Shown: positions 1-64,000 of the stretch, piece by piece
Layout: every line of letters starts with the position of its first letter
Position numbering within the stretch: the first letter of the stretch is position 1
Source of the DNA: Microbispora hainanensis
Lineage (GTDB): Bacteria > Actinomycetota > Actinomycetes > Streptosporangiales > Streptosporangiaceae
Assembly (NCBI RefSeq): GCF_036186745.1
Contig: NZ_CP108086.1
Coordinates: 3,100,001 to 3,164,000, forward strand
Length of the DNA stretch: 64,000 nt
Direction: 5' to 3'
Program-made: the position numbers and the translations under genes
Notes under the pieces: model-generated
What the model saw: only the letters and a program-made list of their open reading frames with translations
The model's database searches: none
Told to the model about the DNA's origin: nothing

Positions 1-482
1 CGCAGCTCGCGCAGACCGCCGTCGTGACGGTCGTGGTCGTGGCGTTGCTGGCGGTGCTGCGGCGGCCGCTGCTGCTGCGGGCCTTCGACCCCGAGGGCGC
101 CCAGGCGGCCGGCGTACGCGTCGGACTGCTCGACCTGGTGCTGAATGTCGCGGTCGCGCTGGTGGTCGTGGCCGCCGTGAAGGCGGTCGGCACGATCCTC
201 GTGATCGCGTTGCTCATCGTGCCGGCCGCGGCGGCGCGCAGCCTGTCGGACCGGCTCGCGGTCATCGTGCCGCTGGCCTGTCTCGTCGGCGCGGGCGCCG
301 GGTGGCTGGGGCTGGTCGTGAGCTACGAGGCGTCGGTCGGGTATGGCATCAGGCTCGCCTCCGGCGCGACCGTGGTGCTCGTGCTGGTGGCGATGTACGG
401 CCTGGCCCACGCCGTGGCGTACGTCCGCAGGAAGGCGGGCCTGAGCCGGGCCCGTCGCAGGTCGGTCCTGGAGGCTGCCTAA
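1..482 (+). CDS. metal ABC transporter permease, 5'-truncated by window edge
   Basis: Membrane permease of a divalent-metal (Zn/Mn/Fe) ABC importer, ABC-3 (ZnuB/MntB/SitC) family. The frame is open from base 3, so only about the last 159 residues are visible. They are nearly all hydrophobic, with about five membrane segments, and hold the cytoplasmic signature FDPEGAQAAG; the permease at 1927 has FDPVGAAALG at the same place, so the two look like paired subunits of one importer. The gene ends LEAA-TAA right against an IS110 element, so its C-terminus may have been altered by the insertion. ATPase and binding-protein genes must lie outside the window. Confidence 0.82.
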   Translation, partial: QLAQTAVVTVVVVALLAVLRRPLLLRAFDPEGAQAAGVRVGLLDLVLNVAVALVVVAAVKAVGTILVIALLIVPAAAARSLSDRLAVIVPLACLVGAGAGWLGLVVSYEASVGYGIRLASGATVVLVLVAMYGLAHAVAYVRRKAGLSRARRRSVLEAA

Positions 483-483
483 T

Positions 484-1779
484 GCTTTTGTCAAGCCACC
501 GCAGCCCGGACATGGCTAGGGTCGTACGGCCTCCTGTGCCGCAGAATCGCGTGCAGGACGTTGACACGGCGGCGGGCCAGGGCGATGAGGGCCTGGTGAT
601 GCCGTTTGCCTGCGGCGCGTTTGCGGTCGTAGAAGGCCCGGCTGGCCGGGTCGCAGCTGATAGCGATGAAGGCCGACTGGTAGAAGACCCGCTTGAGGGC
701 CTTGTTGCCTGCCGTGGCGCGCTGCAAGTAGCGGACCTTGCCCGACTGCTTGAGCACCGGGGCCAGGCCCGCGGCCGAGGCGAGCTGGTCGGGGCTGGCG
801 AATCGGGCAATGCCGCCGGTTTCGGCGAGGAACTCCGCAGTCAGGGTCGCCCCCATCCCCGGCAGGCTGAGGATGAGGGCCGCATCAGGGTGGCGCGCCA
901 GCACCTCCTGGATGCGCGCATCGAGCTGGGCCAGCCGTTCACGTCCGGCCAGCGCTTCGGCCGCCAGGTCGCGGATGATGTCCGCAGCCACCGTCTGCCC
1001 GGGGACGGCGATGTGCTGGGCTGCCGCGGCGTCGATCGCCGCCTCGGCCAGCGCTCGGACCATCGACGCCTTCACATGCCGCACCTGGCGCAGATGGGCC
1101 AGTACGTCCTCCAGCCCGGCGTCGCGGATCTCGGCCGGAGTGACAAAGCGGGTCAGCAGGTGGAGACCGAGCTTGCCGGTGACATCGACCACTCGCTCCA
1201 GGCCGGGGTGGATCGAGGTGAGCAGATCCCGCAGGCGGGCGGCCCGCCGGGTGGCGTCGGTGACCAGCTCCGCACGCCGGCCGACCAGCAGCCGCAGTTC
1301 GGCGTCCAGTTCCCGGCCCGGCTGCACTGGTCGCAGGTCATCGCGCATGCGCACCTGATCGGCGATCACGCGGGCGTCCTTGGGGTCGCTCTTGCGCTCC
1401 CCGCCCACGGTGGCGCGCCGTGCCCGGTTGACCGCCATCCCCGGCACATGGACCACGGCAAGGCCCGCGTGCAGCAGCATCGCCTCCAGCAGGCCGGCGA
1501 TACCACCCAGCACGTCGATCCCGACAGTGGCCGGGCCGTGCTCGGCCTGCGCGACGGTGATGTGCTCGATCAGCTCGCCAATGGCACCGGGGGCGTTGTC
1601 GAAGCGGCGGCTGAGCAGCACCTTCCCGGTCTCAGCGACCTTGATCTCGGCCCAGTGGAACTCCTTGGAAACGTCGATACCTACAGCGACGGCCATGCCA
1701 CTCCTTCCTCTCCCGTCACTGCCATGCAGCCTCTCCTCGCCGTCCATGCCCTACATAGCGATCAATCGCAGTGCCTAAT
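484..1779 (-). mobile_element. IS110-family insertion sequence, boundaries uncertain
   Basis: An IS110-type element lies between two co-oriented metal permease genes. The minimal span is set by an 8-bp direct repeat, TGCCTAAT, at 476-483 and 1772-1779, flanking the transposase. The right end could instead reach about 1910-1925: the 147 bp beyond 1779 have no gene, carry an 11-bp inverted repeat, and would supply the long non-coding end that IS110 elements need for their bridge RNA. IS110 elements usually lack long terminal inverted repeats, and none were seen here. Confidence 0.6.
491..1696 (-). CDS. IS110 family transposase
   Basis: DEDD-type recombinase of 401 aa that moves the IS110 element through an RNA-guided mechanism (known for the family). 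The N-terminal RuvC-like domain starts MAVAVGIDVSKE and includes SDPKDARVIADQ; the usual Glu of the second motif appears as Asp in GIDVLGG. The C-terminal Transposase_20 domain holds LPGMGATLTAEFLAETGG and the KQSGKVR stretch that carries the catalytic serine in the family. The start is the ATG at 1696 because AAGGAG lies 5 nt upstream; an in-frame ATG at 1747 has no such site. The gene looks intact, so the element may be active. Confidence 0.9.
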   Translation of the reverse strand: MAVAVGIDVSKEFHWAEIKVAETGKVLLSRRFDNAPGAIGELIEHITVAQAEHGPATVGIDVLGGIAGLLEAMLLHAGLAVVHVPGMAVNRARRATVGGERKSDPKDARVIADQVRMRDDLRPVQPGRELDAELRLLVGRRAELVTDATRRAARLRDLLTSIHPGLERVVDVTGKLGLHLLTRFVTPAEIRDAGLEDVLAHLRQVRHVKASMVRALAEAAIDAAAAQHIAVPGQTVAADIIRDLAAEALAGRERLAQLDARIQEVLARHPDAALILSLPGMGATLTAEFLAETGGIARFASPDQLASAAGLAPVLKQSGKVRYLQRATAGNKALKRVFYQSAFIAISCDPASRAFYDRKRAAGKRHHQALIALARRRVNVLHAILRHRRPYDPSHVRAAVA

Positions 1780-1926
1780 CAGCGGTCAAGGAGAAGCGAC
1801 GAGGCAGGGGGCCGAGCCTCCCTTGCCATCGAGGGCAGCCAGCGTGAGAGCCATCCCTGCCTCGTTCGCACACCCCGATCTTCTACACCAACCGGAGCGC
1901 GCTCGCACTCAAGAAGGTAGGGCGGC
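1697..1926 (-). ncRNA. candidate bridge-RNA region of the IS110 element
   Basis: These 230 bp upstream of the transposase start code for nothing recognisable. They contain a perfect 11-bp inverted repeat, ACGAGGCAGGG at 1799-1809 and CCCTGCCTCGT at 1855-1865, around a 45-nt loop. In IS110 elements the non-coding end upstream of the recombinase encodes the bridge RNA. Position and length fit that role, but the guide loops could not be worked out by eye, and part of the stretch may be original host DNA. Confidence 0.3.
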
Positions 1927-2757
1927 GTGAGCTGGCTCGACTCCACCGTCCACCGGGCCCTCGCAGAGGCCGTCCTGGTCGGCGCGCTGGGCGGGGTGGT
2001 CGGCGTCTTCGTGATCGCGCGGCGGCTGCCGTTCTTCACGATGGCACTCACGCACGCGACGTTCCCCGGCATCGTCGTCGCCGCCCTGCTCGGGGTGAAC
2101 CTCTACCTCGGCGGCGGGCTGTTCGGGCTGCTGGTGGTCGCCGCCGTCCTGGCGTTCGGCCGGGGCCGCGGGCAGGACTTCACCACGGCCACCGGCATCG
2201 CGCTGTCGGGCGGCTTCGCGCTCGGCGTGGTGCTGGTGTCGTCGCAGGACGGCTTCACCAAGGACCTGGCGGCCTACACGGTGGGCGACGTCCTCGCCGT
2301 CGGCGCGGGCGACCTGGTGGCGACCACCGCCGTCGCCGCGGGCGTGCTGCTCGTGCTCGTCCTGGTGGGCAAGGAACTGCTGCTCGCGGCGTTCGACCCG
2401 GTGGGGGCGGCGGCGCTCGGGCTGCCCCTCGTGCTGCTCGACTTCGCGCTGCTCGCCGTCGTGGAGGTGACCGTCGTCGCCACCGTGCCCGCGCTGGGGA
2501 CGATCCTCGCCGTGGCGCTGATCGTGGGCCCGGCCGCGACCGCCCGCCTGATCACCGACAGGCTCGCGCCGCTGTTCCCGCTCGCCGCCGGGATCGGGAT
2601 CGCGTGCGCCCTGGCGGGTGTGTGGGTCTCCACACGGTGGAACGTCGCGACCGGGGCCTCCATCGCCCTGTTCGTGGGCCTGGTGTTCGGGGTGGTCTTC
2701 CTCGGCACCGCCGTACGCGACCGGGCCAGACGGGCCGTGGCCGCCAACCCGGCGTGA
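1927..2757 (+). CDS. metal ABC transporter permease (ABC-3 family)
   Basis: Second membrane permease of a divalent-metal importer, 276 aa, the family's usual length. It has about eight or nine hydrophobic segments; ARRLPFFTMALTHATFPG near residue 30 and FDPVGAAALG near 157 are ABC-3 signatures. The GTG start at 1927 follows AAGGTAGGGCGGC. A plus-strand frame ends TGA at 1928-1930, giving a GTGA overlap like those in many actinobacterial operons, which suggests it was once directly coupled to the upstream permease before the IS110 element came between them. Its expression may now depend on read-through or a promoter within the element. Confidence 0.88.
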   Translation: MSWLDSTVHRALAEAVLVGALGGVVGVFVIARRLPFFTMALTHATFPGIVVAALLGVNLYLGGGLFGLLVVAAVLAFGRGRGQDFTTATGIALSGGFALGVVLVSSQDGFTKDLAAYTVGDVLAVGAGDLVATTAVAAGVLLVLVLVGKELLLAAFDPVGAAALGLPLVLLDFALLAVVEVTVVATVPALGTILAVALIVGPAATARLITDRLAPLFPLAAGIGIACALAGVWVSTRWNVATGASIALFVGLVFGVVFLGTAVRDRARRAVAANPA

Positions 2758-2760
2758 GAG

Positions 2761-3036
2761 TCAGAGGTGCAGCACGCTGCCCTGCTCGTCCACCTGATCG
2801 GCGCTGTCGTCGTCGAACCACACGCCGCCCGTGGCGAGGTAGCGGAACCGGTGCGCGCCGGGCGGGAGGATCACCGACACGGTGCGGGTGCCGTTCCTGC
2901 GCGGCAGCAGTTCGTGGCGGCCGGGCAGCCAGTCGTTGAAGTCGCCCACGACGCTGACCGTCCCGGAGGGCTCGTCAATGGGCAGGGCGAAGGTGACGCG
3001 GGTCTTCTGCCCGAACAACCTGGTGCGTTTGAGCAT
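2761..3036 (-). CDS. isoamylase early-set / CBM48-like domain protein
   Basis: Small 91-aa protein made of a single immunoglobulin-like E-set domain of the glycogen-binding (CBM48) type. Typical strands and turns are visible: VTFALPIDEPSGTVSVVGDF, then NDWLPGRHELLPRRNGT, then LPPGAHRFRYLATGGVWFDD. Such free-standing domains are common in actinobacteria; binding of alpha-glucan is a family inference and no partner enzyme is nearby. It converges on the permease, leaving 3 bp between the stops. A plausible minus-strand promoter lies in 3037-3112 (TTGTGT, 17 bp, TATTTC). Confidence 0.78.
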   Translation of the reverse strand: MLKRTRLFGQKTRVTFALPIDEPSGTVSVVGDFNDWLPGRHELLPRRNGTRTVSVILPPGAHRFRYLATGGVWFDDDSADQVDEQGSVLHL

Positions 3037-3112
3037 GTCGCATAGCCTGGCGTATTGCCCCTAAAGGAAGAAATAGGTACACGCAGGACGTAACACAATA
3101 TTCACGGCCTTT

Positions 3113-3931
3113 TCAGGGCGTGCGGCCGACCCCGCAGAGGAACCACGTGGGCAGGTGGCGGCCGGCCTGGCGGGCGAGCAGGTTCTCGTCGTCGGGCCGC
3201 CACTCGTCCAGCGGCACGAGGCCCGGCTCGATGAGCCGGAAGCCGCCGAACAGCTCGTGGATCTGCTCGCGGCTCCGCAGCGTGACACCACTGCTGGCCT
3301 GCCGGTAGACGGCCGCCCCCTCGCGGGCGTCGCCCGCCCGTTCCTCGTCCGTGACGTGCGACAGCACGAGGTGGCTTCCCGGGGCGACGCACTCCCGCAG
3401 GCGGGCGACGAGCTCGGCCGGTTTGTCGTCGTCGGTCAGGAAGTGCACCACGGCCACGAGCAGGATGGCGACCGGCTCCGAGACGTCGATCAGCGACCGC
3501 AGCTCCGGGTCGGCGAGGATCTCCTCGGGACGCCGCAGGTCCCCGTGCACGGTGACGGTGGTGGCGGTGGTGCCCGACAACAGCGCCTGGGAGTGCGCGA
3601 GCACCACCGGGTCGTTGTCCACGTACGCCACCCGGACGCCGGGGTCCATCTCGTGCGCCACCTCGTGGACGCTGCCCTCGGTCGGCAGCCCGGTGCCGAT
3701 GTCCACGAACTGCCGGATCCCTGCCTCGGCAACCAGATGGCGTACGGCCCGGCGCAGGAACGCGCGGTTGCGGCGGGCCAGCGCGGGGGCCTCGGGCGCG
3801 ACCTTCATGATCCGCTCCGCGGCTTCCCGATCTGCCGCGAAGTTGTCCTTTCCGCCGAGGAAATAGTTGTACATGCGTGCGGGATTGGGGACGCCCGCAT
3901 CGATACCGGGTGGCGGCGCGTCATCAGCCAC
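3113..3931 (-). CDS. DUF574 SAM-dependent methyltransferase
   Basis: Class I SAM-dependent methyltransferase of the actinobacterial DUF574 (Methyltransf_19) family, 272 aa; substrate unknown. Signatures are GVPNPARMYNYFLGGKDNFA near the N-terminus, the SAM motif FVDIGTGLPTEGSVHEVA, and VAYVDNDPVVLAHSQALL. The start is the GTG at 3931 because AGGAGA sits 6 nt upstream; an in-frame GTG at 3946 has no site. These genes are highly paralogous in Streptomyces and Streptosporangiaceae and often sit alone, as here. Confidence 0.9.
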   Translation of the reverse strand: MADDAPPPGIDAGVPNPARMYNYFLGGKDNFAADREAAERIMKVAPEAPALARRNRAFLRRAVRHLVAEAGIRQFVDIGTGLPTEGSVHEVAHEMDPGVRVAYVDNDPVVLAHSQALLSGTTATTVTVHGDLRRPEEILADPELRSLIDVSEPVAILLVAVVHFLTDDDKPAELVARLRECVAPGSHLVLSHVTDEERAGDAREGAAVYRQASSGVTLRSREQIHELFGGFRLIEPGLVPLDEWRPDDENLLARQAGRHLPTWFLCGVGRTP

Positions 3932-4181
3932 GCAATGTCTCCTCACTCATGGTAGTAAAGAGGACTTGGTGCGAGCATAAGGGTCTCCGAGGGAAAACCC
4001 AACGAAGAACGCCATAACTCTGTGACTCCACTTTTTCGCCGGATTTCCGTGCGCGAAAGCGAGACACGCCACGGGCAGCGGCAGCTCGGCGGTCGGGAAG
4101 AGCGTGACAGCGAGCTCGCCGATCGGCTCACGCCGGGAGACCTAGGACCAGCGCCCGATGTGGAGACGCGGCCGGGAAACC

Positions 4182-4193
4182 TATAACGGACGC
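4182..4193 (+). promoter_or_regulatory. possible -10 element for a leaderless transcript
   Basis: TATAAC at 4182-4187 ends 6 nt before the ATG at 4194. That spacing would place the transcription start at or next to the A of the start codon. No Shine-Dalgarno sequence precedes this ATG, which agrees with leaderless translation. No good -35 element was seen, so this rests on position alone. Confidence 0.35.
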
Positions 4194-5183
4194 ATGTACG
4201 CGATCAGATTGCACGCTTTCGGCCCCGCCGAGAATCTCGTCTACGAGGAGGCCGAGGATCCCGAGCCCGGGCCCGGCCAGGTGCGCGTGGCCGTACGGGC
4301 GGCGGGGGTGCACCTCGTCGACACCGTGTTGCGGGCCGGGAAGTACGGAGGCGGCCCGATCCCCGTCCCTGATTTGCCCACGATTCCCGGCCGTGAGGTC
4401 GCCGGGGTCGTCGACGCCGTCGGCCCAGAGGTCGATCCGGGCCTGATCGGCAGGCGGGTCGTGACCCACCTCGGCATGGTGCCCGGCGGATACGCCGAGC
4501 TGGCCGTACGGGACGCCGCGGCGATCCACGAGATCCCGGACGGCCTGGGGTACGGCGAGGCGGTGGCGATGATCGGCACCGGCCGGACCACGATGGGCAT
4601 CCTCGACGTCGCGGAGATCCGGGCGGACGACGTCATGGTGGTGACGGCGGCCGCCGGGGGCATCGGCAACCTACTGGTGCAGGCGGGGGTGCGGGCCGGC
4701 GCCACGGTCGTGGGGCTCGCCGGCGGCCCGGCCAAGGTGAGCCGGGTGCGGGAGCTGGGCGCGCACCACGCCGTGGACTACACCGCTCCCGGCTGGCCCG
4801 ACGAGGTGCGGGCGCTCCTCGGCGACCGGGAGGTCACGCTGGCGCTCGACGGCGTCGGCGGGACCATCGGACGGGCGACGCTGGAGCTGCTCGGCGTCGG
4901 CGGCAGGATCGTGCTGTTCGGCTGGTCGGACGCCGAGGGCGGCCCGACCGCGCTGACCACGGAGGACCTCTACCAGCGCGGCATCACCGCGGCGGTGGGG
5001 ATCGGCCCGCGGGTGCTGAAGCGGCCGGGCGGCCTGCGGGGTCTGGAGGAGCGGGCGCTGGCCGCCGCGGGGTCGGGTGAGCTGGTCCCGCTGGTGCAGA
5101 GCTTCCCGCTCAAGGACGCCGCCGCCGCGCACGCCGCGCTGGAGACCCGCGCCACCACGGGCAAGGTCGTCCTCGTTCCCTAG
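4194..5183 (+). CDS. zinc-free medium-chain dehydrogenase / quinone oxidoreductase
   Basis: NAD(P)H-dependent oxidoreductase of the quinone reductase branch of the MDR superfamily, 329 aa, cytoplasmic. GroES-like N-terminal half with TIPGREVAGVVDAVGPEV; Rossmann half with VVTAAAGGIGNLLVQAGVRA, matching the AAGGVG nucleotide loop of zeta-crystallin-type enzymes. The catalytic and structural zinc cysteines of alcohol dehydrogenases are absent. The ATG at 4194 is chosen as the family-typical MYAIRLHAFG start; an upstream in-frame ATG at 4158 adds 12 unlikely residues. Its TAG stop overlaps the opposing gene's TAG in the palindrome CTAG at 5180-5183. Confidence 0.87.
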   Translation: MYAIRLHAFGPAENLVYEEAEDPEPGPGQVRVAVRAAGVHLVDTVLRAGKYGGGPIPVPDLPTIPGREVAGVVDAVGPEVDPGLIGRRVVTHLGMVPGGYAELAVRDAAAIHEIPDGLGYGEAVAMIGTGRTTMGILDVAEIRADDVMVVTAAAGGIGNLLVQAGVRAGATVVGLAGGPAKVSRVRELGAHHAVDYTAPGWPDEVRALLGDREVTLALDGVGGTIGRATLELLGVGGRIVLFGWSDAEGGPTALTTEDLYQRGITAAVGIGPRVLKRPGGLRGLEERALAAAGSGELVPLVQSFPLKDAAAAHAALETRATTGKVVLVP

Positions 5184-6238
5184 GCGACCAGGACGGGGTG
5201 GGGGAGCACCGAGGTGTGGCAGTAGCCGAGGTCGTTCATGGGGGTGACCTCGGGCTGGGTGCGGCCGTGCTCGTCGGTGGCCCGCACCCGTACGACATGG
5301 GCGCCGGGGGCGGGGTCCCAGGTGAACCGCCAGCGGGTCCAGACGCCCGCGAGGCCGGGCCCGTCGAGGACGGCGGGCCGCCAGGGGCCGTCGTCGATCC
5401 GGTAGTCGACGGCGGTCACCCGGTCCTCCCCGGCGTACGCCCGGCCGCGGATCGTCTGCGGTCCTGGGTGCAGCCGCGCGGGCCAGGGCAGCTCGACCAG
5501 GCTCGCTACCGGCGTGGAGGTGATCGGCACGGCCGGACGTCCGGGGCCGACGATCACGTAGTCGTCGGTGTTCCACGGCACGCTCAGCGGCCGGTCGGAC
5601 ACCTCGATCCGGCCCACCCACTTGATGCTCGCCGCGCCGAGCCAGCCGGAGACCACCACGCGGGCCGGAAAGCCGTGGTCGGGCGGCAGGATCTCGCCGT
5701 TCAGGGCGAGCGCGAGCAGGGTGTCGGGGGCGAGGGCCTTGGCGAGGGGCATCGGGCGGCGTCCGCGCGCCTCGTCGAGCCCTTCCGGCATCACCTCGAC
5801 GGCGGCGTCCGTGAGGCCGGCGGGTTCGAGCAGGTCGCGCAGCGGAATCCCGGTCCACTCGGCCGTGCCGATGGCGCCGCGGTGCCACTGCACGCCCTCG
5901 AACCGGTGGCCGTGCTCGGCGCCGAACAGGGCGCGCCGGTTGCCCGCGCACTCCAGGGTGCGGACGACGGACACGAGCGGGAACCGGCGCCACAGGTCGT
6001 CGTAGGTGTAGTCGATGGTCCGGCGCACGCCGCCGCCCTCCACGCGCAGCGTCCAGGTCTTCGGGTCGACGCGGGGGGTCGGGGCGTGGTTGCGGACGAA
6101 GAAGCGGTCGATGGGGGTGATCAGGCCCGGCAGGCGGTCGGGCCGGGCGCCGTAGTCGAGGCCGGTGCCGGCGTCCTCCATGAGGTCGGCGCTGATCGGC
6201 TTCACCACCGCCGTGCGGATGTCGCGTGTCGTACGCAT
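5180..6238 (-). CDS. sulfite-oxidase-like molybdopterin oxidoreductase
   Basis: Molybdenum-cofactor enzyme of the sulfite oxidase family, 352 aa. The molybdopterin domain (about residues 40-215) has the Mo-ligand cysteine in RTLECAGNRR, and VVSGWLGAASIKWV is typical; the C-terminal third is the Mo-co dimerisation domain (TIRGRAYAGEDRVTAVDYRI). There is no haem b5 domain and no Tat signal, so it is probably cytoplasmic with an unknown electron acceptor. The ATG at 6238 follows AGAGGAAAGG. It lies 36 bp downstream of a 54-aa gene and probably shares its promoter. Confidence 0.87.
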   Translation of the reverse strand: MRTTRDIRTAVVKPISADLMEDAGTGLDYGARPDRLPGLITPIDRFFVRNHAPTPRVDPKTWTLRVEGGGVRRTIDYTYDDLWRRFPLVSVVRTLECAGNRRALFGAEHGHRFEGVQWHRGAIGTAEWTGIPLRDLLEPAGLTDAAVEVMPEGLDEARGRRPMPLAKALAPDTLLALALNGEILPPDHGFPARVVVSGWLGAASIKWVGRIEVSDRPLSVPWNTDDYVIVGPGRPAVPITSTPVASLVELPWPARLHPGPQTIRGRAYAGEDRVTAVDYRIDDGPWRPAVLDGPGLAGVWTRWRFTWDPAPGAHVVRVRATDEHGRTQPEVTPMNDLGYCHTSVLPHPVLVA

Positions 6239-6274
6239 CGGCCTTTCCTCTCCCGGCCGATGCGGTGACGGCCG

Positions 6275-6439
6275 TCAGCCGAGGTCGCGGCTCGCCCTGT
6301 GGGCGTGACGCTGTGCCCAGGACGCGAGGCGTGACCAGCGCCGGGCCGCGACCAGGCGGTTGGCGACGCGGGCGTCGTCGGCCTCGCGGTGCAACTCCGT
6401 GAGGCGCTCGGTGGCCAGGGAGTAGTCGTAGAACATCAT
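6275..6439 (-). CDS. small hypothetical protein, 54 aa
   Basis: Short gene, ATG ATG at 6439-6434 to TGA at 6275, encoding a basic, alanine- and arginine-rich soluble protein that begins MMFYDYSLATERLTELHREA and ends HRASRDLG. No signal or membrane segment; it looks like two amphipathic helices. GGACGG precedes the start, third positions are GC-rich, and a strong promoter (6490-6518) reads into it, so it is likely a real gene. It lies directly upstream of the sulfite-oxidase-like gene in the same direction. Function not recognised. Confidence 0.65.
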   Translation of the reverse strand: MMFYDYSLATERLTELHREADDARVANRLVAARRWSRLASWAQRHAHRASRDLG

Positions 6440-6489
6440 TACCGTCCAGCTCGCCGTTGTAACTGTCTTAGATTTCTTAGCCAGTCACA

Positions 6490-6518
6490 AAGGTACGGCA
6501 AAGTGCGTAACTGGTCAA
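6490..6518 (-). promoter_or_regulatory. sigma70-type promoter for the 54-aa gene and molybdoenzyme
   Basis: On the minus strand TTGACC (6518-6513) and TACCTT (6495-6490) are separated by exactly 17 bp, a good match to actinobacterial housekeeping promoters. Just downstream is the direct repeat CTAAG-AAAT-CTAAG, which could bind a regulator. Transcription would run into 6439-6275 and then the sulfite-oxidase-like gene. Confidence 0.55.
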
Positions 6519-6532
6519 GTTGGTTTGGACGG

Positions 6533-6868
6533 TTACGTCGCCCTGGCGGCCTGGGCGTCGTACGCGCGGACGACGGTGTCGAGCAGGCCGGGGAAGAGGG
6601 CGTCGAGATCCTCCCGGCGCAGCGAGCTCATCTTCGCGGTCCCCCGGTAGACCTGCCTGATCACGCCCGCCTCGCGGAGCACGCGGAAGTGGTGGGTGGT
6701 CGTCGACTTGCTGACCGCGAGGTCGATCGCCGAGCAGGAGGATTCGCCGTTGCCGGCGAGGAAGCGCACCACCTGGAGGCGTACGGGATCGGACAGCGCG
6801 TGCAGGACGGCCTCCAGCCGGATCTCGGAGGGATCCGGGTGGTCGAGCGTCCGGGGCTGGGGCGTCAT
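6533..6868 (-). CDS. ArsR-family transcriptional regulator
   Basis: Winged-helix repressor, 111 aa. The HTH is clear: LEAVLHALSDPVRLQVVRFL, then CSAIDLAVSKSTTTHHFRVL, then REAGVIRQVYRGTAKMSSLR. No ArsR metal box (ELCVCDL) is present, so it probably responds to something other than metal. The ATG at 6868 follows AAGGAGG. It is divergent from the flavin oxidoreductase at 6975 across an inter-gene region with two TACG-type palindromes, so it probably controls that gene and itself. Confidence 0.9.
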   Translation of the reverse strand: MTPQPRTLDHPDPSEIRLEAVLHALSDPVRLQVVRFLAGNGESSCSAIDLAVSKSTTTHHFRVLREAGVIRQVYRGTAKMSSLRREDLDALFPGLLDTVVRAYDAQAARAT

Positions 6869-6882
6869 CGCGGCCCTCCTTG

Positions 6883-6921
6883 TACGACGTTCGTCGTAGT
6901 TTGACATCTCTCGTACTACGA
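6883..6921. promoter_or_regulatory. probable ArsR-type operators in a divergent promoter region
   Basis: Two dyads sharing CGTA/TACG half-sites: TACGACG-TT-CGTCGTA at 6883-6898 (perfect 7-bp arms) and TCGTA-C-TACGA at 6911-6921. Between them TTGACA at 6901-6906 could be the -35 box of the rightward gene, with TATCGT at 6926-6931 as -10 (a long 19-bp spacing). Binding at either dyad would block that promoter. Confidence 0.6.
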
Positions 6922-6974
6922 AGGTTATCGTACAAAGGTCGCCGTGATGAGGACCGTGACGAGAGGAGAGCGGC

Positions 6975-8072
6975 GTGAGCGCGTTGTTCGAGCCCCTGAA
7001 ACTGCGGGACCTGACCATTCCCAACCGCGTCTGGATGCCGCCGATGTGCCAGTACAGCGCGGCGATGGAGGGGCCCGGGCAGGGCGTCCCCACCGACTGG
7101 CATCTCGCCCACCTCGGCTCCCGGGCGGCGGGCGGGGCCGGTTTGATCATCGTCGAGGCCACGGCCGTCTCCCCGGAGGGCCGGATCAGCCCCGCCGATC
7201 TCGGGCTGTGGAACGAGCGCCAGCAGGAGGCGTTCGGCCGCATCACCCGGTTCGTCACCGAGCAGGGCGCGGTGCCCGGCATCCAGCTCGCCCACGCCGG
7301 GCGCAAGGCGTCCACCGGCCTCCCGTGGCGGGGCGGCGGGCCGGTCGGCCCCGATGACCACGGGTGGCGGCCGGTCGCGCCCAGCTCCATCCCCTTCGAC
7401 GATGGCTATCCGGTGCCGGAGGAGCTGAGCGAGGCGGAGATCCGGCGGCTGGTGGACGCCTTCGCCGCGGCCGCCCGCCGCGCGCTCGCGGCGGGCTTCA
7501 CGGTGGTGGAGATCCACGGCGCCCACGGCTACCTGATCCACGAGTTCCTGTCGCCGTTCAGCAACCGGCGCACCGACGCGTACGGCGGCACTTTCGAGAA
7601 CCGGGCTCGCCTCGCGCTCGAGGTGGCCGACGCGGTGCGCGCCGTGTGGCCGGACGAGCTGCCGGTGTTCTTCCGGGTCTCGGCCACCGACTGGCTGAGC
7701 GAGAACCCCGAGGACCCCCGCGAGGGCTGGACGGCCGGCGACACCGTACGGCTGGCCAAGGAGCTGCTCGCCCACGGGGTGGATCTGCTCGACGTCTCGA
7801 CGGGCGGCAACGTGCCGGGTGCCCGCATCCCCCTGGAACCGGGTTATCAGGTGCCGTTCGCGGCCCGGGTGAAGGCGGAGACGGACATCGCCGCCTCGGC
7901 CGTCGGGCTCATCACCGAGCCGCGCCACGCGGAGGAGATCGTGGCCTCCGGGCAGGCCGACGCGGTGATGCTCGGGCGTGAGCTGCTGCGCAACCCCTAC
8001 TGGCCGAACGACGCGGCGGGCGAGCTCGGCGCGCGTGGGCGCTGGCCGGTCCAGTACCACCGGGCGCTCTGA
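6975..8072 (+). CDS. NADH:flavin oxidoreductase, YqjM-type old yellow enzyme
   Basis: FMN-dependent ene-reductase of the OYE family, 365 aa, cytoplasmic. It is the thermophilic-like YqjM subtype: MPPMCQYSA (the Cys that tunes FMN), HLGSRAAGGAGLI, QLAHAGRKAS, the substrate-binding pair in EIHGAHGYLIHEF, then LSPFSNRRTDAYGG and a C-terminal GLITEP FMN-phosphate region. The GTG start follows GAGAGGAGAG. It is divergent from the ArsR regulator, which probably represses it. Likely substrates are electrophilic enones; a detoxification role is inferred from the family. Confidence 0.92.
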   Translation: MSALFEPLKLRDLTIPNRVWMPPMCQYSAAMEGPGQGVPTDWHLAHLGSRAAGGAGLIIVEATAVSPEGRISPADLGLWNERQQEAFGRITRFVTEQGAVPGIQLAHAGRKASTGLPWRGGGPVGPDDHGWRPVAPSSIPFDDGYPVPEELSEAEIRRLVDAFAAAARRALAAGFTVVEIHGAHGYLIHEFLSPFSNRRTDAYGGTFENRARLALEVADAVRAVWPDELPVFFRVSATDWLSENPEDPREGWTAGDTVRLAKELLAHGVDLLDVSTGGNVPGARIPLEPGYQVPFAARVKAETDIAASAVGLITEPRHAEEIVASGQADAVMLGRELLRNPYWPNDAAGELGARGRWPVQYHRAL

Positions 8073-8138
8073 ACGGGCTCGGCCGGGCGCCTCGCTGTTC
8101 GAGTCATCGGCCGTACGGACATGGGTAGGGGTCGTCGT

Positions 8139-9110
8139 ATGGCAGAGATCGGATTCACCCTCATGTCCGAGCAGTCGCCCGCCAAGGAGCTGGTGGAGGA
8201 CGCGGTCGCCGCCGAGCGGGCGGGCTTCGGCTACGCGGTCGTCTCCGACCACTACTTCCCGTGGCTGGAGGAGATGGGCCACTCTCCGTACGCCTGGTCG
8301 GTGCTGGGCGCGGTGGCGCAGACCACCGAGCGGCTGCCGCTGATGACGTACGTGACGTGCCCGATCATGCGGTATCACCCGGCGGTGGTGGCGCAGAAGG
8401 CCGCCACGATGGGGGTGCTCAGCGACGGCCGCTTCACCCTCGGCGTGGGCGCGGGCGAGAACCTGAACGAGCACGTGATCGGGCACGGCTGGCCGCCGGT
8501 CAACACCAGGCACGAGATGTTCCGCGAGGCCATCGAGGTCATCAAGGAGCTCTTCCAGGGCGGCTACCGCAACTATCGCGGCGAGTATTTCGACATCGAC
8601 TCGGCCCGCCTGTTCGATCTGCCGGAACGGCCGGTGCCCGTCGCGGTCGCCGCGTCCGGCGACCAGTCGGTGGACATCGCGGCCGAGCTCGGCGACGGCC
8701 TCGTGGCGACGGACCCGGACGGGTCGCTGGTGGAGAGGTTCGCGGCGTCCGGCGGCGAGGGCAAGCCCGTCTACGGCCAGCTCGCCGTCTGCTACGACCC
8801 CGACAGGGACGCCGCGGTCGAACGCGCGCACCGCCTGTGGCGCTGGTCGGTGGCCGGCTGGAAGGTCATGTCGGAGCTGCCCGCGCCGGTCAACTTCGCC
8901 GCCGCCACCGAGACCGTGCGGCCGGAGGACGTGGCGGAGAAGGTGCCCTGCGGCGCGGATCCCGGGGCCGTGGTCGAGGCCGTACGGAAGTACGCCGAGG
9001 CCGGTTTCACCCACATCGCGCTCGTGCAGATCGGACGGGAGCGCCAGCGGGAGTTCTTCGAGTGGTCGGAGAAGGAGCTCCTGCCCGCCCTGCGTGATCT
9101 TCAGACGTGA
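8139..9110 (+). CDS. LLM-class F420-dependent oxidoreductase
   Basis: Luciferase-like TIM-barrel enzyme, 323 aa, of the branch close to F420-dependent glucose-6-phosphate dehydrogenase. Family marks are VSDHYFPW near residue 41, VTCPIMRYHPAVVAQKAATM, and FTLGVGAGENLNEHV. The start is the ATG at 8139, giving MAEIGFTLMSEQ; an ATG at 8121 would add six arginine-rich residues. It follows the OYE gene by 66 bp on the same strand. Its last 10 bp overlap the end of the opposing exporter gene. Confidence 0.87.
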   Translation: MAEIGFTLMSEQSPAKELVEDAVAAERAGFGYAVVSDHYFPWLEEMGHSPYAWSVLGAVAQTTERLPLMTYVTCPIMRYHPAVVAQKAATMGVLSDGRFTLGVGAGENLNEHVIGHGWPPVNTRHEMFREAIEVIKELFQGGYRNYRGEYFDIDSARLFDLPERPVPVAVAASGDQSVDIAAELGDGLVATDPDGSLVERFAASGGEGKPVYGQLAVCYDPDRDAAVERAHRLWRWSVAGWKVMSELPAPVNFAAATETVRPEDVAEKVPCGADPGAVVEAVRKYAEAGFTHIALVQIGRERQREFFEWSEKELLPALRDLQT

Positions 9111-10063
9111 GACGAGGTCTGGGCCTCCCGCCTCCAGGGGAGCGCGGGCAGGCCGCACCGCACCCGCAGGACCATCCAGAACGCCGGGGCGAGCAGCAGC
9201 ACGGCGACCAGCGCCCAGATGGTCTGGGTGTTGCCGGCGCCGAACATCTTCAGCGCCGAGGCGAGCAGCACGAACGCCAGGACGCGGCGGATCAGCCCGC
9301 CGGGGGCGCGTGAGGAGATCCGCGAGCCGAGGTAGACGCCGGGGATTGACCCCACCAGCAGCGCGACCGTGATCGACAGCGTGAACTCGCCGAACAGCAG
9401 GTGCCCGAGCGCGGCCGACATGACGAGCGGCACGGCCTGCACAAGGTCGGTGCCGACGAGCTGGTTGGCCTTCAGGGCGGGATAGAGCGCCAGCAGGGCC
9501 ACGATGATCAGGGAGCCGGAGCCGACCGAGGTGATCCCGACCACGAGCCCGCCGACGGCTCCCACCAGTGCGGTCGGCAGCGGCCGTACGGCGACGGAGG
9601 GCATCTCGGTCGCGGCCGGTTCGCCGGGAGCGGCGGTGCGGCGGCCGGTCTCCGGGGTGCGGCCCTCGGCGCGGTCGCGCATCGCGAGATAGCCGCGTAC
9701 GGCCAGGCCCCCGGCCGCGATGAGCAGGGCGATGCCGAGACCCTTCTCGATCACCTCCTGCACGGCCTCGCCCCGGCCCAGCGCGCGGGCGATGAGCACC
9801 CCGCAGAACGCCGCGGGGACCGAGCCCGCGCACAGCCAGGCGACGAGCCGCAGGTTGACCGTGCCCCGGCGCAGGTGCACGAGACTGCCCACCGGTTTCA
9901 TGACGGCGGCGGCGACGAGGTCGCTGGAGACGGCGGCGAGGGGCGGCACGCCGAAGAACGTCACGAGCATGGGCGTCATCAGGGCCCCGCCGCCCATACC
10001 GGTCAGGCCGACGACGACGGCGACCAGGAACGAGCCGATCGCCATGGTGTAGTCGAAATGCAC
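9101..10063 (-). CDS. TauE/SafE family sulfite or organosulfonate exporter
   Basis: Integral membrane protein, 320 aa, TauE/SafE family, with about eight helices in two repeats. The repeat signatures are LTGMGGGALMTPML near residue 20 and GITSVGSGSLIIVAL in the second half. A polar cytoplasmic loop (about residues 130-160, rich in Arg, Thr and Glu) separates the halves. The GTG start at 10063 lacks a strong ribosome site. Substrate is a family-level guess. Confidence 0.87.
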   Translation of the reverse strand: MHFDYTMAIGSFLVAVVVGLTGMGGGALMTPMLVTFFGVPPLAAVSSDLVAAAVMKPVGSLVHLRRGTVNLRLVAWLCAGSVPAAFCGVLIARALGRGEAVQEVIEKGLGIALLIAAGGLAVRGYLAMRDRAEGRTPETGRRTAAPGEPAATEMPSVAVRPLPTALVGAVGGLVVGITSVGSGSLIIVALLALYPALKANQLVGTDLVQAVPLVMSAALGHLLFGEFTLSITVALLVGSIPGVYLGSRISSRAPGGLIRRVLAFVLLASALKMFGAGNTQTIWALVAVLLLAPAFWMVLRVRCGLPALPWRREAQTSSHV

Positions 10064-10252
10064 CCGCTAACCCTACCTAACCCATCGGAATTACGGATAC
10101 CCCCATCTTGTAGTGAACCTTTCGTGCTTAACCGGTTCGGCCGATCACTCGCGGCGTACCCCGCGACGGGCCGGTCACCCGCGCTGGCCGGGCCTTCTCG
10201 CGGAGGCGGAGACTCGCGGGAGTACCGTAGGGATCACACAGGTGATCAGCCG

Positions 10253-10282
10253 TTGACGTGGTGGTGGCCCACCCAATACCTT
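10253..10282 (+). promoter_or_regulatory. promoter for the ROK-family gene
   Basis: TTGACG at 10253-10258 and TACCTT at 10277-10282 with an 18-bp spacer. A small dyad, GATCAC-ACAG-GTGATC (10232-10247), lies just upstream of the -35 box and could be a regulator site. The rest of 10064-10252 shows no gene. Confidence 0.5.
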
Positions 10283-10334
10283 GGCCGCACCTTATCCGGT
10301 TAAGTATGGCGATGGAGGGGCTGGGGATGCGGCG

Positions 10335-11255
10335 ATGACCGTCCTCGCGGTGGACATCGGCGGCACGAAGTTCGCCGCCGCGGCCGTCGCGCCCGACGGC
10401 GAGATGCTGGCCCGCGCCGAGGTGCCGCTGGGCGGCCCCGGGTCGGCCGACCGTACGCTGTCCGAGGTCGTGGGCCGGATCACCGAGCGCGTGCCGCCCG
10501 CCCGGCTCGACGGCATCGGAGTGGGCTCGGCCGGGCCGCTCGACCCCCGCAAGGGCACGGTCAGCCCGGTGAACATCCCGGCCTGGCGCGAGTTCCCGCT
10601 GGTCGACACGCTCCGCGAGGTGCTGCCCGGCCGGCCCGTACGGCTCGCTGGAGACGCCCAGTGCATGGCACTCGGGGAGTGGTGGCGCGGCCTGGGCGGC
10701 GACGGCGCGGCGCGGAGCCGGGCCATGCTCGGCATGGTGGTCTCCACCGGCGTCGGCGGCGGCCTCGTCCTCGACGGCGTGCCGTACGTCGGCCCGACCG
10801 GCAACGCCGGGCACATCGGCCACATCACCGTCGATCCCGGCGGCGAGCCGTGCCCCTGCGGCGGCGTCGGCTGCGTCGAGACCATCGCGAGCGGGCCCGG
10901 CATGGTCCGCTGGGCCACCGCGAACGGCTGGACCGGTGCGGATGCCAGGGCGCTGGCCGCCGACGCCCGGACCGGGCACCCCACCGCCGTGACCGCCTTC
11001 CGGCGCGCGGCCGACGCGCTGGCCACCGCCGTGCTCACGGCGTCCGCCCTGTTCGACCTCGACCACGTCGTCATCGGAGGGGGCGTGGCCGCCGCGGGGC
11101 CGATTCTGTTCGGCCCGCTCAGGCGGGCGATCGAGAGGAACGCCGGGCTCGGCTTCCTGCGACGCCTGCGGGTGGACCCGACCTCCCTGGGACGCGACGC
11201 CGGGCTGTTCGGCGCCGCCGCCCTCGTCCTGCTACAGGACGACCCCTCCGAGTGA
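10335..11255 (+). CDS. ROK-family sugar kinase / regulator-like protein
   Basis: ROK-family protein, 306 aa, probably a glucokinase-like sugar kinase acting in the cytoplasm. It opens with the phosphate-binding loop LAVDIGGTKFAAAAVAP, has the glycine turn VSTGVGGGLVLDG, and the ROK zinc motif GHIGH followed by CPCGGVGCVE. No N-terminal HTH is present, so it is a kinase rather than an XylR-type repressor. The ATG at 10335 is preferred; an in-frame ATG at 10281 lies inside the promoter's -10 box. Sugar specificity cannot be told. Confidence 0.88.
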   Translation: MTVLAVDIGGTKFAAAAVAPDGEMLARAEVPLGGPGSADRTLSEVVGRITERVPPARLDGIGVGSAGPLDPRKGTVSPVNIPAWREFPLVDTLREVLPGRPVRLAGDAQCMALGEWWRGLGGDGAARSRAMLGMVVSTGVGGGLVLDGVPYVGPTGNAGHIGHITVDPGGEPCPCGGVGCVETIASGPGMVRWATANGWTGADARALAADARTGHPTAVTAFRRAADALATAVLTASALFDLDHVVIGGGVAAAGPILFGPLRRAIERNAGLGFLRRLRVDPTSLGRDAGLFGAAALVLLQDDPSE

Positions 11256-11356
11256 GCGCGGGCACCTTCCACATCGGCGCATCCGGGCAGAGGAGGGGCA
11301 AAGGTACCCTGGAGTAACTGACAGGAATCGGGGGCCACCATGACGGGAACGCACAG

Positions 11357-12979
11357 GTGAAAGGCGCCACCGGTTCGGCAGGCCCGCCACATGGGGCGGT
11401 CAGGCCGGCTCCCGACCTCCTGACGGCGCTGCTCGACGGCAGCGCCGAGGGCATCGTGCTGTGCGACGCTGACGGCGTCGTGACGCTGGTCAACGCGGCG
11501 GCGGTCCGCCTGATGCCCGGAGTCGAGCCGGGCCTGCCCGCGCCCGCGCCGCTCGGGCCCGTCCCGTCCGCCCCCGAAGGCCGGACCATGATCCACGGCG
11601 GCCGGGCGATCCGGATTCGCGCCGAAGCGGTCGGCGACGGCCGCCTCGCCTGGTATCTCTCCGATCTGGACGCGGCGCCGCGGACCGAGTTCCTGCTGGA
11701 GGCCGGCCGCCGCCTGTCCGCCTCGCTCAACCCGCACCGGTGCGCCAGGGCCGCGACGGAGCTGGCCGCCGACTTCCTGTGCGACATGGCGGTCGTGCTG
11801 CTGCCGTCCACCGCCCGCCGCCGGATGGAGTGGGTGCGCGCCGTCTCCGGCCGGCCCGGCGCGGAGGAGGGCACTCTGCCGGCCGCCGAGGCGGCGGAGG
11901 TGCCCGGCCTGACCGACGCGCTCGCGGGCCTGCGGCACGGTGGCACAGGGCTGCATGTCCCAAGAGACACAGGGCTGCAGGATCCGGGCGGCGCGCCGGA
12001 GTGGCTGCTGCCGGAGGGGTTCGGGCCCCTGGGCCACCTGCTGGTGCTCCCGCTGCCCGGCAACGGCGTGCCCGCCGGGGCGATCGTGCTCGCCCGCCGT
12101 GCTGGGCGGCCGCCGTTCTGCGACGACGACCAGAGGATGGCGCGCGACCTCGCGATCCGGGCCGGTGCCGCGATCTCCGCGGCCTCCCTGTTCCGGGAGC
12201 AGAGCACGATCAACGCCATCCTGACCGGTGATCTGCTGCCGCCGGACCTGCCGGAGATCGAGGGCATGCGGGTGGCGGGCCGGCTGCGGGCCTCGCAGCA
12301 GGCCGGCGCCATCGGCGGCGACTTCTACGACGTCTACCTGCCCGACGCGGCTACCGGCGACGGGATCGTGGAGCGGCCGCCGCTGGTCATCCTGGGCGAC
12401 GTCTGCGGCAAGGGCGCCCGCGCGGCGGTCCTGGCCGGTCAGGTCCGCCACAGCCTGCGCACGCTGCTGCTGCTGGAAAGCCGCACCGACCGGCTGCTCG
12501 AACTGCTGAACCGGTCGCTGCTCGCCTCCCCGTCGCCGCACTCGTACGTGACGATGATCCTGGCCGCGCTGCGCGCCGCACCCGGCGATCACGTGCTGGT
12601 GGACCTGGCTGTGGCCGGGCACCCGCCACCGCTGGTCCTGCGCCGGGACGGCACGGTGGAGGAGGTCGCCGCGCGGGGGTCCATCCTCGGCGCGTTGAAG
12701 CAGATCAGCCTGTGGCCCGTCACACTCGATCTCGCACCCGGCGAGGTGTGCCTGCTGTACAGCGACGGCATCACCGAGGCGTTCGGCGGCCCGAGCGGCC
12801 GGGAAATGTTCGGTGAGGAACGGCTGAAGGCGGCGCTCGCCACCTGCGCGGGAATGCCGGTCGAGGCCCTGGTGGAACGGCTGGAACAACTCAGCACGGA
12901 ATGGCTGGGCGGCGCTCCTGCCACCGGCTTGCAGGACGACCGCGCCCTGCTCGCCGTACGCGCGGGGAGACAGGGGTGA
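11357..12979 (+). CDS. PAS-GAF-SpoIIE (PP2C) serine phosphatase
   Basis: Multidomain signalling phosphatase, 540 aa. A PAS-like sensor is near residues 20-100 (SAEGIVLCDADGVVTLVNAA), a GAF-like domain near 115-280, and a C-terminal SpoIIE/PP2C domain near 300-538. The metal-binding residues are intact: AIGGDFYDVYL, LVILGDVCGKGARAA, LLYSDGITEAFGG and LQDDRALLAV, so it should be catalytically active. Its likely substrate is the phosphorylated STAS protein encoded two genes downstream. The GTG at 11357 overlaps the stop of a six-codon ATG frame (11340-11360), a possible coupled leader peptide. It heads a compact cassette with a B12-binding protein. Confidence 0.9.
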   Translation: MKGATGSAGPPHGAVRPAPDLLTALLDGSAEGIVLCDADGVVTLVNAAAVRLMPGVEPGLPAPAPLGPVPSAPEGRTMIHGGRAIRIRAEAVGDGRLAWYLSDLDAAPRTEFLLEAGRRLSASLNPHRCARAATELAADFLCDMAVVLLPSTARRRMEWVRAVSGRPGAEEGTLPAAEAAEVPGLTDALAGLRHGGTGLHVPRDTGLQDPGGAPEWLLPEGFGPLGHLLVLPLPGNGVPAGAIVLARRAGRPPFCDDDQRMARDLAIRAGAAISAASLFREQSTINAILTGDLLPPDLPEIEGMRVAGRLRASQQAGAIGGDFYDVYLPDAATGDGIVERPPLVILGDVCGKGARAAVLAGQVRHSLRTLLLLESRTDRLLELLNRSLLASPSPHSYVTMILAALRAAPGDHVLVDLAVAGHPPPLVLRRDGTVEEVAARGSILGALKQISLWPVTLDLAPGEVCLLYSDGITEAFGGPSGREMFGEERLKAALATCAGMPVEALVERLEQLSTEWLGGAPATGLQDDRALLAVRAGRQG

Positions 12980-12995
12980 CGGCAGGGGTGACGAC

Positions 12996-14003
12996 ATGGT
13001 GACGACGGACCTGGCGGCGGCGACGGAGCACTACCTGGACCTGATCGGCCGGGCCGACGAGTACGGCGCGGTCGACCTGGTCCTGGGCCTGATCGACGAG
13101 GGCGTGCCCGCCGAGGACGCGCTGCTGCGGGTCGTCGCCGCCGGCCAGCGCCGGGTGGGCGAGCTGTGGGCGTCGAACGAGTGGACGGTCGCGCGCGAGC
13201 ACGGCGCGACCGCGGTCAGCGAGCGCGTCGTGGCCGCCGTCAGCGGGCGCGTACGGCCCGCGGCGACCCGCGGCCGGGTGGCCGTGGCCTGCGCCGACGG
13301 CGAATATCACGCGCTGCCCGCCCGCATCATGGCGGAGGTGCTGCGTCTGCGGGGATGGCGGGTCGACTTCCTGGGGGCCAGCGTGCCCGGCCCGCACCTG
13401 ATCACCCACCTGCACCAGACCGGGCCCGACGTGGTCGCGCTCGGCTGCACACTGGCCACCCGGCTGCCCCGCGCGCACGCCACCATCTCGGCCTGCCAGG
13501 CCGTGGGCGTTCCCGTGCTGGCCGGTGGGGCGGGGTTCGGCGCCGACGGCCGCTACGCCCGCCTGCTCGGCGCGGACGCCTGGGCGCCCAGCGCCGACGC
13601 CGCGGCCGACCGGCTCGCCGCCGGGCTGCCGTCGTTTCCCGCCGCCCACGACGGCGCCGCCGCGGCCCGTCTCGGCGGCGAGGAGTACGCCTATCTGGCC
13701 CGGCACCGCGCCGAACTGCTGTCCCGCGTCATGGACAGGCTCGGGGACGACACCGGCGAGGATCTCGGTCACATCGCCGACTATCTGATCGCCGCGATGT
13801 ACGTCCACGACCCCGCGCTGTTCACCGGCTTCGTCACCTGGACCTGCCAGGTCCTGGCGGCCAGGAACGTGCCCGCGGAGTCCGTCGTGCGCGGGCTGCG
13901 TGCTCTCCATGATGTGCTGACGGACTGCCCCGACACCCGCCTGGTGCTGGACGAGGGCGTCGCCGCGGCATGTGCCGATCAACGAGCAGAGACGAGGGTC
14001 TGA
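12996..14003 (+). CDS. CarH-like cobalamin-binding sensor protein without DNA-binding domain
   Basis: Protein of 335 aa with the B12-binding modules of CarH/MetH: a four-helix cap (about residues 10-80) and a Rossmann B12 domain (about 93-200). The cap has W58, nine residues, then E68-H69, the W-x9-EH pattern of CarH-type AdoCbl photoreceptors, but Ala59 replaces the His that ligates cobalt in CarH's light state. The lower-ligand loop reads E103-Y-H105-A-L-P108 instead of D-x-H-x-x-G, keeping the histidine. A helical region of about 100 residues follows. No MerR HTH. It lies 16 bp after the phosphatase gene and overlaps the STAS gene by one base, so it may sense light or cobalamin state for that pathway. 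Confidence 0.82.
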   Translation: MVTTDLAAATEHYLDLIGRADEYGAVDLVLGLIDEGVPAEDALLRVVAAGQRRVGELWASNEWTVAREHGATAVSERVVAAVSGRVRPAATRGRVAVACADGEYHALPARIMAEVLRLRGWRVDFLGASVPGPHLITHLHQTGPDVVALGCTLATRLPRAHATISACQAVGVPVLAGGAGFGADGRYARLLGADAWAPSADAAADRLAAGLPSFPAAHDGAAAARLGGEEYAYLARHRAELLSRVMDRLGDDTGEDLGHIADYLIAAMYVHDPALFTGFVTWTCQVLAARNVPAESVVRGLRALHDVLTDCPDTRLVLDEGVAAACADQRAETRV

Positions 14004-14329
14004 TGCAGGACACGCCCGCGTTCCGGGTCGAGTCGCTCACTCCCGAGCCCGGCACGGCGCGCCTGGTGATGACCGGCGAGCTCGACTTCACCACGGCGGA
14101 CGAGGCGTCCGCAGAGGTGGCCAAGGCGCTCGCGGAGGGCGTCGGCGTGCTCGAACTCGACCTGGCGGGGCTGAAGTTCATCGACTCGTCGGGCATGGCG
14201 GTGGTGATGGACGCCTACACCGGCGCGCAGGAGCGCGGGACGGCCTTCCGGATCGTCGCCCTCACCCCCTATCTGCGCCACCTGATCGAGGTCGTCGCCC
14301 TCGACGACGTGCTCGACCTGCCCGCCTGA
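14003..14329 (+). CDS. STAS-domain anti-anti-sigma factor
   Basis: Single STAS domain, 108 aa, the SpoIIAA/RsbV type. Core motifs are ARLVMTGELDFTTADEA, then LELDLAGLKFIDSSGMAVVM, where the Ser in DSSG is the phosphorylation site. In partner switching the dephosphorylated form captures an anti-sigma kinase and frees a sigma factor. The ATG at 14003 shares its A with the upstream TGA (TGATG), so it is translationally coupled to the B12-binding gene. No anti-sigma kinase gene is next to it. Confidence 0.9.
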   Translation: MQDTPAFRVESLTPEPGTARLVMTGELDFTTADEASAEVAKALAEGVGVLELDLAGLKFIDSSGMAVVMDAYTGAQERGTAFRIVALTPYLRHLIEVVALDDVLDLPA

Positions 14330-14353
14330 TATCCGGGCTGAGACAATGGGCGG

Positions 14354-16702
14354 GTGAGCAGGCGTGCCGTCGCCGTCCGGATCGAGGGGATCGTGCAGGG
14401 GGTCGGCTTCCGGCCCTTCGTGTACGGCCTCGCCACGCGGCTCGGCCTCGCCGGGGTGGTCGGCAACGACGAACGCGGGGTCTTCATCGAGGTCGAGGGC
14501 GGCAGCGCGCCGGTCGAGGAGTTCCTGGCCGCGCTGACCGGCGACCCGCCGCCGCTGGCGGTCATCGAGCGGATCAGCACGGCCCCGGCGCCCGTCACCG
14601 GCCGCGGCACATTCGTGATCGCGCCGAGCGCGGCCGGTGGGGACCGGCACGCGCTCGTCTCGCCGGACGTGGCGACCTGCGACGCCTGCGTGCGCGACCT
14701 GAGCGACCCGGCCGACCGCAGGTGCGGCTACGCCTTCACCAACTGCACCGGCTGCGGCCCGCGCTTCACCATCGTCCGCGACGTGCCCTACGACCGGGCC
14801 ACCACCACGATGGCGGGCTTCCGGATGTGCGCGGACTGCGCCCGCGAATATCACGACCCCGGCGACCGGCGCTTCCACGCCCAGCCCGTGTGCTGCCCCG
14901 CCTGCGGCCCCCTGCTGCGGTTCGTGGGTCCCGAGGGACCCGGTGATCCGCTCGCGCGGGCAGTACGGCTGCTGCGGGAGGGCGGCGTGCTGGCGGTCAA
15001 GGGACTCGGCGGCTATCATCTGGCGGCGCTCGCGGCGGACGAACCCGCCGTGGCCGCGCTGCGGTCGCGCAAGCACCGCGAGGACAAGCCGTTCGCGGTG
15101 ATGACCGGCGACCTGGCCGCGGCGCGGCGGCTGTGCGTGGTGGACCCGGCCGAGGAGCGCCTGCTGACCGGCCCCGCCCGCCCCGTCGTGCTGCTGCGGC
15201 GGCTCGATGACTTACTCGTGGCGCCGTCCGTGGCACCCGGCAACCGGTGGCTGGGGGTGCTGCTGCCGTACACCCCGCTGCACCACCTGCTGCTCCGGGG
15301 GGTTGGTGAGCCGATCGTGCTGACCAGCGGAAACGTGTCCGACGAGCCGATCGCCTACCGGGACGACGACGTCCTGGAACGGCTCGGCGGCATCGCCGAC
15401 GCCTTCCTGACCCACGACCGCCCCATCCACATCCGTACGGACGACTCGGTCGTACGGGTCTTCCGGGGCCGTGACCTGCCGATCAGGCGGTCGCGGGGAT
15501 ACGTGCCCCACCCGCTGCCGCTCGCCGTCGCGGCGGCCCGGCCCGTGCTCGCCTGCGGCGCCGAGCTGAAGCACACGTTCTGCCTGGTCAAGGGTGACCG
15601 CGCGTTCGTCTCCCACCACATCGGCGACCTGGAGAACTACGAGACCCTGCGGTCGTTCACCGAGGGAGTCGAGCATTTCCGGCGGCTGTTCGACATCACG
15701 CCCGAGATCGTCGCGCACGACCTGCACCCCGACTATCTGTCCACCAAGTGGGCGCTCGACCAGGACGCGGACCTCGTCGGCGTGCAGCACCACCACGCCC
15801 ACATCGCGTCCTGCCTGGCCGACAACGGCGTCGATTGCACGGTCGCGGGCCCGGTCGCGGGAGTGGCCTTCGACGGCCTCGGCTACGGCGCGGACGGCAC
15901 GCTGTGGGGCGGCGAGTTCCTCGTCGCCGACCTGACCGGCTTCGAACGGGCGGGCCACCTCGCGCCGGTGCCGATGCCCGGGGGCGTGACCGCGATCCGG
16001 CAGCCCTGGCGCATGGCCGCCGTCTATCTCGACCTCGCCTACGACGGCGACGTCCCCGAAGACCTGGACGTCGTACGGCGCAACGCCGGGCAGTGGGCGG
16101 CCGTCGTCGCGCTGGCCCGCCGGGGCGTCAACTCGCCTCTCACCTCCAGCATGGGCCGCCTGTTCGACGCGGTGGCGGCGGTCGCGGGGGTCCGCGACGC
16201 GATCACCTACGAGGGCCAGGCCGCGGTCGAGTTCGAGCAGCTCGCCGATCCCGGGGTGGACGACGCCTACCCCTGCCGCCTCGTCGAGACGGGAGCGGGG
16301 TTCACCGTGCCGGGCGCGGAGCTGGTCCGCGCGGTCGCCGACGATCTGCGGGCGGGCGTGCCCCGCGACGTCGTCGCCGCGCGGTTCCACAACGCCGTGG
16401 CCCGCGTCGTCGCCGACGGCTGCGCGCTGATCAGGACGGCCTGCGGCCTGTCCACGGTCGCGCTGTCCGGCGGGGTGTTCCAGAACCTGCTGCTGCTCGG
16501 CCGGGCCGTGACCCTGCTGGAGGAGCGCGGCTTCACGGTGCTCACCCACCACCGCGTCCCCCCGAACGACGGCGGCGTCAGCCTCGGTCAGGCCGCCGTC
16601 GCCGCCGCGATGGCGGCGAACTCGCCGATCAGCGGGGTGCGGCGGGAGCTGTCCCAGGCCAGGCACACCTGGTTGGGCGGGATGTCGGCGACCGGCACGT
16701 AG
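14354..16702 (+). CDS. hypF: HypF carbamoyltransferase for [NiFe]-hydrogenase maturation
   Basis: Carbamoyltransferase that starts cyanide-ligand synthesis by moving a carbamoyl group from carbamoyl phosphate to the C-terminal Cys of HypE; 782 aa. Domains: acylphosphatase (GIVQGVGFRPFVYGL, residues 12-26), two HypF zinc fingers (CDACVRDL to CTGCGP, and CADCAREY to CCPACGP), YrdC-like nucleotide domain (about 190-370), and the Kae1/HypF C-terminal domain with QHHHAHIASCLADNG and LSGGVFQNLLL. The last 28 residues run over the 3' end of the opposing LysR gene and are probably an unselected tail. It lies 24 bp after the STAS gene, apart from the main hyp operon at 18311. Confidence 0.94.
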   Translation: MSRRAVAVRIEGIVQGVGFRPFVYGLATRLGLAGVVGNDERGVFIEVEGGSAPVEEFLAALTGDPPPLAVIERISTAPAPVTGRGTFVIAPSAAGGDRHALVSPDVATCDACVRDLSDPADRRCGYAFTNCTGCGPRFTIVRDVPYDRATTTMAGFRMCADCAREYHDPGDRRFHAQPVCCPACGPLLRFVGPEGPGDPLARAVRLLREGGVLAVKGLGGYHLAALAADEPAVAALRSRKHREDKPFAVMTGDLAAARRLCVVDPAEERLLTGPARPVVLLRRLDDLLVAPSVAPGNRWLGVLLPYTPLHHLLLRGVGEPIVLTSGNVSDEPIAYRDDDVLERLGGIADAFLTHDRPIHIRTDDSVVRVFRGRDLPIRRSRGYVPHPLPLAVAAARPVLACGAELKHTFCLVKGDRAFVSHHIGDLENYETLRSFTEGVEHFRRLFDITPEIVAHDLHPDYLSTKWALDQDADLVGVQHHHAHIASCLADNGVDCTVAGPVAGVAFDGLGYGADGTLWGGEFLVADLTGFERAGHLAPVPMPGGVTAIRQPWRMAAVYLDLAYDGDVPEDLDVVRRNAGQWAAVVALARRGVNSPLTSSMGRLFDAVAAVAGVRDAITYEGQAAVEFEQLADPGVDDAYPCRLVETGAGFTVPGAELVRAVADDLRAGVPRDVVAARFHNAVARVVADGCALIRTACGLSTVALSGGVFQNLLLLGRAVTLLEERGFTVLTHHRVPPNDGGVSLGQAAVAAAMAANSPISGVRRELSQARHTWLGGMSATGT

Positions 16703-17454
16703 GTGACGTCGGGCCGGGTGTAGAAGGTCACCACCGACAGAGGCAGGACGATGATGCCGTGGCCCGCGGCGACGTGTTCGAGCTTCTCCTCCACGGCGTG
16801 GAAGACCGGCGCGGGGCGACGCGGAGCCGAGCCCCGCAGCTCGGTCGCGACGTCGCGCCACTCGGGCACGGCGTCGGGGTGCTGGAGGAGGTGCTCGTCG
16901 GCGAGGTCGGCGATGCCGATCGCGTCCTTGCCCGCCAGACGGTGACCGGAGGGCAGCACGGCGACGCGCGGCTCGTCCATCAGCGGCCGCACGCGCAGCC
17001 CGCGCTGGTCGATCGGCAGGCGCACATAGCCGATGTCCACCCGCCCGTCGCGGATGGCGTCGGCCTGGTCGTCCCAGGTCGTACGGACGACCTCCACCGT
17101 CAGGCCGGGGTGGCGTTCGCGCAGCGCCCGGACCGCCGGAGTGACGATCAGCCCGGGCATGAACCCCACGGTGAAGGTGTCGGCGCCGCGTGCGGCGCGG
17201 CCGACCCGCCGGCGCAGCGCCTCGGCCGAGGCCAGCAGCGGGCGGGCGTCGGCGAGCAGTTGCTCGCCCGCGCGGGTGAGCTCGGTGGCCCGCCTGTCGC
17301 GCACGAAGAGCTGCACCTTCAGCTCGCTCTCCAGCGCCCGGATCTGGCGCGACAGCACGGGCTGCGCGATGTGCAACGCCTCGGCCGCCCGTCCGAAGTG
17401 CAGCCGCTCGGCCACCGCGACGAAATATCGCAGCTTTCGTAGATCGACGTCCAC
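16588..17454 (-). CDS. LysR-family transcriptional regulator
   Basis: LysR activator/repressor, 288 aa. N-terminal winged HTH LRKLRYFVAVAERLHFGRAA, then HIAQPVLSRQIRALESEL; a periplasmic-binding-like effector domain from about residue 90 (FTVGFMPGLIVTPAVRALRE). Ligand unknown. It is divergent from the SDR gene at 17578 with a T-N11-A box between them, the usual arrangement for a LysR regulator and its target. Its 3' end overlaps hypF by 115 bp in opposite sense. Confidence 0.9.
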   Translation of the reverse strand: MDVDLRKLRYFVAVAERLHFGRAAEALHIAQPVLSRQIRALESELKVQLFVRDRRATELTRAGEQLLADARPLLASAEALRRRVGRAARGADTFTVGFMPGLIVTPAVRALRERHPGLTVEVVRTTWDDQADAIRDGRVDIGYVRLPIDQRGLRVRPLMDEPRVAVLPSGHRLAGKDAIGIADLADEHLLQHPDAVPEWRDVATELRGSAPRRPAPVFHAVEEKLEHVAAGHGIIVLPLSVVTFYTRPDVTYVPVADIPPNQVCLAWDSSRRTPLIGEFAAIAAATAA

Positions 17455-17476
17455 CAGCGCATCCTCTCGGCTCTGA

Positions 17477-17489
17477 TGCCCTCAGGGTA
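17477..17489. promoter_or_regulatory. LysR box (T-N11-A) between LysR and SDR genes
   Basis: TGCCCTCAGGGTA is an imperfect dyad with the T-N11-A spacing, centred on CCCT-C-AGGG. It lies 23 bp upstream of the LysR start and 88 bp upstream of the SDR start, as expected for an auto-repressing and target-activating site. Confidence 0.45.
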
Positions 17490-17577
17490 TTACAGGCGAG
17501 GCAGAGGGTCTTGGACGGCGGCGCCGGGGCGGGCCCATCCTGAAGGGGTTGAGATCCCCTAACCACAAGGACGAGTC

Positions 17578-18297
17578 ATGGATCTGCAGGGGCAGCGCGT
17601 CGTCGTGCTCGGCGGCACATCGGGCATCGGACTGGCCACCGCGGAGTCGGTCGCGCGACAGGGCGCCGTGGTCACGGTCGCCTCCAGCAGGCCTTCCAGC
17701 GTCGAGCGGGCGCTGAGCCTGCTGCCGGACGGCTGCGAGGGCCGGGTCGCCGACCTCACCGACGCGCGGGCCGTGGGCCGGCTCTTCGAGGACCTGGGCG
17801 AGTTCTCCCACCTCGTCTACACGGCCGGTGAGCCGCTGACGATGATGCCGGTGGACACGCTCGACCTCGACGCGGCACGCGACTTCTTCGGGCTGCGTTA
17901 CTTCGGCGCGCTGGGGGCGGTCCGCGCCGCCCTGCCGTACCTGCGCAAGGACGGCTCGATCACCCTCACGACCGGCATCGCCAAGGACCGGCCGGGCCCG
18001 GGCTGGGCGGTCGCGGCGAGCATCTGCGGCGCCATGGAGGCACTGACGAAGGCGCTGGCCGTCGAGCTCGCGCCCGTCAGGGTGAACGTCGTGTCGCCCG
18101 GCTTCGTGCGGTCGCCGCTGTGGTCGGCGATGGGAGAGGAGGAGCGCGAGCGGATGTACGCCGGCATCGGCGCCTCGATCCCGGCGGGGCGGGTCGGCGA
18201 GGTCGAGGACATCGCCCGCGCCTATCTGTTCCTGATGACGGAGCCGTTCGCCACCGGAACCGTCCTGACCGTGGACGGCGGCAACGTGCTCGTCTGA
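17578..18297 (+). CDS. short-chain dehydrogenase-like protein lacking the YxxxK dyad
   Basis: Rossmann-fold SDR-family protein, 239 aa, with an intact nucleotide loop (VVVLGGTSGIGLATAESVAR) and the usual C-terminal SPGFVRSPLW. In place of the catalytic Tyr-x-x-x-Lys it reads GPGWAVAASICGAMEALTK, with neither Tyr nor Lys at the expected positions. It may be a redox-inactive or regulatory member, or use other residues. It is probably under control of the divergent LysR gene. The ATG at 17578 follows AAGGACGAGTC. Confidence 0.82.
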   Translation: MDLQGQRVVVLGGTSGIGLATAESVARQGAVVTVASSRPSSVERALSLLPDGCEGRVADLTDARAVGRLFEDLGEFSHLVYTAGEPLTMMPVDTLDLDAARDFFGLRYFGALGAVRAALPYLRKDGSITLTTGIAKDRPGPGWAVAASICGAMEALTKALAVELAPVRVNVVSPGFVRSPLWSAMGEEERERMYAGIGASIPAGRVGEVEDIARAYLFLMTEPFATGTVLTVDGGNVLV

Positions 18298-18310
18298 CAA
18301 ACGTGCCCGT

Positions 18311-19465
18311 CTAACAAATGCGGGGCAGTGGGTCGCCGACCAGAACGTCGACGATCCGGGTGCCGCCGAAGGCGGTCTTGAGCAGCACCAGACCCGGGGG
18401 GTCGTCCTGGACGCGGCCGACGATCGCGGCGCCCTCGCCGAGCGGATGGCTCCGCAGCGCGGCGAGCGCGGCGTCGGCAACGCCCCCCTCCGCGTCCCCG
18501 TCCCCGTCCCCGTCCCCGTCTCCGTCCCCGTCTCCGTCCCCGTCTCCGTCCCCGGCTACGACCACGACCATCCGGCCCTCGCAGGCCACGTAGAGCGGGT
18601 CGATGCCCAGCAGCTCGCAGGCCCCGCGTACGGCGGGCCGTACGGGCACCGCGTCCTCCTCGACCACGACGGCGACGCCGGAGGCGCGGGCGATCTCGTT
18701 CAAAATCGTCGCCACGCCGCCCCGGGTCGCGTCCCGCAGGCACCGCACCTTTCCGCCCACGGCGGCCAGGAGGGCGGTGACCAGGCCGTTGAGCGGGGCG
18801 GTGTCCGACGTCACGTCGGCCTCGATGTCCAGCTCGCCCCGGGCCAGCATGATCGTGACGCCGTGCTCGCCGATCGGGCCGGACACGAGGACGGCGTCGC
18901 CGGGCCGGGCGTGCGCGACACCGAGAGGCGCATCCCGCTCCAGCAGTCCGACCCCGGCCGTGGTGACGTAGCAGCCGTCGGCCTTGCCGCGCTGCACCAC
19001 CTTGGTGTCCCCGGTCACGATCGACACCTCCGCCGCCGCGGCGGCCCGCGCCATCGACGCGCTGATCCGCCGCAGGTCCTCGACCGGGAAGCCCTCCTCC
19101 AGGACGAAACCGGCCGACAGGTACAGCGGCCGGGCCCCGCACACCGCAAGGTCGTTCACGGTGCCGTTGACGGCGAGGTCGCCGATGTCGCCGCCGGGGA
19201 AGAACAGCGGGGAGACCACGTAGGAGTCGGTCGTGAACGCGAGCCGCGCGCCGCCCGCGGCGAAGACCGCGCCGTCCTCCAGCGGTTCGAGCAGCGGGTT
19301 GCGGAACGCGTCGAGGAACACCGCCTCGATCAGCGTCTGGGTCGCCTTGCCGCCCGCGCCGTGGGCCATCGTGATGTGCTCCTCGCGCACGCGGGCCTTC
19401 CGCTGCCGGGCGCGGTCGATGCGTTCGAGGACCTGTTCCTCGCGGGTCGCCCGGGTCTCGGTCAC
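18311..19465 (-). CDS. hypE: HypE hydrogenase cyanide-synthesis protein
   Basis: ATP-dependent dehydratase that turns the carbamoyl group from HypF into the cyanide ligand of the [NiFe] centre; 384 aa. AIRS-type fold with MAHGAGGKATQTLIEAVFLD, FTTDSYVVSPLFFPGGDIG and GDTKVVQRGKADG, and the essential C-terminal cysteine in DPLPRIC. It is longer than the usual 330-350 aa, partly because of a Gly-Asp run of about 20 residues from a hexanucleotide repeat (18494-18553). GTG start at 19465 overlaps the hypD stop (GTGA). Last gene of the hydrogenase operon. Confidence 0.95.
   Translation of the reverse strand: MTETRATREEQVLERIDRARQRKARVREEHITMAHGAGGKATQTLIEAVFLDAFRNPLLEPLEDGAVFAAGGARLAFTTDSYVVSPLFFPGGDIGDLAVNGTVNDLAVCGARPLYLSAGFVLEEGFPVEDLRRISASMARAAAAAEVSIVTGDTKVVQRGKADGCYVTTAGVGLLERDAPLGVAHARPGDAVLVSGPIGEHGVTIMLARGELDIEADVTSDTAPLNGLVTALLAAVGGKVRCLRDATRGGVATILNEIARASGVAVVVEEDAVPVRPAVRGACELLGIDPLYVACEGRMVVVVAGDGDGDGDGDGDGDGDGDGDAEGGVADAALAALRSHPLGEGAAIVGRVQDDPPGLVLLKTAFGGTRIVDVLVGDPLPRIC
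18494..18553 (-). repeat. hexanucleotide microsatellite inside hypE, ten units
   Basis: Ten tandem GTCCCC or GTCTCC units on the plus strand, read on the minus strand as alternating Gly-Asp codons. Units are in frame, so slippage would add or remove dipeptides without shifting the frame. It falls in a loop of the C-terminal domain, after VVVVAG. Confidence 0.95.
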
Positions 19466-20586
19466 CTCGTGGCCTCCCTCACCCGCTGCCGGGAGAAGCG
19501 GCCGAAGTTGTAGTAGGCCGCGCAGGCGCCCTCGGATGACACCATGCAGGTGCCGATCGGCGTCTCCGGCGTGCAGGCCGTGCCGAACACCTTGCACTCC
19601 CACGGTTTGAGCACGCCCTTGAGCACCTCGCCGCACTGGCACGCCTTGGGGTCGGCCACCCGGTTGCCGGGGATGTCGAACAGCCGCTCCGCGTCGTACG
19701 CCGCGTACTTCTCCCGCATGCGCAGCGCCGAGTGCGAGATGAAGCCGAGGCCCCGCCACTCGAAGTAGGGCCGCAGCTCCATCACCTCGGTGATGGCCCG
19801 CAGGGCTTTGACGTTGCCCGCCCACGGCACGACCCGGGCGTACTGGTTCTCCACCTCCGACCGGCCCTCGGCGAGCTGGAGCAGCAGCATGTAGACCGAC
19901 TGGAGGATGTCCAGCGGCTCGAACCCCGCCACGACCAGCGGCCTGCCGTGGTCGCGGGCGATGAACTCGTACGGCCGGCAGCCGATGATCGTGGAGACGT
20001 GGCCGGGGCCGATGAAGCCGTCGAGACGCAGGTCGGGCGAGTCCAGGATCGCCTTGATCGCGGGAATGATCGTCACGTGGTTGCAGAAGACCGAGAAGTT
20101 CCGCACGTCCTCGGCCGCGGCCCGCAGCACGGTCATGGCGGTCGACGGCGTGGTGGTCTCGAACCCGATGGCCATGAAGACCACCCGGCGGTCCGGCTCG
20201 CGGCGGGCGATCTTCAGCGCGTCCAGCGGCGAGTAGACCATGCGGATGTCGGCGCCCTGGGCCGTGGAGTCGAAGAACGATCCCCGCCCGCCCGGCACCC
20301 GCATCATGTCCCCGAACGACGTCATGATCACGTCGGGCTGCTCGGCGATGTGGATCGCGTCGTCCACGCGGCCCATCGGGATCACGCAGACCGGGCATCC
20401 GGGGCCGTGCACCAGCGTGATCGTCTCGGGCAGGTAGTCCTCCAGCCCGTGCTTGTAGATGGTGTGGGTGTGGCCGCCGCACACCTCCATGAACTTGTAG
20501 GTGCGGCCCGGCTCGCACAGGCTCGCGATCCTGGCGGACAGCGCCCGCGCCTTGTCCGCGTCGCGATACTCGTCGACGAAGCGCAT
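19462..20586 (-). CDS. hypD: HypD hydrogenase maturation Fe-S scaffold
   Basis: Iron-sulfur protein that, with HypC, carries the Fe(CN)2CO unit during assembly; 374 aa. Conserved cysteine motifs are FMEVCGGHTHT near residue 33, HGPGCPVCVIP near 61, GFETTTPSTA, KACQCGEVLKG and GTCMVSSEGACAAYYNFGRF for the C-terminal 4Fe-4S site. Full length. The ATG at 20586 follows AGAGGTGAAGG. It overlaps hypE by 4 bp and starts 7 bp after hypC. Confidence 0.96.
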   Translation of the reverse strand: MRFVDEYRDADKARALSARIASLCEPGRTYKFMEVCGGHTHTIYKHGLEDYLPETITLVHGPGCPVCVIPMGRVDDAIHIAEQPDVIMTSFGDMMRVPGGRGSFFDSTAQGADIRMVYSPLDALKIARREPDRRVVFMAIGFETTTPSTAMTVLRAAAEDVRNFSVFCNHVTIIPAIKAILDSPDLRLDGFIGPGHVSTIIGCRPYEFIARDHGRPLVVAGFEPLDILQSVYMLLLQLAEGRSEVENQYARVVPWAGNVKALRAITEVMELRPYFEWRGLGFISHSALRMREKYAAYDAERLFDIPGNRVADPKACQCGEVLKGVLKPWECKVFGTACTPETPIGTCMVSSEGACAAYYNFGRFSRQRVREATR

Positions 20587-20593
20587 GGGTCCT

Positions 20594-20869
20594 TCACCTC
20601 TCTATGGACGAGTCACGCAGCGCCGCCAGCTCGTCCTCGTACGCCTGGCCGATGCCCTCCAGGAACTCCAGCGCGGCCCTGGCCTCGGCCTCGTCGATCT
20701 TCGACAGCGCGAAGCCGACGTGGATCAGGACCCAGTCGCCTGGCCGCAGCGGCTGACCGTCCAGCAGGCCGATGTTGACGACCCGCCGCACCCCGCTCAC
20801 GTCGACCCTGGCGAGGTCAGTCTGACCGGGCGGGATCTCCACGATCTCGCCCGGAATGCCCAGGCACAT
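20594..20869 (-). CDS. hypC: HypC hydrogenase assembly chaperone
   Basis: Chaperone that delivers the Fe(CN)2CO group from HypD to the large-subunit precursor; 91 aa. It begins MCLGIPGEIVEI with the essential Cys2, and has LRPGDWVLIHVGFALSKIDE, the family's second motif. The start at 20869 follows GGAGGTGTCCT. Its first 53 bp overlap the 3' end of hypA in another frame. A second HypC-like gene lies at 28383. Confidence 0.94.
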   Translation of the reverse strand: MCLGIPGEIVEIPPGQTDLARVDVSGVRRVVNIGLLDGQPLRPGDWVLIHVGFALSKIDEAEARAALEFLEGIGQAYEDELAALRDSSIER

Positions 20870-21224
20870 AGGACACCTCCGCAGTGGCGCCGGGGTCGAG
20901 CTGGACGGATTCGAGGACGAGGCTGTCCCCGCCCTCGCTGTCGATGTCGATCCCGCCGCACAGGCCGCAGATCGTGAGCGGGTCGGCGCACAGGGCGGAG
21001 TGCCCGCAGCCCCGGCAGATGAGCCGTACGGGCTCGACGACCAGGTCGAGCGCCGCACCCTCGGCGACCGTGCCCGCGGAGGCCAGGCAGAACGCCTGGT
21101 CGAGGGCCTGCGGGGCGATGCGCAGCAGCGCGCCCGCCCGCACCCGGGCCCGGCGCACCCGCCTGCCCTTGGCCCGGCGCTCCACGGCCTCGAGCACGGC
21201 CTCGGCGATCCCGAACTCGTGCAT
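20817..21224 (-). CDS. hypA: HypA nickel-insertion protein
   Basis: Nickel metallochaperone for [NiFe]-hydrogenase maturation, 135 aa. It starts MHEFGIAEAVLEAV, with His2 as Ni ligand, and has the zinc site in CRGCGHS and CGLCGG. The ATG at 21224 is chosen so that His is residue 2; a GTG at 21233 would put three residues in front. The frame runs about 50 bp into hypC, a little past the family's usual end. HypB, its normal GTPase partner, is not encoded in this window. Confidence 0.93.
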   Translation of the reverse strand: MHEFGIAEAVLEAVERRAKGRRVRRARVRAGALLRIAPQALDQAFCLASAGTVAEGAALDLVVEPVRLICRGCGHSALCADPLTICGLCGGIDIDSEGGDSLVLESVQLDPGATAEVSYVPGHSGRDRGDPARSD

Positions 21225-21229
21225 CAGGG

Positions 21230-21334
21230 TCACATCCTTCTGATCCGCAGATAGCGCCGGATGTCGGGCAGCGACTGGACGACCAGCGCGGCCACCAGGG
21301 CTGCCACCAGCATGAGGACCAGGCGTTTCAGCAT
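21230..21334 (-). CDS. 34-aa membrane peptide in the hydrogenase operon
   Basis: ATG at 21334 to TGA at 21230. The product starts MLKRLVLMLVAALVAALVVQ and continues SLPDIRRYLRIRRM: one transmembrane helix with a basic tail. It fits exactly between the protease gene (13 bp) and hypA (5 bp), runs in the same direction, and resembles a family of actinobacterial small proteins I recall as DUF6893 (not checked). A role in anchoring or in hydrogenase biogenesis is only inferred from position. Confidence 0.65.
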   Translation of the reverse strand: MLKRLVLMLVAALVAALVVQSLPDIRRYLRIRRM

Positions 21335-21347
21335 TTCCCCAACCCCT

Positions 21348-21836
21348 TCATCTCCCCGCCTCCTTCGCGAACTCGTGCGTGATGAGTGCGAGCACGAGGT
21401 CGGCGGCCTCGGGGACGGCCGCCGCGACCGGCGGGCTCAGGTCCATCCCCGGCGTCACGTCGGCAGGCTCGCAGCCGACGAGCAGGACCCTGCCGCCCCA
21501 CGGGAGATCGAGCCCGGAGGCCAGGGTGAGCACCGCCTCGGGCGTCATCGCGTGCGCGTCCACGAAGGCCCGCTCCGCGTCCGGGCAGGCCGGCGCCACG
21601 ACGCTGAGCGTGCCGGGGGCCAGCCCCGACGGCACCGCGTCGACGAGGATCGTGAGGTCGTATCCCGAGGTCAGCTCGTAGGCGAGGTGGATGCCGCGGA
21701 TGCCGAAGTCGCCGACCCGCACCCCGTCGGGCACCCCGGCGGCGGTGAGGCGGCGGGCGACCGCCACGCCGAAGCCGTCGTCGCCGAGGAAGACGTTCCC
21801 CACGCCGGCCACCAGTGTTCTCATGCCGGTCTTCAT
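21348..21836 (-). CDS. hydrogenase maturation protease (peptidase M52)
   Basis: Nickel-dependent endopeptidase that trims the C-terminal tail of the large subunit after metal insertion; 162 aa, HycI/HyaD/HupD family. Typical stretches are TLVAGVGNVFLGDDGFGVAV with the metal-binding Asp, VGDFGIRGIHLAYEL, and ILVDAVPSG. The ATG at 21836 overlaps the upstream stop (ATGA); Met5 is a second possible start. The large subunit encoded at 24874 has a matching 22-residue tail after DPCLPCGVH. Confidence 0.92.
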   Translation of the reverse strand: MKTGMRTLVAGVGNVFLGDDGFGVAVARRLTAAGVPDGVRVGDFGIRGIHLAYELTSGYDLTILVDAVPSGLAPGTLSVVAPACPDAERAFVDAHAMTPEAVLTLASGLDLPWGGRVLLVGCEPADVTPGMDLSPPVAAAVPEAADLVLALITHEFAKEAGR

Positions 21837-23110
21837 AGGGGTTCCACCTCGTCCGGCGCGAAATAGAAGAACCGCCGCTGCTCGCGCTGCAGGTCGGAGC
21901 CGGGATCGTCCTCCAGCGTGACGGCCAGGTGGCGCACGCCGTCCACATCGAGGAACACCGCCTCGACCAGGGCGGTCCGCCCGGCCAGGAACATGTCCTG
22001 CGCGTCGGCGCGGCGGTGGCCCGGCCGCAGCCGCACCCGGCTGCCCCTGGCGATCCGCACCCCGCCCACGGTCACGGACTCGTCGTCGGGCGTCGTCCGC
22101 GCGGGGACCTCCAGGTGACGGATGGCGCCGTGGAGCCGTTCGAGCAGCTCCGGCGGCAGGTCGGCGGCCCGTTCGAGGATCTCGGCGGCACGCGGGTCGG
22201 TGACCCGCGCCTCCCGCTTCTCCTCCTCGGTCAGGGTCAGCGTGCGCAGCGTGAGCAGCTCGTCGATCTCCGTCGAGTCGAACAGGTCGCCCGGGCTCTC
22301 CGGCGCGATGGCCGGGTGGTCGTACAGGATGATCGGCGAGGACAGCACGACGTCGCGGCGGCCGGCCTCGCCCACCAGCACCGGCCAGGTGTTCTCGTTG
22401 CGGCACTGCCGCGCCGCCGCCTCGGCCCACATCGGCGGGTCGAGCAGCGAGACGAACGCCCCTCCGCTCACCCCGATCAGCAGGTGGGCGGCGACCAGCG
22501 AGCGGCGCAGGGCCTCCTCGCGCGGCGCGTCCGCCCGCTCCCAGTGGGAGGTGTTCTCCACCTCCACCCGCAGCCGCACCAGCCCGTACGGCCCGGGCAG
22601 CCGCTCGGCGGAGATCCGCAGCTCCGCGTCGAGCGGCTGGTGCTCGCAGACGATCCGGCCGGTCCGCTCGCCGCCGGGGCCCGCGATGTTCTCGATGACG
22701 CGGTCGGCCAGCACCTGGACCTCGATCGTGCAGGGCCTGGCCGTCACGCGGGCCAGGGACACCGTGGTGCGGGCCTCCCGCTCGGTGGCCTCGTCGAAGC
22801 TGAGGTAGTCGCGTCCGCCGACGGTCAGCTTCGGGACGGGCCAGTAGCCGTCGTCCTCCTCCCGCTCGACCGTCCTGCTCCTGACGTGCAGGAACCGCAG
22901 CCGCACGTCGATCCGGGCGTCTCCGGGGGCCTCGAGAAGGCACTCGGTCGCGCTGCCCGACGGCTCGCCGGGGTAGTTCGGCGGCACGAGCACGCCGAAC
23001 TGCCAGCGCATGCGGTTCTTGGCCGCCGAGGCGCGATAGGGATAGAGCAGGTAGCCCTCGTACAGCACGGCGTCCGCGACGCGGCGGGCCGCCTCCATCG
23101 GCACGGTCAC
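21833..23110 (-). CDS. conserved protein of unknown function in hydrogenase operon, 425 aa
   Basis: I do not recognise a named family. The protein is soluble, without signal or membrane segment. Its N-terminal part reads EGYLLYPYRASAAKNRMRWQ (residues 18-37), followed by a beta-rich central region (PYGLVRLRVEVENTSHWE) and a C-terminal domain with VTVGGVRIARGSRVRLRPGH and a FFYFAPDEVEPL end. No cysteine cluster suggestive of Fe-S was seen. GTG at 23110 follows GGAGGG and overlaps the previous stop (GTGA). Strict coupling within the operon implies a role in assembly or function of this hydrogenase. Confidence 0.85.
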   Translation of the reverse strand: MTVPMEAARRVADAVLYEGYLLYPYRASAAKNRMRWQFGVLVPPNYPGEPSGSATECLLEAPGDARIDVRLRFLHVRSRTVEREEDDGYWPVPKLTVGGRDYLSFDEATEREARTTVSLARVTARPCTIEVQVLADRVIENIAGPGGERTGRIVCEHQPLDAELRISAERLPGPYGLVRLRVEVENTSHWERADAPREEALRRSLVAAHLLIGVSGGAFVSLLDPPMWAEAAARQCRNENTWPVLVGEAGRRDVVLSSPIILYDHPAIAPESPGDLFDSTEIDELLTLRTLTLTEEEKREARVTDPRAAEILERAADLPPELLERLHGAIRHLEVPARTTPDDESVTVGGVRIARGSRVRLRPGHRRADAQDMFLAGRTALVEAVFLDVDGVRHLAVTLEDDPGSDLQREQRRFFYFAPDEVEPL

Positions 23111-23757
23111 CGTGCTCCCTCCTTCATGCGCGCTTCCTTCAGGAGGGCATCGACCGCTTCGTCCACCGTGGCGAGGACCCGTTCGGACTTGAAGCGGAGA
23201 AGTTCGCGTACGGTGTCGCGGCGCAGCCGCAGCCACCCCGAGCCGGGGAAGGCGGTGTCGATCGTCTCGCGCCACACCGCGACCGGCAGGCGGTGGCGGG
23301 TCTCGCAGTCCCAGGGGATCTGCCGCATGCTCACCCCGCCGCCCGAGCGGGCCAGCACGGTGCCGCTGAACAGCAGCAGCAGCGGGATCTCGCCGTCGTC
23401 CAGCGAGGCGAAATATCGGCCCGCGGCCACCTCCAGGTCATATCCGCACGGCACGGGCAGGTCGATCTCGGTGCTCGTGGTGAAGGCGGGCACCATCGCC
23501 TGCGCCATGGCGAACTGCACCGGCCGCAACGTGTCACCCCACCGGGACGGCGCGCCGAACAGGTCCGCAAGCAGCGCCGCCTCCCTCGGCCCGTACGGCC
23601 TGCGGTGCGGCTCGATCCTGATCTGGCAGCGCAGCGCGATGGCGTGGACGCCCTCGGGGGCGGGGTCGGTGACGCGCAGGCGGAAGACGAGCGTGGGCGA
23701 GGCCGCGTACGGCTCGGGCCGGGCGTCCAGGCAGTCGAAGCGGAGACCGTCGTGCAA
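23107..23757 (-). CDS. DUF6084-like protein in hydrogenase operon
   Basis: Protein of 216 aa resembling DUF6084, a family seen beside actinobacterial-type hydrogenases; function unknown. Recognisable stretches are GVHAIALRCQIRIEPHRRPY, ALLADLFGAPSRWGDTL, and a long beta-rich middle ending SMRQIPWDCETRHRLPV. The TTG at 23757 is preferred because AAGGAGG lies 7 nt upstream; a TTG at 23763 would touch that site. Its stop overlaps the next gene (GTGA). No signal peptide or membrane segment. Confidence 0.78.
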   Translation of the reverse strand: MHDGLRFDCLDARPEPYAASPTLVFRLRVTDPAPEGVHAIALRCQIRIEPHRRPYGPREAALLADLFGAPSRWGDTLRPVQFAMAQAMVPAFTTSTEIDLPVPCGYDLEVAAGRYFASLDDGEIPLLLLFSGTVLARSGGGVSMRQIPWDCETRHRLPVAVWRETIDTAFPGSGWLRLRRDTVRELLRFKSERVLATVDEAVDALLKEARMKEGAR

Positions 23758-23759
23758 GG

Positions 23760-24377
23760 TCAAACCTCCTTCAGAACACGGGCCCGCCGGCGCAGGGCGG
23801 CGAAGAAGCCGTCGATGGCCTCCCACGCCTCCCGCCCGCCGTCGAAGCCCTTCCAGTGCAGCCTCACGAGGCCGACGAGCCGATAGCAGGCGTCGATCGG
23901 CACGAGATGGCAGGAGAACGAGCCGTCGGGGGCCCGGTCCACCAGCAGGGCCTCGACGTCGGGCTCGGCGTCCGCCAGCTCCGGGTTGGCCGCGAGCACC
24001 CGTTCCCAGGTGGCGAGTGGGAGCAGCGATTCGGTCGCCCCGGCCGGGCTGGGATAGAAGGCCACGGTCCGGCCGAGTGAGGAGTTGCGGAAGAAGAACG
24101 CCGTACGCACCGGGATGCCCAGCTCGTCCCAGTCGGCGGGGGAGACCCGGAAGGACGGCGCGTAGCGGAAGCGATCGGGCACGGCGCGATAGCGCCCCCG
24201 GCGGACGAACAGCAGGCGGCAGCCCCGGCAGGCGCACACCAAGGCCCGGGTCTCCAGGTCGACGACGTGCCCGTGCCCGGCCTCCAGGGGTTCGGCGCAC
24301 ATCTCGCACCGCTCCACCGCCTTGGCTCGGGCCGTCTCGGCCCGGGAGGAGCGGAAGCGGCGCAGGCCGGTGCTCAT
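23760..24377 (-). CDS. DUF5947-like cysteine-rich protein in hydrogenase operon
   Basis: Protein of 205 aa resembling DUF5947. The N-terminal 60 residues hold a likely metal site: C24-x2-C27, H35, H37, then C48-x-C50-x2-C53 within RALVCACRGCRLLF. The remainder is a soluble alpha/beta region with FRVSPADWDELGIPVRTAFF. The ATG at 24377 overlaps the nifU-like stop (ATGA). A zinc or iron-sulfur site is inferred from the cysteines only; a role with the hydrogenase follows from the operon. Confidence 0.78.
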   Translation of the reverse strand: MSTGLRRFRSSRAETARAKAVERCEMCAEPLEAGHGHVVDLETRALVCACRGCRLLFVRRGRYRAVPDRFRYAPSFRVSPADWDELGIPVRTAFFFRNSSLGRTVAFYPSPAGATESLLPLATWERVLAANPELADAEPDVEALLVDRAPDGSFSCHLVPIDACYRLVGLVRLHWKGFDGGREAWEAIDGFFAALRRRARVLKEV

Positions 24378-24877
24378 GACGGGCGCCTGCCGATCTGCAG
24401 CAGCGGCCTGGCCTCGGCGCTCTCCACGTCGACCCGCGTCACCTCGGGGGCCACCCGGGCGATGGCGCGCTCGATCGACTCGGTGACGGCCGCCCGTGAC
24501 GAGGGGCAGCCGCAGGCCCCCTCCAGGCGCAGCCGTACGACGCCGTCCTCCACGCCCAGCAGCTCGGCCCCGTGACCATGCGGGTGGCCGTCGAGTGCGG
24601 CCCGCACCCGCTCGGCGGTGGTGAGCGGGTGCAGGTCGTGCAGCACGAGCAGGCCCGAGACCAGCGGGTCGTCCACCAGCGCGCGCAGCGTGCCGGCCGC
24701 CCCGGTCTCGGTGACGATCGCCATGACCCGTTCGAGGCCCGCGCCGTACAGGCCGACGATCTCCCGCACGAGCTCCTCGGCGGTGGTGCGGGCCCCGCCG
24801 TCCGTCAGCGCGCCGAGCAACAGCTCGATGCGCTCCCCGGTGGCGGCGACGTCGTACGTCATGGCCTTGTGGGTCAT
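24374..24877 (-). CDS. NifU-domain protein of the hydrogenase operon
   Basis: Protein of 167 aa with a C-terminal NifU/Nfu-type domain (about residues 85-155), known as an Fe-S cluster carrier. The usual Cys-x-x-Cys is here C122-G-C124 followed by PSS (EGACGCPSSRAAV), one residue shorter than in classical Nfu. An N-terminal helical extension has no cysteines. ATG at 24877 overlaps the large-subunit stop (ATGA). It may deliver clusters to the hydrogenase small subunit or to electron-transfer partners. Confidence 0.85.
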   Translation of the reverse strand: MTHKAMTYDVAATGERIELLLGALTDGGARTTAEELVREIVGLYGAGLERVMAIVTETGAAGTLRALVDDPLVSGLLVLHDLHPLTTAERVRAALDGHPHGHGAELLGVEDGVVRLRLEGACGCPSSRAAVTESIERAIARVAPEVTRVDVESAEARPLLQIGRRPS

Positions 24878-26649
24878 GGCGTCCCCGGGAACGCGTGCGG
24901 GCTGTGCACCACGCGCAACTGCTTTCCCCGGCCGAGATACATGTGGACGCCGCAGGGCAGGCACGGGTCGAAGCTGCGGACGGTGCGCATGATGTCGATG
25001 CCCTTGAAGCTCTCCGGCGGGTTCTCCTCGAAGATCGGCGTGTTCTGCACCGCGTCCTCGTACGGCCCCGGCGTGCCGTACGAGTCGCGCACGCTGGCGT
25101 TCCACGGCGTCGGCGGGTACGGGTGATAGTTGGCGATCTTCCCGTCCCTGATCACCATGTGGTGCGACAGCACGCCCCGCACGGCCTCGGTGAAGCCGCA
25201 GGAGATCGCCTCGTCGGGCACGGTGAACGGCGACCAGGTCTGGGTGTGCCCCTGGCGGACCTCGCCCAGCGCCCGCTCCGCGAAGTGCAGTGCGCACGCG
25301 GCGGCGTACGCCTGGAAGTACGTCCTGGCCCGGTTGCGCTCGATCGCGTTGGACAGCGGCTCGCCGTTCCACTGCGGAATGCGCCACTCGAACGTCCGCT
25401 CCGGCCGGGTCGCCGTCTTCGGCAGGTTGATCTCCACGCTGTGGCCGGTGGACCTGACGTAGCCGATGTCCACGAGGCCCGACAGGGCGGTGACCCACAG
25501 GCGGGCGAGCGGGCCGCCGCCGGTGTCGAGCGCGAGCAGGTCGCGCCCGTCGAACCAGCGCGGCGACATCACCCAGCTGTACTTGTCGCCGAAGTCCCGC
25601 TTCTGCGGGTGCGGGATCGTGTGCTGGTTCCACGGGTGGCGGATGTCCACCGGGTTGCCCAGCGGGTCTTCGGTGACGAACGGCTCCTGGCCGGCCCAGT
25701 CGTCGTAGTAGGAGCTGCCCAGCAGGATGCGGATGCCGAGGTTGATGTCCACCAGGTCGTTGGTGACGAGCTTCCCGTCCACCACGATGCCCGGGGTGAC
25801 GAACATCTTCCGGCCCCAGGCGTTCATGGTGCGGTAGTCGAAGGTGCAGTGCTCGGGGTCCTGGAAGCTGCCCCAGCAGCCGAGCAGCACGCGCCGCCGG
25901 CCCACCTGCTCGTAGCCGGGCATCGCCTCGTAGACGAAGTCGAACAGGTCGTCGTGCATCGGGACGACCCGCTTCATGAACTCGACGTACCGCATCAGCC
26001 GGGTGAGGTAGTCGGTGAAGACCTGCACGGTCGCCGCGGTCCCCACCCCTCCGGGGTAGAGCGTGGAGGGATGCACGTGCCTGCCCTCCATCAGGCAGAA
26101 CATCTCGCGGGTGGTGCGGCTCATCGCCAGCGCCTCGCGGTAGAACTCGCCCTCGAGCGGGTTCAGCGAGCGCATGATGTCGGCGATCGTGCGATAGCCG
26201 TGGTCGGCCGCGTGCGGGGCCTCGGTGCGTTCGGCCCGCGCCAGCACGCCGGGGTTGGTCTCGCGGACCATCTTCTCGCAGTAGTCGACCCCGACCAGGT
26301 TCTCCTGGAAGATGTTGTGGTCGAACATGTACTCGGCCGCCTCGCCGAGATTGATGATCCACTCGCCGATGGGCGGCGGGCACACGCCGTACGCCATGTT
26401 CTGGGCGTACACCGAGCAGGTCGCGTGGTTGTCGCCGCAGATCCCGCAGATGCGGCTGGTGATGAAGTGGGCGTCGCGCGGGTCCTTGCCCTTCATGAAG
26501 ATGCTGTAGCCGCGGAACACCGACGAGGTGCTGTAACACTCGGCGACCTCGCGGTTGGCGAAGTCGACCTTCGCGTAGATGCCGAGGCTCCCGACGATCC
26601 GGGTGATCGGGTCCCAGGCCATCTCGACCAGTTCGCGTTCCTGGGTCAT
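24874..26649 (-). CDS. hhyL: [NiFe]-hydrogenase large (catalytic) subunit, group 1h-like
   Basis: Catalytic subunit that splits H2 at the NiFe(CN)2CO centre; 591 aa. N-terminal ligand motif SRICGICGDNHATCS with Cys68 and Cys71, and C-terminal DPCLPCGVH with Cys563 and Cys566. A 22-residue tail (MYLGRGKQ...) follows His569 and should be removed by the operon's protease. Sequence style and gene company match actinobacterial-type high-affinity hydrogenases (Streptomyces and Mycobacterium HhyL, Ralstonia HofG). ATG at 26649 overlaps the small-subunit stop (ATGA). Confidence 0.96.
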   Translation of the reverse strand: MTQERELVEMAWDPITRIVGSLGIYAKVDFANREVAECYSTSSVFRGYSIFMKGKDPRDAHFITSRICGICGDNHATCSVYAQNMAYGVCPPPIGEWIINLGEAAEYMFDHNIFQENLVGVDYCEKMVRETNPGVLARAERTEAPHAADHGYRTIADIMRSLNPLEGEFYREALAMSRTTREMFCLMEGRHVHPSTLYPGGVGTAATVQVFTDYLTRLMRYVEFMKRVVPMHDDLFDFVYEAMPGYEQVGRRRVLLGCWGSFQDPEHCTFDYRTMNAWGRKMFVTPGIVVDGKLVTNDLVDINLGIRILLGSSYYDDWAGQEPFVTEDPLGNPVDIRHPWNQHTIPHPQKRDFGDKYSWVMSPRWFDGRDLLALDTGGGPLARLWVTALSGLVDIGYVRSTGHSVEINLPKTATRPERTFEWRIPQWNGEPLSNAIERNRARTYFQAYAAACALHFAERALGEVRQGHTQTWSPFTVPDEAISCGFTEAVRGVLSHHMVIRDGKIANYHPYPPTPWNASVRDSYGTPGPYEDAVQNTPIFEENPPESFKGIDIMRTVRSFDPCLPCGVHMYLGRGKQLRVVHSPHAFPGTP

Positions 26650-27707
26650 GATCCACTCCAGGGGGCCTGGTAACCGGTGAGCAGCTCGCGGCTCTTCGTG
26701 CGCCACTTCGGCTCTTTGTCGACCGTCCTGAACGTGATGCCGCGCAGCGTCCGGATCACCGTGCCGTACGCCGTGCTCGCGGTCGACGAGACGCGGGCAC
26801 CGGGTGGTTCGTCCATGAACGGCATGAACTTGTCGGGGAAGCCCGGCATCGTGCACGCGATGCAGATGCCGCCCACGTTGGGGCAGCCGCCGACGCCGTT
26901 GATCCAGCCGCGCTTGGGCACGTTGCACTTCACGACCGGCCCCCAGCAACCGATCTTCACCAGGCACGTCGGCGAGCCGTACTCGGTGGCGAACTGGCCC
27001 TGCTCGTAGTAGCCCGCCCGGTCGCAGCCCTCGTGCACGGTCTGGCCGAACAGCCAGGCAGGGCGCAGCTTGTCGTCCAGCGGGATCATCGGCGCCTGCC
27101 CGGCGAGCTGATAGAGCAGATAGAGGATCGTCTCCGACAGGTTGTCGGGGTGGACCGGGCAGCCGGGCACGTTGACGATGGGCAGCCCGGCCTTCGACCG
27201 CCAGTCCCAGCCCAGGTAGTCGGCCACGCCCATCGCCCCGGTCGGGTTGCCCGCCATCGCGTGGATGCCGCCGTACGTCGCGCAGGTGCCGGCGGCGAGC
27301 ACGGCGGTCGCCTTGGGCGCGAGGCGGTCGAGCCACTCGCTGGTCGTCATCGGCTGACCGGTGTCGGGGTTGTTGCCGAACCCGCACCAGTAGCCTTCGC
27401 GCTTGATCGACTCGTTGGGGATCGAACCCTCGATGACCAGCACGAACGGCTCCAGCTCACCGCGGTCGGCCTTGAAGTACCACTCGATGAAGGTGTCGGC
27501 GCCCTGCGTCGGGCCGCACTCGAAGTCGATCAGCGGCCAGTGCACCGCCACCTTGGGCAGGCCGGGCAGCGCGCCGAGCACGATCTCCTCGATGCTCGGC
27601 TGGGTCGCGGCCGTGAGCGCGACCGAGTCGCCGTCGCAGCTCAGCCCGGCGTTTATCCACAGGATGTGGACGGGCTCTCGCTGTTGGTCAGCCGTCATCG
27701 TCGTCAC
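26646..27707 (-). CDS. hhyS: [NiFe]-hydrogenase small subunit, group 1h-like
   Basis: Electron-transfer subunit with three Fe-S clusters, 353 aa. The first proximal-cluster motif is WINAGLSCDGDSVAL: C24 pairs with Asp27 instead of Cys, as reported for the oxygen-tolerant Ralstonia actinobacterial hydrogenase. Other motifs: GTCATYGGIHAM, NVPGCPVHPDNL, GCDRAGYY, KIGCWGPVVKCNVPKRGWING and CPNVGGICIACTMPGFPDKF. There is no Tat signal, so the enzyme is probably cytoplasmic or attached to the inner membrane face. The GTG at 27707 overlaps the preceding stop (GTGA). Confidence 0.96.
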   Translation of the reverse strand: MTTMTADQQREPVHILWINAGLSCDGDSVALTAATQPSIEEIVLGALPGLPKVAVHWPLIDFECGPTQGADTFIEWYFKADRGELEPFVLVIEGSIPNESIKREGYWCGFGNNPDTGQPMTTSEWLDRLAPKATAVLAAGTCATYGGIHAMAGNPTGAMGVADYLGWDWRSKAGLPIVNVPGCPVHPDNLSETILYLLYQLAGQAPMIPLDDKLRPAWLFGQTVHEGCDRAGYYEQGQFATEYGSPTCLVKIGCWGPVVKCNVPKRGWINGVGGCPNVGGICIACTMPGFPDKFMPFMDEPPGARVSSTASTAYGTVIRTLRGITFRTVDKEPKWRTKSRELLTGYQAPWSGS

Positions 27708-28369
27708 CGGCCTTCGCCAAGGGCGTGCTGGGTGAGCTCCCAGAGCGCGTGATAGACGGTCGTCTGGGCCTCCTGGATCCGGTGGACCGAGGCCGAGGGC
27801 ACCACGAACAGGTGGTCGATGGTGCCGAGCTCGGCCATCTGGCCGCCGCTGTAGCCGGCCAGCCCGACCGTGAGCATGCCGCGCCGGTCGGCCTCCTCGA
27901 ACGCGGCGACGAGGTTGCGCGAGTTCCCGCTGGTCGACAGGCCGAGCGCGATGTCCCCCGCGAAGGCGGACGCCGCGAGCTGCCGGGCGAAGACCACCTC
28001 GAAACCGATGTCGTTCGCCAGCGCCGTCACGACCGCGATGTCGGCCGTGAGGGCGAACGCCGGCAACGGGCGCCCGTCGCCCCCGTTCATGCGGCCCGGG
28101 TTCATGAAGAGCGTGGCGACGTCCTGGGCGTCGGTCGAGCTGCCTCCGTTGCCGAACGCGAACAGCCGGCCTCCCGCCGCGAACGACTCCGCCATCGCCT
28201 CCGCGCAGGCGGCGATCCGGTCGCCGTCGCGCTCGAGCACCGTACGGCGCAGGGTGACGATCTCGTCGACCTTCTCCACCGTCGACTGGCGTACGGATGA
28301 CATCACCGCGTCGAGGTCGGTGGACTGGGAGTAGAGGAACGGGTAGAGCGCCTCCATGTCCTCGGTCAC
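27704..28369 (-). CDS. GmhA-like SIS-domain protein in hydrogenase operon
   Basis: Phosphosugar isomerase-type SIS protein, 221 aa, similar to sedoheptulose-7-phosphate isomerase GmhA. The phosphosugar loop is canonical: FAFGNGGSSTDAQDVATLF and LGLSTSGNSRNLVAAF. gmhA-like genes are a known but unexplained companion of actinobacterial-type hydrogenase operons. GTG at 28369 follows GGGGGACC; the stop overlaps hhyS. A degenerate paralog is encoded at 28619. Confidence 0.88.
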   Translation of the reverse strand: MTEDMEALYPFLYSQSTDLDAVMSSVRQSTVEKVDEIVTLRRTVLERDGDRIAACAEAMAESFAAGGRLFAFGNGGSSTDAQDVATLFMNPGRMNGGDGRPLPAFALTADIAVVTALANDIGFEVVFARQLAASAFAGDIALGLSTSGNSRNLVAAFEEADRRGMLTVGLAGYSGGQMAELGTIDHLFVVPSASVHRIQEAQTTVYHALWELTQHALGEGR

Positions 28370-28382
28370 GGCCCGGTCCCCC

Positions 28383-28598
28383 TCACGTCTCGCTCACGAC
28401 TGCGATGGCCTCCTTGGCGTGCACCAGGACGGTGTCGCCGGGCGCGGCCTCCACCAGGGCGACGCTGACCACCTCCCGGCGGTGCTCCCTGCCGGGGCCG
28501 GTGTCGACCAGGGCGAGGTCGCGCTCCAGGAGCCGTACGACGGTCACCGCGACCGCCGCGTCCGAGCAGGTGACGCACGTCTCGTCATGGCAGCTCAT
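28383..28598 (-). CDS. HupF/HypC-like hydrogenase assembly protein
   Basis: Short HypC/HupF-type chaperone, about 71 aa. It begins MSCHDETCVTCSD with three closely spaced cysteines (C3, C8, C11) and has the HypC-like second half APGDTVLVHAKEAIAV. It is distinct from the classic HypC at 20594. The start is uncertain: a 12-bp tandem triplication (28593-28628) supplies ATG at 28622 (overlapping the upstream stop), GTG at 28610 and ATG at 28598. The last matches the family best and is used here. Confidence 0.82.
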   Translation of the reverse strand: MSCHDETCVTCSDAAVAVTVVRLLERDLALVDTGPGREHRREVVSVALVEAAPGDTVLVHAKEAIAVVSET

Positions 28599-28628
28599 GC
28601 GACGACTCACGCGACGGCTCATGCGACG
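28593..28628 (-). repeat. 12-bp tandem triplication over the HupF-like start codon
   Basis: Three units on the minus strand: CGTCGCATGAGC, CGTCGCGTGAGT, CGTCGCATGAGC. Each holds a potential start codon in the same frame, the first also forming the ATGA overlap with the preceding gene. Confidence 0.9.
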
Positions 28629-29236
28629 ACCCGTGGATCCAGCACGCCGGGCTGCTCGAAGAAGACGTGCACCAGCTCCCAGAGGACGTGATAGGTGGTG
28701 ACGTGCACTTCCTTGACCACGCGGGGGTCGGCGGAGCGCGCGATCAGGACGTGGTCGACGGCCGGGCTGCGCCCGATCGGGCCGCCGTCGTCGCCGCCGG
28801 TCAGCGCCAGCGTGAGCAGGCCGAGCCGATGCGCCGTCTCCAGGCCCCTGAGCACGTTCGCGCAGCGGCCGTCGCAGGAGATGCCGAGTGCGATGTCCCG
28901 CGGCGCGGCGAGACGGCGGAGCTGGTGCGCGAAGACCTCTTCCAGGCCCGCCGTCGCGGCCACCCCCGTGATCGTCGCCACGTCGCTGGTGAGGGAGAAC
29001 GACGGTAGCGCCCGCTTGCCCACGATCACCGGGTGGACGAACTCCACCGAGATGTGCTGGGCGTCGGTGGCGGCCTCACCGTTGCCGAAGACGATGAGCC
29101 TGCCGCCGCCGTGGAAGCGCGTCGCCATCGCGTGGCAGGCCCTGGCCACCACGTCGGCCTCGTCGGCGAGGCCGAGCACCGGCCCCACGCGGCGGGCGAA
29201 CACCTCCGGAACACGTGCAAGGACCGCCTGGTCCAT
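28619..29236 (-). CDS. degenerate SIS-domain protein, first gene of hydrogenase operon
   Basis: SIS-fold protein, 205 aa, related to the GmhA-like protein at 27704. The first loop is kept (LIVFGNGEAATDAQHISVEF), but the second phosphosugar loop, STSGNS in active members, reads ISCDGRCANVL. It may therefore bind another ligand or act as a non-catalytic partner of its paralog. The ATG at 29236 has GGGGGAAG about 10 nt upstream. It is the first gene of the 15-gene operon, so the main promoter should lie in 29237-29364. Confidence 0.85.
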   Translation of the reverse strand: MDQAVLARVPEVFARRVGPVLGLADEADVVARACHAMATRFHGGGRLIVFGNGEAATDAQHISVEFVHPVIVGKRALPSFSLTSDVATITGVAATAGLEEVFAHQLRRLAAPRDIALGISCDGRCANVLRGLETAHRLGLLTLALTGGDDGGPIGRSPAVDHVLIARSADPRVVKEVHVTTYHVLWELVHVFFEQPGVLDPRVVA

Positions 29237-29364
29237 CGCGGACCACTTCCCCCGTCTCGCGTCTTCCCTCTGGGAAGCCCCTGGTTACCGACCGTACGCC
29301 GCGCCCTGACGGGGGGAATCAACAGATGTCGGTGATTTCGCAAAGACCACGACAGTACGGGCAT

Positions 29365-29397
29365 GTCGATGGCCCCGGCCATGCCGGGGCCATCGAC
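29365..29397 (-). terminator. strong hairpin downstream of the YeaQ-like gene
   Basis: Perfect 14-bp stem, GTCGATGGCCCCGG paired with CCGGGGCCATCGAC, around the loop CCATG. It begins 18 bp past the stop of the minus-strand gene at 29416. No U-run follows, as is common in actinobacterial terminators. It would also insulate the hydrogenase operon promoter from upstream transcription. Confidence 0.7.
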
Positions 29398-29415
29398 TGC
29401 TGACTATCCGACTAA

Positions 29416-29688
29416 CTACCCGACGCTTTTGCGGCGGTACAGCGCCACGGCGGCCATGACGCCGACGGCGGCGAGGGCCACCTGGATGATCAGTTCGATC
29501 CAGTCGATCCCGGGAGTGTTGGCGACTCCCAGGCCCCTGGCGATCGCCGAGCCGATGAGAGCGGCGATGATACCGATGATCATGGTCATCCAGATGGGAA
29601 TGGCCTGGCGCCCGGGCACGACCAGCCGGCCGAGAGCGCCGATGATGAGTCCGATGATTATGGCGGAGATGATGCCGCTGACGGCCAT
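29416..29688 (-). CDS. GlsB/YeaQ/YmgE family membrane protein
   Basis: Small transglycosylase-associated (YeaQ-type) membrane protein, 90 aa, with three hydrophobic segments: GIISAIIIGLIIGALGRLVV, IPIWMTMIIGIIAALIGSAI and LIIQVALAAVGVMAAVAL. These proteins are often stress-induced; their biochemical role is unknown. The ATG at 29688 follows AAGGAGGGTGGCAGC. It lies 76 bp downstream of a response-regulator gene on the same strand and is closed by the hairpin at 29365. Confidence 0.88.
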   Translation of the reverse strand: MAVSGIISAIIIGLIIGALGRLVVPGRQAIPIWMTMIIGIIAALIGSAIARGLGVANTPGIDWIELIIQVALAAVGVMAAVALYRRKSVG

Positions 29689-29764
29689 GCTGCCACCCTC
29701 CTTGTGTTCGGCTGCCTCCCTTCTGCCCCGGCAAAACGGGACAAAACGCGACAAAACCGGAGGA

Positions 29765-30415
29765 TTAGGAGCCTGCGATGCGGTTCTCCCAGGCCCAGGC
29801 CGCGATCTCGACCCGGTTGCGCAGGCCGAGCTTGGCCTGGATGCCGGCCACGTGGCCCTTGACCGTGCTCAGTGAGATGAACAGCTCGGCCGCGATCTCC
29901 TGGTTCGTACGGCCCCGGGCCACGGCCCTGACGACCTCGAGCTCCCGGTTGGAGAGCGGGTGGTCCGCCCCGCCGGGGGCAGGCATCCGGGCCGTCAGGT
30001 GGCGCAGCAGCCGCAGGGTGACCGAAGGGGAGACCAGCGCGTCCCCCTGGTGGGCGGCCCGCACGGCCTCCACGAGCAGGGTGGGGCCGCAGTCCTTCAG
30101 CACGAAGCCGGTCGCGCCCGCCCGCAACGCGCCGTAGACGTACTCGTCCAGGTCGAACGTGGTGACCACGACCACCCGCAGCGGGTCGGGCACGCCCGGC
30201 CCGGCCAGCGCCCGGGTCACCTCGATGCCGTCGAGCTTGGGCATCCGCACGTCCACCAGGCAGACGTCGGGCCGCAGCCGCCGGGCCGCCTCCACGGCCT
30301 CCGCGCCGTCGGCCGCCTCGGCCACCACCTCGATGTCGGGCTGGTCCTCCAGGATCAGCCGCAGGCCGCCGCGGACCATCGCCTGGTCGTCGGCCACCAG
30401 CACCCTGATCGTCAT
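29765..30415 (-). CDS. NarL/LuxR-family response regulator
   Basis: Two-component response regulator, 216 aa. Receiver domain with phospho-acceptor Asp55 (CLVDVRMPKLDG) and acidic pair VADDQ; LuxR HTH near residues 145-205 (LSNRELEVVRAVARGRTNQE, FISLSTVKGHVAGIQAKLGL). The start ATG at 30415 shares one base with the upstream kinase stop (TGATG), so the two are coupled and almost certainly cognate. Targets unknown; the YeaQ-like gene downstream is one candidate. Confidence 0.92.
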   Translation of the reverse strand: MTIRVLVADDQAMVRGGLRLILEDQPDIEVVAEAADGAEAVEAARRLRPDVCLVDVRMPKLDGIEVTRALAGPGVPDPLRVVVVTTFDLDEYVYGALRAGATGFVLKDCGPTLLVEAVRAAHQGDALVSPSVTLRLLRHLTARMPAPGGADHPLSNRELEVVRAVARGRTNQEIAAELFISLSTVKGHVAGIQAKLGLRNRVEIAAWAWENRIAGS

Positions 30416-31599
30416 CAGCGGGCCCGCTCCCGTGCAGGCCGGGGCCGGGGCGGGGACACGGGCACGGGCAGCGTGGCGAGCACCGACCACCCGGACCCGG
30501 GACGCGGCCCGGCGCGCAGCGTGCCGCCGAGCGCCTCGACCCGTTCACGCATACCGATGAGGCCATATCCGCTGAGGCCATATCCGCCGCGCTGGTGGTG
30601 CCGCGAGGGGCACTGCGGCGAGTCGTCGGCGACCTCGACGGTGAGCGTCTCGCGGTCGCGTTCCACCTCGACCGTGACCGAGCGGGCCTGCGGGGCGTGG
30701 CGGGAGATGTTGGTCAGCGACTCCTGCACGACCCGATAGACCGTGGCGGCCACCTCGGGCGGCCACGCCGCCGTCTCCTCCTCGTCCGGCAGCCGCAGCC
30801 GCACCGTGCGGCCGCCCGCCTCGAAGCGCTCGACCAGCTCGCCCAGCTCGCCCGGCCGGCCGGGCATGGTCGTTTCCGCCGGCTCGTCCGGATCGCGCAG
30901 CAGGCCGACGACGCGGCGCATCGCGGCCAGCGCGTCGGACCCGGCGGCCTCGATGTCGGCCAGCGCATCGCCCGCCTTCTCCGGGCTCTTCCGCGAGACC
31001 AGCCGGGCGGCCTGGGCCTGCAGCACGATGCCGGTGACGTGATGGGCGACGACATCGTGCAGCTCACGGGCGAGCCGCAGCCGTTCCGCCCGGCGTACCC
31101 CCTCGGCCACGGCCCGCCTGCGGGCGTCGAGCAGCCGCGGGCACAGCCCGGCCACGACGGCGGCGGCCCAGGCCAGGACGTTCATCAGGGTGACCGAGGG
31201 CACCCCGGCGGCGAGCGTGTGCGCCGTCACCAGGCTCCCGGCGGCCACGGCCAGCCCGCCGCCCGCCACGGCACAGGCCGTACGGACCGGCAGCGTTTTG
31301 ACCGCCGTGCCGACCAGCACCGCCAGGCCGAGGGCCATCGCGGGACCTGGTTCACTGGGCAGATCGGCGAACCTCGCGGCCAGGACGGCGGTCGCGGCGA
31401 CGGCCAGACCGGCCACGGCCGTCCGGGCCGGGTCGAACCGGCGGGCCAGGGCGATCGCGCACACCACGGCACCGGCGGCGCAGTCGAACCGCCAGTAGCC
31501 GCCGCCCCAGCTGTCGGCGATCCGGACGGCCCAGAAGGCCAGCACCACGGCGAAGATCACGCCGAGTGCGGCGTCGGCCGCCCATCGCCTTACCCGCAT
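30415..31599 (-). CDS. HisKA_3-type sensor histidine kinase
   Basis: Membrane sensor kinase, 394 aa. The N-terminal half has about five or six hydrophobic segments with short loops, suggesting a membrane-intrinsic signal. The dimerisation/phosphotransfer helix carries the His in ARELHDVVAHHVTGIVLQAQ. ATP-domain marks are QESLTNISRHAPQA and GYGLIGMRERVEALGG. It pairs with the response regulator by a one-base overlap and begins only 5 bp after the LacI gene upstream, so all three appear co-transcribed. Confidence 0.9.
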   Translation of the reverse strand: MRVRRWAADAALGVIFAVVLAFWAVRIADSWGGGYWRFDCAAGAVVCAIALARRFDPARTAVAGLAVAATAVLAARFADLPSEPGPAMALGLAVLVGTAVKTLPVRTACAVAGGGLAVAAGSLVTAHTLAAGVPSVTLMNVLAWAAAVVAGLCPRLLDARRRAVAEGVRRAERLRLARELHDVVAHHVTGIVLQAQAARLVSRKSPEKAGDALADIEAAGSDALAAMRRVVGLLRDPDEPAETTMPGRPGELGELVERFEAGGRTVRLRLPDEEETAAWPPEVAATVYRVVQESLTNISRHAPQARSVTVEVERDRETLTVEVADDSPQCPSRHHQRGGYGLSGYGLIGMRERVEALGGTLRAGPRPGSGWSVLATLPVPVSPPRPRPARERAR

Positions 31600-31604
31600 C
31601 GGCC

Positions 31605-32645
31605 TTACACGCCTGGGCGCGGTGGTGCGGTGCTGTCCCGCACGACGAGGGTGGTGGCGAGCTCGACCCGGTGCTGTTCGAGCCGCTCGCCCTCCGAGAG
31701 GGCCAGGACCATCCGCGCGGCGGCCGCCCCCATCTGCACGAGCGGCTGCCGTACGGTCGTCATGGGCGGCCCGGCCCACTGGGTGAACGACAGGTCGTCG
31801 AACCCGACCACGCTCAGATCGTCGGGGATGCGCACCCCCGCCCGCCTGGCGGCCTCGTACATGCCGAGCGCCTGCAGGTCGTTGGAGCAGAAGACGGCGG
31901 TCGGGGGATCGGGCAGGCGCAGCAGCTCGGTCCCGTCGCGCAGGCCGCCCTCCACATAAAGAGTGCTGGTCCGCACGAGGGCGGGGTCCACGGGCACGCC
32001 CGCCGCGTCCATCGCGGCGCGGTAGCCGTCGAGCCGCGCCCGGCAGCACGGCCACTGCGTCGGCCCGCTCAGCATCGCGATGCGGCGGTGGCCGAGGTCG
32101 AGCAGGTGGCGGGTCGCGGCCATCCCGCCGGTCCAGTTGGTCGCGCCGACCGACGGGGTCTCGTGCAGCGGCTCGCCGGTCGGGTCGAGCACGACGAGGG
32201 GGATCGAGCGGGTGGCGAGCTGCGACTGCTGCTGCACCGTGAGCTCGGAGAAGACCGCCACGACGCCGGTGGGGCGGCGGGCCAGCACCTGTTCGGTCCA
32301 CGCCCTGCCCGGGGTGAGCCGGCCCTGCATCTCGGTCAGCACCACGGCCAGCTCGTGCTCCCTGGCGACCTGCTCGACGCCCTGGATGATCTCCAGCGCC
32401 CACAGGCTCTCCAGGGCGTGGAAGACGAGCTCGATGATCGCCGCGGGCTCGCTGTCACGGCGCCGGTATCCGTGCTCCCGTAACACCGCCTCCACCCGTT
32501 GCCGGGTGGCCAGGGCGACTCCCGCATGCCCGTTGAGCACCCGCGACACGGTCGGTGCGGACACTCCCGCCAGATGGGCGATCTCGGCCACGGTCAGCCT
32601 CTGAGGCGGAATGTTTCCGTCGAGGGCCCGGTCGGTCGAGGTCAC
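31605..32645 (-). CDS. LacI-family transcriptional regulator
   Basis: Sugar-responsive repressor, 346 aa. HTH: LTVAEIAHLAGVSAPTVSRV, with LNGHAGVALATRQRVEAVL; periplasmic-binding-like effector domain from about residue 68 to 335. It is a clear paralog of the LacI protein at 54082 (shared LRLPDPPTAVF, VGATNW/VGAGNW and LVVR-STAPP end). The start is the GTG at 32645. No sugar gene is adjacent; it is followed after 5 bp by the histidine kinase gene. Confidence 0.9.
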   Translation of the reverse strand: MTSTDRALDGNIPPQRLTVAEIAHLAGVSAPTVSRVLNGHAGVALATRQRVEAVLREHGYRRRDSEPAAIIELVFHALESLWALEIIQGVEQVAREHELAVVLTEMQGRLTPGRAWTEQVLARRPTGVVAVFSELTVQQQSQLATRSIPLVVLDPTGEPLHETPSVGATNWTGGMAATRHLLDLGHRRIAMLSGPTQWPCCRARLDGYRAAMDAAGVPVDPALVRTSTLYVEGGLRDGTELLRLPDPPTAVFCSNDLQALGMYEAARRAGVRIPDDLSVVGFDDLSFTQWAGPPMTTVRQPLVQMGAAAARMVLALSEGERLEQHRVELATTLVVRDSTAPPRPGV

Positions 32646-32654
32646 GGCGACAGT

Positions 32655-32876
32655 CTATGGGCCTTCCCTCTCCTCGGGCCGGATCAGTCCTGCCGCGAGC
32701 AGGAGTTCGTGGGCGAGCCGGGCGGCGTGCTCGGGCCTGGACTGCGCGGGATCCTCGAGCGGCCCGCCCTCCAGGCCGCCCGCGAGCACCCGTACGGCCT
32801 CGGCGAGCGTGCTCACCTGCCGTTCGGTCGCGTCGAGTCTGGCTTTGAGCTCGTCGATCTCTCCGGGTTGGGACAT
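32655..32876 (-). CDS. small coiled-coil hypothetical protein, 73 aa
   Basis: Acidic, mostly helical 73-aa protein beginning MSQPGEIDELKARLDATERQ, with a heptad-like pattern over about the first 35 residues, then a proline- and glutamate-rich region and HAARLAHELLLAAGLIRPEE. No family recognised. It ends 9 bp before the LacI start on the same strand, so it may open the LacI-kinase-regulator transcript. TTGAGGC precedes the ATG. Confidence 0.65.
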   Translation of the reverse strand: MSQPGEIDELKARLDATERQVSTLAEAVRVLAGGLEGGPLEDPAQSRPEHAARLAHELLLAAGLIRPEEREGP

Positions 32877-32967
32877 GCCTCAAGTCTTCCCCGGGTCCTT
32901 CGGCCCTACCGCGAGCGGCGGAGGTGGCCGACGGTGAAAGACAGCGGCGACAATCAGGGGGAATGTC

Positions 32968-33609
32968 GTGTTCGTCGATCGTCATGACGCCGGGCGGCGC
33001 CTGGGTGAGCGGTTACGGAAACTTCCCGGGATGGAGGACGCGGTCGTCGTCGGCCTGCCCAGGGGAGGCGTGATCGTGGCGTACGAGGTCGCCAAGGCCC
33101 TCGGCGCCCCGCTGGACGTGATCGTCGTACGCAAGCTGGGCGTGCCCTACCAGCCGGAGCTGGGCTTCGGCGCGATCGGCGAGGGCGGGGTGCGGGTGCT
33201 GAACCCCGACGTCGTACGGCTCGCCAACATCACTCGCGACGAGATGGCCGAGGTGGAGCGGCGCGAACGGGCCGAGCTGGAGCGGCGCGCCCGCCGCTTC
33301 CGGGGCGACCGCAAGCCGGTGGACCTGGCAGGCCGTACGGTGATCGTCGTGGACGACGGGATCGCGACCGGCGGGACGGCCCGCGCCGCCTGTCAGGTGG
33401 CCCGCGCGCACGGGGCCTCCCGGGTGGTGCTCGCGGTGCCGGTGGGCGCCCCCGAGACGATCGCGAGCATGCGCGGGGACGCCGACGAGGTCGTCTGCCT
33501 GGAGACGCCGGAGCACTTCTACGCCATCGGCGCGTGGTACGAGGACTTCACCCAGGCGAGCGACGAGGACGTCGTCGAGTGCCTGCGGCGGGCCGCGGAG
33601 GAGGATTAA
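32968..33609 (+). CDS. phosphoribosyltransferase-domain protein
   Basis: PRTase-fold protein, 213 aa. The PRPP-binding signature is VIVVDDGIATGGTARAACQV; the N-terminal part has VVGLPRGGVIVAYEVAKALG. Stand-alone members with this sequence are often part of actinobacterial dormancy or hypoxia gene sets, next to CBS and universal-stress genes; a CBS protein is encoded 1.5 kb away. Substrate unknown. GTG start at 32968 follows AGGGGGAATGTC. Its TAA overlaps the opposing TAA in TTAA at 33606-33609. Confidence 0.86.
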   Translation: MFVDRHDAGRRLGERLRKLPGMEDAVVVGLPRGGVIVAYEVAKALGAPLDVIVVRKLGVPYQPELGFGAIGEGGVRVLNPDVVRLANITRDEMAEVERRERAELERRARRFRGDRKPVDLAGRTVIVVDDGIATGGTARAACQVARAHGASRVVLAVPVGAPETIASMRGDADEVVCLETPEHFYAIGAWYEDFTQASDEDVVECLRRAAEED

Positions 33610-33818
33610 GGGCTTTCCGGCGTCCGCTCCGCGTGGTGCTCGATCCGGGCGTCCGGTCCCGGGTAGAAGCACGGCGTCTCCCGCTCCTCGTCGAGCCATC
33701 TCACCAGGTAGGGGGGCGAGCCGTCGGTGTGGTAGAGCGCCACCACGATCCCGATGCGGCCCGCCTTCCCCCGGTGGATGCTCTCGACGATGAGACGGTC
33801 GCCGACCGAGGCTTTCAT
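33606..33818 (-). CDS. DUF1918 domain protein, 70 aa
   Basis: Small beta-barrel-like DUF1918 protein. Signature MKASVGDRLIVESIHRG, then RIGIVVALYHTDGSPPYLVR and a C-terminal CFYPGPDARIEHH. Very common in actinobacteria, often near stress genes; role unknown. It sits 13 bp downstream of the fructose-bisphosphate aldolase/phosphatase gene on the same strand and may be co-transcribed with it. Confidence 0.85.
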   Translation of the reverse strand: MKASVGDRLIVESIHRGKAGRIGIVVALYHTDGSPPYLVRWLDEERETPCFYPGPDARIEHHAERTPESP

Positions 33819-33831
33819 GGCGCCGGCCTTT

Positions 33832-34959
33832 TCACTGCCGGGATCCGACCGGGGTCGCGACCTCGGTCGTGATCGGCGTCCAGCGGTGGGCCAGGCGCCT
33901 GGTGAGAGAGGTCATCGTCGTGTACTCCAGGTCCTCCAGCGGCAGCCGGTGCGGCTCGAACGGCCCATGGCGGCGCAGGTAGTCCATGATCTCGTTCGCC
34001 TGCCGCCGGGCTCCGTCGAACGCCGGGTCGGCGAACATGTCACGCGGGCCGATCAGCCTGCCGTCCTTGATCTGGAACCCGAGCGCGACCACCCGCGGCG
34101 GGCCGTCGAACCGCGACGGGTGCGCCTGCCCGGTGGCCACCGGCATCAGCGGCGCGTGGTGCGAGCCGCGCATGCACCCCGCCACCGAGTGGGCGAAGGC
34201 GAACGGCTCCAGCGCCTCGCCCACGGCCGGCAGGCCCGACTGGCAGCGCACGATCATCACGGGATCGTCCTTGCCGACGTACTTGCCGGCGATCAGCGAC
34301 AGCCGCTGGGTGCTGGTCGCCGCAGCGGTCATGCCGAGCGTCTTCGAACGGACGCTGTGGATCACGTAGCGCGCCGGGGCGCCGATGTACATCAGCATGT
34401 CGTACAGGTCCGCCGGGCAGTCGAAGACGATGCGCCGGTCCTCGCGCAGGTCGTACACCTCGAACGCGAACCCGGCGTGCATCTTCTCGTCGATCACCAG
34501 CCCGGGGGTGTTGGACGGGTCGGCGAACATCTTGTACAGCGGGAGGTTCCACGCGCCCGGCTCGGTCTTGTCCGCCAGGAAGCACAGCACCGGTTCCGAC
34601 GGCCGCTCCTCGAACTCCAGCTCCGCGTAGCCCGGGCCCATGCCGCGCAGGTTGCCGGAGAAGGCGTCCGACAGCAGGTCCTGGCCGGCGCCGTACAGGC
34701 CGAGCTCCTTGGCGAGGTGGGTCGTCGCCTGGAAGGTGTCCCAGGCGAAGGAGTGGATCAGCCCCGCCTCCTGGCCGTACGTGTGGGTCAGGATGAGCGA
34801 GATGTCGTCGCCGCAGCTTTCCGCGTGGCCGTCGATGAGGAGCCCGGACGACTTCGCCCGCTCGATCTCCCGCCGTGCTTCGGCCATCAGCCGGGGATGG
34901 ACGGCGGAATGGCCGACGAACCCGCCTGTGTCTGCCTTGATGATGCTCAGCGTGATCAT
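33832..34959 (-). CDS. archaeal-type fructose-1,6-bisphosphate aldolase/phosphatase (class V FBPase)
   Basis: Bifunctional gluconeogenic enzyme joining triose phosphates to fructose-1,6-bisphosphate and removing one phosphate; 375 aa. It closely follows the archaeal family throughout: TLSIIKADTGGFVGHSAVHP, CGDDISLILTHTYG, GAGQDLLSDAFSGNLRGMGP, FLADKTEPGAWNLPLYKMFA, and the Schiff-base region LIAGKYVGKDDPVMIV; the Tyr of DYLRRHGPFEPHRL is kept. The ATG at 34959 follows GGAGGTG by 6 nt. It is rare in mesophilic bacteria; transfer from archaea or from thermophilic relatives is a reasonable inference. Confidence 0.93.
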   Translation of the reverse strand: MITLSIIKADTGGFVGHSAVHPRLMAEARREIERAKSSGLLIDGHAESCGDDISLILTHTYGQEAGLIHSFAWDTFQATTHLAKELGLYGAGQDLLSDAFSGNLRGMGPGYAELEFEERPSEPVLCFLADKTEPGAWNLPLYKMFADPSNTPGLVIDEKMHAGFAFEVYDLREDRRIVFDCPADLYDMLMYIGAPARYVIHSVRSKTLGMTAAATSTQRLSLIAGKYVGKDDPVMIVRCQSGLPAVGEALEPFAFAHSVAGCMRGSHHAPLMPVATGQAHPSRFDGPPRVVALGFQIKDGRLIGPRDMFADPAFDGARRQANEIMDYLRRHGPFEPHRLPLEDLEYTTMTSLTRRLAHRWTPITTEVATPVGSRQ

Positions 34960-35059
34960 ATGGTTCACCTCCACCTACACGTTTATTCGGACTTGGAGGG
35001 ATAAATAGGGCATTAGGTCACTAAGCGGGGCGGACTTCCGTATGAAGGGGAGAGCCGGC

Positions 35060-35491
35060 ATGAAGATCAAAGATGTCATGTCCACGCCGGTGGTCGTCGT
35101 CCCGCCGATCACGCCGGTGCGGGACGTCGCGCGGCACATGGACTACTCGGGCGTCGGCTGCGTCGTGGTGTCGGAGGGGCCCGGCATCGCCGGCGTGGTG
35201 ACCGACCGCGACCTCGCCGTACGCGTGCTCGCCCAGGACAGGGGCGGGGACACGCCGGTGGGCGAGGTGATGTCGGAGCAGGTGGTCATGGCGGAGGCGG
35301 ACGACGAGGTCGAGGTGGCCTTCGACGTGTTCCGCCGCCACTCCTTCCGCAGGCTGCCGGTGGCCGCCGAGGGGAGCGTGGTCGGCATGGTGACGGTCGA
35401 CGACCTGCTCCTCCAGATGCACCAGCTCGGCGCCGACCTGCTCACGCCGGTGGTCAAGGAGATCAGCGAGCCGCAGCACCAGAGCGACTAG
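35060..35491 (+). CDS. CBS-domain pair protein
   Basis: Stand-alone tandem CBS protein, 143 aa. CBS1 covers MKIKDVMSTPVVVVPPITPV to GVVTDRDLAVRVLAQ; CBS2 covers VGEVMSEQVVMAEADDEV to GMVTVDDLLLQM. Such pairs bind adenosine nucleotides and are commonly dormancy-associated in actinobacteria. The ATG at 35060 follows AAGGGGAGAGCCGGC. It is divergent from the aldolase/phosphatase gene over a 100-bp gap and is followed directly (TAG-ATG) by an acyltransferase gene. Confidence 0.9.
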   Translation: MKIKDVMSTPVVVVPPITPVRDVARHMDYSGVGCVVVSEGPGIAGVVTDRDLAVRVLAQDRGGDTPVGEVMSEQVVMAEADDEVEVAFDVFRRHSFRRLPVAAEGSVVGMVTVDDLLLQMHQLGADLLTPVVKEISEPQHQSD

Positions 35492-36841
35492 ATGTCCGCG
35501 CCCCTGCGACGTGCGGCGGAGCGCACGCCGCCCGGCCGCGACCGTCACATCGACCTGCTGCGCGCCGTCGCCATCGCGCTGGTGGTGCTCGGGCACTGGC
35601 TTGCCGTGGTGGTGACCTACCGCGACCGCATCGGCGGCGACACGGTCCTCGCGTACGTCCCCTGGGCCAGGCCGCTCACCTGGCTGTTCCAGGTCATGCC
35701 GGTGTTCTTCCTGGTGGGTGGCTTCGCGGGAGCCGCCTCGCTCGACTCCTGCCGGCGGCGGGGCGGCGACGCGATCGGCTGGTTCCTGTCCCGCACCGAC
35801 CGGCTGATCCGCCCGACGACGGCGTTCCTGCTCACGCTGGGCGGCGCGGCCCTGCTCGCGCTCCTCCTCGGCGCCGACCCCGCCACCGTGGGCATGGCGG
35901 TCTGGCTCGCCTGCCTGCCGTTGTGGTTCCTCATCGCGTACGTCACGGTCGTCCTGCTCACCCCGATCCTGCTCGCGCTGCACCGCAGGGCGGGCCTCGC
36001 GGTGCCCGTGGTTCTCGCGGTGGCGGTGGCGTTCGGCGACGCGGCCCGGTTGCTCGGCGGTCCCGGCGTGTTCGGCGCGGCCAACTATCTGCTGGCCTGG
36101 GCGGCGGTCTACCAGCTCGGCATCGCCTGGCGGGAGGGAGCCCTGTCCGCCCGGCCCCGCGTGGCCGTACCCATGATCGTGGGCGGCCTGGCGGCGCTGG
36201 TGCTGCTCACCGTCCCGGGGCCGTACGCGGTCAGCATGGTGACCGACCCCGGCGCCCGCCTGCAGAACACCTCGCCGCCGACGCTCGCGCTGCTCGCCCT
36301 CGCGGTCGCGCAGACGGGGGTCGCACTGCTCCTGCACGAGCATGGTGGTCGCCTGCTGCGCCGTACGCGCCCGTGGGCGGCCGTCGTCGCGGCCAACTCC
36401 GTGATCATGACGGTGTTCCTCTGGCACATGACGGCCGTCGTGATCGCCGTGCTCGCGCTCTATGTCACCGGCCTGCTGCCGCAGCCGCCTCCCGGATCGG
36501 CCGCCTGGCTGCTGCTGCGCGTGCCCTGGATCGCTTTCCTGACGGCGACCCTCGCGGTGCTCGTCGCCGTGTTCGCCCGGTTCGAACGGCACGCGGTTGA
36601 GAGGCGCGGGGGTGCTTTGCCGGCGTCGAGCGCCGGGAGGGCGGGGGCCTCGACGTCGGCCGCGACCCTGGCGGGAGCCGGTCTGGTCGTCGCGGGCCTG
36701 CTCGGTGTGGCGCTCACCGGCTCGCAGGGCCTGCCCGCGCCGATGCTCCCCGCCCGCTTCGCCGTGTGGTTCGCCGTCTACTTCGCGGGCGCCGCGCTGC
36801 TGTGGGCCGCCCGGGCGTCGCATCGGCGCCTCGCGTCATGA
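35492..36841 (+). CDS. acyltransferase family 3 membrane protein
   Basis: Integral membrane O-acyltransferase of the OafA/NodX (acyltransferase 3) family, 449 aa with about eleven hydrophobic segments. The catalytic His region is RHIDLLRAVAIALVVLGHWL near residue 18, followed by QVMPVFFLVGGFAG. Substrate unknown: cell-wall or extracellular glycans are typical. The ATG abuts the CBS gene's stop, so it is probably co-transcribed. Its own stop overlaps the ATG (36838) that precedes a decayed YihY gene. Confidence 0.87.
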   Translation: MSAPLRRAAERTPPGRDRHIDLLRAVAIALVVLGHWLAVVVTYRDRIGGDTVLAYVPWARPLTWLFQVMPVFFLVGGFAGAASLDSCRRRGGDAIGWFLSRTDRLIRPTTAFLLTLGGAALLALLLGADPATVGMAVWLACLPLWFLIAYVTVVLLTPILLALHRRAGLAVPVVLAVAVAFGDAARLLGGPGVFGAANYLLAWAAVYQLGIAWREGALSARPRVAVPMIVGGLAALVLLTVPGPYAVSMVTDPGARLQNTSPPTLALLALAVAQTGVALLLHEHGGRLLRRTRPWAAVVAANSVIMTVFLWHMTAVVIAVLALYVTGLLPQPPPGSAAWLLLRVPWIAFLTATLAVLVAVFARFERHAVERRGGALPASSAGRAGASTSAATLAGAGLVVAGLLGVALTGSQGLPAPMLPARFAVWFAVYFAGAALLWAARASHRRLAS

Positions 36842-37437
36842 GAGTGCCGGCGGAACACTGGAAGACGATCGCCGGGCGGGTGCGGCCGTCGCCCACCTGC
36901 TGGTCGCCCTGCTGTGGGCATCGTCGAGGGCCGTCCAGGCGCTCATGCGGTGCCTGAACGCGGTGCTCGGAGGCAGGGAGAGCCACGGCCCGATCGGCAG
37001 CCGCCTGCCGGCGCTGCTCTACACGCTCGCGGCGATCGCCGGAGTGCCGGTGTTGCTCGCGCTCGTCGCCGCGTTCCCGGTCGTGCTGGAACACCTCGGC
37101 CGCGGCCGGGTGGCCAGGGCCGCCGTCTCTGTGGCGCGCTGGGCGGCGCTCGTCCTGTTCATCGGGGTGGGGCCGGCGCTGCTCTAGCGGCATGTCCCCG
37201 GCAGTCGTCGCGAGTCGCAGTGGCGGTCGGTCGCCTGGGGCCTGGGGCTCGCCATGCCCGCCCTGGTGCTGGTCTCGGCCGGTCTGTCGATCTTCGTGAC
37301 CGGCTTCGGCCGCTTCGGCTGGACGTACGGCGCGGTCGCGGCCGTACTCACGCTCTGGCTGTATTTCGCTGATCGTGCTGCTGGGTGCCGAGGTCAACGG
37401 AGCGATCGAGCGCCATCTGCGGGACTTGTCCGGATAA
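36838..37437 (+). pseudogene. decayed YihY/UPF0761 membrane protein gene
   Basis: Remnant of a YihY-family inner-membrane protein broken into at least four frames. An ATG at 36838 starts MRVPAEHWKTIAG; after a shift come HLLVALLWASSRAVQALMRC and FPVVLEHLGRGRVA to a stop at 37187; another frame gives VAWGLGLAMPALVLVSAGLS and FGRFGWTYGAVAAVLTLWLY; a last shift gives SLIVLLGAEVNGAIERHLRD up to TAA at 37437. Order and content match the second half of YihY; the N-terminal membrane half is missing. Overlap with the acyltransferase stop suggests it was once the next gene of that operon. Confidence 0.8.
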
Positions 37438-37476
37438 ATCCGTGTCAAGTGACCTTCATAGGGCAGCAGGAGAGGC

Positions 37477-38772
37477 GTGTCCGACAGCGGTCTGTCCCCA
37501 GGAAGCGGCATCTCCAGCGTGTTCCCCTCGCTCCCCGGCCAGGGGGAAATGACGCCCGATCCGGCGCCGGAGCCGACCGGCGTCGACCGCACCGATCATG
37601 CCGATCGTGCCGACGGTGCTGATTTCGCCGACGGTGCTGATGTTGTCGGCCGTGCCGCCGATGCCGCCGATGTCGCCGGCGCCGCCGGCGCCGCCGGTGC
37701 CGCCGGTGCCGTGGCGTCCGACCGGCCGTTCGGCCTCCCGGGACGCCCGCTGCGCAGCAACCCGTTCATGTTCGGCCTGACCGGCGCGCTCGGCGTGCTC
37801 ACCGCATGGCTCCTGGTGCAGGCGATCGCCGGCGCGGGCTCGGCGATCGTGCTGATCGTGGTCTCGCTGTTCCTGGCCATCGGACTCAATCCCGCGGTCG
37901 AGGCGCTCCAGCGAAGCAACCTGTCCCGCCGCCTCGCGATCACGATCGTGTTCGGGTCGGTCATCGCGTTCTTCGTGGTCTTCGGGCTCGCGGTCGTGCC
38001 GCCCCTCACCGAACAGACCACCGGGTTCGCCCGGCACCTGCCCGACTACGTGCAGCAGCTCCAGAACCACCCGCTCATCCGCTCGGTGGACGAGCGCTAC
38101 CAGATCCTCGACAAGATCCAGCAGTACGTCGCGGGCGGCGGGCTGGCCACCCAGATGTTCGGCGGCCTCCTCGGCGTGGCGAGCGTCGTGATCAGCGCGC
38201 TGTTCAGCGCCTTCACCGTGCTCGTGCTCACGCTCTACTTCCTCGGGTCGCTCAACTCCATGAAGGAGACGGCCTACCGGTTCGTGCCCCGCTCACGCCG
38301 CACTCGGGTCCGCCTGCTCGGGGACGAGATCATCAACCAGATCGGCGGCTACGTCGCGGGCAACCTGATCATCTCGCTGATCGCCGGTGTGGTGACCTAC
38401 CTGTTCCTGGCCATGCTGAACGTGCCGTACGCGCTCGCCCTGGCCATCTTCGTCGCGGTCACCGACCTGATCCCGCTGGTCGGCGCGGTCATCGGCGCGG
38501 TCGTGGCCTCCGGGGTGGGCTTCCTCTCCTCCGTACAGGTCGGCATCGCCTGCGTGGTCTTCTTCGTCGTCTACCAGCAGGTCGAGAACTACTGGATCTC
38601 CCCGAAGGTGTTCAAGTCGTCCGTCGACGTGCCGCCCGTGGCGACCATCGTCGGGGCTTTGCTCGGCGGGGCGCTCCTCGGCATCGTCGGGGCCCTGCTC
38701 GGCATCCCGCTCGCGGCGGCCCTGCTCCTCCTGGCCCGCGAGGTGGTGCTGCCCCGCCAAGACCGGCTATAG
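37477..38772 (+). CDS. AI-2E family transporter
   Basis: Polytopic membrane protein of the AI-2E/PerM exporter family, 431 aa. The first 90 or so residues are a low-complexity Asp/Ala/Gly/Val-rich cytoplasmic tail (ADAADVAGAAGAAGAAGAVA) that is not part of the family. The core has about eight hydrophobic segments, with LFLAIGLNPAVEALQR, the long soluble loop around residues 180-225, and YIxSPKVxK-like YWISPKVFKSSVDVPP. Substrate unknown. GTG at 37477 follows AGGAGAGGC. Confidence 0.88.
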   Translation: MSDSGLSPGSGISSVFPSLPGQGEMTPDPAPEPTGVDRTDHADRADGADFADGADVVGRAADAADVAGAAGAAGAAGAVASDRPFGLPGRPLRSNPFMFGLTGALGVLTAWLLVQAIAGAGSAIVLIVVSLFLAIGLNPAVEALQRSNLSRRLAITIVFGSVIAFFVVFGLAVVPPLTEQTTGFARHLPDYVQQLQNHPLIRSVDERYQILDKIQQYVAGGGLATQMFGGLLGVASVVISALFSAFTVLVLTLYFLGSLNSMKETAYRFVPRSRRTRVRLLGDEIINQIGGYVAGNLIISLIAGVVTYLFLAMLNVPYALALAIFVAVTDLIPLVGAVIGAVVASGVGFLSSVQVGIACVVFFVVYQQVENYWISPKVFKSSVDVPPVATIVGALLGGALLGIVGALLGIPLAAALLLLAREVVLPRQDRL

Positions 38773-39160
38773 CCGACCGCTGTAGCCGTTCTCTCTCCCG
38801 CAGCGCGGTGGCGTTCACAAAGCTCCGCGTACGCGCGCCGCCGCTCGTCATGCCGCAGCAGGGCGCTCCGGAGAGTGCGCAGGGCTCAGCTCGCGGCGTC
38901 GTAGTCGGCGCGGGACAGTGCGGCGACGCGGCGGTGCGGTCGGTGCGGGGCGGGAATGCGGGCGGTGTGGCGATTACGAGGCGCCGCAGTGAGCGCGGGG
39001 CGGGAGTGCGGGCCGCTGCGGTAAGTGTGCGGCGGTGCGGTGAGCGTGCTCAGCGCGACCCCGCCGATCCCGGCTGCTCTACCCCGTCCTCATCGCATCC
39101 GGGCTCTCCCACGCCCGCTGCGCCGCAAGTCTGTGGCCCCAACTGAACCGGGTCGTCCGG
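38773..39160. other. intergenic region without a recognisable gene
   Basis: About 390 bp of very G-rich DNA on the plus strand, with runs such as GCGGTGCGGTCGGTGCGGGG. A CGGCTATAGCCG palindrome covers the end of the transporter gene (38762-38773), and a small TGAGC-GT-GCTCA hairpin occurs near 39040. No family-like reading was found in any frame. Confidence 0.6.
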
Positions 39161-39190
39161 TTGCTAAGAGTGAGGAGAGTAAGAGATAAT
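39161..39190 (+). promoter_or_regulatory. promoter for the DUF222/HNH gene
   Basis: TTGCTA (39161-39166) and GATAAT (39185-39190) with an 18-bp spacer; five of six -10 bases match TATAAT. It lies in the only A+T-rich stretch of the region, about 35 bp upstream of the GAGGAGG ribosome site. Confidence 0.55.
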
Positions 39191-39224
39191 TCAAACAGGA
39201 TTTCGAATCGAGTGAGGAGGTGTG

Positions 39225-42200
39225 ATGGATCTGTTCGACATCGATCCTGAGCACCATCGTCATTCGAATGGCCCTGACGACGGTGAGTGGTGGGACCGTC
39301 TGATCGCCAATTCGCCGCTGTGGTCGTCCGACGGGTCGTCCGCCCGCGAGCCCTTCCCGATCATCAACTTCGGGCCCCGGCAGCGCGCCGACGCGCCCAG
39401 CACCGAGACCACGAGCGGCCCAGGGGCGGACGTCTCGGGCACCGATCCCGACAACGCGGGTAGCGATGGTGCGGATCCCAGGCGTAGGGACGCCGCCGGT
39501 GCGAATGCCGCTGGCATGGACGGCGCTGGCGCGGATGCCGCGTGTTGGACCGCCGACAGTGCGGGATCTGACGCGGGATCTGACGCGGGTGCCGCCCGTG
39601 GAGCTGCCGACGGTGCGAATGCCGCTGGCATGGACGGCGCTGGCGCGAACGCCGCGTGTTGGACCGCCGACAGCGCGGGATCTGACGCGCGTGCCGCCTG
39701 TGGGGTTGCCGATCGTGCGGCATTCGCCGGTGCGAATGTGGGTGGCACGAACGGCGCTGGCGCGAATGCCGCGCGTGGAGCTGCCGACGGTGCAGATACC
39801 AGTGGCCCGGACGCTGCTGGCGCTGCTGGCGCTGGCTTTGGTGCCGCGCGTGGTGCTGCCGATGGCGCGGACGCTGCTGGCACGAACGGCACTGGCGCGG
39901 CCGGCCCGGGTGCGGGCGCAGGTGCCTCCGATTCGGGTGGTCGTGGTCGGGGTGGTGTGCGGTCGTCGTGGGTGGTGGTGGGGTCGGTTCGTGAGGTGGC
40001 CCAAGAGCTGGCGCTGACCCCGCTTCCCGATGACGTGGATGTGTGCCTGGCCGAGGCGGAGGAGTTGCTGTTCGCCCGGGATCGGATCACCTGCGCGCTG
40101 GCCGATCGGGTGGGGCGGGTGCATCGTGCGGGGCAGGCCAGGCAGCATGGGCATGCCTCCACCCGGTGTTGGTTGCGCACGAGTGGGGGGATGACGGTGG
40201 GGGGTGCGGGCCGCCTGCTCACGTTGGGGGCGGAACTGCCGCGCCTCCCCAAGGTGCGGGAGAAGTTCGCCACGGGTGAGCTGGCGGCCGGGGTGGTGGA
40301 GGCCATCTGCGCCGCTGTGGCCGGACTGACCGACGAGCAGGCCACCTTGGCGGAGCCGATCTTGGTGGACCTGGCCAGTAAAGCGGGGGCGGCGGAGGTC
40401 GCCAAGGCCGGCCGCCATCTGCGGGCGGTGCTGGACCCCGATGGGGATGAGCGGGATGAGCGGGCCGATTACGGGCGGCGGTTCCTGCGGGTCCGCCCGG
40501 GCAAGGGCGGCGGCGTGGAAGGGGAGTTCTACCTGCCGCGTGAGGCCGGCGCCCGGTTGATGGCGTTGTTGCAGGCGTACGCCAAGCTGAGGGCACAGGG
40601 TGATGACCGCCCGCTGACGGTGCGCCAGGCCGACGCCTTGATCGCCCTGCTGGAGCAGAAGATCGCCGCCGAGCTCCTCGTCGTGGTCAGCGCCGAATCC
40701 CTCCCCACCGACCCCGAAACCACCGCAGACCCCGAAACCACCGACGACAACCCATACCCCGCCGACCCGGCCACCGACGACCCCGACCCGGCCACCCAAG
40801 ACCCCGCTGACCCTGCCGCCGACGACGAGGTCAGCGACCACTTCGCAGACCTCGGCGACAGCGCCTCCAGTGACTACGTCCCCGACACCACCGGAACCAC
40901 TGACGAGCCGAGCCAGGCCGACGACACCGCCGACCACGCCGGAGACGCGCGGGATGTCGGGGGCTTCGAGGAAGGCCGGGACGACACGGGCGACCGTGCT
41001 CCCGGCGAGGCCGGGGCAGATGCCGGTGCGGAGAGCGCCGACGACACCGCCGACCACGCCGAAAACGCGCGGGATGCCGGGGGCTTCGAGGAAGGCCGGG
41101 ACGACACGGGCGACCGTGCTCCTGGCGAGGCCGGGGCAGATGCCGGTGCGGAGAGCGCCGACGACACCAACGCCTACGCCCCCGACGCCACCGGAAGCGC
41201 CGACGACCCCAGCCAGGCCGACGACGCCGTCTCCGACGTGATGGGCGACCCGGGTGCTGCGGGCGGCACCGACGGCCCCGAGACCCTGGACGAGCTCGAC
41301 ACTGCTGAGGCTGTCCCCGCCACCGACCCTGCCGCTGGCTCCGGCGACGTCGCGACCGGACTTCGCGATGAGGAGCCTCGTGGCTGGGGAGCCGGTGAGT
41401 GCGGGGCCGGTGAGCGGCGGCCTGGGGAGTGCGAGCCGCGCAGCACCGCGAACACCGCCGCTGCCGAGGGCGACCACACCGCGAACGCCGACTCCGCCGA
41501 GGACGACGACACCGCGAGCACCCGCTCTGCCGAGTGCGACACGACCGCGCCTGCAGAGGGCGATGGCTGCGTTCGCGGCGCGGCCTGGTCCGGAGCAACC
41601 CACGCCCGGCGGGGTGCGTCAGCATGGCCTGCTCACGGTGGCGGGCATTGGCACACAGCCCCTTCGGACACAGCCCCTTCGGACACAGTGCCTTCGGGTG
41701 CGACGGCTTCGAGTTCGGCGCGGCCGGATCCTCCTCCCGAGGATGTCTCCGCTCATCACACCCACGCCGGGCCTCGGACTGCGGGGGACTGCCGGCATGG
41801 CCAGGGCACGTGCCGGTGCGGCAGCCAAGGCGCGTGGCGGTGCAGTGGCGACGCGCGGTGCTCGTGCGCAACGCAGGCAGCGGGAACTCCGGGAACAGCA
41901 GCGGGAGCCGGGCGAGGGACGCCGGAGACGGCGCAAGAGGCGTCACAAGGAGGGGCACAGGGAACGGCGCAAGGTGGGTCCCCGGGATCTCCGGGTGCGT
42001 CGGCGGGCGCGATGCCCGGGGCGTTCTTGGGGTCGGCGTTGGGAGCGTCGGCAGGCACGTTGCTGGGGGCGTCGTTGGGGATGGCACCGGGGACCGCGCC
42101 GGGGTTGTTGCTGGCGACCGGGCAGGTGCTGCCCGTCTCCAGCGTGCACCGCCTCGCCCGGACCTCGACCCTGGTGCGGATCGTCATGAACGCCGAGGGG

Positions 42201-42506
42201 CAGGTGCTGGACATGGGGCGCAAGGTGCGCCTGGCGACTCCTGCCCAGCGGCGGGCCATCTACGCCCGGTATGCCACGTGCTGGATCGACGGCTGCCCCC
42301 TCCCGGCGACCATGTGCCAGATCGACCACGCCGACAACTGGAGCACCGGCGGCCTCACCGACCTGAAGCTGCTGGGCCCGGCCTGCCAGTTCCACAACCG
42401 CGACCGCTACCAGCACCCCGACCGCTACACCCGCCGCAACGTAGGCGAAGACCGCTGGGCCTTCACCTACCACCGCCTCGGACGAGCCCCACGACTACAC
42501 GACTGA
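39225..42506 (+). CDS. DUF222/HNH endonuclease-like protein with long low-complexity insertions
   Basis: Protein of 1093 aa, two to three times the usual length for DUF222-HNH proteins. An Ala/Gly/Asp-rich N-terminal region of about 200 residues contains an imperfect 114-bp repeat. The DUF222 domain follows (about 245-490; VREVAQELALTPLPDDVDVC, GRLLTLGAELPRLPKVREKF). Some 400 acidic low-complexity residues come next, including a 120-bp tandem duplication. The C-terminal HNH nuclease domain reads CQIDHADNWSTGG and ACQFHNRDRYQHP. The ATG at 39225 follows GAGGAGG by 4 nt. Such genes are multicopy in actinobacteria and some carry inteins or mobile introns; the cellular role is unknown. Confidence 0.85.
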   Translation: MDLFDIDPEHHRHSNGPDDGEWWDRLIANSPLWSSDGSSAREPFPIINFGPRQRADAPSTETTSGPGADVSGTDPDNAGSDGADPRRRDAAGANAAGMDGAGADAACWTADSAGSDAGSDAGAARGAADGANAAGMDGAGANAACWTADSAGSDARAACGVADRAAFAGANVGGTNGAGANAARGAADGADTSGPDAAGAAGAGFGAARGAADGADAAGTNGTGAAGPGAGAGASDSGGRGRGGVRSSWVVVGSVREVAQELALTPLPDDVDVCLAEAEELLFARDRITCALADRVGRVHRAGQARQHGHASTRCWLRTSGGMTVGGAGRLLTLGAELPRLPKVREKFATGELAAGVVEAICAAVAGLTDEQATLAEPILVDLASKAGAAEVAKAGRHLRAVLDPDGDERDERADYGRRFLRVRPGKGGGVEGEFYLPREAGARLMALLQAYAKLRAQGDDRPLTVRQADALIALLEQKIAAELLVVVSAESLPTDPETTADPETTDDNPYPADPATDDPDPATQDPADPAADDEVSDHFADLGDSASSDYVPDTTGTTDEPSQADDTADHAGDARDVGGFEEGRDDTGDRAPGEAGADAGAESADDTADHAENARDAGGFEEGRDDTGDRAPGEAGADAGAESADDTNAYAPDATGSADDPSQADDAVSDVMGDPGAAGGTDGPETLDELDTAEAVPATDPAAGSGDVATGLRDEEPRGWGAGECGAGERRPGECEPRSTANTAAAEGDHTANADSAEDDDTASTRSAECDTTAPAEGDGCVRGAAWSGATHARRGASAWPAHGGGHWHTAPSDTAPSDTVPSGATASSSARPDPPPEDVSAHHTHAGPRTAGDCRHGQGTCRCGSQGAWRCSGDARCSCATQAAGTPGTAAGAGRGTPETAQEASQGGAQGTAQGGSPGSPGASAGAMPGAFLGSALGASAGTLLGASLGMAPGTAPGLLLATGQVLPVSSVHRLARTSTLVRIVMNAEGQVLDMGRKVRLATPAQRRAIYARYATCWIDGCPLPATMCQIDHADNWSTGGLTDLKLLGPACQFHNRDRYQHPDRYTRRNVGEDRWAFTYHRLGRAPRLHD
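39501..39691 (+). repeat. imperfect 114-bp direct repeat in the HNH gene
   Basis: Two copies beginning GCGAATGCCGCTGGCATGGA at 39501 and 39615, offset 114 bp (38 codons), each encoding the pattern NAAGMDGAGAxAACWTADSA. Copies are in frame. Confidence 0.85.
40919..41158 (+). repeat. 120-bp tandem duplication in the HNH gene
   Basis: Two adjacent copies offset exactly 120 bp (40 codons), differing at only a few bases; each encodes GGFEEGRDDTGDRAPGEAGA and flanking residues. High identity suggests a recent duplication. Confidence 0.92.
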
Positions 42507-43101
42507 GGGGAGAAGTGGATCGATCGCCGCGAACGACGGAGGTGGCGCGGTGGCGGGGCAGGGTGATGGCGGGGCCGATCACATCTTGCCGACACCACTG
42601 GTCACACAGTGCCGACGCCGGATGGGCGTTGCGCTTGGCGAACTTGGGAGCGCGGCCGATCCCACCGTGCTGGCACCACTGGTCACACCGTGCCGACGCC
42701 GGATGGGCGTTGCGCTTGGCGAACTTGGGAGCGCGGCCGATCGCACCGTGCTGGCACCACTGGTCACACCGTGCCGACGCCGGATGGGCGTTGCGCTTGG
42801 CGAACTTGGGAGCGCGGCCGGTCGCGTGCCGGTAACCCCTGTAGGCGGCGCGGTGATGTGGCGGCGCGGCCCGGCGGACACCGGCCCGGCGGACACCGGC
42901 CCAGCGGACACCGGCCCGTTCAACAGCATCGCCCCGAGGGCTCAGCGTCGCCTTGAGAGCGCAGCGTTGCCGCGACGTCGCAGCGCAAAAAAGGCATCAG
43001 CAACCACACAGCACATCGCACCAGTGGGAGAAGAGAGACGAAGCGCGGGGTATGGGACGGATGCGTCGCTTGTGTACCAAAGCAAAGGCAGGTGTGGACG
43101 G
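42507..43101. other. intergenic region containing an 81-bp tandem repeat
   Basis: About 600 bp between the HNH gene and the next plus-strand gene. Apart from the three-copy 81-bp repeat (42593-42835) and a short repeat of GCGGACACCGGCCC (about 42870-42920) no gene, promoter or RNA could be recognised. Several frames stay open through the repeat because its unit is a multiple of three; none looks like a protein family. Confidence 0.6.
42593..42835. repeat. 81-bp tandem repeat, three copies
   Basis: Units start at 42593, 42674 and 42755 with CACCACTGGTCACAC; the last copy diverges near 42822. Copies are almost identical and contain GGATGGGCGTTGCGCTTGGC. There is no spacer of unique sequence between units, so it is not a CRISPR array. 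Confidence 0.92.
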
Positions 43102-43743
43102 ATGGGCGACAAGAGGGCAGGGAGAACCCGCGTCGTGGCGGCGTCCGCCCGGCGTATGGCTGTCGCCGCGCTCCTCATCGTGATGCCGAGCGTGGTGGCA
43201 GCGTCTCAGGCACTGGCGGCGCCGGTCCCGGCCGCCGGCCACGCCCCGCACACGCTCGGCCAGAACGGCCAGGCGAAGATGGGCGCGGCCAAGAAGATCG
43301 CGGCTAAGAAGATCGCGGGGAAGAAGGGTAAGAACGGCAAGGGCAAGAAGGGCAAGCGCCGCGGTAACGGCGGAGCTCGCCTCGACGCCAGTCTCGCCGC
43401 CTTCGGAGCCGGCGGTAACGGGGGTGGCGGCCATGGGGGTGGCGGTCACGGCGGCGGCTTCGGCCACGGTAGGGGCGGCGGGGGTACGCAGCGTACGTCC
43501 GGCATGAACACCGCCAACGCGCCGACGATCAGCAGCCCGCCCTATCAGCTCAACATGGGCAGGCGTAATGTGCAGGCTCCCGCGGGCAACAGCGCCGTCG
43601 ACTTCGCCGGTGTGCAGCAGGTGTCGAGCGTCAGCGTCTTCACCAACTCCCTCAGTGGCAACTGCAGGGGCGGTATCGATAACTGCTCGATCAACCAGAA
43701 CCTGCGGGCCGCGGAGGACAGAGGCCGCAGTGTCGGCCACTGA
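43102..43743 (+). CDS. secreted lysine- and glycine-rich protein of unknown function
   Basis: Protein of 213 aa with a Sec signal (ASARRMAVAALLIVMPSVVA, cleavage probably after QALA). The mature part has a very basic stretch of Ala, Lys and Gly repeats (KKIAAKKIAGKKGKNGKGKK), a Gly/His-rich stretch (GGGGHGGGGHGGGFGHGRGG), then a non-repetitive C-terminal segment with two cysteines (LSGNCRGGIDNCSINQNLRA). The ATG at 43102 is the last in-frame start before the signal; in-frame starts further upstream run through the 81-bp repeat and look spurious. Cell-surface or DNA/metal binding is conceivable but unproven. Confidence 0.65.
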   Translation: MGDKRAGRTRVVAASARRMAVAALLIVMPSVVAASQALAAPVPAAGHAPHTLGQNGQAKMGAAKKIAAKKIAGKKGKNGKGKKGKRRGNGGARLDASLAAFGAGGNGGGGHGGGGHGGGFGHGRGGGGTQRTSGMNTANAPTISSPPYQLNMGRRNVQAPAGNSAVDFAGVQQVSSVSVFTNSLSGNCRGGIDNCSINQNLRAAEDRGRSVGH

Positions 43744-43817
43744 GGTCGCAAGAGCTACAAACGCCACAAGCCGCAAGTCATAAGCCGCTGAAGCCGCTGA
43801 ACCGGCCATTGACAGGG

Positions 43818-43857
43818 GACGGGCGTCTCCCGCGAAAAGGGAAGACGCCCGTCTTTC
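43818..43857. terminator. bidirectional terminator hairpin
   Basis: GACGGGCGTCT-CCC and GGG-A-AGACGCCCGTC form a long stem with one bulged base and the loop GCGAAAA, followed by TTTC. It lies between two convergent genes and could end both transcripts. Confidence 0.85.
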
Positions 43858-43872
43858 AGTGATGCGCGGGGA

Positions 43873-44517
43873 TCAGAGCTCGCCGCTTTCGATCGCCTGC
43901 TTGAGGGCCTGCTGCAACTGCTGGTGCGAGGCGGTGCCGTTCGCGGCGACGAAGTCGATCAGCGAGGAGTCCGCCTCGAAGGTGAGCTTCTCCGTGACGC
44001 GGGTCTTCCCGCCGGGCAGCGCCTTGAAGTCGATCTTCTGGTGCGTGACCACGTTGGGCTCCGACCAGCTGTCGGTCTCGTAGTAGAACCCGTTCCGGTG
44101 GAGCCGCTGCTGCGCGTGGGTCTTGCTGACCACGATCGTGCCCTCGTACGGGATCTCTTCGATCGCCGTGAGGTTGCGGTAGGTCGTGGAGCCCTTCTTG
44201 CACTCCTTGTGCGTGATGACCCGCTTCAGGAACGGGTTCTTGCCGATGTGGTTGTTGAAGTTCGAGTACTTGTTGAAGGTCAGCGGCATCGGCGAGTCGA
44301 TGTCGACCGAGATGCTGTTCGTGATCTGGCTCCGGCCCGAGCCGGGCGCGGGCGGTGTGGTGTCGGTGAAGTGGTAGGTGTCCCAGGCGGTCTGCCACTC
44401 GGCGGCGATTTGGGCGTCGCTCTCGGGAGTGTCGGCGTTCGCGGGAGCGGACAGAGCGGTGAAGACGGCGGCGGCGGCGAACGTGTGGGCCGCGGCCACT
44501 CGGAGGATCTTTCTCAC
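43873..44517 (-). CDS. secreted protein of unknown function, 214 aa
   Basis: Exported protein with a signal peptide (VAAAHTFAAAAVFTALSAPA, cleavage near ANA-DT). The mature 185 residues are mixed alpha/beta, with TPPAPGSGRSQITNSISVDI, YSNFNNHIGKNPFLKRV and a C-terminal KTRVTEKLTFEADSSLIDFV that could be part of a lipid- or toxin-like fold. No family recognised. The GTG at 44517 follows CGAGG. It stands alone, closed by the hairpin at 43818. Confidence 0.78.
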   Translation of the reverse strand: MRKILRVAAAHTFAAAAVFTALSAPANADTPESDAQIAAEWQTAWDTYHFTDTTPPAPGSGRSQITNSISVDIDSPMPLTFNKYSNFNNHIGKNPFLKRVITHKECKKGSTTYRNLTAIEEIPYEGTIVVSKTHAQQRLHRNGFYYETDSWSEPNVVTHQKIDFKALPGGKTRVTEKLTFEADSSLIDFVAANGTASHQQLQQALKQAIESGEL

Positions 44518-44575
44518 GTGTACCTCGAAAAGAGGAGAAATGGTACTAGTGATCTTCTACCGCAACCGCAACCTG

Positions 44576-45466
44576 TTATAGAAGAGGCGATGCCGAATCG
44601 GCCGCGGCCCGCACGAACTCCCGTACGCGCGCGGTCGTGTTGGTCGCCCGCCACACCGGTCCGCGTTCGATCGGCGGCGCGTCCCGGATGGGCACGTACG
44701 CGATGTCGGGGCGGGGATAGTACGTGCGGCTGTGCTCGCCCACCGGCAGCACCCCCTTGCCCATGGCGACGAGGGAGAGCATCTCCGAGAACGTGCCGCC
44801 CGCCGGTCCCGGCGGCACGGGGCGGCCGGACGGGGTGTGGGTGGGCGTACGGTCGCGCTTGAACTCGGCGGAGGTGACCGAGGGGTACTGCACCACGGGG
44901 TGGTCGCCGAGGACCTCCAGGGACACCGATTCCTCGCGGGCCAGCGGATGCCCGGCCGCCACGGCCAGCACGCGGGCCTCCCGCAGCAGGACCGGCCCGC
45001 GGGCCATGCCGTCGAAGGGATAGGAGGCGATGAGGACGTCCACCGAGCCGTCGACGAGGCTCGCCCGTGAGTTGGACAGTTGCACCTCCTGGACCTCGAC
45101 CTCGCAGTCCGGATGGCGTTCGGTGAACAGGGCGACGGCCCGCAGCAGCACCGGCGCCGTCCACTCGCCGAGAAAGGCCACGCGCAGCCGGCCGGTGACC
45201 TTGCGGCCCGCCTCGACGGCCCGGCGTACGGCGGGCTCCATCTGGGCCGCCAGGGGCGCCAGGTCGTCGGTGAGTTGCCGCCCGATCGAGGTGAGGCGGA
45301 CGACCCGGCTCGTGCGCTCGAACAGCGGCGCGCCGATGCGCCGCTCCAGCTTCTTGATCACGTGGCTGACCCGGCCGGTCGTGACCCCCAGGCGCTCGGC
45401 CGTACGGCCGAAGTGCAGTTCCTCGGCCAGCGTCAGGAACGTTTCGATCTCGTGCCGTTCGAGCAT
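44576..45466 (-). CDS. LysR-family transcriptional regulator
   Basis: LysR regulator, 296 aa. HTH: MLERHEIETFLTLAEELHFG, then GRTAERLGVTTGRVSHVIKK; effector domain from about residue 90 (GRLRVAFLGEWTAPVLLRAV). The ATG at 45466 is the family-typical start. It is divergent from a VOC-fold gene at 45553, with a perfect long dyad between, so that gene is its likely target. Confidence 0.9.
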   Translation of the reverse strand: MLERHEIETFLTLAEELHFGRTAERLGVTTGRVSHVIKKLERRIGAPLFERTSRVVRLTSIGRQLTDDLAPLAAQMEPAVRRAVEAGRKVTGRLRVAFLGEWTAPVLLRAVALFTERHPDCEVEVQEVQLSNSRASLVDGSVDVLIASYPFDGMARGPVLLREARVLAVAAGHPLAREESVSLEVLGDHPVVQYPSVTSAEFKRDRTPTHTPSGRPVPPGPAGGTFSEMLSLVAMGKGVLPVGEHSRTYYPRPDIAYVPIRDAPPIERGPVWRATNTTARVREFVRAAADSASPLL

Positions 45467-45474
45467 GTGAAGTC

Positions 45475-45501
45475 CGATCGTTGAACAGGAGTCAACGATC
45501 G
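45475..45501. promoter_or_regulatory. LysR operator: perfect 10-bp inverted repeat
   Basis: CGATCGTTGA at 45475-45484 and TCAACGATCG at 45492-45501 with a 7-bp spacer; the core TTGA-N7-TCAA contains the T-N11-A LysR box. It lies just upstream of the LysR start and 51 bp upstream of the VOC gene. Confidence 0.7.
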
Positions 45502-45552
45502 TAGCGTGATCAGGTCTTGGTGCCGGCCGCCGCGACGAGCATCGTTGGATCC

Positions 45553-45966
45553 ATGAGCACAACGAACATGCGCGTCAAGGGTTTCGATCATCTGGTGCTG
45601 ACCGTGGCGGACGTCGAGCGGTCGCTGGCGTTCTACTGCGACGTCCTCGGCCTCGAACCGGTGCGGGTCGACGAGTGGCGGGCCGGGAAGGTGCCGTTCC
45701 CCTCGGTGCGGGTGTCGCCGGACACCATCATCGACCTGCTGCGCGGCGAGCGCGGCGAGCCGAACGTCGACCACTTCTGCCTGGTCGTCGAGCCGCTGGA
45801 CTGGCAGGAGGTCATCGACTCCGGCGCCTTCACCGTCATCGACGGACCCGGCCCCCGGTTCGGCGCGCGCGGCGTCGCCACCTCGGTCTATCTGAAGGAT
45901 CCCGACGGCAACGTCATCGAACTGCGCTGGTATCCCCAGGACAGGGAGCAGGACAAGGAGGAATGA
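45553..45966 (+). CDS. VOC-superfamily (glyoxalase/dioxygenase-like) protein
   Basis: Vicinal-oxygen-chelate fold protein, 137 aa. Strand patterns are FDHLVLTVADVERSLAFYCD with the metal-ligand His, NVDHFCLVVEP, and SVYLKDPDGNVIELRWY with the C-terminal Glu ligand. Substrate unknown; such proteins include glyoxalases, thiol transferases and ring-cleaving enzymes. Start taken at 45553; Met at 45568 is an alternative. Probably regulated by the divergent LysR gene. Confidence 0.87.
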   Translation: MSTTNMRVKGFDHLVLTVADVERSLAFYCDVLGLEPVRVDEWRAGKVPFPSVRVSPDTIIDLLRGERGEPNVDHFCLVVEPLDWQEVIDSGAFTVIDGPGPRFGARGVATSVYLKDPDGNVIELRWYPQDREQDKEE

Positions 45967-46056
45967 GGGTTCGGTCGCAACGGTGCGGCGCCGGGGCCCC
46001 GGCCGTCCGAACGCGGTAGATCCGGGTGAGGACGGCCGGAAGAAGGGCGGGCACCG

Positions 46057-47268
46057 ATGGCGGGGGCGACCAACAGGGCGACCAACAGGGCGAACGATAG
46101 GGCGAACGACAGGACGGACCACGGGGCGAGCAACGAGACGGACAGCAGGGCGAACAGCAGGGCGAACAGCGGGACGGACAAGCGCGCCGACCTGGTGCTG
46201 GAGGGCGGCGGCGTCAAGGGCGTCGGTCTGGTCGGCGCGCTGCACGAGCTGCACGCCGCCGGCTATCGGTTCGGACGGGCCGCGGGCACCCGGGTCGCCG
46301 GCACCTCCGCGGGGGCGGTGGTGGGAGCGCTGGCCGCGGCCGGGATGCGGCCGGAGCACATGCGCGACCTCCTGTTCCAGGTCGACTACCGCAGGTTCAG
46401 GGACGCGTCAGCCGTGGAGCGCGTCCCGCTGGTCGGCAGGGGGTTCTCGCTGCTGTCCCTGCTGTTCGAACGGGGTGTGTTCGAAGGCGACTACCTGCGG
46501 GAGTGGCTGGGCAACGAGCTGGCCGGCCTGGGCGTCGAGACGTTCGACGACTTGGCGCTCGACGACCCGGCGCCCTGGATGGGCGAAGACCAGCGCTACA
46601 GCCTGGTGGTGACGGCCACGGACGTCACCCTCGGCCGGCTGGTGCGCCTGCCGTGGGACTACCGGAGCGTGTACGGCGTGGCGGAGCCCGGCAGGCAGCG
46701 GGTGGCCGACGCGGTCCGCGCCTCGATGTCGATCCCCTTCTTCTTCGAGCCCGTCACGATCACCAATCCCGGCACGGGGCTGGTGTCGACCCTGGTGGAC
46801 GGCGGGGTGCTGTCCAACTTCCCCATCGACACGCTCGACCGGACCGACGGGGAGCAGCCGCGCTGGCCGACGTTCGGGGTCAAGCTGCTCCCCGCGTTCC
46901 GGGAGGACACGCTCAGGCTGCCGCTCGCCGGGGCTCCGCACCTGCCCGCGCTGCGGCTGCTGGCGTCGCTGGTCGGGACCGCGATCGTCGGCCACGACCA
47001 GACGTACCTGGACCAGCCCTGGGTCAGGGCACGCACCATCCAGGTGGACACCGAGAGCGTGGGGGTGGTCGACTTCGGCCTCGACGAACGGCAGAAGCTC
47101 GACCTCTATCTCAACGGCCGGACGGCCGGGGCGGCCTTCCTGACCACCTGGAACTGGGACGACTACCGCGCCCGCTTCCGTCCCCCGGCGAGAAGCAGTG
47201 CGCGGAAAACCAGTGGCCGGAAAACCAGTGGCAGGGCCGAGACAGCGGGGAGTCTACTTGGCCGATGA
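46057..47268 (+). CDS. patatin-like phospholipase with minisatellite N-terminus
   Basis: Acyl hydrolase of the patatin family, 403 aa. Oxyanion loop LEGGGVKGVGLVGAL, nucleophile in AGTSAGAVVG and catalytic Asp in LVDGGVLSNFP. Residues 4-43 come from ten tandem 12-bp units (46066-46185) giving ATNR, ANDR, ANSR and similar tetrapeptides; a GTG at 46195 just before the oxyanion loop is the only other start. The ATG at 46057 follows GGAAGAAGGGCGGGC. Its stop overlaps the next gene (ATGA). Confidence 0.87.
   Translation: MAGATNRATNRANDRANDRTDHGASNETDSRANSRANSGTDKRADLVLEGGGVKGVGLVGALHELHAAGYRFGRAAGTRVAGTSAGAVVGALAAAGMRPEHMRDLLFQVDYRRFRDASAVERVPLVGRGFSLLSLLFERGVFEGDYLREWLGNELAGLGVETFDDLALDDPAPWMGEDQRYSLVVTATDVTLGRLVRLPWDYRSVYGVAEPGRQRVADAVRASMSIPFFFEPVTITNPGTGLVSTLVDGGVLSNFPIDTLDRTDGEQPRWPTFGVKLLPAFREDTLRLPLAGAPHLPALRLLASLVGTAIVGHDQTYLDQPWVRARTIQVDTESVGVVDFGLDERQKLDLYLNGRTAGAAFLTTWNWDDYRARFRPPARSSARKTSGRKTSGRAETAGSLLGR
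46066..46185 (+). repeat. 12-bp coding minisatellite, ten units
   Basis: Ten consecutive units of the type GCGAACGACAGG / ACGGACAGCAGG at the 5' end of the patatin gene. All preserve frame and encode hydrophilic tetrapeptides. Confidence 0.92.
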
Positions 47269-48032
47269 TCGTTATTTCGGCCGCTTCCGGCGCGCTCGGC
47301 CGCCTCGTCATCGAGTCCCTACGCACCCGTACGACGGAGGTGGTGGCCGCGGTGCGCGACCTCGAACGCGCACCCGAGGGCGTGCCGGCACGCCGCGGTG
47401 ACTACGACGACCCGGCGAGCCTGCGCGAGGCGTTCGACGGGGCCGCCCGTCTCCTCCTGATCTCGTCTCCGGAGCTCGACACTCCCCGCAGGATCCGGCA
47501 GCACCTGAACGCGGTGACCGCCGCCAAGGAGGCCGGCGTCGGCGCGGTCGTCTTCACCAGCTTCCTGGGGGCCGGCGATGGCGCGACCGGCATGACGGAG
47601 GCCTATCACGCGACCGAGCAGGCCCTGATCAGCAGCGGCCTGCCGTACACGTTCCTGCGCCATCCCTTCTACAGCGACGCGTTCGTCCCCCGGGTGGTCG
47701 ACGGCGAGATCACCGGCAGCACGGGCGGGCGCGGCCTGAACACGGCGTTCCGCTCGGATCTCGCGGAGGCGGCGGCCAACGTGCTGACCGGTGAGGGGCA
47801 TCTGGGCCGGGCGTACGACTTCACCGGGCCGCTGTGGACCCATCCCGAGGTGGCCGAGGCGCTCGGCGTGCCCTACCGCGAGGTGCCCGACGCCGGGCCG
47901 GGCCCGATGAGCTGGATCAACGCGCAGATACGTGCGGGGCTGCTGGAGCAGCAGACCGATGATCTCGAACGGGTGCTCGGCCGGCCCCCGGTCACCGTCG
48001 CCTCGCATATCCGAAGCATTGCGTTGTCTTGA
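47265..48032 (+). CDS. NmrA-like NAD(P)-binding protein
   Basis: Atypical SDR of the NmrA/quinone-reductase QorB type, 255 aa. It starts MIVISAASGALGRLVIESLR with the dinucleotide loop, followed by VVFTSFLGAGDGATGM and PYTFLRHPFYSDAFVP. It may reduce quinones or act as a redox sensor. ATGA overlap with the patatin gene makes the two an operon. Confidence 0.88.
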   Translation: MIVISAASGALGRLVIESLRTRTTEVVAAVRDLERAPEGVPARRGDYDDPASLREAFDGAARLLLISSPELDTPRRIRQHLNAVTAAKEAGVGAVVFTSFLGAGDGATGMTEAYHATEQALISSGLPYTFLRHPFYSDAFVPRVVDGEITGSTGGRGLNTAFRSDLAEAAANVLTGEGHLGRAYDFTGPLWTHPEVAEALGVPYREVPDAGPGPMSWINAQIRAGLLEQQTDDLERVLGRPPVTVASHIRSIALS

Positions 48033-48108
48033 CAATTTTATTTGTCGGTGACACCGTGGGAGTCACGACGGAGCCGACGACGGCCCACGGACACAGAGGA
48101 GCAGCGCC

Positions 48109-48699
48109 ATGCGCATCGTGGTCATCGAGTTCATGAGCCTGGACGGCGTCGTGCAGGCACCGGGCGGTCCCGAGGAGGACACCGACGGCGGCTTCGCGCA
48201 CGGCGGCTGGACACACCCGTTCTTCGACCCGGAGACCGTCGGCGGCGCCTTCGACGCCACGGTGAGCAAGGCGGAGGGGCTGCTCTACGGCCGCCGGACC
48301 TGGCAGAACATGGCCGCCGCCTGGCCCGGGCGGGCCGGTGACCCGTTCGCCGACAAGATGAACGCGATGCCGAAATACGTGGTGTCCGAGACGCTGGGCG
48401 ACGACGAGATGACCTGGAACACCACGCGAATCCCCGGCGACACCGCCGTCGCCCGCATCCGCGAACTGCGGGACACGGGCGACGGCGACCTGGTCGTCAT
48501 GGGCAGCCCGAGCCTCGTGCGCACCCTCCTGCACGAGGACCTGGTCGACGAGCTCCGGCTGATCGTCATGCCGGTGCTCCTCGGCGGCGGGAAGACGATC
48601 TTCCCGGACGGCGGCCTGCGGCGCAGGTTCGAACTCGTCTTCGCGGCCACCGGCGGCACCGGCGTGCAGGTGTGCACCTACCGCCGGGCCGTCGAGTAG
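48109..48699 (+). CDS. dihydrofolate-reductase-like (RibD C-terminal) protein
   Basis: DHFR/RibD C-terminal-fold protein, 196 aa. Typical: MRIVVIEFMSLDGVVQAPGG, GLLYGRRTWQNMAAAWP, DLVVMGSPSLVRTLLHEDLV and MPVLLGGGKTIFP. Widespread in actinobacteria as an uncharacterised NADPH-binding reductase. GAGGAGCAGCGCC precedes the ATG. A short direct repeat GGTCAGGGTGCTTCGG (about 48711-48742) follows the stop and leads into the opposing xylosidase gene. Confidence 0.87.
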   Translation: MRIVVIEFMSLDGVVQAPGGPEEDTDGGFAHGGWTHPFFDPETVGGAFDATVSKAEGLLYGRRTWQNMAAAWPGRAGDPFADKMNAMPKYVVSETLGDDEMTWNTTRIPGDTAVARIRELRDTGDGDLVVMGSPSLVRTLLHEDLVDELRLIVMPVLLGGGKTIFPDGGLRRRFELVFAATGGTGVQVCTYRRAVE

Positions 48700-48743
48700 G
48701 GCTTCATGGGTCAGGGTGCTTCGGGGGTCAGGGTGCTTCGGTG

Positions 48744-50804
48744 TCAGGGTGTGGTGAGGTCGAAGCGGTTGACGGTGACCGCGCCGCCGAGGGATTGGGT
48801 GGCGTAGTTGAAGATGGCGAATCGGTAGCCCATGAAGAACTGCCAGGCGTTGCCCATGGTGAAGGCGGGCCCGAACGAGGTGAAGTTCACTCCGTCGGTG
48901 CTGTAGGAGAAGCGGGCCTGGCGGCCGCTGCCGGGGCGGATGTCGGCGTTGACCCGTAGCCAGATCCTGCCGCCGGACACGGGCGTGGAGGCCACTTCGG
49001 TGCCGGTGCTGGTGGTCTGCCAACTACTGTTCATGGTCAGGTTGTTGGTCGCCACCAGGCGGGTCTGGCCGTTGTCACGCCTGACGCCGATCCAGGCCGA
49101 GGAGTCGCGCAGCATCGCCAGCCCGGCCCGGTCGCCGTCGCGCATGGACGCGTAGTCGAGCTCGATCGTCGCGGTCGAGGACGGGCCCAGGATGCGGTGG
49201 GTCAGGGTGTTGCGGGCCGAGTAGAGGTCGTTGGTGACGGTGGCGGTCTGCAGGCGCAGCCCGTTGCCGACGCTGTATCTGCTGGTGTCGGGGTTGTGGT
49301 TCCACTCCCACTCGGGGCCGAGCCGGCTGCCGGTGAAGGTGTCGGTCCCGGTCGGGGGCTTGACCTGCCGGGGCGGGCGCGGCACGTTGGGGTAGGGGTA
49401 GGAGCCGCCCCAGGCGCCGTTCACGGTCTGGACGGTGGGCCAGCCGTCGGAGGTCCAGGTGATGGGGGCCAGCACGGGGATGCGGCCGCCGGGGTAGGCG
49501 TCCTGGAAGGCCATGTAGTACCAGGCGCCGTTTTGGGTCTGGACCAGCCCGCCCTGGTGCGGCACGCCGCCGCCGGAGACCGGGCCGCCCATGTTGAGCA
49601 GCACCTGGCGCATCTCGTACGGGCCGAAGGGACCGTTGGTGGACTTCAGCACGTACTGCCCGTTGGCCGGGCGGGTCAGGAAGATGTAGTAGGCGCCGTT
49701 GCGCTTGTACATCCGCGACCCTTCCAGGGTGCCCACGCTGGAGGGGGTGGAGAACACCTGCTGGCTGCGGACCTCGCTCTTGCCGTCGGCCGACAGTTGG
49801 GCGACGCTGATCTGGGTGTTGCCGTAGGCGACGTACATGGTGTCGTTGTCGTCGACGAGCAGCCCGGCGTCGTAGTAGCACTTGTTGATCGTGGTGTGCC
49901 GGTTCCAGGGGCCTTCGACCGAGGTCGCGGTGTAGATGTAGGTCTTGCTGAAGTCGATGCAGCCGCCCCAGTAGAAGGTCTTGTTGCTCGGGCGGTAGTT
50001 CAGGAACGACGCCCAGATCCCGTTGACGTAGGCCCGCCCGCCGTTCAGGTCGTATTTGGACCCGAAGTCGAGCGTGGGCACCGAGTGTCCGGCGTACTCC
50101 CAGTTGACCAGGTCGTAGGAGCGCAGGATCGGCGCGCCGGGCGAGTAGTGCATCGTGGAGGCCGAGTAGTAATAGGTGTCGTCCACCCGGAAGACGTCGA
50201 TGTCGGCCAGGTCCTCCCACAACACCGGGTTGGAATAGGTCGACGACGGCGGCCACGGCCCGCTCGTCGGACTCGGCGACGGCGACGGCGAAACAGACGG
50301 TGAAACAGACGGCGAAGCCGAGGGCGACGGCGAGGGGCTCGGCGAGGGAGACACCGATGGACTGGCGCTGGGACTGGCACTGGGACTGGTGACGGTCCCG
50401 CTGCAGGTGGTGCCGTTCAGCGCGAAGCTCGCCGGCACCGGATTCGACGAGGTCCAGGCGCCGTTGAAGCCGAACGACGTGCTTCCGCCGGTCGGGATGC
50501 CGCCATTGTAGGAGGCGTTGGTCACCGTGACCTGGGCGCCCGACTGGGTGTAGTTGCCGTTCCACAGCTGGCTGATCGTCTGCCCGGCCGGAAACGACCA
50601 GGTCAGGCTCCAGCCGTTGATCGGGTCACCCAGGTTCACCACGTCCACGTTGGCGCCGAAGCCGCCCTGCCACTGGCTGGTCACGGTGTAGGTGACCCGG
50701 CAGCCCGCGGCGGCGCGAGCCGAGCCGGCGGTCACGACTCCGAGGACGCTCAGCGCCGCGGCCAGCCCGGCCGCGAGCCAGCGCCGATGTCGAGTGATGC
50801 GCAC
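48744..50804 (-). CDS. secreted CBM2-GH43 glycoside hydrolase
   Basis: Extracellular hemicellulase, 686 aa. Signal peptide (WLAAGLAAALSVLGVVTAGS), N-terminal CBM2 cellulose/xylan-binding module (about 34-135, CRVTYTVTSQWQGGFGANVD), a Ser/Pro linker of about 50 residues, a GH43 five-bladed propeller (about 190-480; PVLWEDLADIDVFRVDDTYY with catalytic Asp, TLEGSRMYKRNGAYY with catalytic Glu) and a C-terminal GH43 beta-sandwich. Probably beta-xylosidase or arabinofuranosidase. GTG start at 50804. It follows the SGNH esterase gene by 27 bp and is co-transcribed with it. Confidence 0.9.
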   Translation of the reverse strand: MRITRHRRWLAAGLAAALSVLGVVTAGSARAAAGCRVTYTVTSQWQGGFGANVDVVNLGDPINGWSLTWSFPAGQTISQLWNGNYTQSGAQVTVTNASYNGGIPTGGSTSFGFNGAWTSSNPVPASFALNGTTCSGTVTSPSASPSASPSVSPSPSPSPSPSASPSVSPSVSPSPSPSPTSGPWPPSSTYSNPVLWEDLADIDVFRVDDTYYYSASTMHYSPGAPILRSYDLVNWEYAGHSVPTLDFGSKYDLNGGRAYVNGIWASFLNYRPSNKTFYWGGCIDFSKTYIYTATSVEGPWNRHTTINKCYYDAGLLVDDNDTMYVAYGNTQISVAQLSADGKSEVRSQQVFSTPSSVGTLEGSRMYKRNGAYYIFLTRPANGQYVLKSTNGPFGPYEMRQVLLNMGGPVSGGGVPHQGGLVQTQNGAWYYMAFQDAYPGGRIPVLAPITWTSDGWPTVQTVNGAWGGSYPYPNVPRPPRQVKPPTGTDTFTGSRLGPEWEWNHNPDTSRYSVGNGLRLQTATVTNDLYSARNTLTHRILGPSSTATIELDYASMRDGDRAGLAMLRDSSAWIGVRRDNGQTRLVATNNLTMNSSWQTTSTGTEVASTPVSGGRIWLRVNADIRPGSGRQARFSYSTDGVNFTSFGPAFTMGNAWQFFMGYRFAIFNYATQSLGGAVTVNRFDLTTP

Positions 50805-50831
50805 GAGGATCTCCAGGGGGATAGGGGTTCG

Positions 50832-51977
50832 TCAGGAGACGGTGCAGGGGTTTCCGTTGAGGGTGAACGCCGTGGGCTTGCCGGCGTTGCCGGTGTGGGT
50901 GGCCTGGAAGCCGATCTCAGTGGTGGAGCCGGGCGCGATCGTGCCGTTGTAGCTGACGTTCTGCGCCGTGACCTGTCCGCTGGAGGGCGAGTAGGTGGCG
51001 TTCCATCCGTTGGTGATGGTCTGCCCGCTGGGCAGGGTGAAGGTCAGCGACCAGCCGTTGACGGTGGAGGAGCCGGTGTTGGTGACGGCGATCTGCTCGG
51101 TCAGGCCCTCGTTCCAGGCGTTGACCGTCGCGTTGACCCGGCAGGCGCCCGAACCCGCGGTGGGCGACGCGGACGGAGACGGACTGGCGGAGGGGCTGGC
51201 GGAGGGGCTGGGCGACGGGCTGGGCGACGGGCTGGGGCTGGTTCCGGGACCCTGCCCGATGCTGCCGGGGACGGACTGGAGTGCCGCGTACCAGGCGGCG
51301 GCCATCTTGTCGTAGCCGTTCGCGGTGGGGTGGATGCCGTCGATGAGGTCGCCGGTGGTCAGCTTGCTGTGCATGTCGACCAGGTGGACGTGCTTTCCGC
51401 TGTTGGCCTTGGACTGGACGATGCCGGGGATCGCCGCGTTGAAGTTGCGGGCGGCGGCCTCCTGTCCGGAGTTCGACAGCGGGATGATGGTCGCGACGAA
51501 CACGTCGGCGTCCGGCGCCGCCGCGGTGATGTGGTCGATCAGCGTGGACAGCCGCTGCGGCGCACCGGACACGTTGTAGTTCTGCAGCACGTCGTTGGTG
51601 CCGATGTGCAGCAGCACCGTGCGCGGCGTGTAGGTGCGCAGCCAGCCGTTGATGTTCGCGTCGATCTGGTCGATCCGCCACCCGGGGTGTCCCTCGTGGT
51701 CGTGGTCGCCCAGGTTGCCCGGTCCGTTGTACTGCGACCCGACGAAGTCGATCGTGTAGCGGCCCGCGGCCAGGCGCTGCCACAACCCGATCCGGTAGCC
51801 GCCGGGCACCTGCGTGCCCTCGGTGATCGAGTCGCCCAGCGGCATCACCCGCACCCCGCCGTTCGACTCGGCCCGCGCGACGGCGGGTGCGGTCGCCACG
51901 ACGGTCACGGCCAGGAGCGCGGTGGTCAGCCGGCGTCCCCACCGTCTCCGTCCGCACCGCTCTGTGAGTGTTGACAT
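50832..51977 (-). CDS. secreted SGNH esterase with C-terminal CBM2
   Basis: Extracellular SGNH/GDSL hydrolase, 381 aa, like CE3 acetylxylan esterases. Signal peptide (LTTALLAVTVVATAPAVARA), catalytic domain with VMPLGDSITEG (nucleophile Ser), GTNDVLQNYN and DGIHPTANGY (Asp/His), a Ser/Pro linker, and a CBM2 (about 280-380, CRVNATVNAWNEGLTEQIAV). It probably removes acetyl groups from xylan beside the GH43 and GH10 enzymes. The ATG at 51977 follows AAAGGGG. First gene of the esterase-GH43 operon, whose upstream region holds a LacI operator. Confidence 0.9.
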   Translation of the reverse strand: MSTLTERCGRRRWGRRLTTALLAVTVVATAPAVARAESNGGVRVMPLGDSITEGTQVPGGYRIGLWQRLAAGRYTIDFVGSQYNGPGNLGDHDHEGHPGWRIDQIDANINGWLRTYTPRTVLLHIGTNDVLQNYNVSGAPQRLSTLIDHITAAAPDADVFVATIIPLSNSGQEAAARNFNAAIPGIVQSKANSGKHVHLVDMHSKLTTGDLIDGIHPTANGYDKMAAAWYAALQSVPGSIGQGPGTSPSPSPSPSPSPSASPSASPSPSASPTAGSGACRVNATVNAWNEGLTEQIAVTNTGSSTVNGWSLTFTLPSGQTITNGWNATYSPSSGQVTAQNVSYNGTIAPGSTTEIGFQATHTGNAGKPTAFTLNGNPCTVS

Positions 51978-52041
51978 CGCTGTTGGTCAACCCCTTTCGG
52001 TGACGATGAGATAGGTGGGCGGTCTCCGCCCTGCGGCCTGA

Positions 52042-52119
52042 CGGTCAGGCGCACCTGTCAGGCTCTACTGTCAGGCTCACCTGTCAGGCCCAACTGTGAG
52101 GCTTGACTGTTAGCGCTAA
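52042..52119. repeat. 13-bp tandem repeat, six units, running into a LacI operator
   Basis: Units of the form CTGTCAGGCTCAC start at 52042, 52055, 52068, 52081, 52094 and 52107. The last, CTGTTAGCGCTAA, has become the left part of the palindrome at 52108-52121. Confidence 0.9.
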
Positions 52120-52121
52120 CA
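52108..52121. promoter_or_regulatory. LacI-family operator TGTTAGCGCTAACA
   Basis: Perfect 14-bp palindrome centred on GCGC, the form bound by LacI-family repressors. It lies 131 bp upstream of the esterase-GH43 operon. The LacI protein at 54082 is the natural candidate; its paralog at 31605 is another. Confidence 0.75.
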
Positions 52122-52307
52122 TCAGCGCGACGAGAGGCTCCTCTCTTCGAAATGAGCAATGGTGGTGGTGCGCCGGAGCCAATACGACGTGAGGAGTGCC
52201 CGTCAAGCTCAAGCGCCCGCCCCGCTTCGCCCTCTCCGCCCGGCCTGCTCGTCTCAACTGCCACGATGAGGCGCGCACGGCGCCGCCGAGGGGAATCGCG
52301 ATGATGA

Positions 52308-54068
<1,761 letters not shown>

Positions 54069-54081
54069 CGGAAGAACGCCT

Positions 54082-55116
54082 TCACGGCTTCGGCGGGGCG
54101 GTGCTCTCCCGTACGACGAGGGTCGTGGCGAACTCCTTGCGGTAATGGGGGAGGGGTTCGCCACGGGCGAGCGTCACCAGCATGGCGGCCGCCGCCCCGG
54201 CCATCTCGGCCAGCGGCTGGTGGATCGTGGTCAGCGGTGGGATGGCCCATCGCATCGGAGGCATGTCGTCGAAGCCGACGACGCTGAGGTCCTCGGGGAT
54301 GCGCATTCCCAGTTGGTGGGCCGCGTGGTAGACGCCGATGGCCTGGCCGTCGTTGGAGGCGAACACGGCCGTGGGCGGGTCGGGCAGGCGCAGCAGCCGG
54401 TGGGTGTGCGTCAGGCCGTCCTCTATCTGGTAGTCGCCCTGGCAGATCAGGTCGGGGTCGACGGGCACCCCGGCCGTGTCGAGCGCGGCGCGGTAGCCGT
54501 CGAGACGGGCCCGGCTCGACAGCGCGTGCGGCGGCCCGGTGATGATGGCGATCCGCCGGTGGCCCAGCTCCAGCAGGTGGCGGGTGGCGGTGAGCCCGCC
54601 GTTCCAGTTGCCCGCGCCCACCGAGGGGACGCGGTGTCCCGGGTCGCCGGTCGGGTCGAGGAGGACCAGAGGGATCTTGTGCGTGGCGAGCCGCTCACGC
54701 TGGAGGTCGGTCAGGCTGGAGAAGACCGCGATGACGCCGGCGGGACGGCGGCCGAGCACGTCCTCAAGCCAGTCTGCGCCGGGGACGTGATTGCCCTGCA
54801 ACTCGGAGATCGCCACGGCCATGTGATGATCGCGCGCGACCTGTCCCACGCCGCGGGCGATCTCCGTCGGGTAGTCGCCGGCCAGCTCGTGGAAGACCAG
54901 CTCCAGCACGGCGGCCGGGCTGGAGCGCCGCCGCTGCCTGCGGAAGCCGTGCTCGCGGATGAGGCCCTCGATGAGGGCGCGGGTCTCGGGCGCCACCGCG
55001 GACCGGCCGTTCACCACCTTGGAGACCGTCGCCTTCGACACTCCGGCGAGTTCGGCAAGCTGTGCGAGGGTCAGCGGCTCTGGGACGGATGCGGACGGCT
55101 CGTCGACAACGGTCAC
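54082..55116 (-). CDS. LacI-family regulator of the xylan locus
   Basis: LacI repressor, 344 aa. HTH LTLAQLAELAGVSKATVSKV and NGRSAVAPETRALIEGLIRE; sugar-binding domain with VSRVPSVGAGNW-type and LRLPDPPTAVFASNDGQAIG motifs. Location beside GH10, GH43 and esterase genes suggests that it senses xylo-oligosaccharides. GTG start at 55116. A CGAAA-AC-TTTCG dyad lies 100 bp upstream of the start, perhaps for self-control. Confidence 0.9.
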   Translation of the reverse strand: MTVVDEPSASVPEPLTLAQLAELAGVSKATVSKVVNGRSAVAPETRALIEGLIREHGFRRQRRRSSPAAVLELVFHELAGDYPTEIARGVGQVARDHHMAVAISELQGNHVPGADWLEDVLGRRPAGVIAVFSSLTDLQRERLATHKIPLVLLDPTGDPGHRVPSVGAGNWNGGLTATRHLLELGHRRIAIITGPPHALSSRARLDGYRAALDTAGVPVDPDLICQGDYQIEDGLTHTHRLLRLPDPPTAVFASNDGQAIGVYHAAHQLGMRIPEDLSVVGFDDMPPMRWAIPPLTTIHQPLAEMAGAAAAMLVTLARGEPLPHYRKEFATTLVVRESTAPPKP

Positions 55117-55157
55117 AAACCGCAGTCTAACGTCGGCGTGGAGCCAAACCTTAATGT

Positions 55158-55227
55158 TTCGGTGATTAGCCGAATAATTTCAGTCGGTTACCGGGTTCGC
55201 GCTGCATGCCGAGTGCGAAAACTTTCG
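55158..55227. promoter_or_regulatory. possible operators upstream of the LacI gene
   Basis: Two dyads in the gap between the LacI start and the next gene's stop: TTCGG-N7-CCGAA (55158-55174) and CGAAA-AC-TTTCG (55216-55227). The second resembles CGAA/TTCG-type sites described for xylan-related LacI regulators of Streptomyces (from memory). They differ from the TGTTAGCGCTAACA site, so one regulator binding both is unproven. Confidence 0.4.
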
Positions 55228-55236
55228 GAAACCGGT

Positions 55237-56097
55237 TTACACAGCCGGGGCCGAGGTGCTGAACGCACTGGTAGCGGTGAGGGATGCGAGGCGCTCGGCG
55301 TCTTCGGTGCCGGGCTCGGCCGTGTAGACCATGATCCGCAGGTCGCTGCCCGTCACGGTGAGCACGTCGCAGTCGAGCGTCAGAGGCCCGGCGTCCGGAT
55401 GGTCGATGATCTTGCGCCCGGCCTCGTGCCGGCTGACGGCGCCGGATTCCCACAGCTCGGCGAACCGGCGGCTGTTCGCCCGCAGCTCCGCGACCAGCCG
55501 CCGCACCCGCTGGTCGGCCGGATAGCGGTCGGCGGTCGCGCGCAGGTCGGCGACCAGGGCCTCCTCGAACATCCGCAGGGACTCAGGGGTGTGCCGGGCC
55601 CGGCTGCCGGGGCCGAGGAAGTGCCGCCACACGGAGTTGCGCTGGTTGCCGCGCCACTCCGACGGGTCGCCCATCAACGCGGCGTACGGCGGGTTGGCCA
55701 GCAGCAGTGTCCAGCACGCGTCGAAGACCGCGACGGGCGTGCCGTCCAGCCGGTCGAGCAGCCGTCGTACGCTCGGGGTGATGTGCGTCGGCACCGTCCG
55801 CGGGCTGGGCGAGGCCAGCCCCGCCAGCCGGAACAGATGCGCGCGTTCGGTCTCCGTCAGCCCCAGGGCCCGGGCCAGGGCCTCGACGACCTGGGCCGAC
55901 GGATGGGACGCCCGGCCCTGTTCGAGCCGGGTCACATAGTCGACGGAGATCCCGGCCAGCAGGGCCAGCTCCTCACGGCGCAGACCGGCCGCGCGCCGTT
56001 GTCCGCCCGCGGGCAGCCCCGCGGCCTCGGGCGCGACCCGGTCGCGCCAGCGGCGCAGTGCCTCGCCGAACGCTCCCGTCGTTTCCGTCGTCGCCAT
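55237..56097 (-). CDS. XRE-family regulator with MmyB ligand-binding domain
   Basis: Helix-turn-helix regulator, 286 aa, of the XRE-MmyB class abundant in actinobacteria. HTH: AGLRREELALLAGISVDYVT, then RLEQGRASHPSAQVVEALAR; MmyB-like PAS-type domain from about residue 108 (FDACWTLLLANPPYAALMGD), thought to bind a fatty-acid-like ligand in MmyB. Start taken at the ATG 56097; a GTG two codons upstream is equal. Target genes unknown. Confidence 0.9.
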   Translation of the reverse strand: MATTETTGAFGEALRRWRDRVAPEAAGLPAGGQRRAAGLRREELALLAGISVDYVTRLEQGRASHPSAQVVEALARALGLTETERAHLFRLAGLASPSPRTVPTHITPSVRRLLDRLDGTPVAVFDACWTLLLANPPYAALMGDPSEWRGNQRNSVWRHFLGPGSRARHTPESLRMFEEALVADLRATADRYPADQRVRRLVAELRANSRRFAELWESGAVSRHEAGRKIIDHPDAGPLTLDCDVLTVTGSDLRIMVYTAEPGTEDAERLASLTATSAFSTSAPAV

Positions 56098-56112
56098 GCT
56101 CACCAGTCTGCA

Positions 56113-56247
56113 TCACCGGAGCTCCTCGAAGAGAGCGGCCGTCCGTACGGCGGTGCCCTGAGCCCGGCGCCCGGTGCTCAGCAAGGCGAGCACCAGGAAC
56201 CGGCGGCGCCGGCTCAGCTCGCCCACCGGCAAGGTTGCGGTAGTCAT
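56113..56247 (-). CDS. small basic ORF, 44 aa, doubtful
   Basis: ATG at 56247 to TGA at 56113. The product begins MTTATLPVGELSRRRRFLVL and ends TAALFEELR; third positions are GC-rich. The RRRRFLVLALL stretch recalls the first residues of a membrane transporter, so this may be the stump of a deleted gene, or simply a chance frame. It runs toward the XRE gene 15 bp away. No ribosome site was seen. Confidence 0.3.
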   Translation of the reverse strand: MTTATLPVGELSRRRRFLVLALLSTGRRAQGTAVRTAALFEELR

Positions 56248-56347
56248 GCCCGCGACCGTAGGAATTCGAGCGCGCTCGAGGTCAAGCGCGGCGGCGGGCC
56301 GGCCTCGCCCGGTTGAACACATCCGCGAATCGGGGTTCATTGCGTGC

Positions 56348-57628
56348 ATGCGCAGTCGCTTGAGGAAGCGCACAAAACCGGCTGGCACCGCGGGCGGGTC
56401 GCTGGCGCGCAATCGCGAGTTCCGCCTGCTGTGGCTCAGCTTCACGATGTCGGTTGCGGGCGACCAGATCTTCCCCGTCACGGTCACGATCGCGGCCCTC
56501 AACGCGGGCGGCACCGCCTCGACCGTCGGCGCGATCTTCACCTGCCGGTGGATCGCGTTGATCGTGTTCGCGCTGCTCGGCGGATTGTGGGCCGACCGGT
56601 TGCCCCGCCGTACGGTGATGGTCGCCTCACTGGCCTTCCAGTGCTGCGTGGCCGCCGCCGGGCTGTGCGGCATCGCCTCGCCATGGCTTCTCGGGCTGCT
56701 GGTGTTCCTCGTCGGAGGGGCGGAGGCGTTCCACCGGCCCGCGTACCAGGCGTGCCTGTCGTCGGTCCTCACCCCCGCCCAGCGTCCGGCGGGCGCTGCG
56801 CTGACGGCCGTATCCTGGCGGCTCGGCGCCATGATCGGGCCCGGTCTCGGCGCGTACGTCGTGACCGCGTGGTCCGCGAGGATCGGGTTCCTCGCCGTGC
56901 TGGCGGCCTATCTGCTCGGTCTCGTCCTTCTCCTGCCGTTACGCGAACCCGTCGTCACGCCGGGGCGGCGGGCGTCCGCCGTACGGGAGATCGCCGACGG
57001 CCTGTCGGAGGTCGTCCGGCGGCGGTGGGTCCTGGGGATCATCGTCGCCGTCGCGCTCCAGCAGATGCTGACGATCGCGCCGGCGCAGGTCCTGCTGCCC
57101 ATCGTCTCCCGTGACACCTTCGGCGGCGACACCGTGTATGGCACCGCCCTCGCCCTGCTGTCGGTCGGCGGCCTGGCGGGCGGGCTCGTCAGCATGAGAT
57201 GGAAACCCGGACGGCCGGGGCTGGCCGGCGTCACCGGGCTCGCCCTCTACGGTCTCGTGCCGCTCGCGCTCGCCTGGCCGGTGTCGCGGGAATTCGTGTA
57301 CGGGTGCTACGTCACGGTGGGCCTGGGGCTGGAGATCTTCGCCGTTCAATGGGTGGTGAACCTCCAGAGGGAGATCCCCCCGGAGCGGCTCGCCCGGGTC
57401 ACGTCCGTGGACTGGCTGGCCGCCTCGGTCATGACGCCCCTCGGCCTGACGCTCACCGGTCCGGCCGTCGCGGCGATCGGCCGCCCGGCGCTCCTGACGA
57501 TCGGCGTGGTGGCCGGATTCGCCGTGCCGCTTGCCACCCTGCTCCTGCGCGGCATGACCCGCTTCCGGAGCGACGTCCCAACGCTCGGTCAGGACACCAC
57601 CCCGAAAGCCCCCACCCCCCTCAACTAG
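56348..57628 (+). CDS. MFS transporter
   Basis: Major facilitator, 426 aa, with twelve predicted membrane segments. It resembles the enterobactin/macrolide exporter-like MFS_3 group: NREFRLLWLSFTMSVAGDQI, the loop GGLWADRLPRRTVMVASLAF between helices 2 and 3, and FHRPAYQACLSSVLTPAQRP. Substrate unknown; drug or siderophore export is usual. The ATG at 56348 (MRSRLRKR) is chosen; upstream in-frame starts give an arginine-rich tail unlike the family. Confidence 0.86.
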   Translation: MRSRLRKRTKPAGTAGGSLARNREFRLLWLSFTMSVAGDQIFPVTVTIAALNAGGTASTVGAIFTCRWIALIVFALLGGLWADRLPRRTVMVASLAFQCCVAAAGLCGIASPWLLGLLVFLVGGAEAFHRPAYQACLSSVLTPAQRPAGAALTAVSWRLGAMIGPGLGAYVVTAWSARIGFLAVLAAYLLGLVLLLPLREPVVTPGRRASAVREIADGLSEVVRRRWVLGIIVAVALQQMLTIAPAQVLLPIVSRDTFGGDTVYGTALALLSVGGLAGGLVSMRWKPGRPGLAGVTGLALYGLVPLALAWPVSREFVYGCYVTVGLGLEIFAVQWVVNLQREIPPERLARVTSVDWLAASVMTPLGLTLTGPAVAAIGRPALLTIGVVAGFAVPLATLLLRGMTRFRSDVPTLGQDTTPKAPTPLN

Positions 57629-57639
57629 GGTCACCACCC

Positions 57640-58512
57640 GTGAGGATCCTCATCGTGGGCGGCAGCGGCTTTCTCGGCAGCGAGCTCGTACGGCAGGCCG
57701 CGGCGGAGGGTCATGCCGTGGCCGCGACCTGGCGGACCAGGCCGGGAACGGCGGCGGGAGCCGACTGGCTGCCGCTCGACGTCCGTGACCGCACCGCCGT
57801 GCTCGACCTGATCGGCGCGTTCGGCCCCGACGTGGTCGTCAACACGGCCTCCGGCGGAAACATGGCCTCCGGCGGAAACATGGCCTCCGGCGGATCGGAC
57901 TGGGTGACGACGGCCGTCGGCGCCGCCCACGTGGCCGTCGCGTCCGCCGCACACGGGGCACGCCTGGTGCACGTGTCCAGCGACGCCGTCTTCTCGGGTG
58001 AGGCGGTCACCTATGCCGAGGACCGCGTCCCCGATCCGGTCACACCGTACGGGGCGGCGAAGGCGGCCGGGGAGGCGGCGGTGCAGGCGATCACCCCCAC
58101 CGCGGTGATCGCACGGACCTCACTGATCATCGGGGACGGCGGCTCCGGGCACGAAAGACTGGTACACGGGCTCGCCTCGGGCGGCGTGAAGGGGATGCTG
58201 TTCACCGACGACGTGCGCTGCCCTGTGCACGTCCGTGACCTGGCCGCGGCCCTCTTGGAGCTGGCGAGCTCCGACCGCGCGGGGGTCCACCACGCGGCCG
58301 GGGCGGACGCGGTGAGCCGATATGAGCTCGGATGTCTCGTCGCGCGGCGCGACGGCATCGATCCGGCCCGGCTCCCGTACGGCAGGCGCGCCGACACCGG
58401 CCTGCGCGGCCCGCTCGATGTGCGGCTCGACTGCGGCCTGACGCAGCGGCACCTGACGACCAGGCTGCGCGGGGCCCGGGAGTTCCTGGCTCAGCCGAGG
58501 ATCTCGACGTAG
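57640..58512 (+). CDS. RmlD-like NAD-dependent sugar reductase/epimerase
   Basis: Extended-SDR-fold protein, 290 aa, of the dTDP-4-dehydrorhamnose reductase type. Dinucleotide loop RILIVGGSGFLGSELVRQAA, VHVSSDAVFSG with the catalytic Ser, YGAAKAAGE with Tyr-x-x-x-Lys. An 18-bp repeat (57844-57894) inserts TASGGNMASGGNMASGG near residue 70. GTG start at 57640, 11 bp after the MFS gene. Its 3' end overlaps the opposing rph gene by 22 bp. Substrate unknown. Confidence 0.83.
   Translation: MRILIVGGSGFLGSELVRQAAAEGHAVAATWRTRPGTAAGADWLPLDVRDRTAVLDLIGAFGPDVVVNTASGGNMASGGNMASGGSDWVTTAVGAAHVAVASAAHGARLVHVSSDAVFSGEAVTYAEDRVPDPVTPYGAAKAAGEAAVQAITPTAVIARTSLIIGDGGSGHERLVHGLASGGVKGMLFTDDVRCPVHVRDLAAALLELASSDRAGVHHAAGADAVSRYELGCLVARRDGIDPARLPYGRRADTGLRGPLDVRLDCGLTQRHLTTRLRGAREFLAQPRIST
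57844..57894 (+). repeat. 18-bp in-frame repeat in the RmlD-like gene
   Basis: Three units of ATGGCCTCCGGCGGAAAC (the first starting ACG, the last cut after 15 bp) encode the six-residue period MASGGN. Confidence 0.92.
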
Positions 58513-61031
58513 CCGTCGGTGCCGTGAACGCGGATCCGCTGGCCGTCGCGGATCAGCCGGGTGGCCTGCTCCACGCCCACGACGGCCGGCAGGCCGTACT
58601 CCCGCGCGATCACCGCGCCGTGCGTCATGAGGCCGCCCACCTCCGTCACCAGTCCGGCGGCGGCGACGAAGAGGGGTGTCCAGCTGGGGTCGGTGTAGGC
58701 GGTGACCAGGATGTCGCCCGCGTCGAGGTCGGCCTGCGCCATGTCCACGACGACACGGGCACGGCCCTCGACGGTCCCGGCGGAGACCGGGAGGCCCACG
58801 AGCGCGCCGGGCGGGGCGTCGTCATGCCGATACCGGCCGGTGACGACCTCGCCGTCCGACGTGAGGACCCGGGGCGGGGTGAGCGCCTCGTACGACCGGA
58901 ACGCCGCGCGCCTTTCCAGGATGAGCTCGGCGTCCACGTGGCCGGTGCGTACGACGTCGCGCAACTCCTCGAACCGGAGGAAGAAGATGTCGTCCGTCTC
59001 CCGCAGGACGCCGGATCGCACGAGACGCTCGGCCTCCCGCAGCAACGCCTGCTTGTAGACGAAATAGCGGCTGACCATGCCATATTTGGGATATTCGCGA
59101 TAGCCGGCGAAGGCACGGACGCGGTCGATCATCCGCTTGGTCTCCTCGGCCTTGCGCTCCCCGTCGGGCAGGGCGCGCAGGCGCGTCAGCAGGTCCCGCT
59201 CCTTGCGCAGCGACTCCTGGCGTCCCTGCTCGAAGCGCCGCTTGCCGGCGCCCGGCTCGAAGTTCCTGACGTTGCCGAGGATGGTGGGCACGAGCGCGGC
59301 GGGGTTCTCGCTCCAGCGCGTCCTGGTGATGTCGATCTCGCCCGCGCAGCGCATGCCGTACGCGTCGAGGTAGCCGCGGATGGCGTCACGGGCCTCTTGC
59401 CCGCCGGGCAGCCCGGCCAGTTCGCCGAGGAAGCCGTCGCCCTCGCGGCCCTCGTCCACGACGCGCTGGAGGAACGCCACGACCTCCGCGTACGGCCGGA
59501 TCACGTCGGCGACGTCGAGGAGCGCCAGCCCCATCTCGGACGTGACGTTATAGGGGACGGACTGCGCGAGCACGTCGGCCGCGTTCTTCTCGCCCAGCCA
59601 TGCCTCGATGTGGTCGTTGAGCCACCAGGTCGCCTCCATCCCCGCCATGATCACCTGGAGGCCCACCGGGTCGAACAGGAGGCGCTTCAGCTCCGCGATG
59701 TCGGCCAGGATGAAGTCGAGCAGCGCCGGTCCGGACAGTCCCCGGATCTCCTGCCGCAGGGCGGCGACGGACGCCTCGGTGTTCCCGATCAGCCGCGTCA
59801 CGATGCCCGGATCGGTCTCGACCGTCGTGGGCGCGCCATCAGGTGCGGGGCCGGTGGGCTTGGCAGCTTCGTCAGGAAGCGTACGGATGACGTCGCCGCG
59901 GTCGAGGAGGGTCTGCAGCGCGTCCCGGATCAGCGGGTCGGATCTCCCCAGGGTCCCGACGAGCCGCTCGCGACCCGCGGCCGTCGCCAGGATGGGGGCG
60001 ACGTCGACGAACAGCCGCCCGCCCGCCTCGTGCATGGGTTGCGGGGTCGTGAGCTGCCACAGTGAGAGCCCCAGCGGCTTCATCGCGTCGGTCATCATCT
60101 GCTGGTGACCCACGGAGACGTAGACGTGGTTCTCCTGGTCGTCGGTCACGGGAACGGGGAACAGGGTGGTGATCGCCCGGCTCTGCACGATGTGGAAGTC
60201 GTCGCCGGTCAGGCACCATTCGATGTCCTGGGGCCGGCCGAAGTGCGCTTCGATCCGCCGGCCCAGCCGCACCAGGCGTACGGCCTGCGCGTCCGTCAGG
60301 ACCGGCGTGCCCACGGCGGCTCTGGAGACGACCCGGTCGTCGCGCACCGTGTAGGCGTCCCCGGAGACCCGGCCGGAGACGAGCGCCTCCCCGAGCCCCC
60401 GGACGGCCTCCACGGTGGCGATCTTCCGGTTCGAGGTCACCGGGTCGGCGGTGAACAGGATCCCCGCCGCGTCGGGGAACACCATCCGCTGCACGACCAC
60501 GGCCATCCGCACCTTCCGGTCGTCGAAGCCGTTGCGGCGCCGGTAGGTCACCGCCCGCTCGGTGAACAGCGAGGCCCAGCACCGCCGTACGTGCCGGAGG
60601 ATCTCCTCCAGGCCCACGACGTTCAGGTACGAATCCTGTTGGCCGGCGAAGGACGCGCCCGGCAGGTCCTCGGCCGTGGCGCTGGAACGCACCGCGTAGG
60701 AGCCCTGCTCCCCGAGCCGTACGAGCGATTCGCGGATCTCCGCCACGAGGTCGTCCGGCATCGCGACGCCCTCGATGGCACTGCGGACGTCCGCGCTGCG
60801 GGCGCGGATCGCCGCCTGGTCGTCCGCCTCCACGCGCGACAGCAGGTCGAGGTGAGTGTCGATCGACGGCGTCTCGGACACGACCCGATGGAAGGCGTCC
60901 GTCGTGACGCAGAAGCCGTCCGGCACCTGGATGCCGTCGATACGCGAAAGCTCGCCCAGGTGCGCTCCCTTGCCTCCGACGTCCGCGAGATTCGTCGCGT
61001 CGATCCGCTCGAAACCCATCACGTAGTGCAA
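58491..61031 (-). CDS. rph: rifamycin-inactivating phosphotransferase
   Basis: Rifamycin phosphotransferase that uses ATP to phosphorylate the ansa chain of rifamycins; 846 aa with all three domains. The ATP-grasp domain has GGKGAHLGELSRIDGIQVPD and YAVRSSATAEDLPGASFAGQ; the rifamycin-binding middle domain has YVSVGHQQMMTDAMKPLG and EMGLALLDVADVIRPY; the swivelling His domain has the catalytic His in GGLMTHGAVIAREYGLPAVV. The TTG at 61031 is chosen because (M)HYVMGFERID aligns with the usual MxYVLGFQ start. Divergent from a DrrAB-type exporter. Confidence 0.94.
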   Translation of the reverse strand: MHYVMGFERIDATNLADVGGKGAHLGELSRIDGIQVPDGFCVTTDAFHRVVSETPSIDTHLDLLSRVEADDQAAIRARSADVRSAIEGVAMPDDLVAEIRESLVRLGEQGSYAVRSSATAEDLPGASFAGQQDSYLNVVGLEEILRHVRRCWASLFTERAVTYRRRNGFDDRKVRMAVVVQRMVFPDAAGILFTADPVTSNRKIATVEAVRGLGEALVSGRVSGDAYTVRDDRVVSRAAVGTPVLTDAQAVRLVRLGRRIEAHFGRPQDIEWCLTGDDFHIVQSRAITTLFPVPVTDDQENHVYVSVGHQQMMTDAMKPLGLSLWQLTTPQPMHEAGGRLFVDVAPILATAAGRERLVGTLGRSDPLIRDALQTLLDRGDVIRTLPDEAAKPTGPAPDGAPTTVETDPGIVTRLIGNTEASVAALRQEIRGLSGPALLDFILADIAELKRLLFDPVGLQVIMAGMEATWWLNDHIEAWLGEKNAADVLAQSVPYNVTSEMGLALLDVADVIRPYAEVVAFLQRVVDEGREGDGFLGELAGLPGGQEARDAIRGYLDAYGMRCAGEIDITRTRWSENPAALVPTILGNVRNFEPGAGKRRFEQGRQESLRKERDLLTRLRALPDGERKAEETKRMIDRVRAFAGYREYPKYGMVSRYFVYKQALLREAERLVRSGVLRETDDIFFLRFEELRDVVRTGHVDAELILERRAAFRSYEALTPPRVLTSDGEVVTGRYRHDDAPPGALVGLPVSAGTVEGRARVVVDMAQADLDAGDILVTAYTDPSWTPLFVAAAGLVTEVGGLMTHGAVIAREYGLPAVVGVEQATRLIRDGQRIRVHGTDGYVEILG

Positions 61032-61091
61032 TTCCGTCGCTCCCTCGTTCGCCGGGCCGGTTCGCAACGGGCAAGTATGGAGCACTTTCCG

Positions 61092-61107
61092 GCGCCTCAT
61101 GAGGCGC
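61092..61107. promoter_or_regulatory. 16-bp palindrome upstream of rph
   Basis: GCGCCTCATGAGGCGC is perfectly symmetrical and lies 60 bp upstream of the rph start. CATACT, about 20 bp nearer rph, may be its -10 box. It differs from the rifamycin-associated element I recall (GGGGCTTGC-type), which was looked for and not found. Confidence 0.5.
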
Positions 61108-61169
61108 GCGCATCCGCTGTACAGTGAAAGCGGAGGGGTGAAACCGCCAGGTCAGAGACGAAACCGGCG

Positions 61170-61228
61170 TGAAGCCATCTGAAGCCCCGTGAAGCCCCGT
61201 GAAGCCACACTGAAGCCACCGTGAAGCC
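61170..61228. repeat. six helically phased TGAAGCC direct repeats
   Basis: TGAAGCC starts at 61170, 61180, 61190, 61200, 61211 and 61222, spacings of 10, 10, 10, 11 and 11 bp, so all copies face the same side of the helix. Weaker TGAAAGC and TGAAACC copies lie at 61125 and 61139. They occupy the rph-drrA intergenic region and resemble an array for a cooperative activator. Confidence 0.9.
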
Positions 61229-61288
61229 GCACGCGCGGAAGCTCTTCTCGAACGCCGGGAGATACCCGGCGGAGAGAGGAGACGCGCC

Positions 61289-62260
61289 ATGGCGGACCTC
61301 AGTGCCGTCCGGGCCGACAGTCTGGTCAAGAACTTCGGCGACTTCCGGGCCGTGGACGGCATCGACCTGCACGTACGGCAGGGCGAGATCTTCGGGGTCC
61401 TGGGCCCCAACGGAGCGGGGAAGACCACGACGCTCCGGATGCTCGCCACCCTGCTCCCGATCGACGGCGGCCACGCGGAGATCTTCGGCGTCGACGTCCG
61501 GCGGGAACCCCACCGCATCCGGCAGCTGGTCGGCGTCACCGGCCAGTACGCCTCGGTGGACGAGGACCTGACCGCCCGGGAGAACCTCTGGCTGTTCGCC
61601 CGCCTGCAGGGCGTGACGAGCGCCCGGGCCAAGAGCATCGCCGGTGACCTGCTCGAACGCTTCGGCCTCCAGGAGGCGGCCAACCGTCCCCTGTCCCAGT
61701 TCAGCGGTGGCATGCGCCGCCGCCTCGACCTGGCGTCGAGCCTGATCACCCGCCCGCCCCTGATCTTCCTGGACGAGCCCACGACCGGCCTCGACCCGAG
61801 GACCCGGGGTCAGATGTGGGACACGATCCGCGAGCTGGTGACCGACGGCTCCACGATCCTCCTGACGACCCAGTATCTGGACGAGGCCGACCAGCTGGCC
61901 GACCGCATCGCCGTGATCGACCGGGGCCGCAAGGTCGCCGAGGACACTCCCGACGCGCTGAAGACCCAGGTCGGCGAGTCGACTCTGCAGCTCCGCCTCG
62001 TGGAGGGCGCCGACACCGCCCTGGGCGTGGACGTCGTCCGCCGGCTGCTGGGCGAGGAGCCGGTCCTGACCCCCGAGTCAGGGCGCATGAACATCCCTCT
62101 TCCCGACCCCGACCGGGCCGCGGACGTGCTGATCGGCCTGCGGGAGGCGGGCCTCGGCATCTCCTCGGTGAGCGTCGCCAAGCCGACGCTCGACGAGGTC
62201 TTCCTGGCGCTGACCGGCCACGGCGCCGACGACGAATCCCAGATGGAGGCGGCCCGATGA
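61289..62260 (+). CDS. drrA: DrrA-type ABC transporter ATP-binding protein
   Basis: ATPase of a daunorubicin-resistance-type (ABCA-like) exporter, 323 aa. Walker A LGPNGAGKTTTLRML, signature LSQFSGGMRRRLDLASSLIT, Walker B LIFLDEPTTGLDPRTR, and the C-terminal DrrA regulatory domain (KPTLDEVFLALTGHG). The ATG at 61289 follows GGAGAGAGGAGAC. With the permease it could export rifamycin-like or other aromatic polyketides, inferred from the divergent rph gene. Confidence 0.92.
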   Translation: MADLSAVRADSLVKNFGDFRAVDGIDLHVRQGEIFGVLGPNGAGKTTTLRMLATLLPIDGGHAEIFGVDVRREPHRIRQLVGVTGQYASVDEDLTARENLWLFARLQGVTSARAKSIAGDLLERFGLQEAANRPLSQFSGGMRRRLDLASSLITRPPLIFLDEPTTGLDPRTRGQMWDTIRELVTDGSTILLTTQYLDEADQLADRIAVIDRGRKVAEDTPDALKTQVGESTLQLRLVEGADTALGVDVVRRLLGEEPVLTPESGRMNIPLPDPDRAADVLIGLREAGLGISSVSVAKPTLDEVFLALTGHGADDESQMEAAR

Positions 62261-63126
62261 CCACCACGACCACCACGACCACCGCGATGACCGTCACCAC
62301 CGGCACCGCCGGCTCCCGGCGCGTCGACCCCGCCGCCGCGGTCGCCCGCACCACGCCCCGCAGCTCGCTGCAGGAGACCTGGGTCCAGACCCTGTCCATG
62401 GCATGGCGCGCCCTGAAGAAGATGCGCCGCAAGCCCGAGCAGTTCTTCGACGTGCTCATCCAGCCCTTGCTGTTCACCGCGATGTTCGCGTTCATCTTCG
62501 GTGGCGCGATCTCCGGCAGTGTGTCGAACTATCTCCCGATTCTGATCCCCGGCATCCTCGCCCAGACGGCCCTGACAGTCTGCATGGCGACGGGCGTGCA
62601 GTTGCGTGAGGACATGGACAAGGGGGTCTTCGACCGCTTCAAGTCGCTGCCGATCGCGCGGATCGCCCCTCTGGCCGGCCCGATGATCGCCGACCTGATC
62701 CGTTATGGCATTGCGTCGGTGCTGACGGTCGTCACCGGTTTGATCATCGGTTATCGCCCCGGCGGCGGTGTGCTCGGGTGCATCGGCGGTGTCGCGCTCA
62801 CCATCATCGCGGGCTGGTCGCTGGCGTGGATCTTCACGTGGCTGGGCACGATGGCGCGCTCGGCGCAGAGCGTCCAGGGCATCTCGATGATGATCATGTT
62901 CCCGCTCACCTTCCTGTCCAACGCCTTCGTCCCCGCCAAGACGCTGCCCGGCTGGCTGGAGGCGTTCGTGAAGGTCAACCCGGTGTCGCACGTCGTCTCG
63001 GCGGTGCGCGACCTGTTCAACGACGGCGCCGTGACGGCCGAGGTCGGCTGGGCTGTCGTCGGCTGCGCGGTCGTCGTGGTGGTCTTCGCGCCGCTGGCGG
63101 TCCGCTCGTACTCCCGCAAGATGTAG
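62257..63126 (+). CDS. drrB: DrrB-type ABC-2 transporter permease
   Basis: Membrane subunit of the DrrAB exporter, 289 aa with six hydrophobic segments. A Thr-rich start (MTTTTTTTTAMTVTTGTAGS) precedes the core, which has RKPEQFFDVLIQPLLFTAMF, the ABC-2 motif VQLREDMDKGVFDRFKSLPI and FPLTFLSNAFVPAKTLPGWL. ATG at 62257 overlaps the drrA stop (ATGA). Confidence 0.92.
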   Translation: MTTTTTTTTAMTVTTGTAGSRRVDPAAAVARTTPRSSLQETWVQTLSMAWRALKKMRRKPEQFFDVLIQPLLFTAMFAFIFGGAISGSVSNYLPILIPGILAQTALTVCMATGVQLREDMDKGVFDRFKSLPIARIAPLAGPMIADLIRYGIASVLTVVTGLIIGYRPGGGVLGCIGGVALTIIAGWSLAWIFTWLGTMARSAQSVQGISMMIMFPLTFLSNAFVPAKTLPGWLEAFVKVNPVSHVVSAVRDLFNDGAVTAEVGWAVVGCAVVVVVFAPLAVRSYSRKM

Positions 63127-63186
63127 CCGGCGCCCCAAGCTGGTTGCCCGAATCCGGTTACCCGAAGCCGGTGCCCAGAACCGGTA

Positions 63187-64000
63187 TCAGATGACTCGCT
63201 CCAGGACGGCGTGTGCCTCGGCCAGCAGGCCGGGGCCGCGCCGTTCGCCGTATTCGGCCTCGATCCTGGCCATGACGCCGGGGGCGACCCGTTCGGCGTG
63301 CGCGGACAACCTCGGCCAGTCCATCGTCGGGACGAACCGGTGATAGGCGAAGCGGTCGGCGAGCACGAGCAGCCGCACCGCGTCCTCGGTAGGCAGCGCG
63401 CCCTTCAGCAGGCCCCAGATGCCCAGCGCGGCGAGCACCATCCCCATAACCGGGTAGTCCTTGTTGGCGGAGTCCTGGCCGAACACGGCCAGGGTCTTGT
63501 CGCGCAGTGACTCGAAGAGGTCCGCGCCGTCGTCGCCCTCGCCGTGCTGCGCGAACGCACAGAGCGCGACGACCTCGCCCAGGATGCCCCATTGGGCGAA
63601 CTCGTCGGCCATTCCCGGGGCGCGCCGCTGCCGGAGCACCTCGGCGGTCTCGCGGTGCCGCCGCAGCCCTTCGGCGATGTCGCCGTCGGCGAGGGCCAGC
63701 TCCGCCCTTCCGGCGGCGACCACCAGGGCCTCGCCGTACGTGCCCTGGGTGGCGATCGATTCCATCTCGTCGAGCATCCGCGCGGCCTCGTCGCGGCGGC
63801 CCTCGGCGAGCGCCGTCATGGCGAGGGAGGCGCGGAGCTGGATGACGTCGTCCATCGCCCCGAGGCGTTCGAGCACCGGGAGCGCCTCGGCGGCATGCCG
63901 GGAGGCCGCCGCGGAGTCGCCGAGGTGCGCGTACAGGCCGGCCAGCTGGGTGTGCAGCAGCGCCCGATGCCAGGGACCGCCGTCGTCGCCGACGAGTTCG
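63187..64000 (-). CDS. TPR-rich protein, C-terminal part, cut by window edge
   Basis: The frame is open to the right edge; 270 C-terminal residues are visible. They are alpha-helical repeats (HTQLAGLYAHLGDSAAASRH, LRASLAMTALAEGRRDEAAR, RAELALADGDIAEGLRRHRE) as in the C-terminal TPR region of AfsR/SARP or LuxR-type ATP-binding regulators. The DNA-binding and NTPase parts, if any, lie beyond the window. A GTG at 63876 could start a shorter protein but cuts a repeat. Confidence 0.75.
   Translation of the reverse strand, partial: ELVGDDGGPWHRALLHTQLAGLYAHLGDSAAASRHAAEALPVLERLGAMDDVIQLRASLAMTALAEGRRDEAARMLDEMESIATQGTYGEALVVAAGRAELALADGDIAEGLRRHRETAEVLRQRRAPGMADEFAQWGILGEVVALCAFAQHGEGDDGADLFESLRDKTLAVFGQDSANKDYPVMGMVLAALGIWGLLKGALPTEDAVRLLVLADRFAYHRFVPTMDWPRLSAHAERVAPGVMARIEAEYGERRGPGLLAEAHAVLERVI

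Follow-up and report, generated by a model that had tools for sequence, protein, structure and literature searches.

Photocobilins are the closest described relatives of the sensor reported here. According to Zhang et al. 2024 (PMC10979010), they act in trans on a cyclase, and the light state of SasPcob, the solved photocobilin of Saccharothrix, is a monomer. In the same text, SasPcob with biliverdin (BV) activated a test cyclase in the light, and without biliverdin in the dark. A light-response signature has been described as GxxW, EH, GxxH and GxxxP (PMC11796333), and the linker mechanism of RsbU (PMC12143880) supports linker-mediated control. The link of a photocobilin to SpoIIE and STAS is already in print, since one STRING-based sentence in PMC10979010 suggests STAS, SpoIIE and PP2C-like phosphatase partners for SasPcob. 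Among the open-licence papers listed for SpoIIE, STAS, partner switching and Microbispora, this sentence was all that was found, and none of the listed papers pointed to experimental work on a partner switch gated by light through B12.

The B12 protein is a member of the photocobilin family

The window, the whole stretch of 64,000 nucleotides that was analysed, comes from a soil-type bacterium and carries three genes that had been predicted to be tightly coupled, with 16 bp between the phosphatase and the B12 protein and a one-base overlap (TGATG) between the B12 protein and the STAS protein. The open reading frames and this spacing were confirmed, and the features are as follows.

11357..12979, + strand: SpoIIE-type phosphatase gene (540 aa, GTG start)
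about 11411-11671, + strand: PAS-like domain of the phosphatase
about 11741-12175, + strand: GAF domain of the phosphatase
about 12122-12232, + strand: long linker helix of the phosphatase (helix residues 256-292 in the predicted model)
about 12254-12964, + strand: phosphatase (PPM/SpoIIE) domain
12996..14003, + strand: photocobilin (B12 protein) gene (335 aa)
about 13026-13250, + strand: four-helix bundle of the photocobilin
about 13272-13610, + strand: Rossmann B12 domain of the photocobilin
about 13680-13997, + strand: C-terminal bilin-type globin of the photocobilin
about 13740..13750, + strand: site where the globin A-B loop is 14 residues shorter than in SasPcob (by alignment)
14003..14329, + strand: STAS gene (108 aa)
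14186-14188, + strand: presumed phospho-Ser62 codon, in DSSG

The B12 protein was recognised by Pfam B12-binding (1.4e-15) and B12-binding_2 (6.5e-13). Its residues 6-327 matched the photocobilin 8j2x/8j2w at about 1e-87, and it is 51% identical to SasPcob. Its AlphaFold model (pLDDT 94.8) aligned over the full length with 8j2w/8j2x (TM 0.85-0.87) and showed a five-helix bilin-type globin (residues about 229-334) fused to the B12 domain at the C-terminus. In line with the original prediction of a protein lacking a DNA-binding domain, Pfam found no domain of the HTH or MerR type up to an E of 1, and the chain begins with the helical bundle. The protein had also been called CarH-like. This holds for the AdoCbl photosensor core with its W-x9-EH and ligand His, but the extra C-terminal globin rules out a bare CarH-like protein and makes it a photocobilin.

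The key residues are W58, E68, H69, H105, H134, D256 and W282; the tryptophan, the E68-H69 pair and the ligand-type H105 named in the prediction were all present in the translation. The light-response signature was found at G55-W58, E68-H69, G102-H105 and G127-P131. D256 and W282 correspond to the BV-site residues Asp270 and Trp296 of SasPcob, and, like the W, the EH and the ligand His, they did not vary among the 72 sequences of the alignment (L070-L072 left out). Taken together, the full-length sequence, the predicted fold and the invariant chromophore residues show that the B12 protein belongs to the photocobilins.

The phosphatase, the STAS protein and their gene order

The assignment of the first gene to a PAS-GAF-SpoIIE phosphatase was borne out by Pfam, with SpoIIE at 3.5e-37 and with GAF (3e-4) and PAS_8 (0.0013) slightly below their cut-offs. 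The best fold matches of its predicted structure (pLDDT 86.1) were phosphatase domains of the RsbU type, SiaA, RssB and SpoIIE. The motifs GGDFYD, GDVCGKG, YSDGITE and QDDRA are present, including the PPM Asp motifs; the first Asp motif reads GGDFYD in 82 of 96 related SpoIIE matches and is altered at its last position in 9.

Judged from its sequence, the 108-residue protein is a STAS anti-sigma-factor antagonist, and it is the likely target of the phosphatase. It matched Pfam STAS_2 at 2.2e-16 and TIGR00377 at 4e-14 (52.4 bits, slightly below the cut-off of 53.45). Ser62, which we take to be the phosphosite by comparison with SpoIIAA/RsbV, has its equivalent in all 37 adjacent STAS relatives examined. 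Within the window the operon has neither a HATPase kinase gene nor a sigma gene next to it, and the proposed general stress switch is therefore a guess. The nearest PF13581 (HATPase) match is at about window position 30550. The genome has 76 such matches, 44 of them above the cut-off, and the weaker ones are probably histidine kinases. In S. albidoflavus (L061) an HATPase gene lies downstream.

In all 70 named photocobilin loci the next gene upstream is SpoIIE, in the same orientation, L071 being left out (a Hymenobacter B12 protein that matched over residues 12-203 only). Within the 878 kb of these loci, phmmer detected one further SpoIIE match, a weak one. In a class sample of 393 genomes, SpoIIE was upstream of 63 of the 73 matched photocobilin genes, where these counts are not independent because the genomes are related. 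Among the 63, 61 adjoin SpoIIE and 2 are second tandem copies; the remaining 10 comprise 9 genes without SpoIIE upstream and 1 at a contig end. With the closer photocobilins of this sample (E <= 1e-43) the SpoIIE gene was upstream in 53 of 53. It was absent upstream of all 13 photocobilins from other classes, and a GGDEF gene, encoding a dimerising output, was near some photocobilins without SpoIIE.

A STAS match followed the pair in 23 of the 70 named loci and for 39 of the 73 class-sample genes. It was absent after 47 of the 70 pairs (in two of these, L028 and L038, the sequence stops within about 140 bases), and therefore the adjacent STAS protein is not the general target. The predicted three-gene order thus survived for SpoIIE and photocobilin, which form the conserved unit, and was rejected for STAS, which is optional. 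The SpoIIE and photocobilin trees (44 pairs) agreed in their main groups, and in G038, G327 and G375, which have two pairs each, every phosphatase grouped with its own sensor. Taken together, the results show that the photocobilin gene keeps company with a single lineage of PAS-GAF-SpoIIE phosphatases, in a pairing that spans several families.

A proposed light-gated phosphatase and its alternatives

The coupling of the B12 photosensor to the SpoIIE phosphatase is well supported by the conserved gene order and the similar trees; this part of the predicted SpoIIE-STAS switch stood, whereas a constant STAS partner did not. Since the sensor and phosphatase genes occur together in many relatives, a light-controlled switch is likely, and we consider it fairly probable that the locus encodes a split, light-gated PPM phosphatase composed of the photocobilin and the SpoIIE protein. 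In the dark, AdoCbl would keep two sensor chains together in a head-to-tail dimer. Its Co-C bond would be broken by green light, and also by red light where biliverdin is bound, and the dimer would dissociate, as in SasPcob. One form of the sensor, dark or light, would bind the SpoIIE protein in trans at its PAS-GAF-linker part, modelled on RsbT or RsbQ with RsbU or RsbP, and would set the dimerisation and activity of the phosphatase. Ser62 of the STAS protein would then be dephosphorylated and the STAS protein would capture an anti-sigma kinase encoded elsewhere. The sensor-SpoIIE contact, the direction of the light effect, the sigma factor and the general stress role are what we infer.

A window-specific variant of the split light-gated phosphatase has nearly an even chance. 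The photocobilin may have a lost or weakened bilin arm and respond to green light via B12 alone, perhaps being active in the dark. The 14-residue loop gap removes a conserved Tyr (Tyr259 of SasPcob), whose position corresponds by hand alignment to Leu252 of AbPcob, a residue that contacts BV in a model in PMC10979010. The Tyr was kept in 67 of 72 sequences, a conservation of the present alignment and not a published photocobilin criterion; the window protein lacks it, as do three of its Microbispora relatives, and in a fourth it is replaced by His. M. hainanensis L002 has an identical gap, as has M. rosea L005, and in M. bryophytorum L006 the gap is 11 residues long. The loop is, however, retained in 5 of 9 named Microbispora loci, and the window protein has kept D256 and W282.

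PF01126 heme oxygenase was found neither in the own genome nor in 10 of 10 sampled Microbispora genomes, 9 of which carry the sensor. A search of this genome for a PHY-domain bacteriophytochrome, as a sign of bilin supply, also found none. Elsewhere in the family sample, in the other genera, PF01126 was present in 38 of 49 sensor genomes versus 61 of 141 others, in Fisher tests that ignore the kinship among the genomes; its absence from 11 of the 49 counts against the variant. In the phylum sample it was present in 12 of 28 photocobilin genomes (two weakly) versus 29 of 368 others, and with 12 of 28 here and 0 of 10 in the own genus, heme oxygenase was not supported as a strict photocobilin companion. 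Bilin could be produced by a DUF2470 protein, which matches HugZ/HOZ-like heme proteins weakly (E about 1e-4), or could be supplied from outside. Because no canonical heme oxygenase was found in the sampled genomes of the genus and the globin loop is lost, the window protein may be B12-only and possibly of reversed sign, as biliverdin-free SasPcob reversed its cyclase effect.

A broader reading is put forward tentatively, as somewhat doubtful. The photocobilin would be, throughout the class, a dedicated trans subunit of one SpoIIE lineage and a light-driven counterpart of RsbT, clamping or freeing the coiled-coil linker. The sensor would work with GGDEF cyclases elsewhere, so that a single light module would drive dimerising outputs of two kinds. 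The bilin arm would be decaying in Microbispora, and the two-colour sensor would have become a B12-only green-light switch, flipped from light-on to dark-on by analogy with biliverdin-free SasPcob.

It is unlikely that the sensor reports the AdoCbl supply with an incidental light sensitivity. A corrinoid adenosyltransferase is encoded in the genome, and AdoCbl alone lowered the cyclase activity of AbDPcob relative to the apo form (PMC10979010). Against this, the invariant W-x9-EH and the light signature match proteins with a measured light response, and the bilin-site residues kept family-wide would be needless for a pure B12 sensor.

Less likely still, the sensor and the phosphatase would share an operon but have different targets, the SpoIIE protein answering the signals of its own, weakly scored PAS and GAF domains. 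The pairing in 63 of 73 cases over several families, the similar trees and the cognate grouping in the two-pair genomes argue against this, as does the GGDEF gene, another dimerising output, near some photocobilins without SpoIIE. The PAS and GAF inputs of the SpoIIE protein count against a sensor-gated phosphatase, and so does the fact that conserved neighbours may be co-regulated without physical contact.

A corrinoid methyl-carrier of a methyltransferase is hardly credible and was rejected, since the distant matches (1y80 at 2e-12; MtgC/MtbC/MetH models) are opposed by NCBIfam scores far under the curated cut-offs, by the whole-chain photocobilin match with W, EH and globin, and by four scanned neighbour genes with no methyltransferase among them.

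The sensor-phosphatase pair is present in many named, culturable actinomycetes, and therefore the role of standalone photocobilins is testable. The pair bears on a possible control of sigma factors by light, and it is a possible two-part tool for switching a phosphatase with light; the loop loss in Microbispora offers a natural test of the purpose of the bilin.

Comparison with known systems

SasPcob (PDB 8j2w/8j2x; PMC10979010), which Saccharothrix syringae encodes as a standalone photocobilin, shares its full-length fold with the window protein, which keeps all the AdoCbl and BV key residues named for SasPcob in the available part of that source. In contrast to SasPcob, the window protein is without the 14 globin-loop residues that include Tyr259, and its genome is without a PF01126 match. 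AbDPcob, a photocobilin-diguanylate cyclase fusion (PDB 8j2y), shares the sensor module at about 35% identity. Light controls its output enzyme and it is also a weak BV binder, but the output is fused and of the GGDEF type, unlike the separate SpoIIE protein of the window.

CarH/LitR and the window protein have the AdoCbl photosensor core, the W-x9-EH and the ligand His in common, whereas the MerR DNA-binding domain is missing in the window protein and the globin is extra. His132 of CarH forms the bis-His light state; the window protein has Ala59 instead, following W58. For the photoglobin family, Schneider et al. are said to have proposed in 2022 that globin and B12 pair as a light-sensing bundle. 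RsbU-RsbT, RsbP-RsbQ and OsaC resemble the window locus in their PPM/SpoIIE phosphatase with a sensor-linker part, in the STAS protein alongside and in the possible trans partner, which in the window would be a photoreceptor.

The B12 protein and its operon

The three genes were found at the positions, on the strand and with the tight coupling that had been predicted:

11357-12979, + strand: SpoIIE phosphatase
12996-14003, + strand: B12 protein, 16 bp after the SpoIIE gene
14003-14329, + strand: STAS protein, TGATG overlap with the B12 gene

Pfam supported the SpoIIE (3.5e-37), B12-binding, B12-binding_2 and STAS domains, and the GAF and PAS domains of the phosphatase scored just below the cut-offs. 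In the phosphatase model (pLDDT 86.1, pTM 0.58) there are two sensor-type units, a small one resembling PAS and one resembling GAF, and residues 256-292 form a long helix that enters the phosphatase domain. Its top fold matches were the phosphatase domains of RsbU-type (Rv1364c), SiaA, RssB and SpoIIE proteins; the PAS-GAF parts of phytochromes ranked lower. The scanned neighbours were a ROK protein, HypF, a LysR regulator and an SDR, and the HATPase match closest to the operon was near window position 30550. The hypF gene (hydrogenase maturation carbamoyltransferase, 14354-16702) begins about 25 bp past the STAS gene, and of the 9 named Microbispora loci 7 also have it behind the operon (L001-L005, L008, L019; in L003 no STAS match lies between). 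It is possibly co-transcribed with the operon.

The B12 protein had been described as a CarH-like sensor. No NCBIfam model named it above its cut-off. Among solved structures, the best phmmer match was SasPcob, the standalone photocobilin of Saccharothrix syringae (8j2x, 8j2w; about 1e-87, residues 6-327), followed by the Acidimicrobiaceae photocobilin 8j2y (4e-43). The B12 part alone matched the corrinoid protein 1y80 (2e-12), the light-responsive MerR protein 8jbs (1.5e-11) and, at 2e-5 and weaker, the CarH structures. The AlphaFold model (pLDDT 94.8) superimposed on SasPcob over its full length (TM 0.86, 51% identity). The C-terminal third is therefore the globin, which in SasPcob carries biliverdin (BV). 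The original prediction had the B12 domain but overlooked the globin.

The proposed photoreceptor residues were borne out. Seventy-two sequences were aligned: the window protein and those of 69 named loci, two of which have a second tandem copy. L070, whose gene is split in two frames, L071 without a globin match and the window copy L072 were not used. The counterparts of SasPcob W61, E71, H72, H108, D270 and W296 were invariant and that of H137 was present in 71. In CarH, His132 has a role in the bis-His light state. Since W58 is followed by A59 in the window protein, the residues make such a state unlikely here. SasPcob, which has Gln at this position, does not form it (PMC10979010). The light-response signature GxxW, EH, GxxH and GxxxP (PMC11796333) is complete in the window protein.

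Gene order in other genomes

The scan of named genome contigs gave 71 photocobilin loci, and without the partial Hymenobacter match L071 70 were counted. SpoIIE was immediately upstream on the same strand in 70/70, with 0-350 bases separating the domain matches. When these 878 kb were searched by phmmer with the phosphatase domain of the window, one further, weak SpoIIE match appeared; more distant paralogues may escape such a search. The own genome has 21 SpoIIE matches in 8.8 Mb, from which we infer a chance adjacency well below 1% per locus. STAS matched downstream in 23/70; two of the 47 others (L028, L038) end about 140 bases or less past the photocobilin, too early to show a STAS gene.

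In the phylum sample (396 genomes, E <= 1e-25), photocobilin was found in 28 genomes with 34 matched genes. Those of the own class, Actinomycetes, had SpoIIE upstream in 21/21 and STAS downstream in 15/21. In the other classes SpoIIE was upstream in 0/13, and a GGDEF gene lay within about 300 bases upstream of 4/13. The class sample (393 genomes) had matches in 66 genomes and 74 stretches, tallied by hand as 73 genes because the G783 gene is in two pieces. SpoIIE was upstream of 63 (two being second tandem copies behind the first), was not found for 9, and for 1 the contig end was reached. Some matches were partial, including that of G440 (residues 11-128 only), counted among the 63. At E <= 1e-43, SpoIIE was upstream of 53/53. 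STAS matched downstream of 39/73. The sets are not independent, as the 18 genomes of this class in the phylum sample recur in the class sample, and named species maybe too. Of the predicted three-gene order, the SpoIIE-photocobilin pair recurs regularly, and the STAS gene is optional.

Several variants were observed. Some Microbispora have two tandem photocobilins flanked by SpoIIE and STAS (L007 6001-8494, L019 6001-8517; also L124 and L125, of G534 and G460). In Streptomyces albidoflavus (L061 7100-8946) the pair is followed by two genes for STAS proteins and one for a kinase-like HATPase, a fuller partner switch. At L160 294-3512, L167 2460-4535 and L170 2003-3535 the photocobilin is the C-terminal portion of a long open frame (511-1073 aa), the remainder having no Pfam match at 1e-4. 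The G783 gene (L154 2505-3516) lies in two overlapping frames, from a frameshift or sequencing error, and in G440 (L169 2577-2963) only the photocobilin front lies between SpoIIE and STAS, a truncated gene or a shortened match. Where SpoIIE is absent, a GGDEF gene is just upstream at L102, L104, L105, L106, L158 and L159. Among the 9 class-sample genes without SpoIIE, GGDEF was next upstream at L158 and L159, 831 bases upstream at L166 and downstream at L167.

Photocobilin and SpoIIE trees were made from 44 pairs picked for spread out of about 90, with one unrelated SpoIIE paralogue added. By eye, the main groups of the two trees agree. In G038, G327 and G375, genomes with two pairs each, every SpoIIE groups as its own sensor does and not with its genome-mate; L100 of G327 has a long branch in both trees and is placed less certainly.

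The bilin site in Microbispora

Compared with SasPcob, the window protein has a 14-residue gap in the loop that joins globin helices A and B. The same gap occurs in M. hainanensis L002 and M. rosea L005; 11 residues are missing in M. bryophytorum L006, and in Microbispora sp. L008 the chain is shorter close by. Its place next to L002 marks the window sequence as probably from Microbispora. A Tyr in the missing stretch is present in 67/72 aligned sequences, the exceptions being the window protein and these four relatives. By hand it aligns with AbPcob Leu252, a modelled BV contact (PMC10979010). Heme oxygenase (PF01126) had no match in the own genome or in any of the 10 sampled genomes of the genus, although 9/10 carry the sensor. 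In other genera of the family sample it was present in 38/49 sensor genomes versus 61/141 without (Fisher p 3e-5, kinship uncorrected), and in the phylum sample in 12/28 versus 29/368. No PHY-domain phytochrome was found in the own genome; a corrinoid adenosyltransferase is present.

Against a lost bilin, the window protein retains D256 and W282, the loop is kept in 5/9 named Microbispora loci, and a DUF2470 protein weakly resembles heme-binding HugZ/HOZ proteins:

L120 1480-2202, - strand: DUF2470 protein, weak matches to the heme proteins MSMEG_6519 and PtHOZ1

From its sequence it is possibly a non-canonical heme oxygenase. If the bilin site is lost, a sign flip of the output may accompany the loss: without BV, SasPcob activated a cyclase in the dark and seemingly inhibited it in the light (PMC10979010).

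Proposed coupling of sensor and phosphatase

SasPcob is a head-to-tail dimer in the dark AdoCbl form and a monomer in the light (PMC10979010). The cyclase turnover of AbDPcob, a photocobilin-diguanylate cyclase fusion, is more than tenfold higher in the light, and the isolated cyclase is controlled in trans by separate photocobilins, light-state AbPcob and BV-loaded SasPcob being activators (PMC10979010). In the proposed mechanism, the sensor would directly touch the SpoIIE phosphatase. The Ser of STAS was conserved in 37/37 adjacent STAS relatives examined (class-sample relatives not included).

The original reading of a B12 sensor acting through SpoIIE and STAS holds in its direction, with the sensor incompletely described. 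It is also partly published: one sentence suggests STAS, SpoIIE and PP2C-like phosphatases as potential SasPcob partners (PMC10979010). As far as literature searches show, it is new how regularly SpoIIE and photocobilin pair in the class, that their trees are cognate, that STAS is optional, and that the bilin site is lost in Microbispora, possibly with a flip of sign.

RsbT turns on RsbU via a coiled-coil linker, which brings about dimerisation of the phosphatase, and it was suggested that cyclases, histidine kinases and other phosphatases follow the same linker logic (PMC12143880). A photocobilin that works with SpoIIE in one lineage and with GGDEF in others fits this logic, and the GGDEF-photocobilin neighbours look like the AbDPcob fusion split into separate genes.
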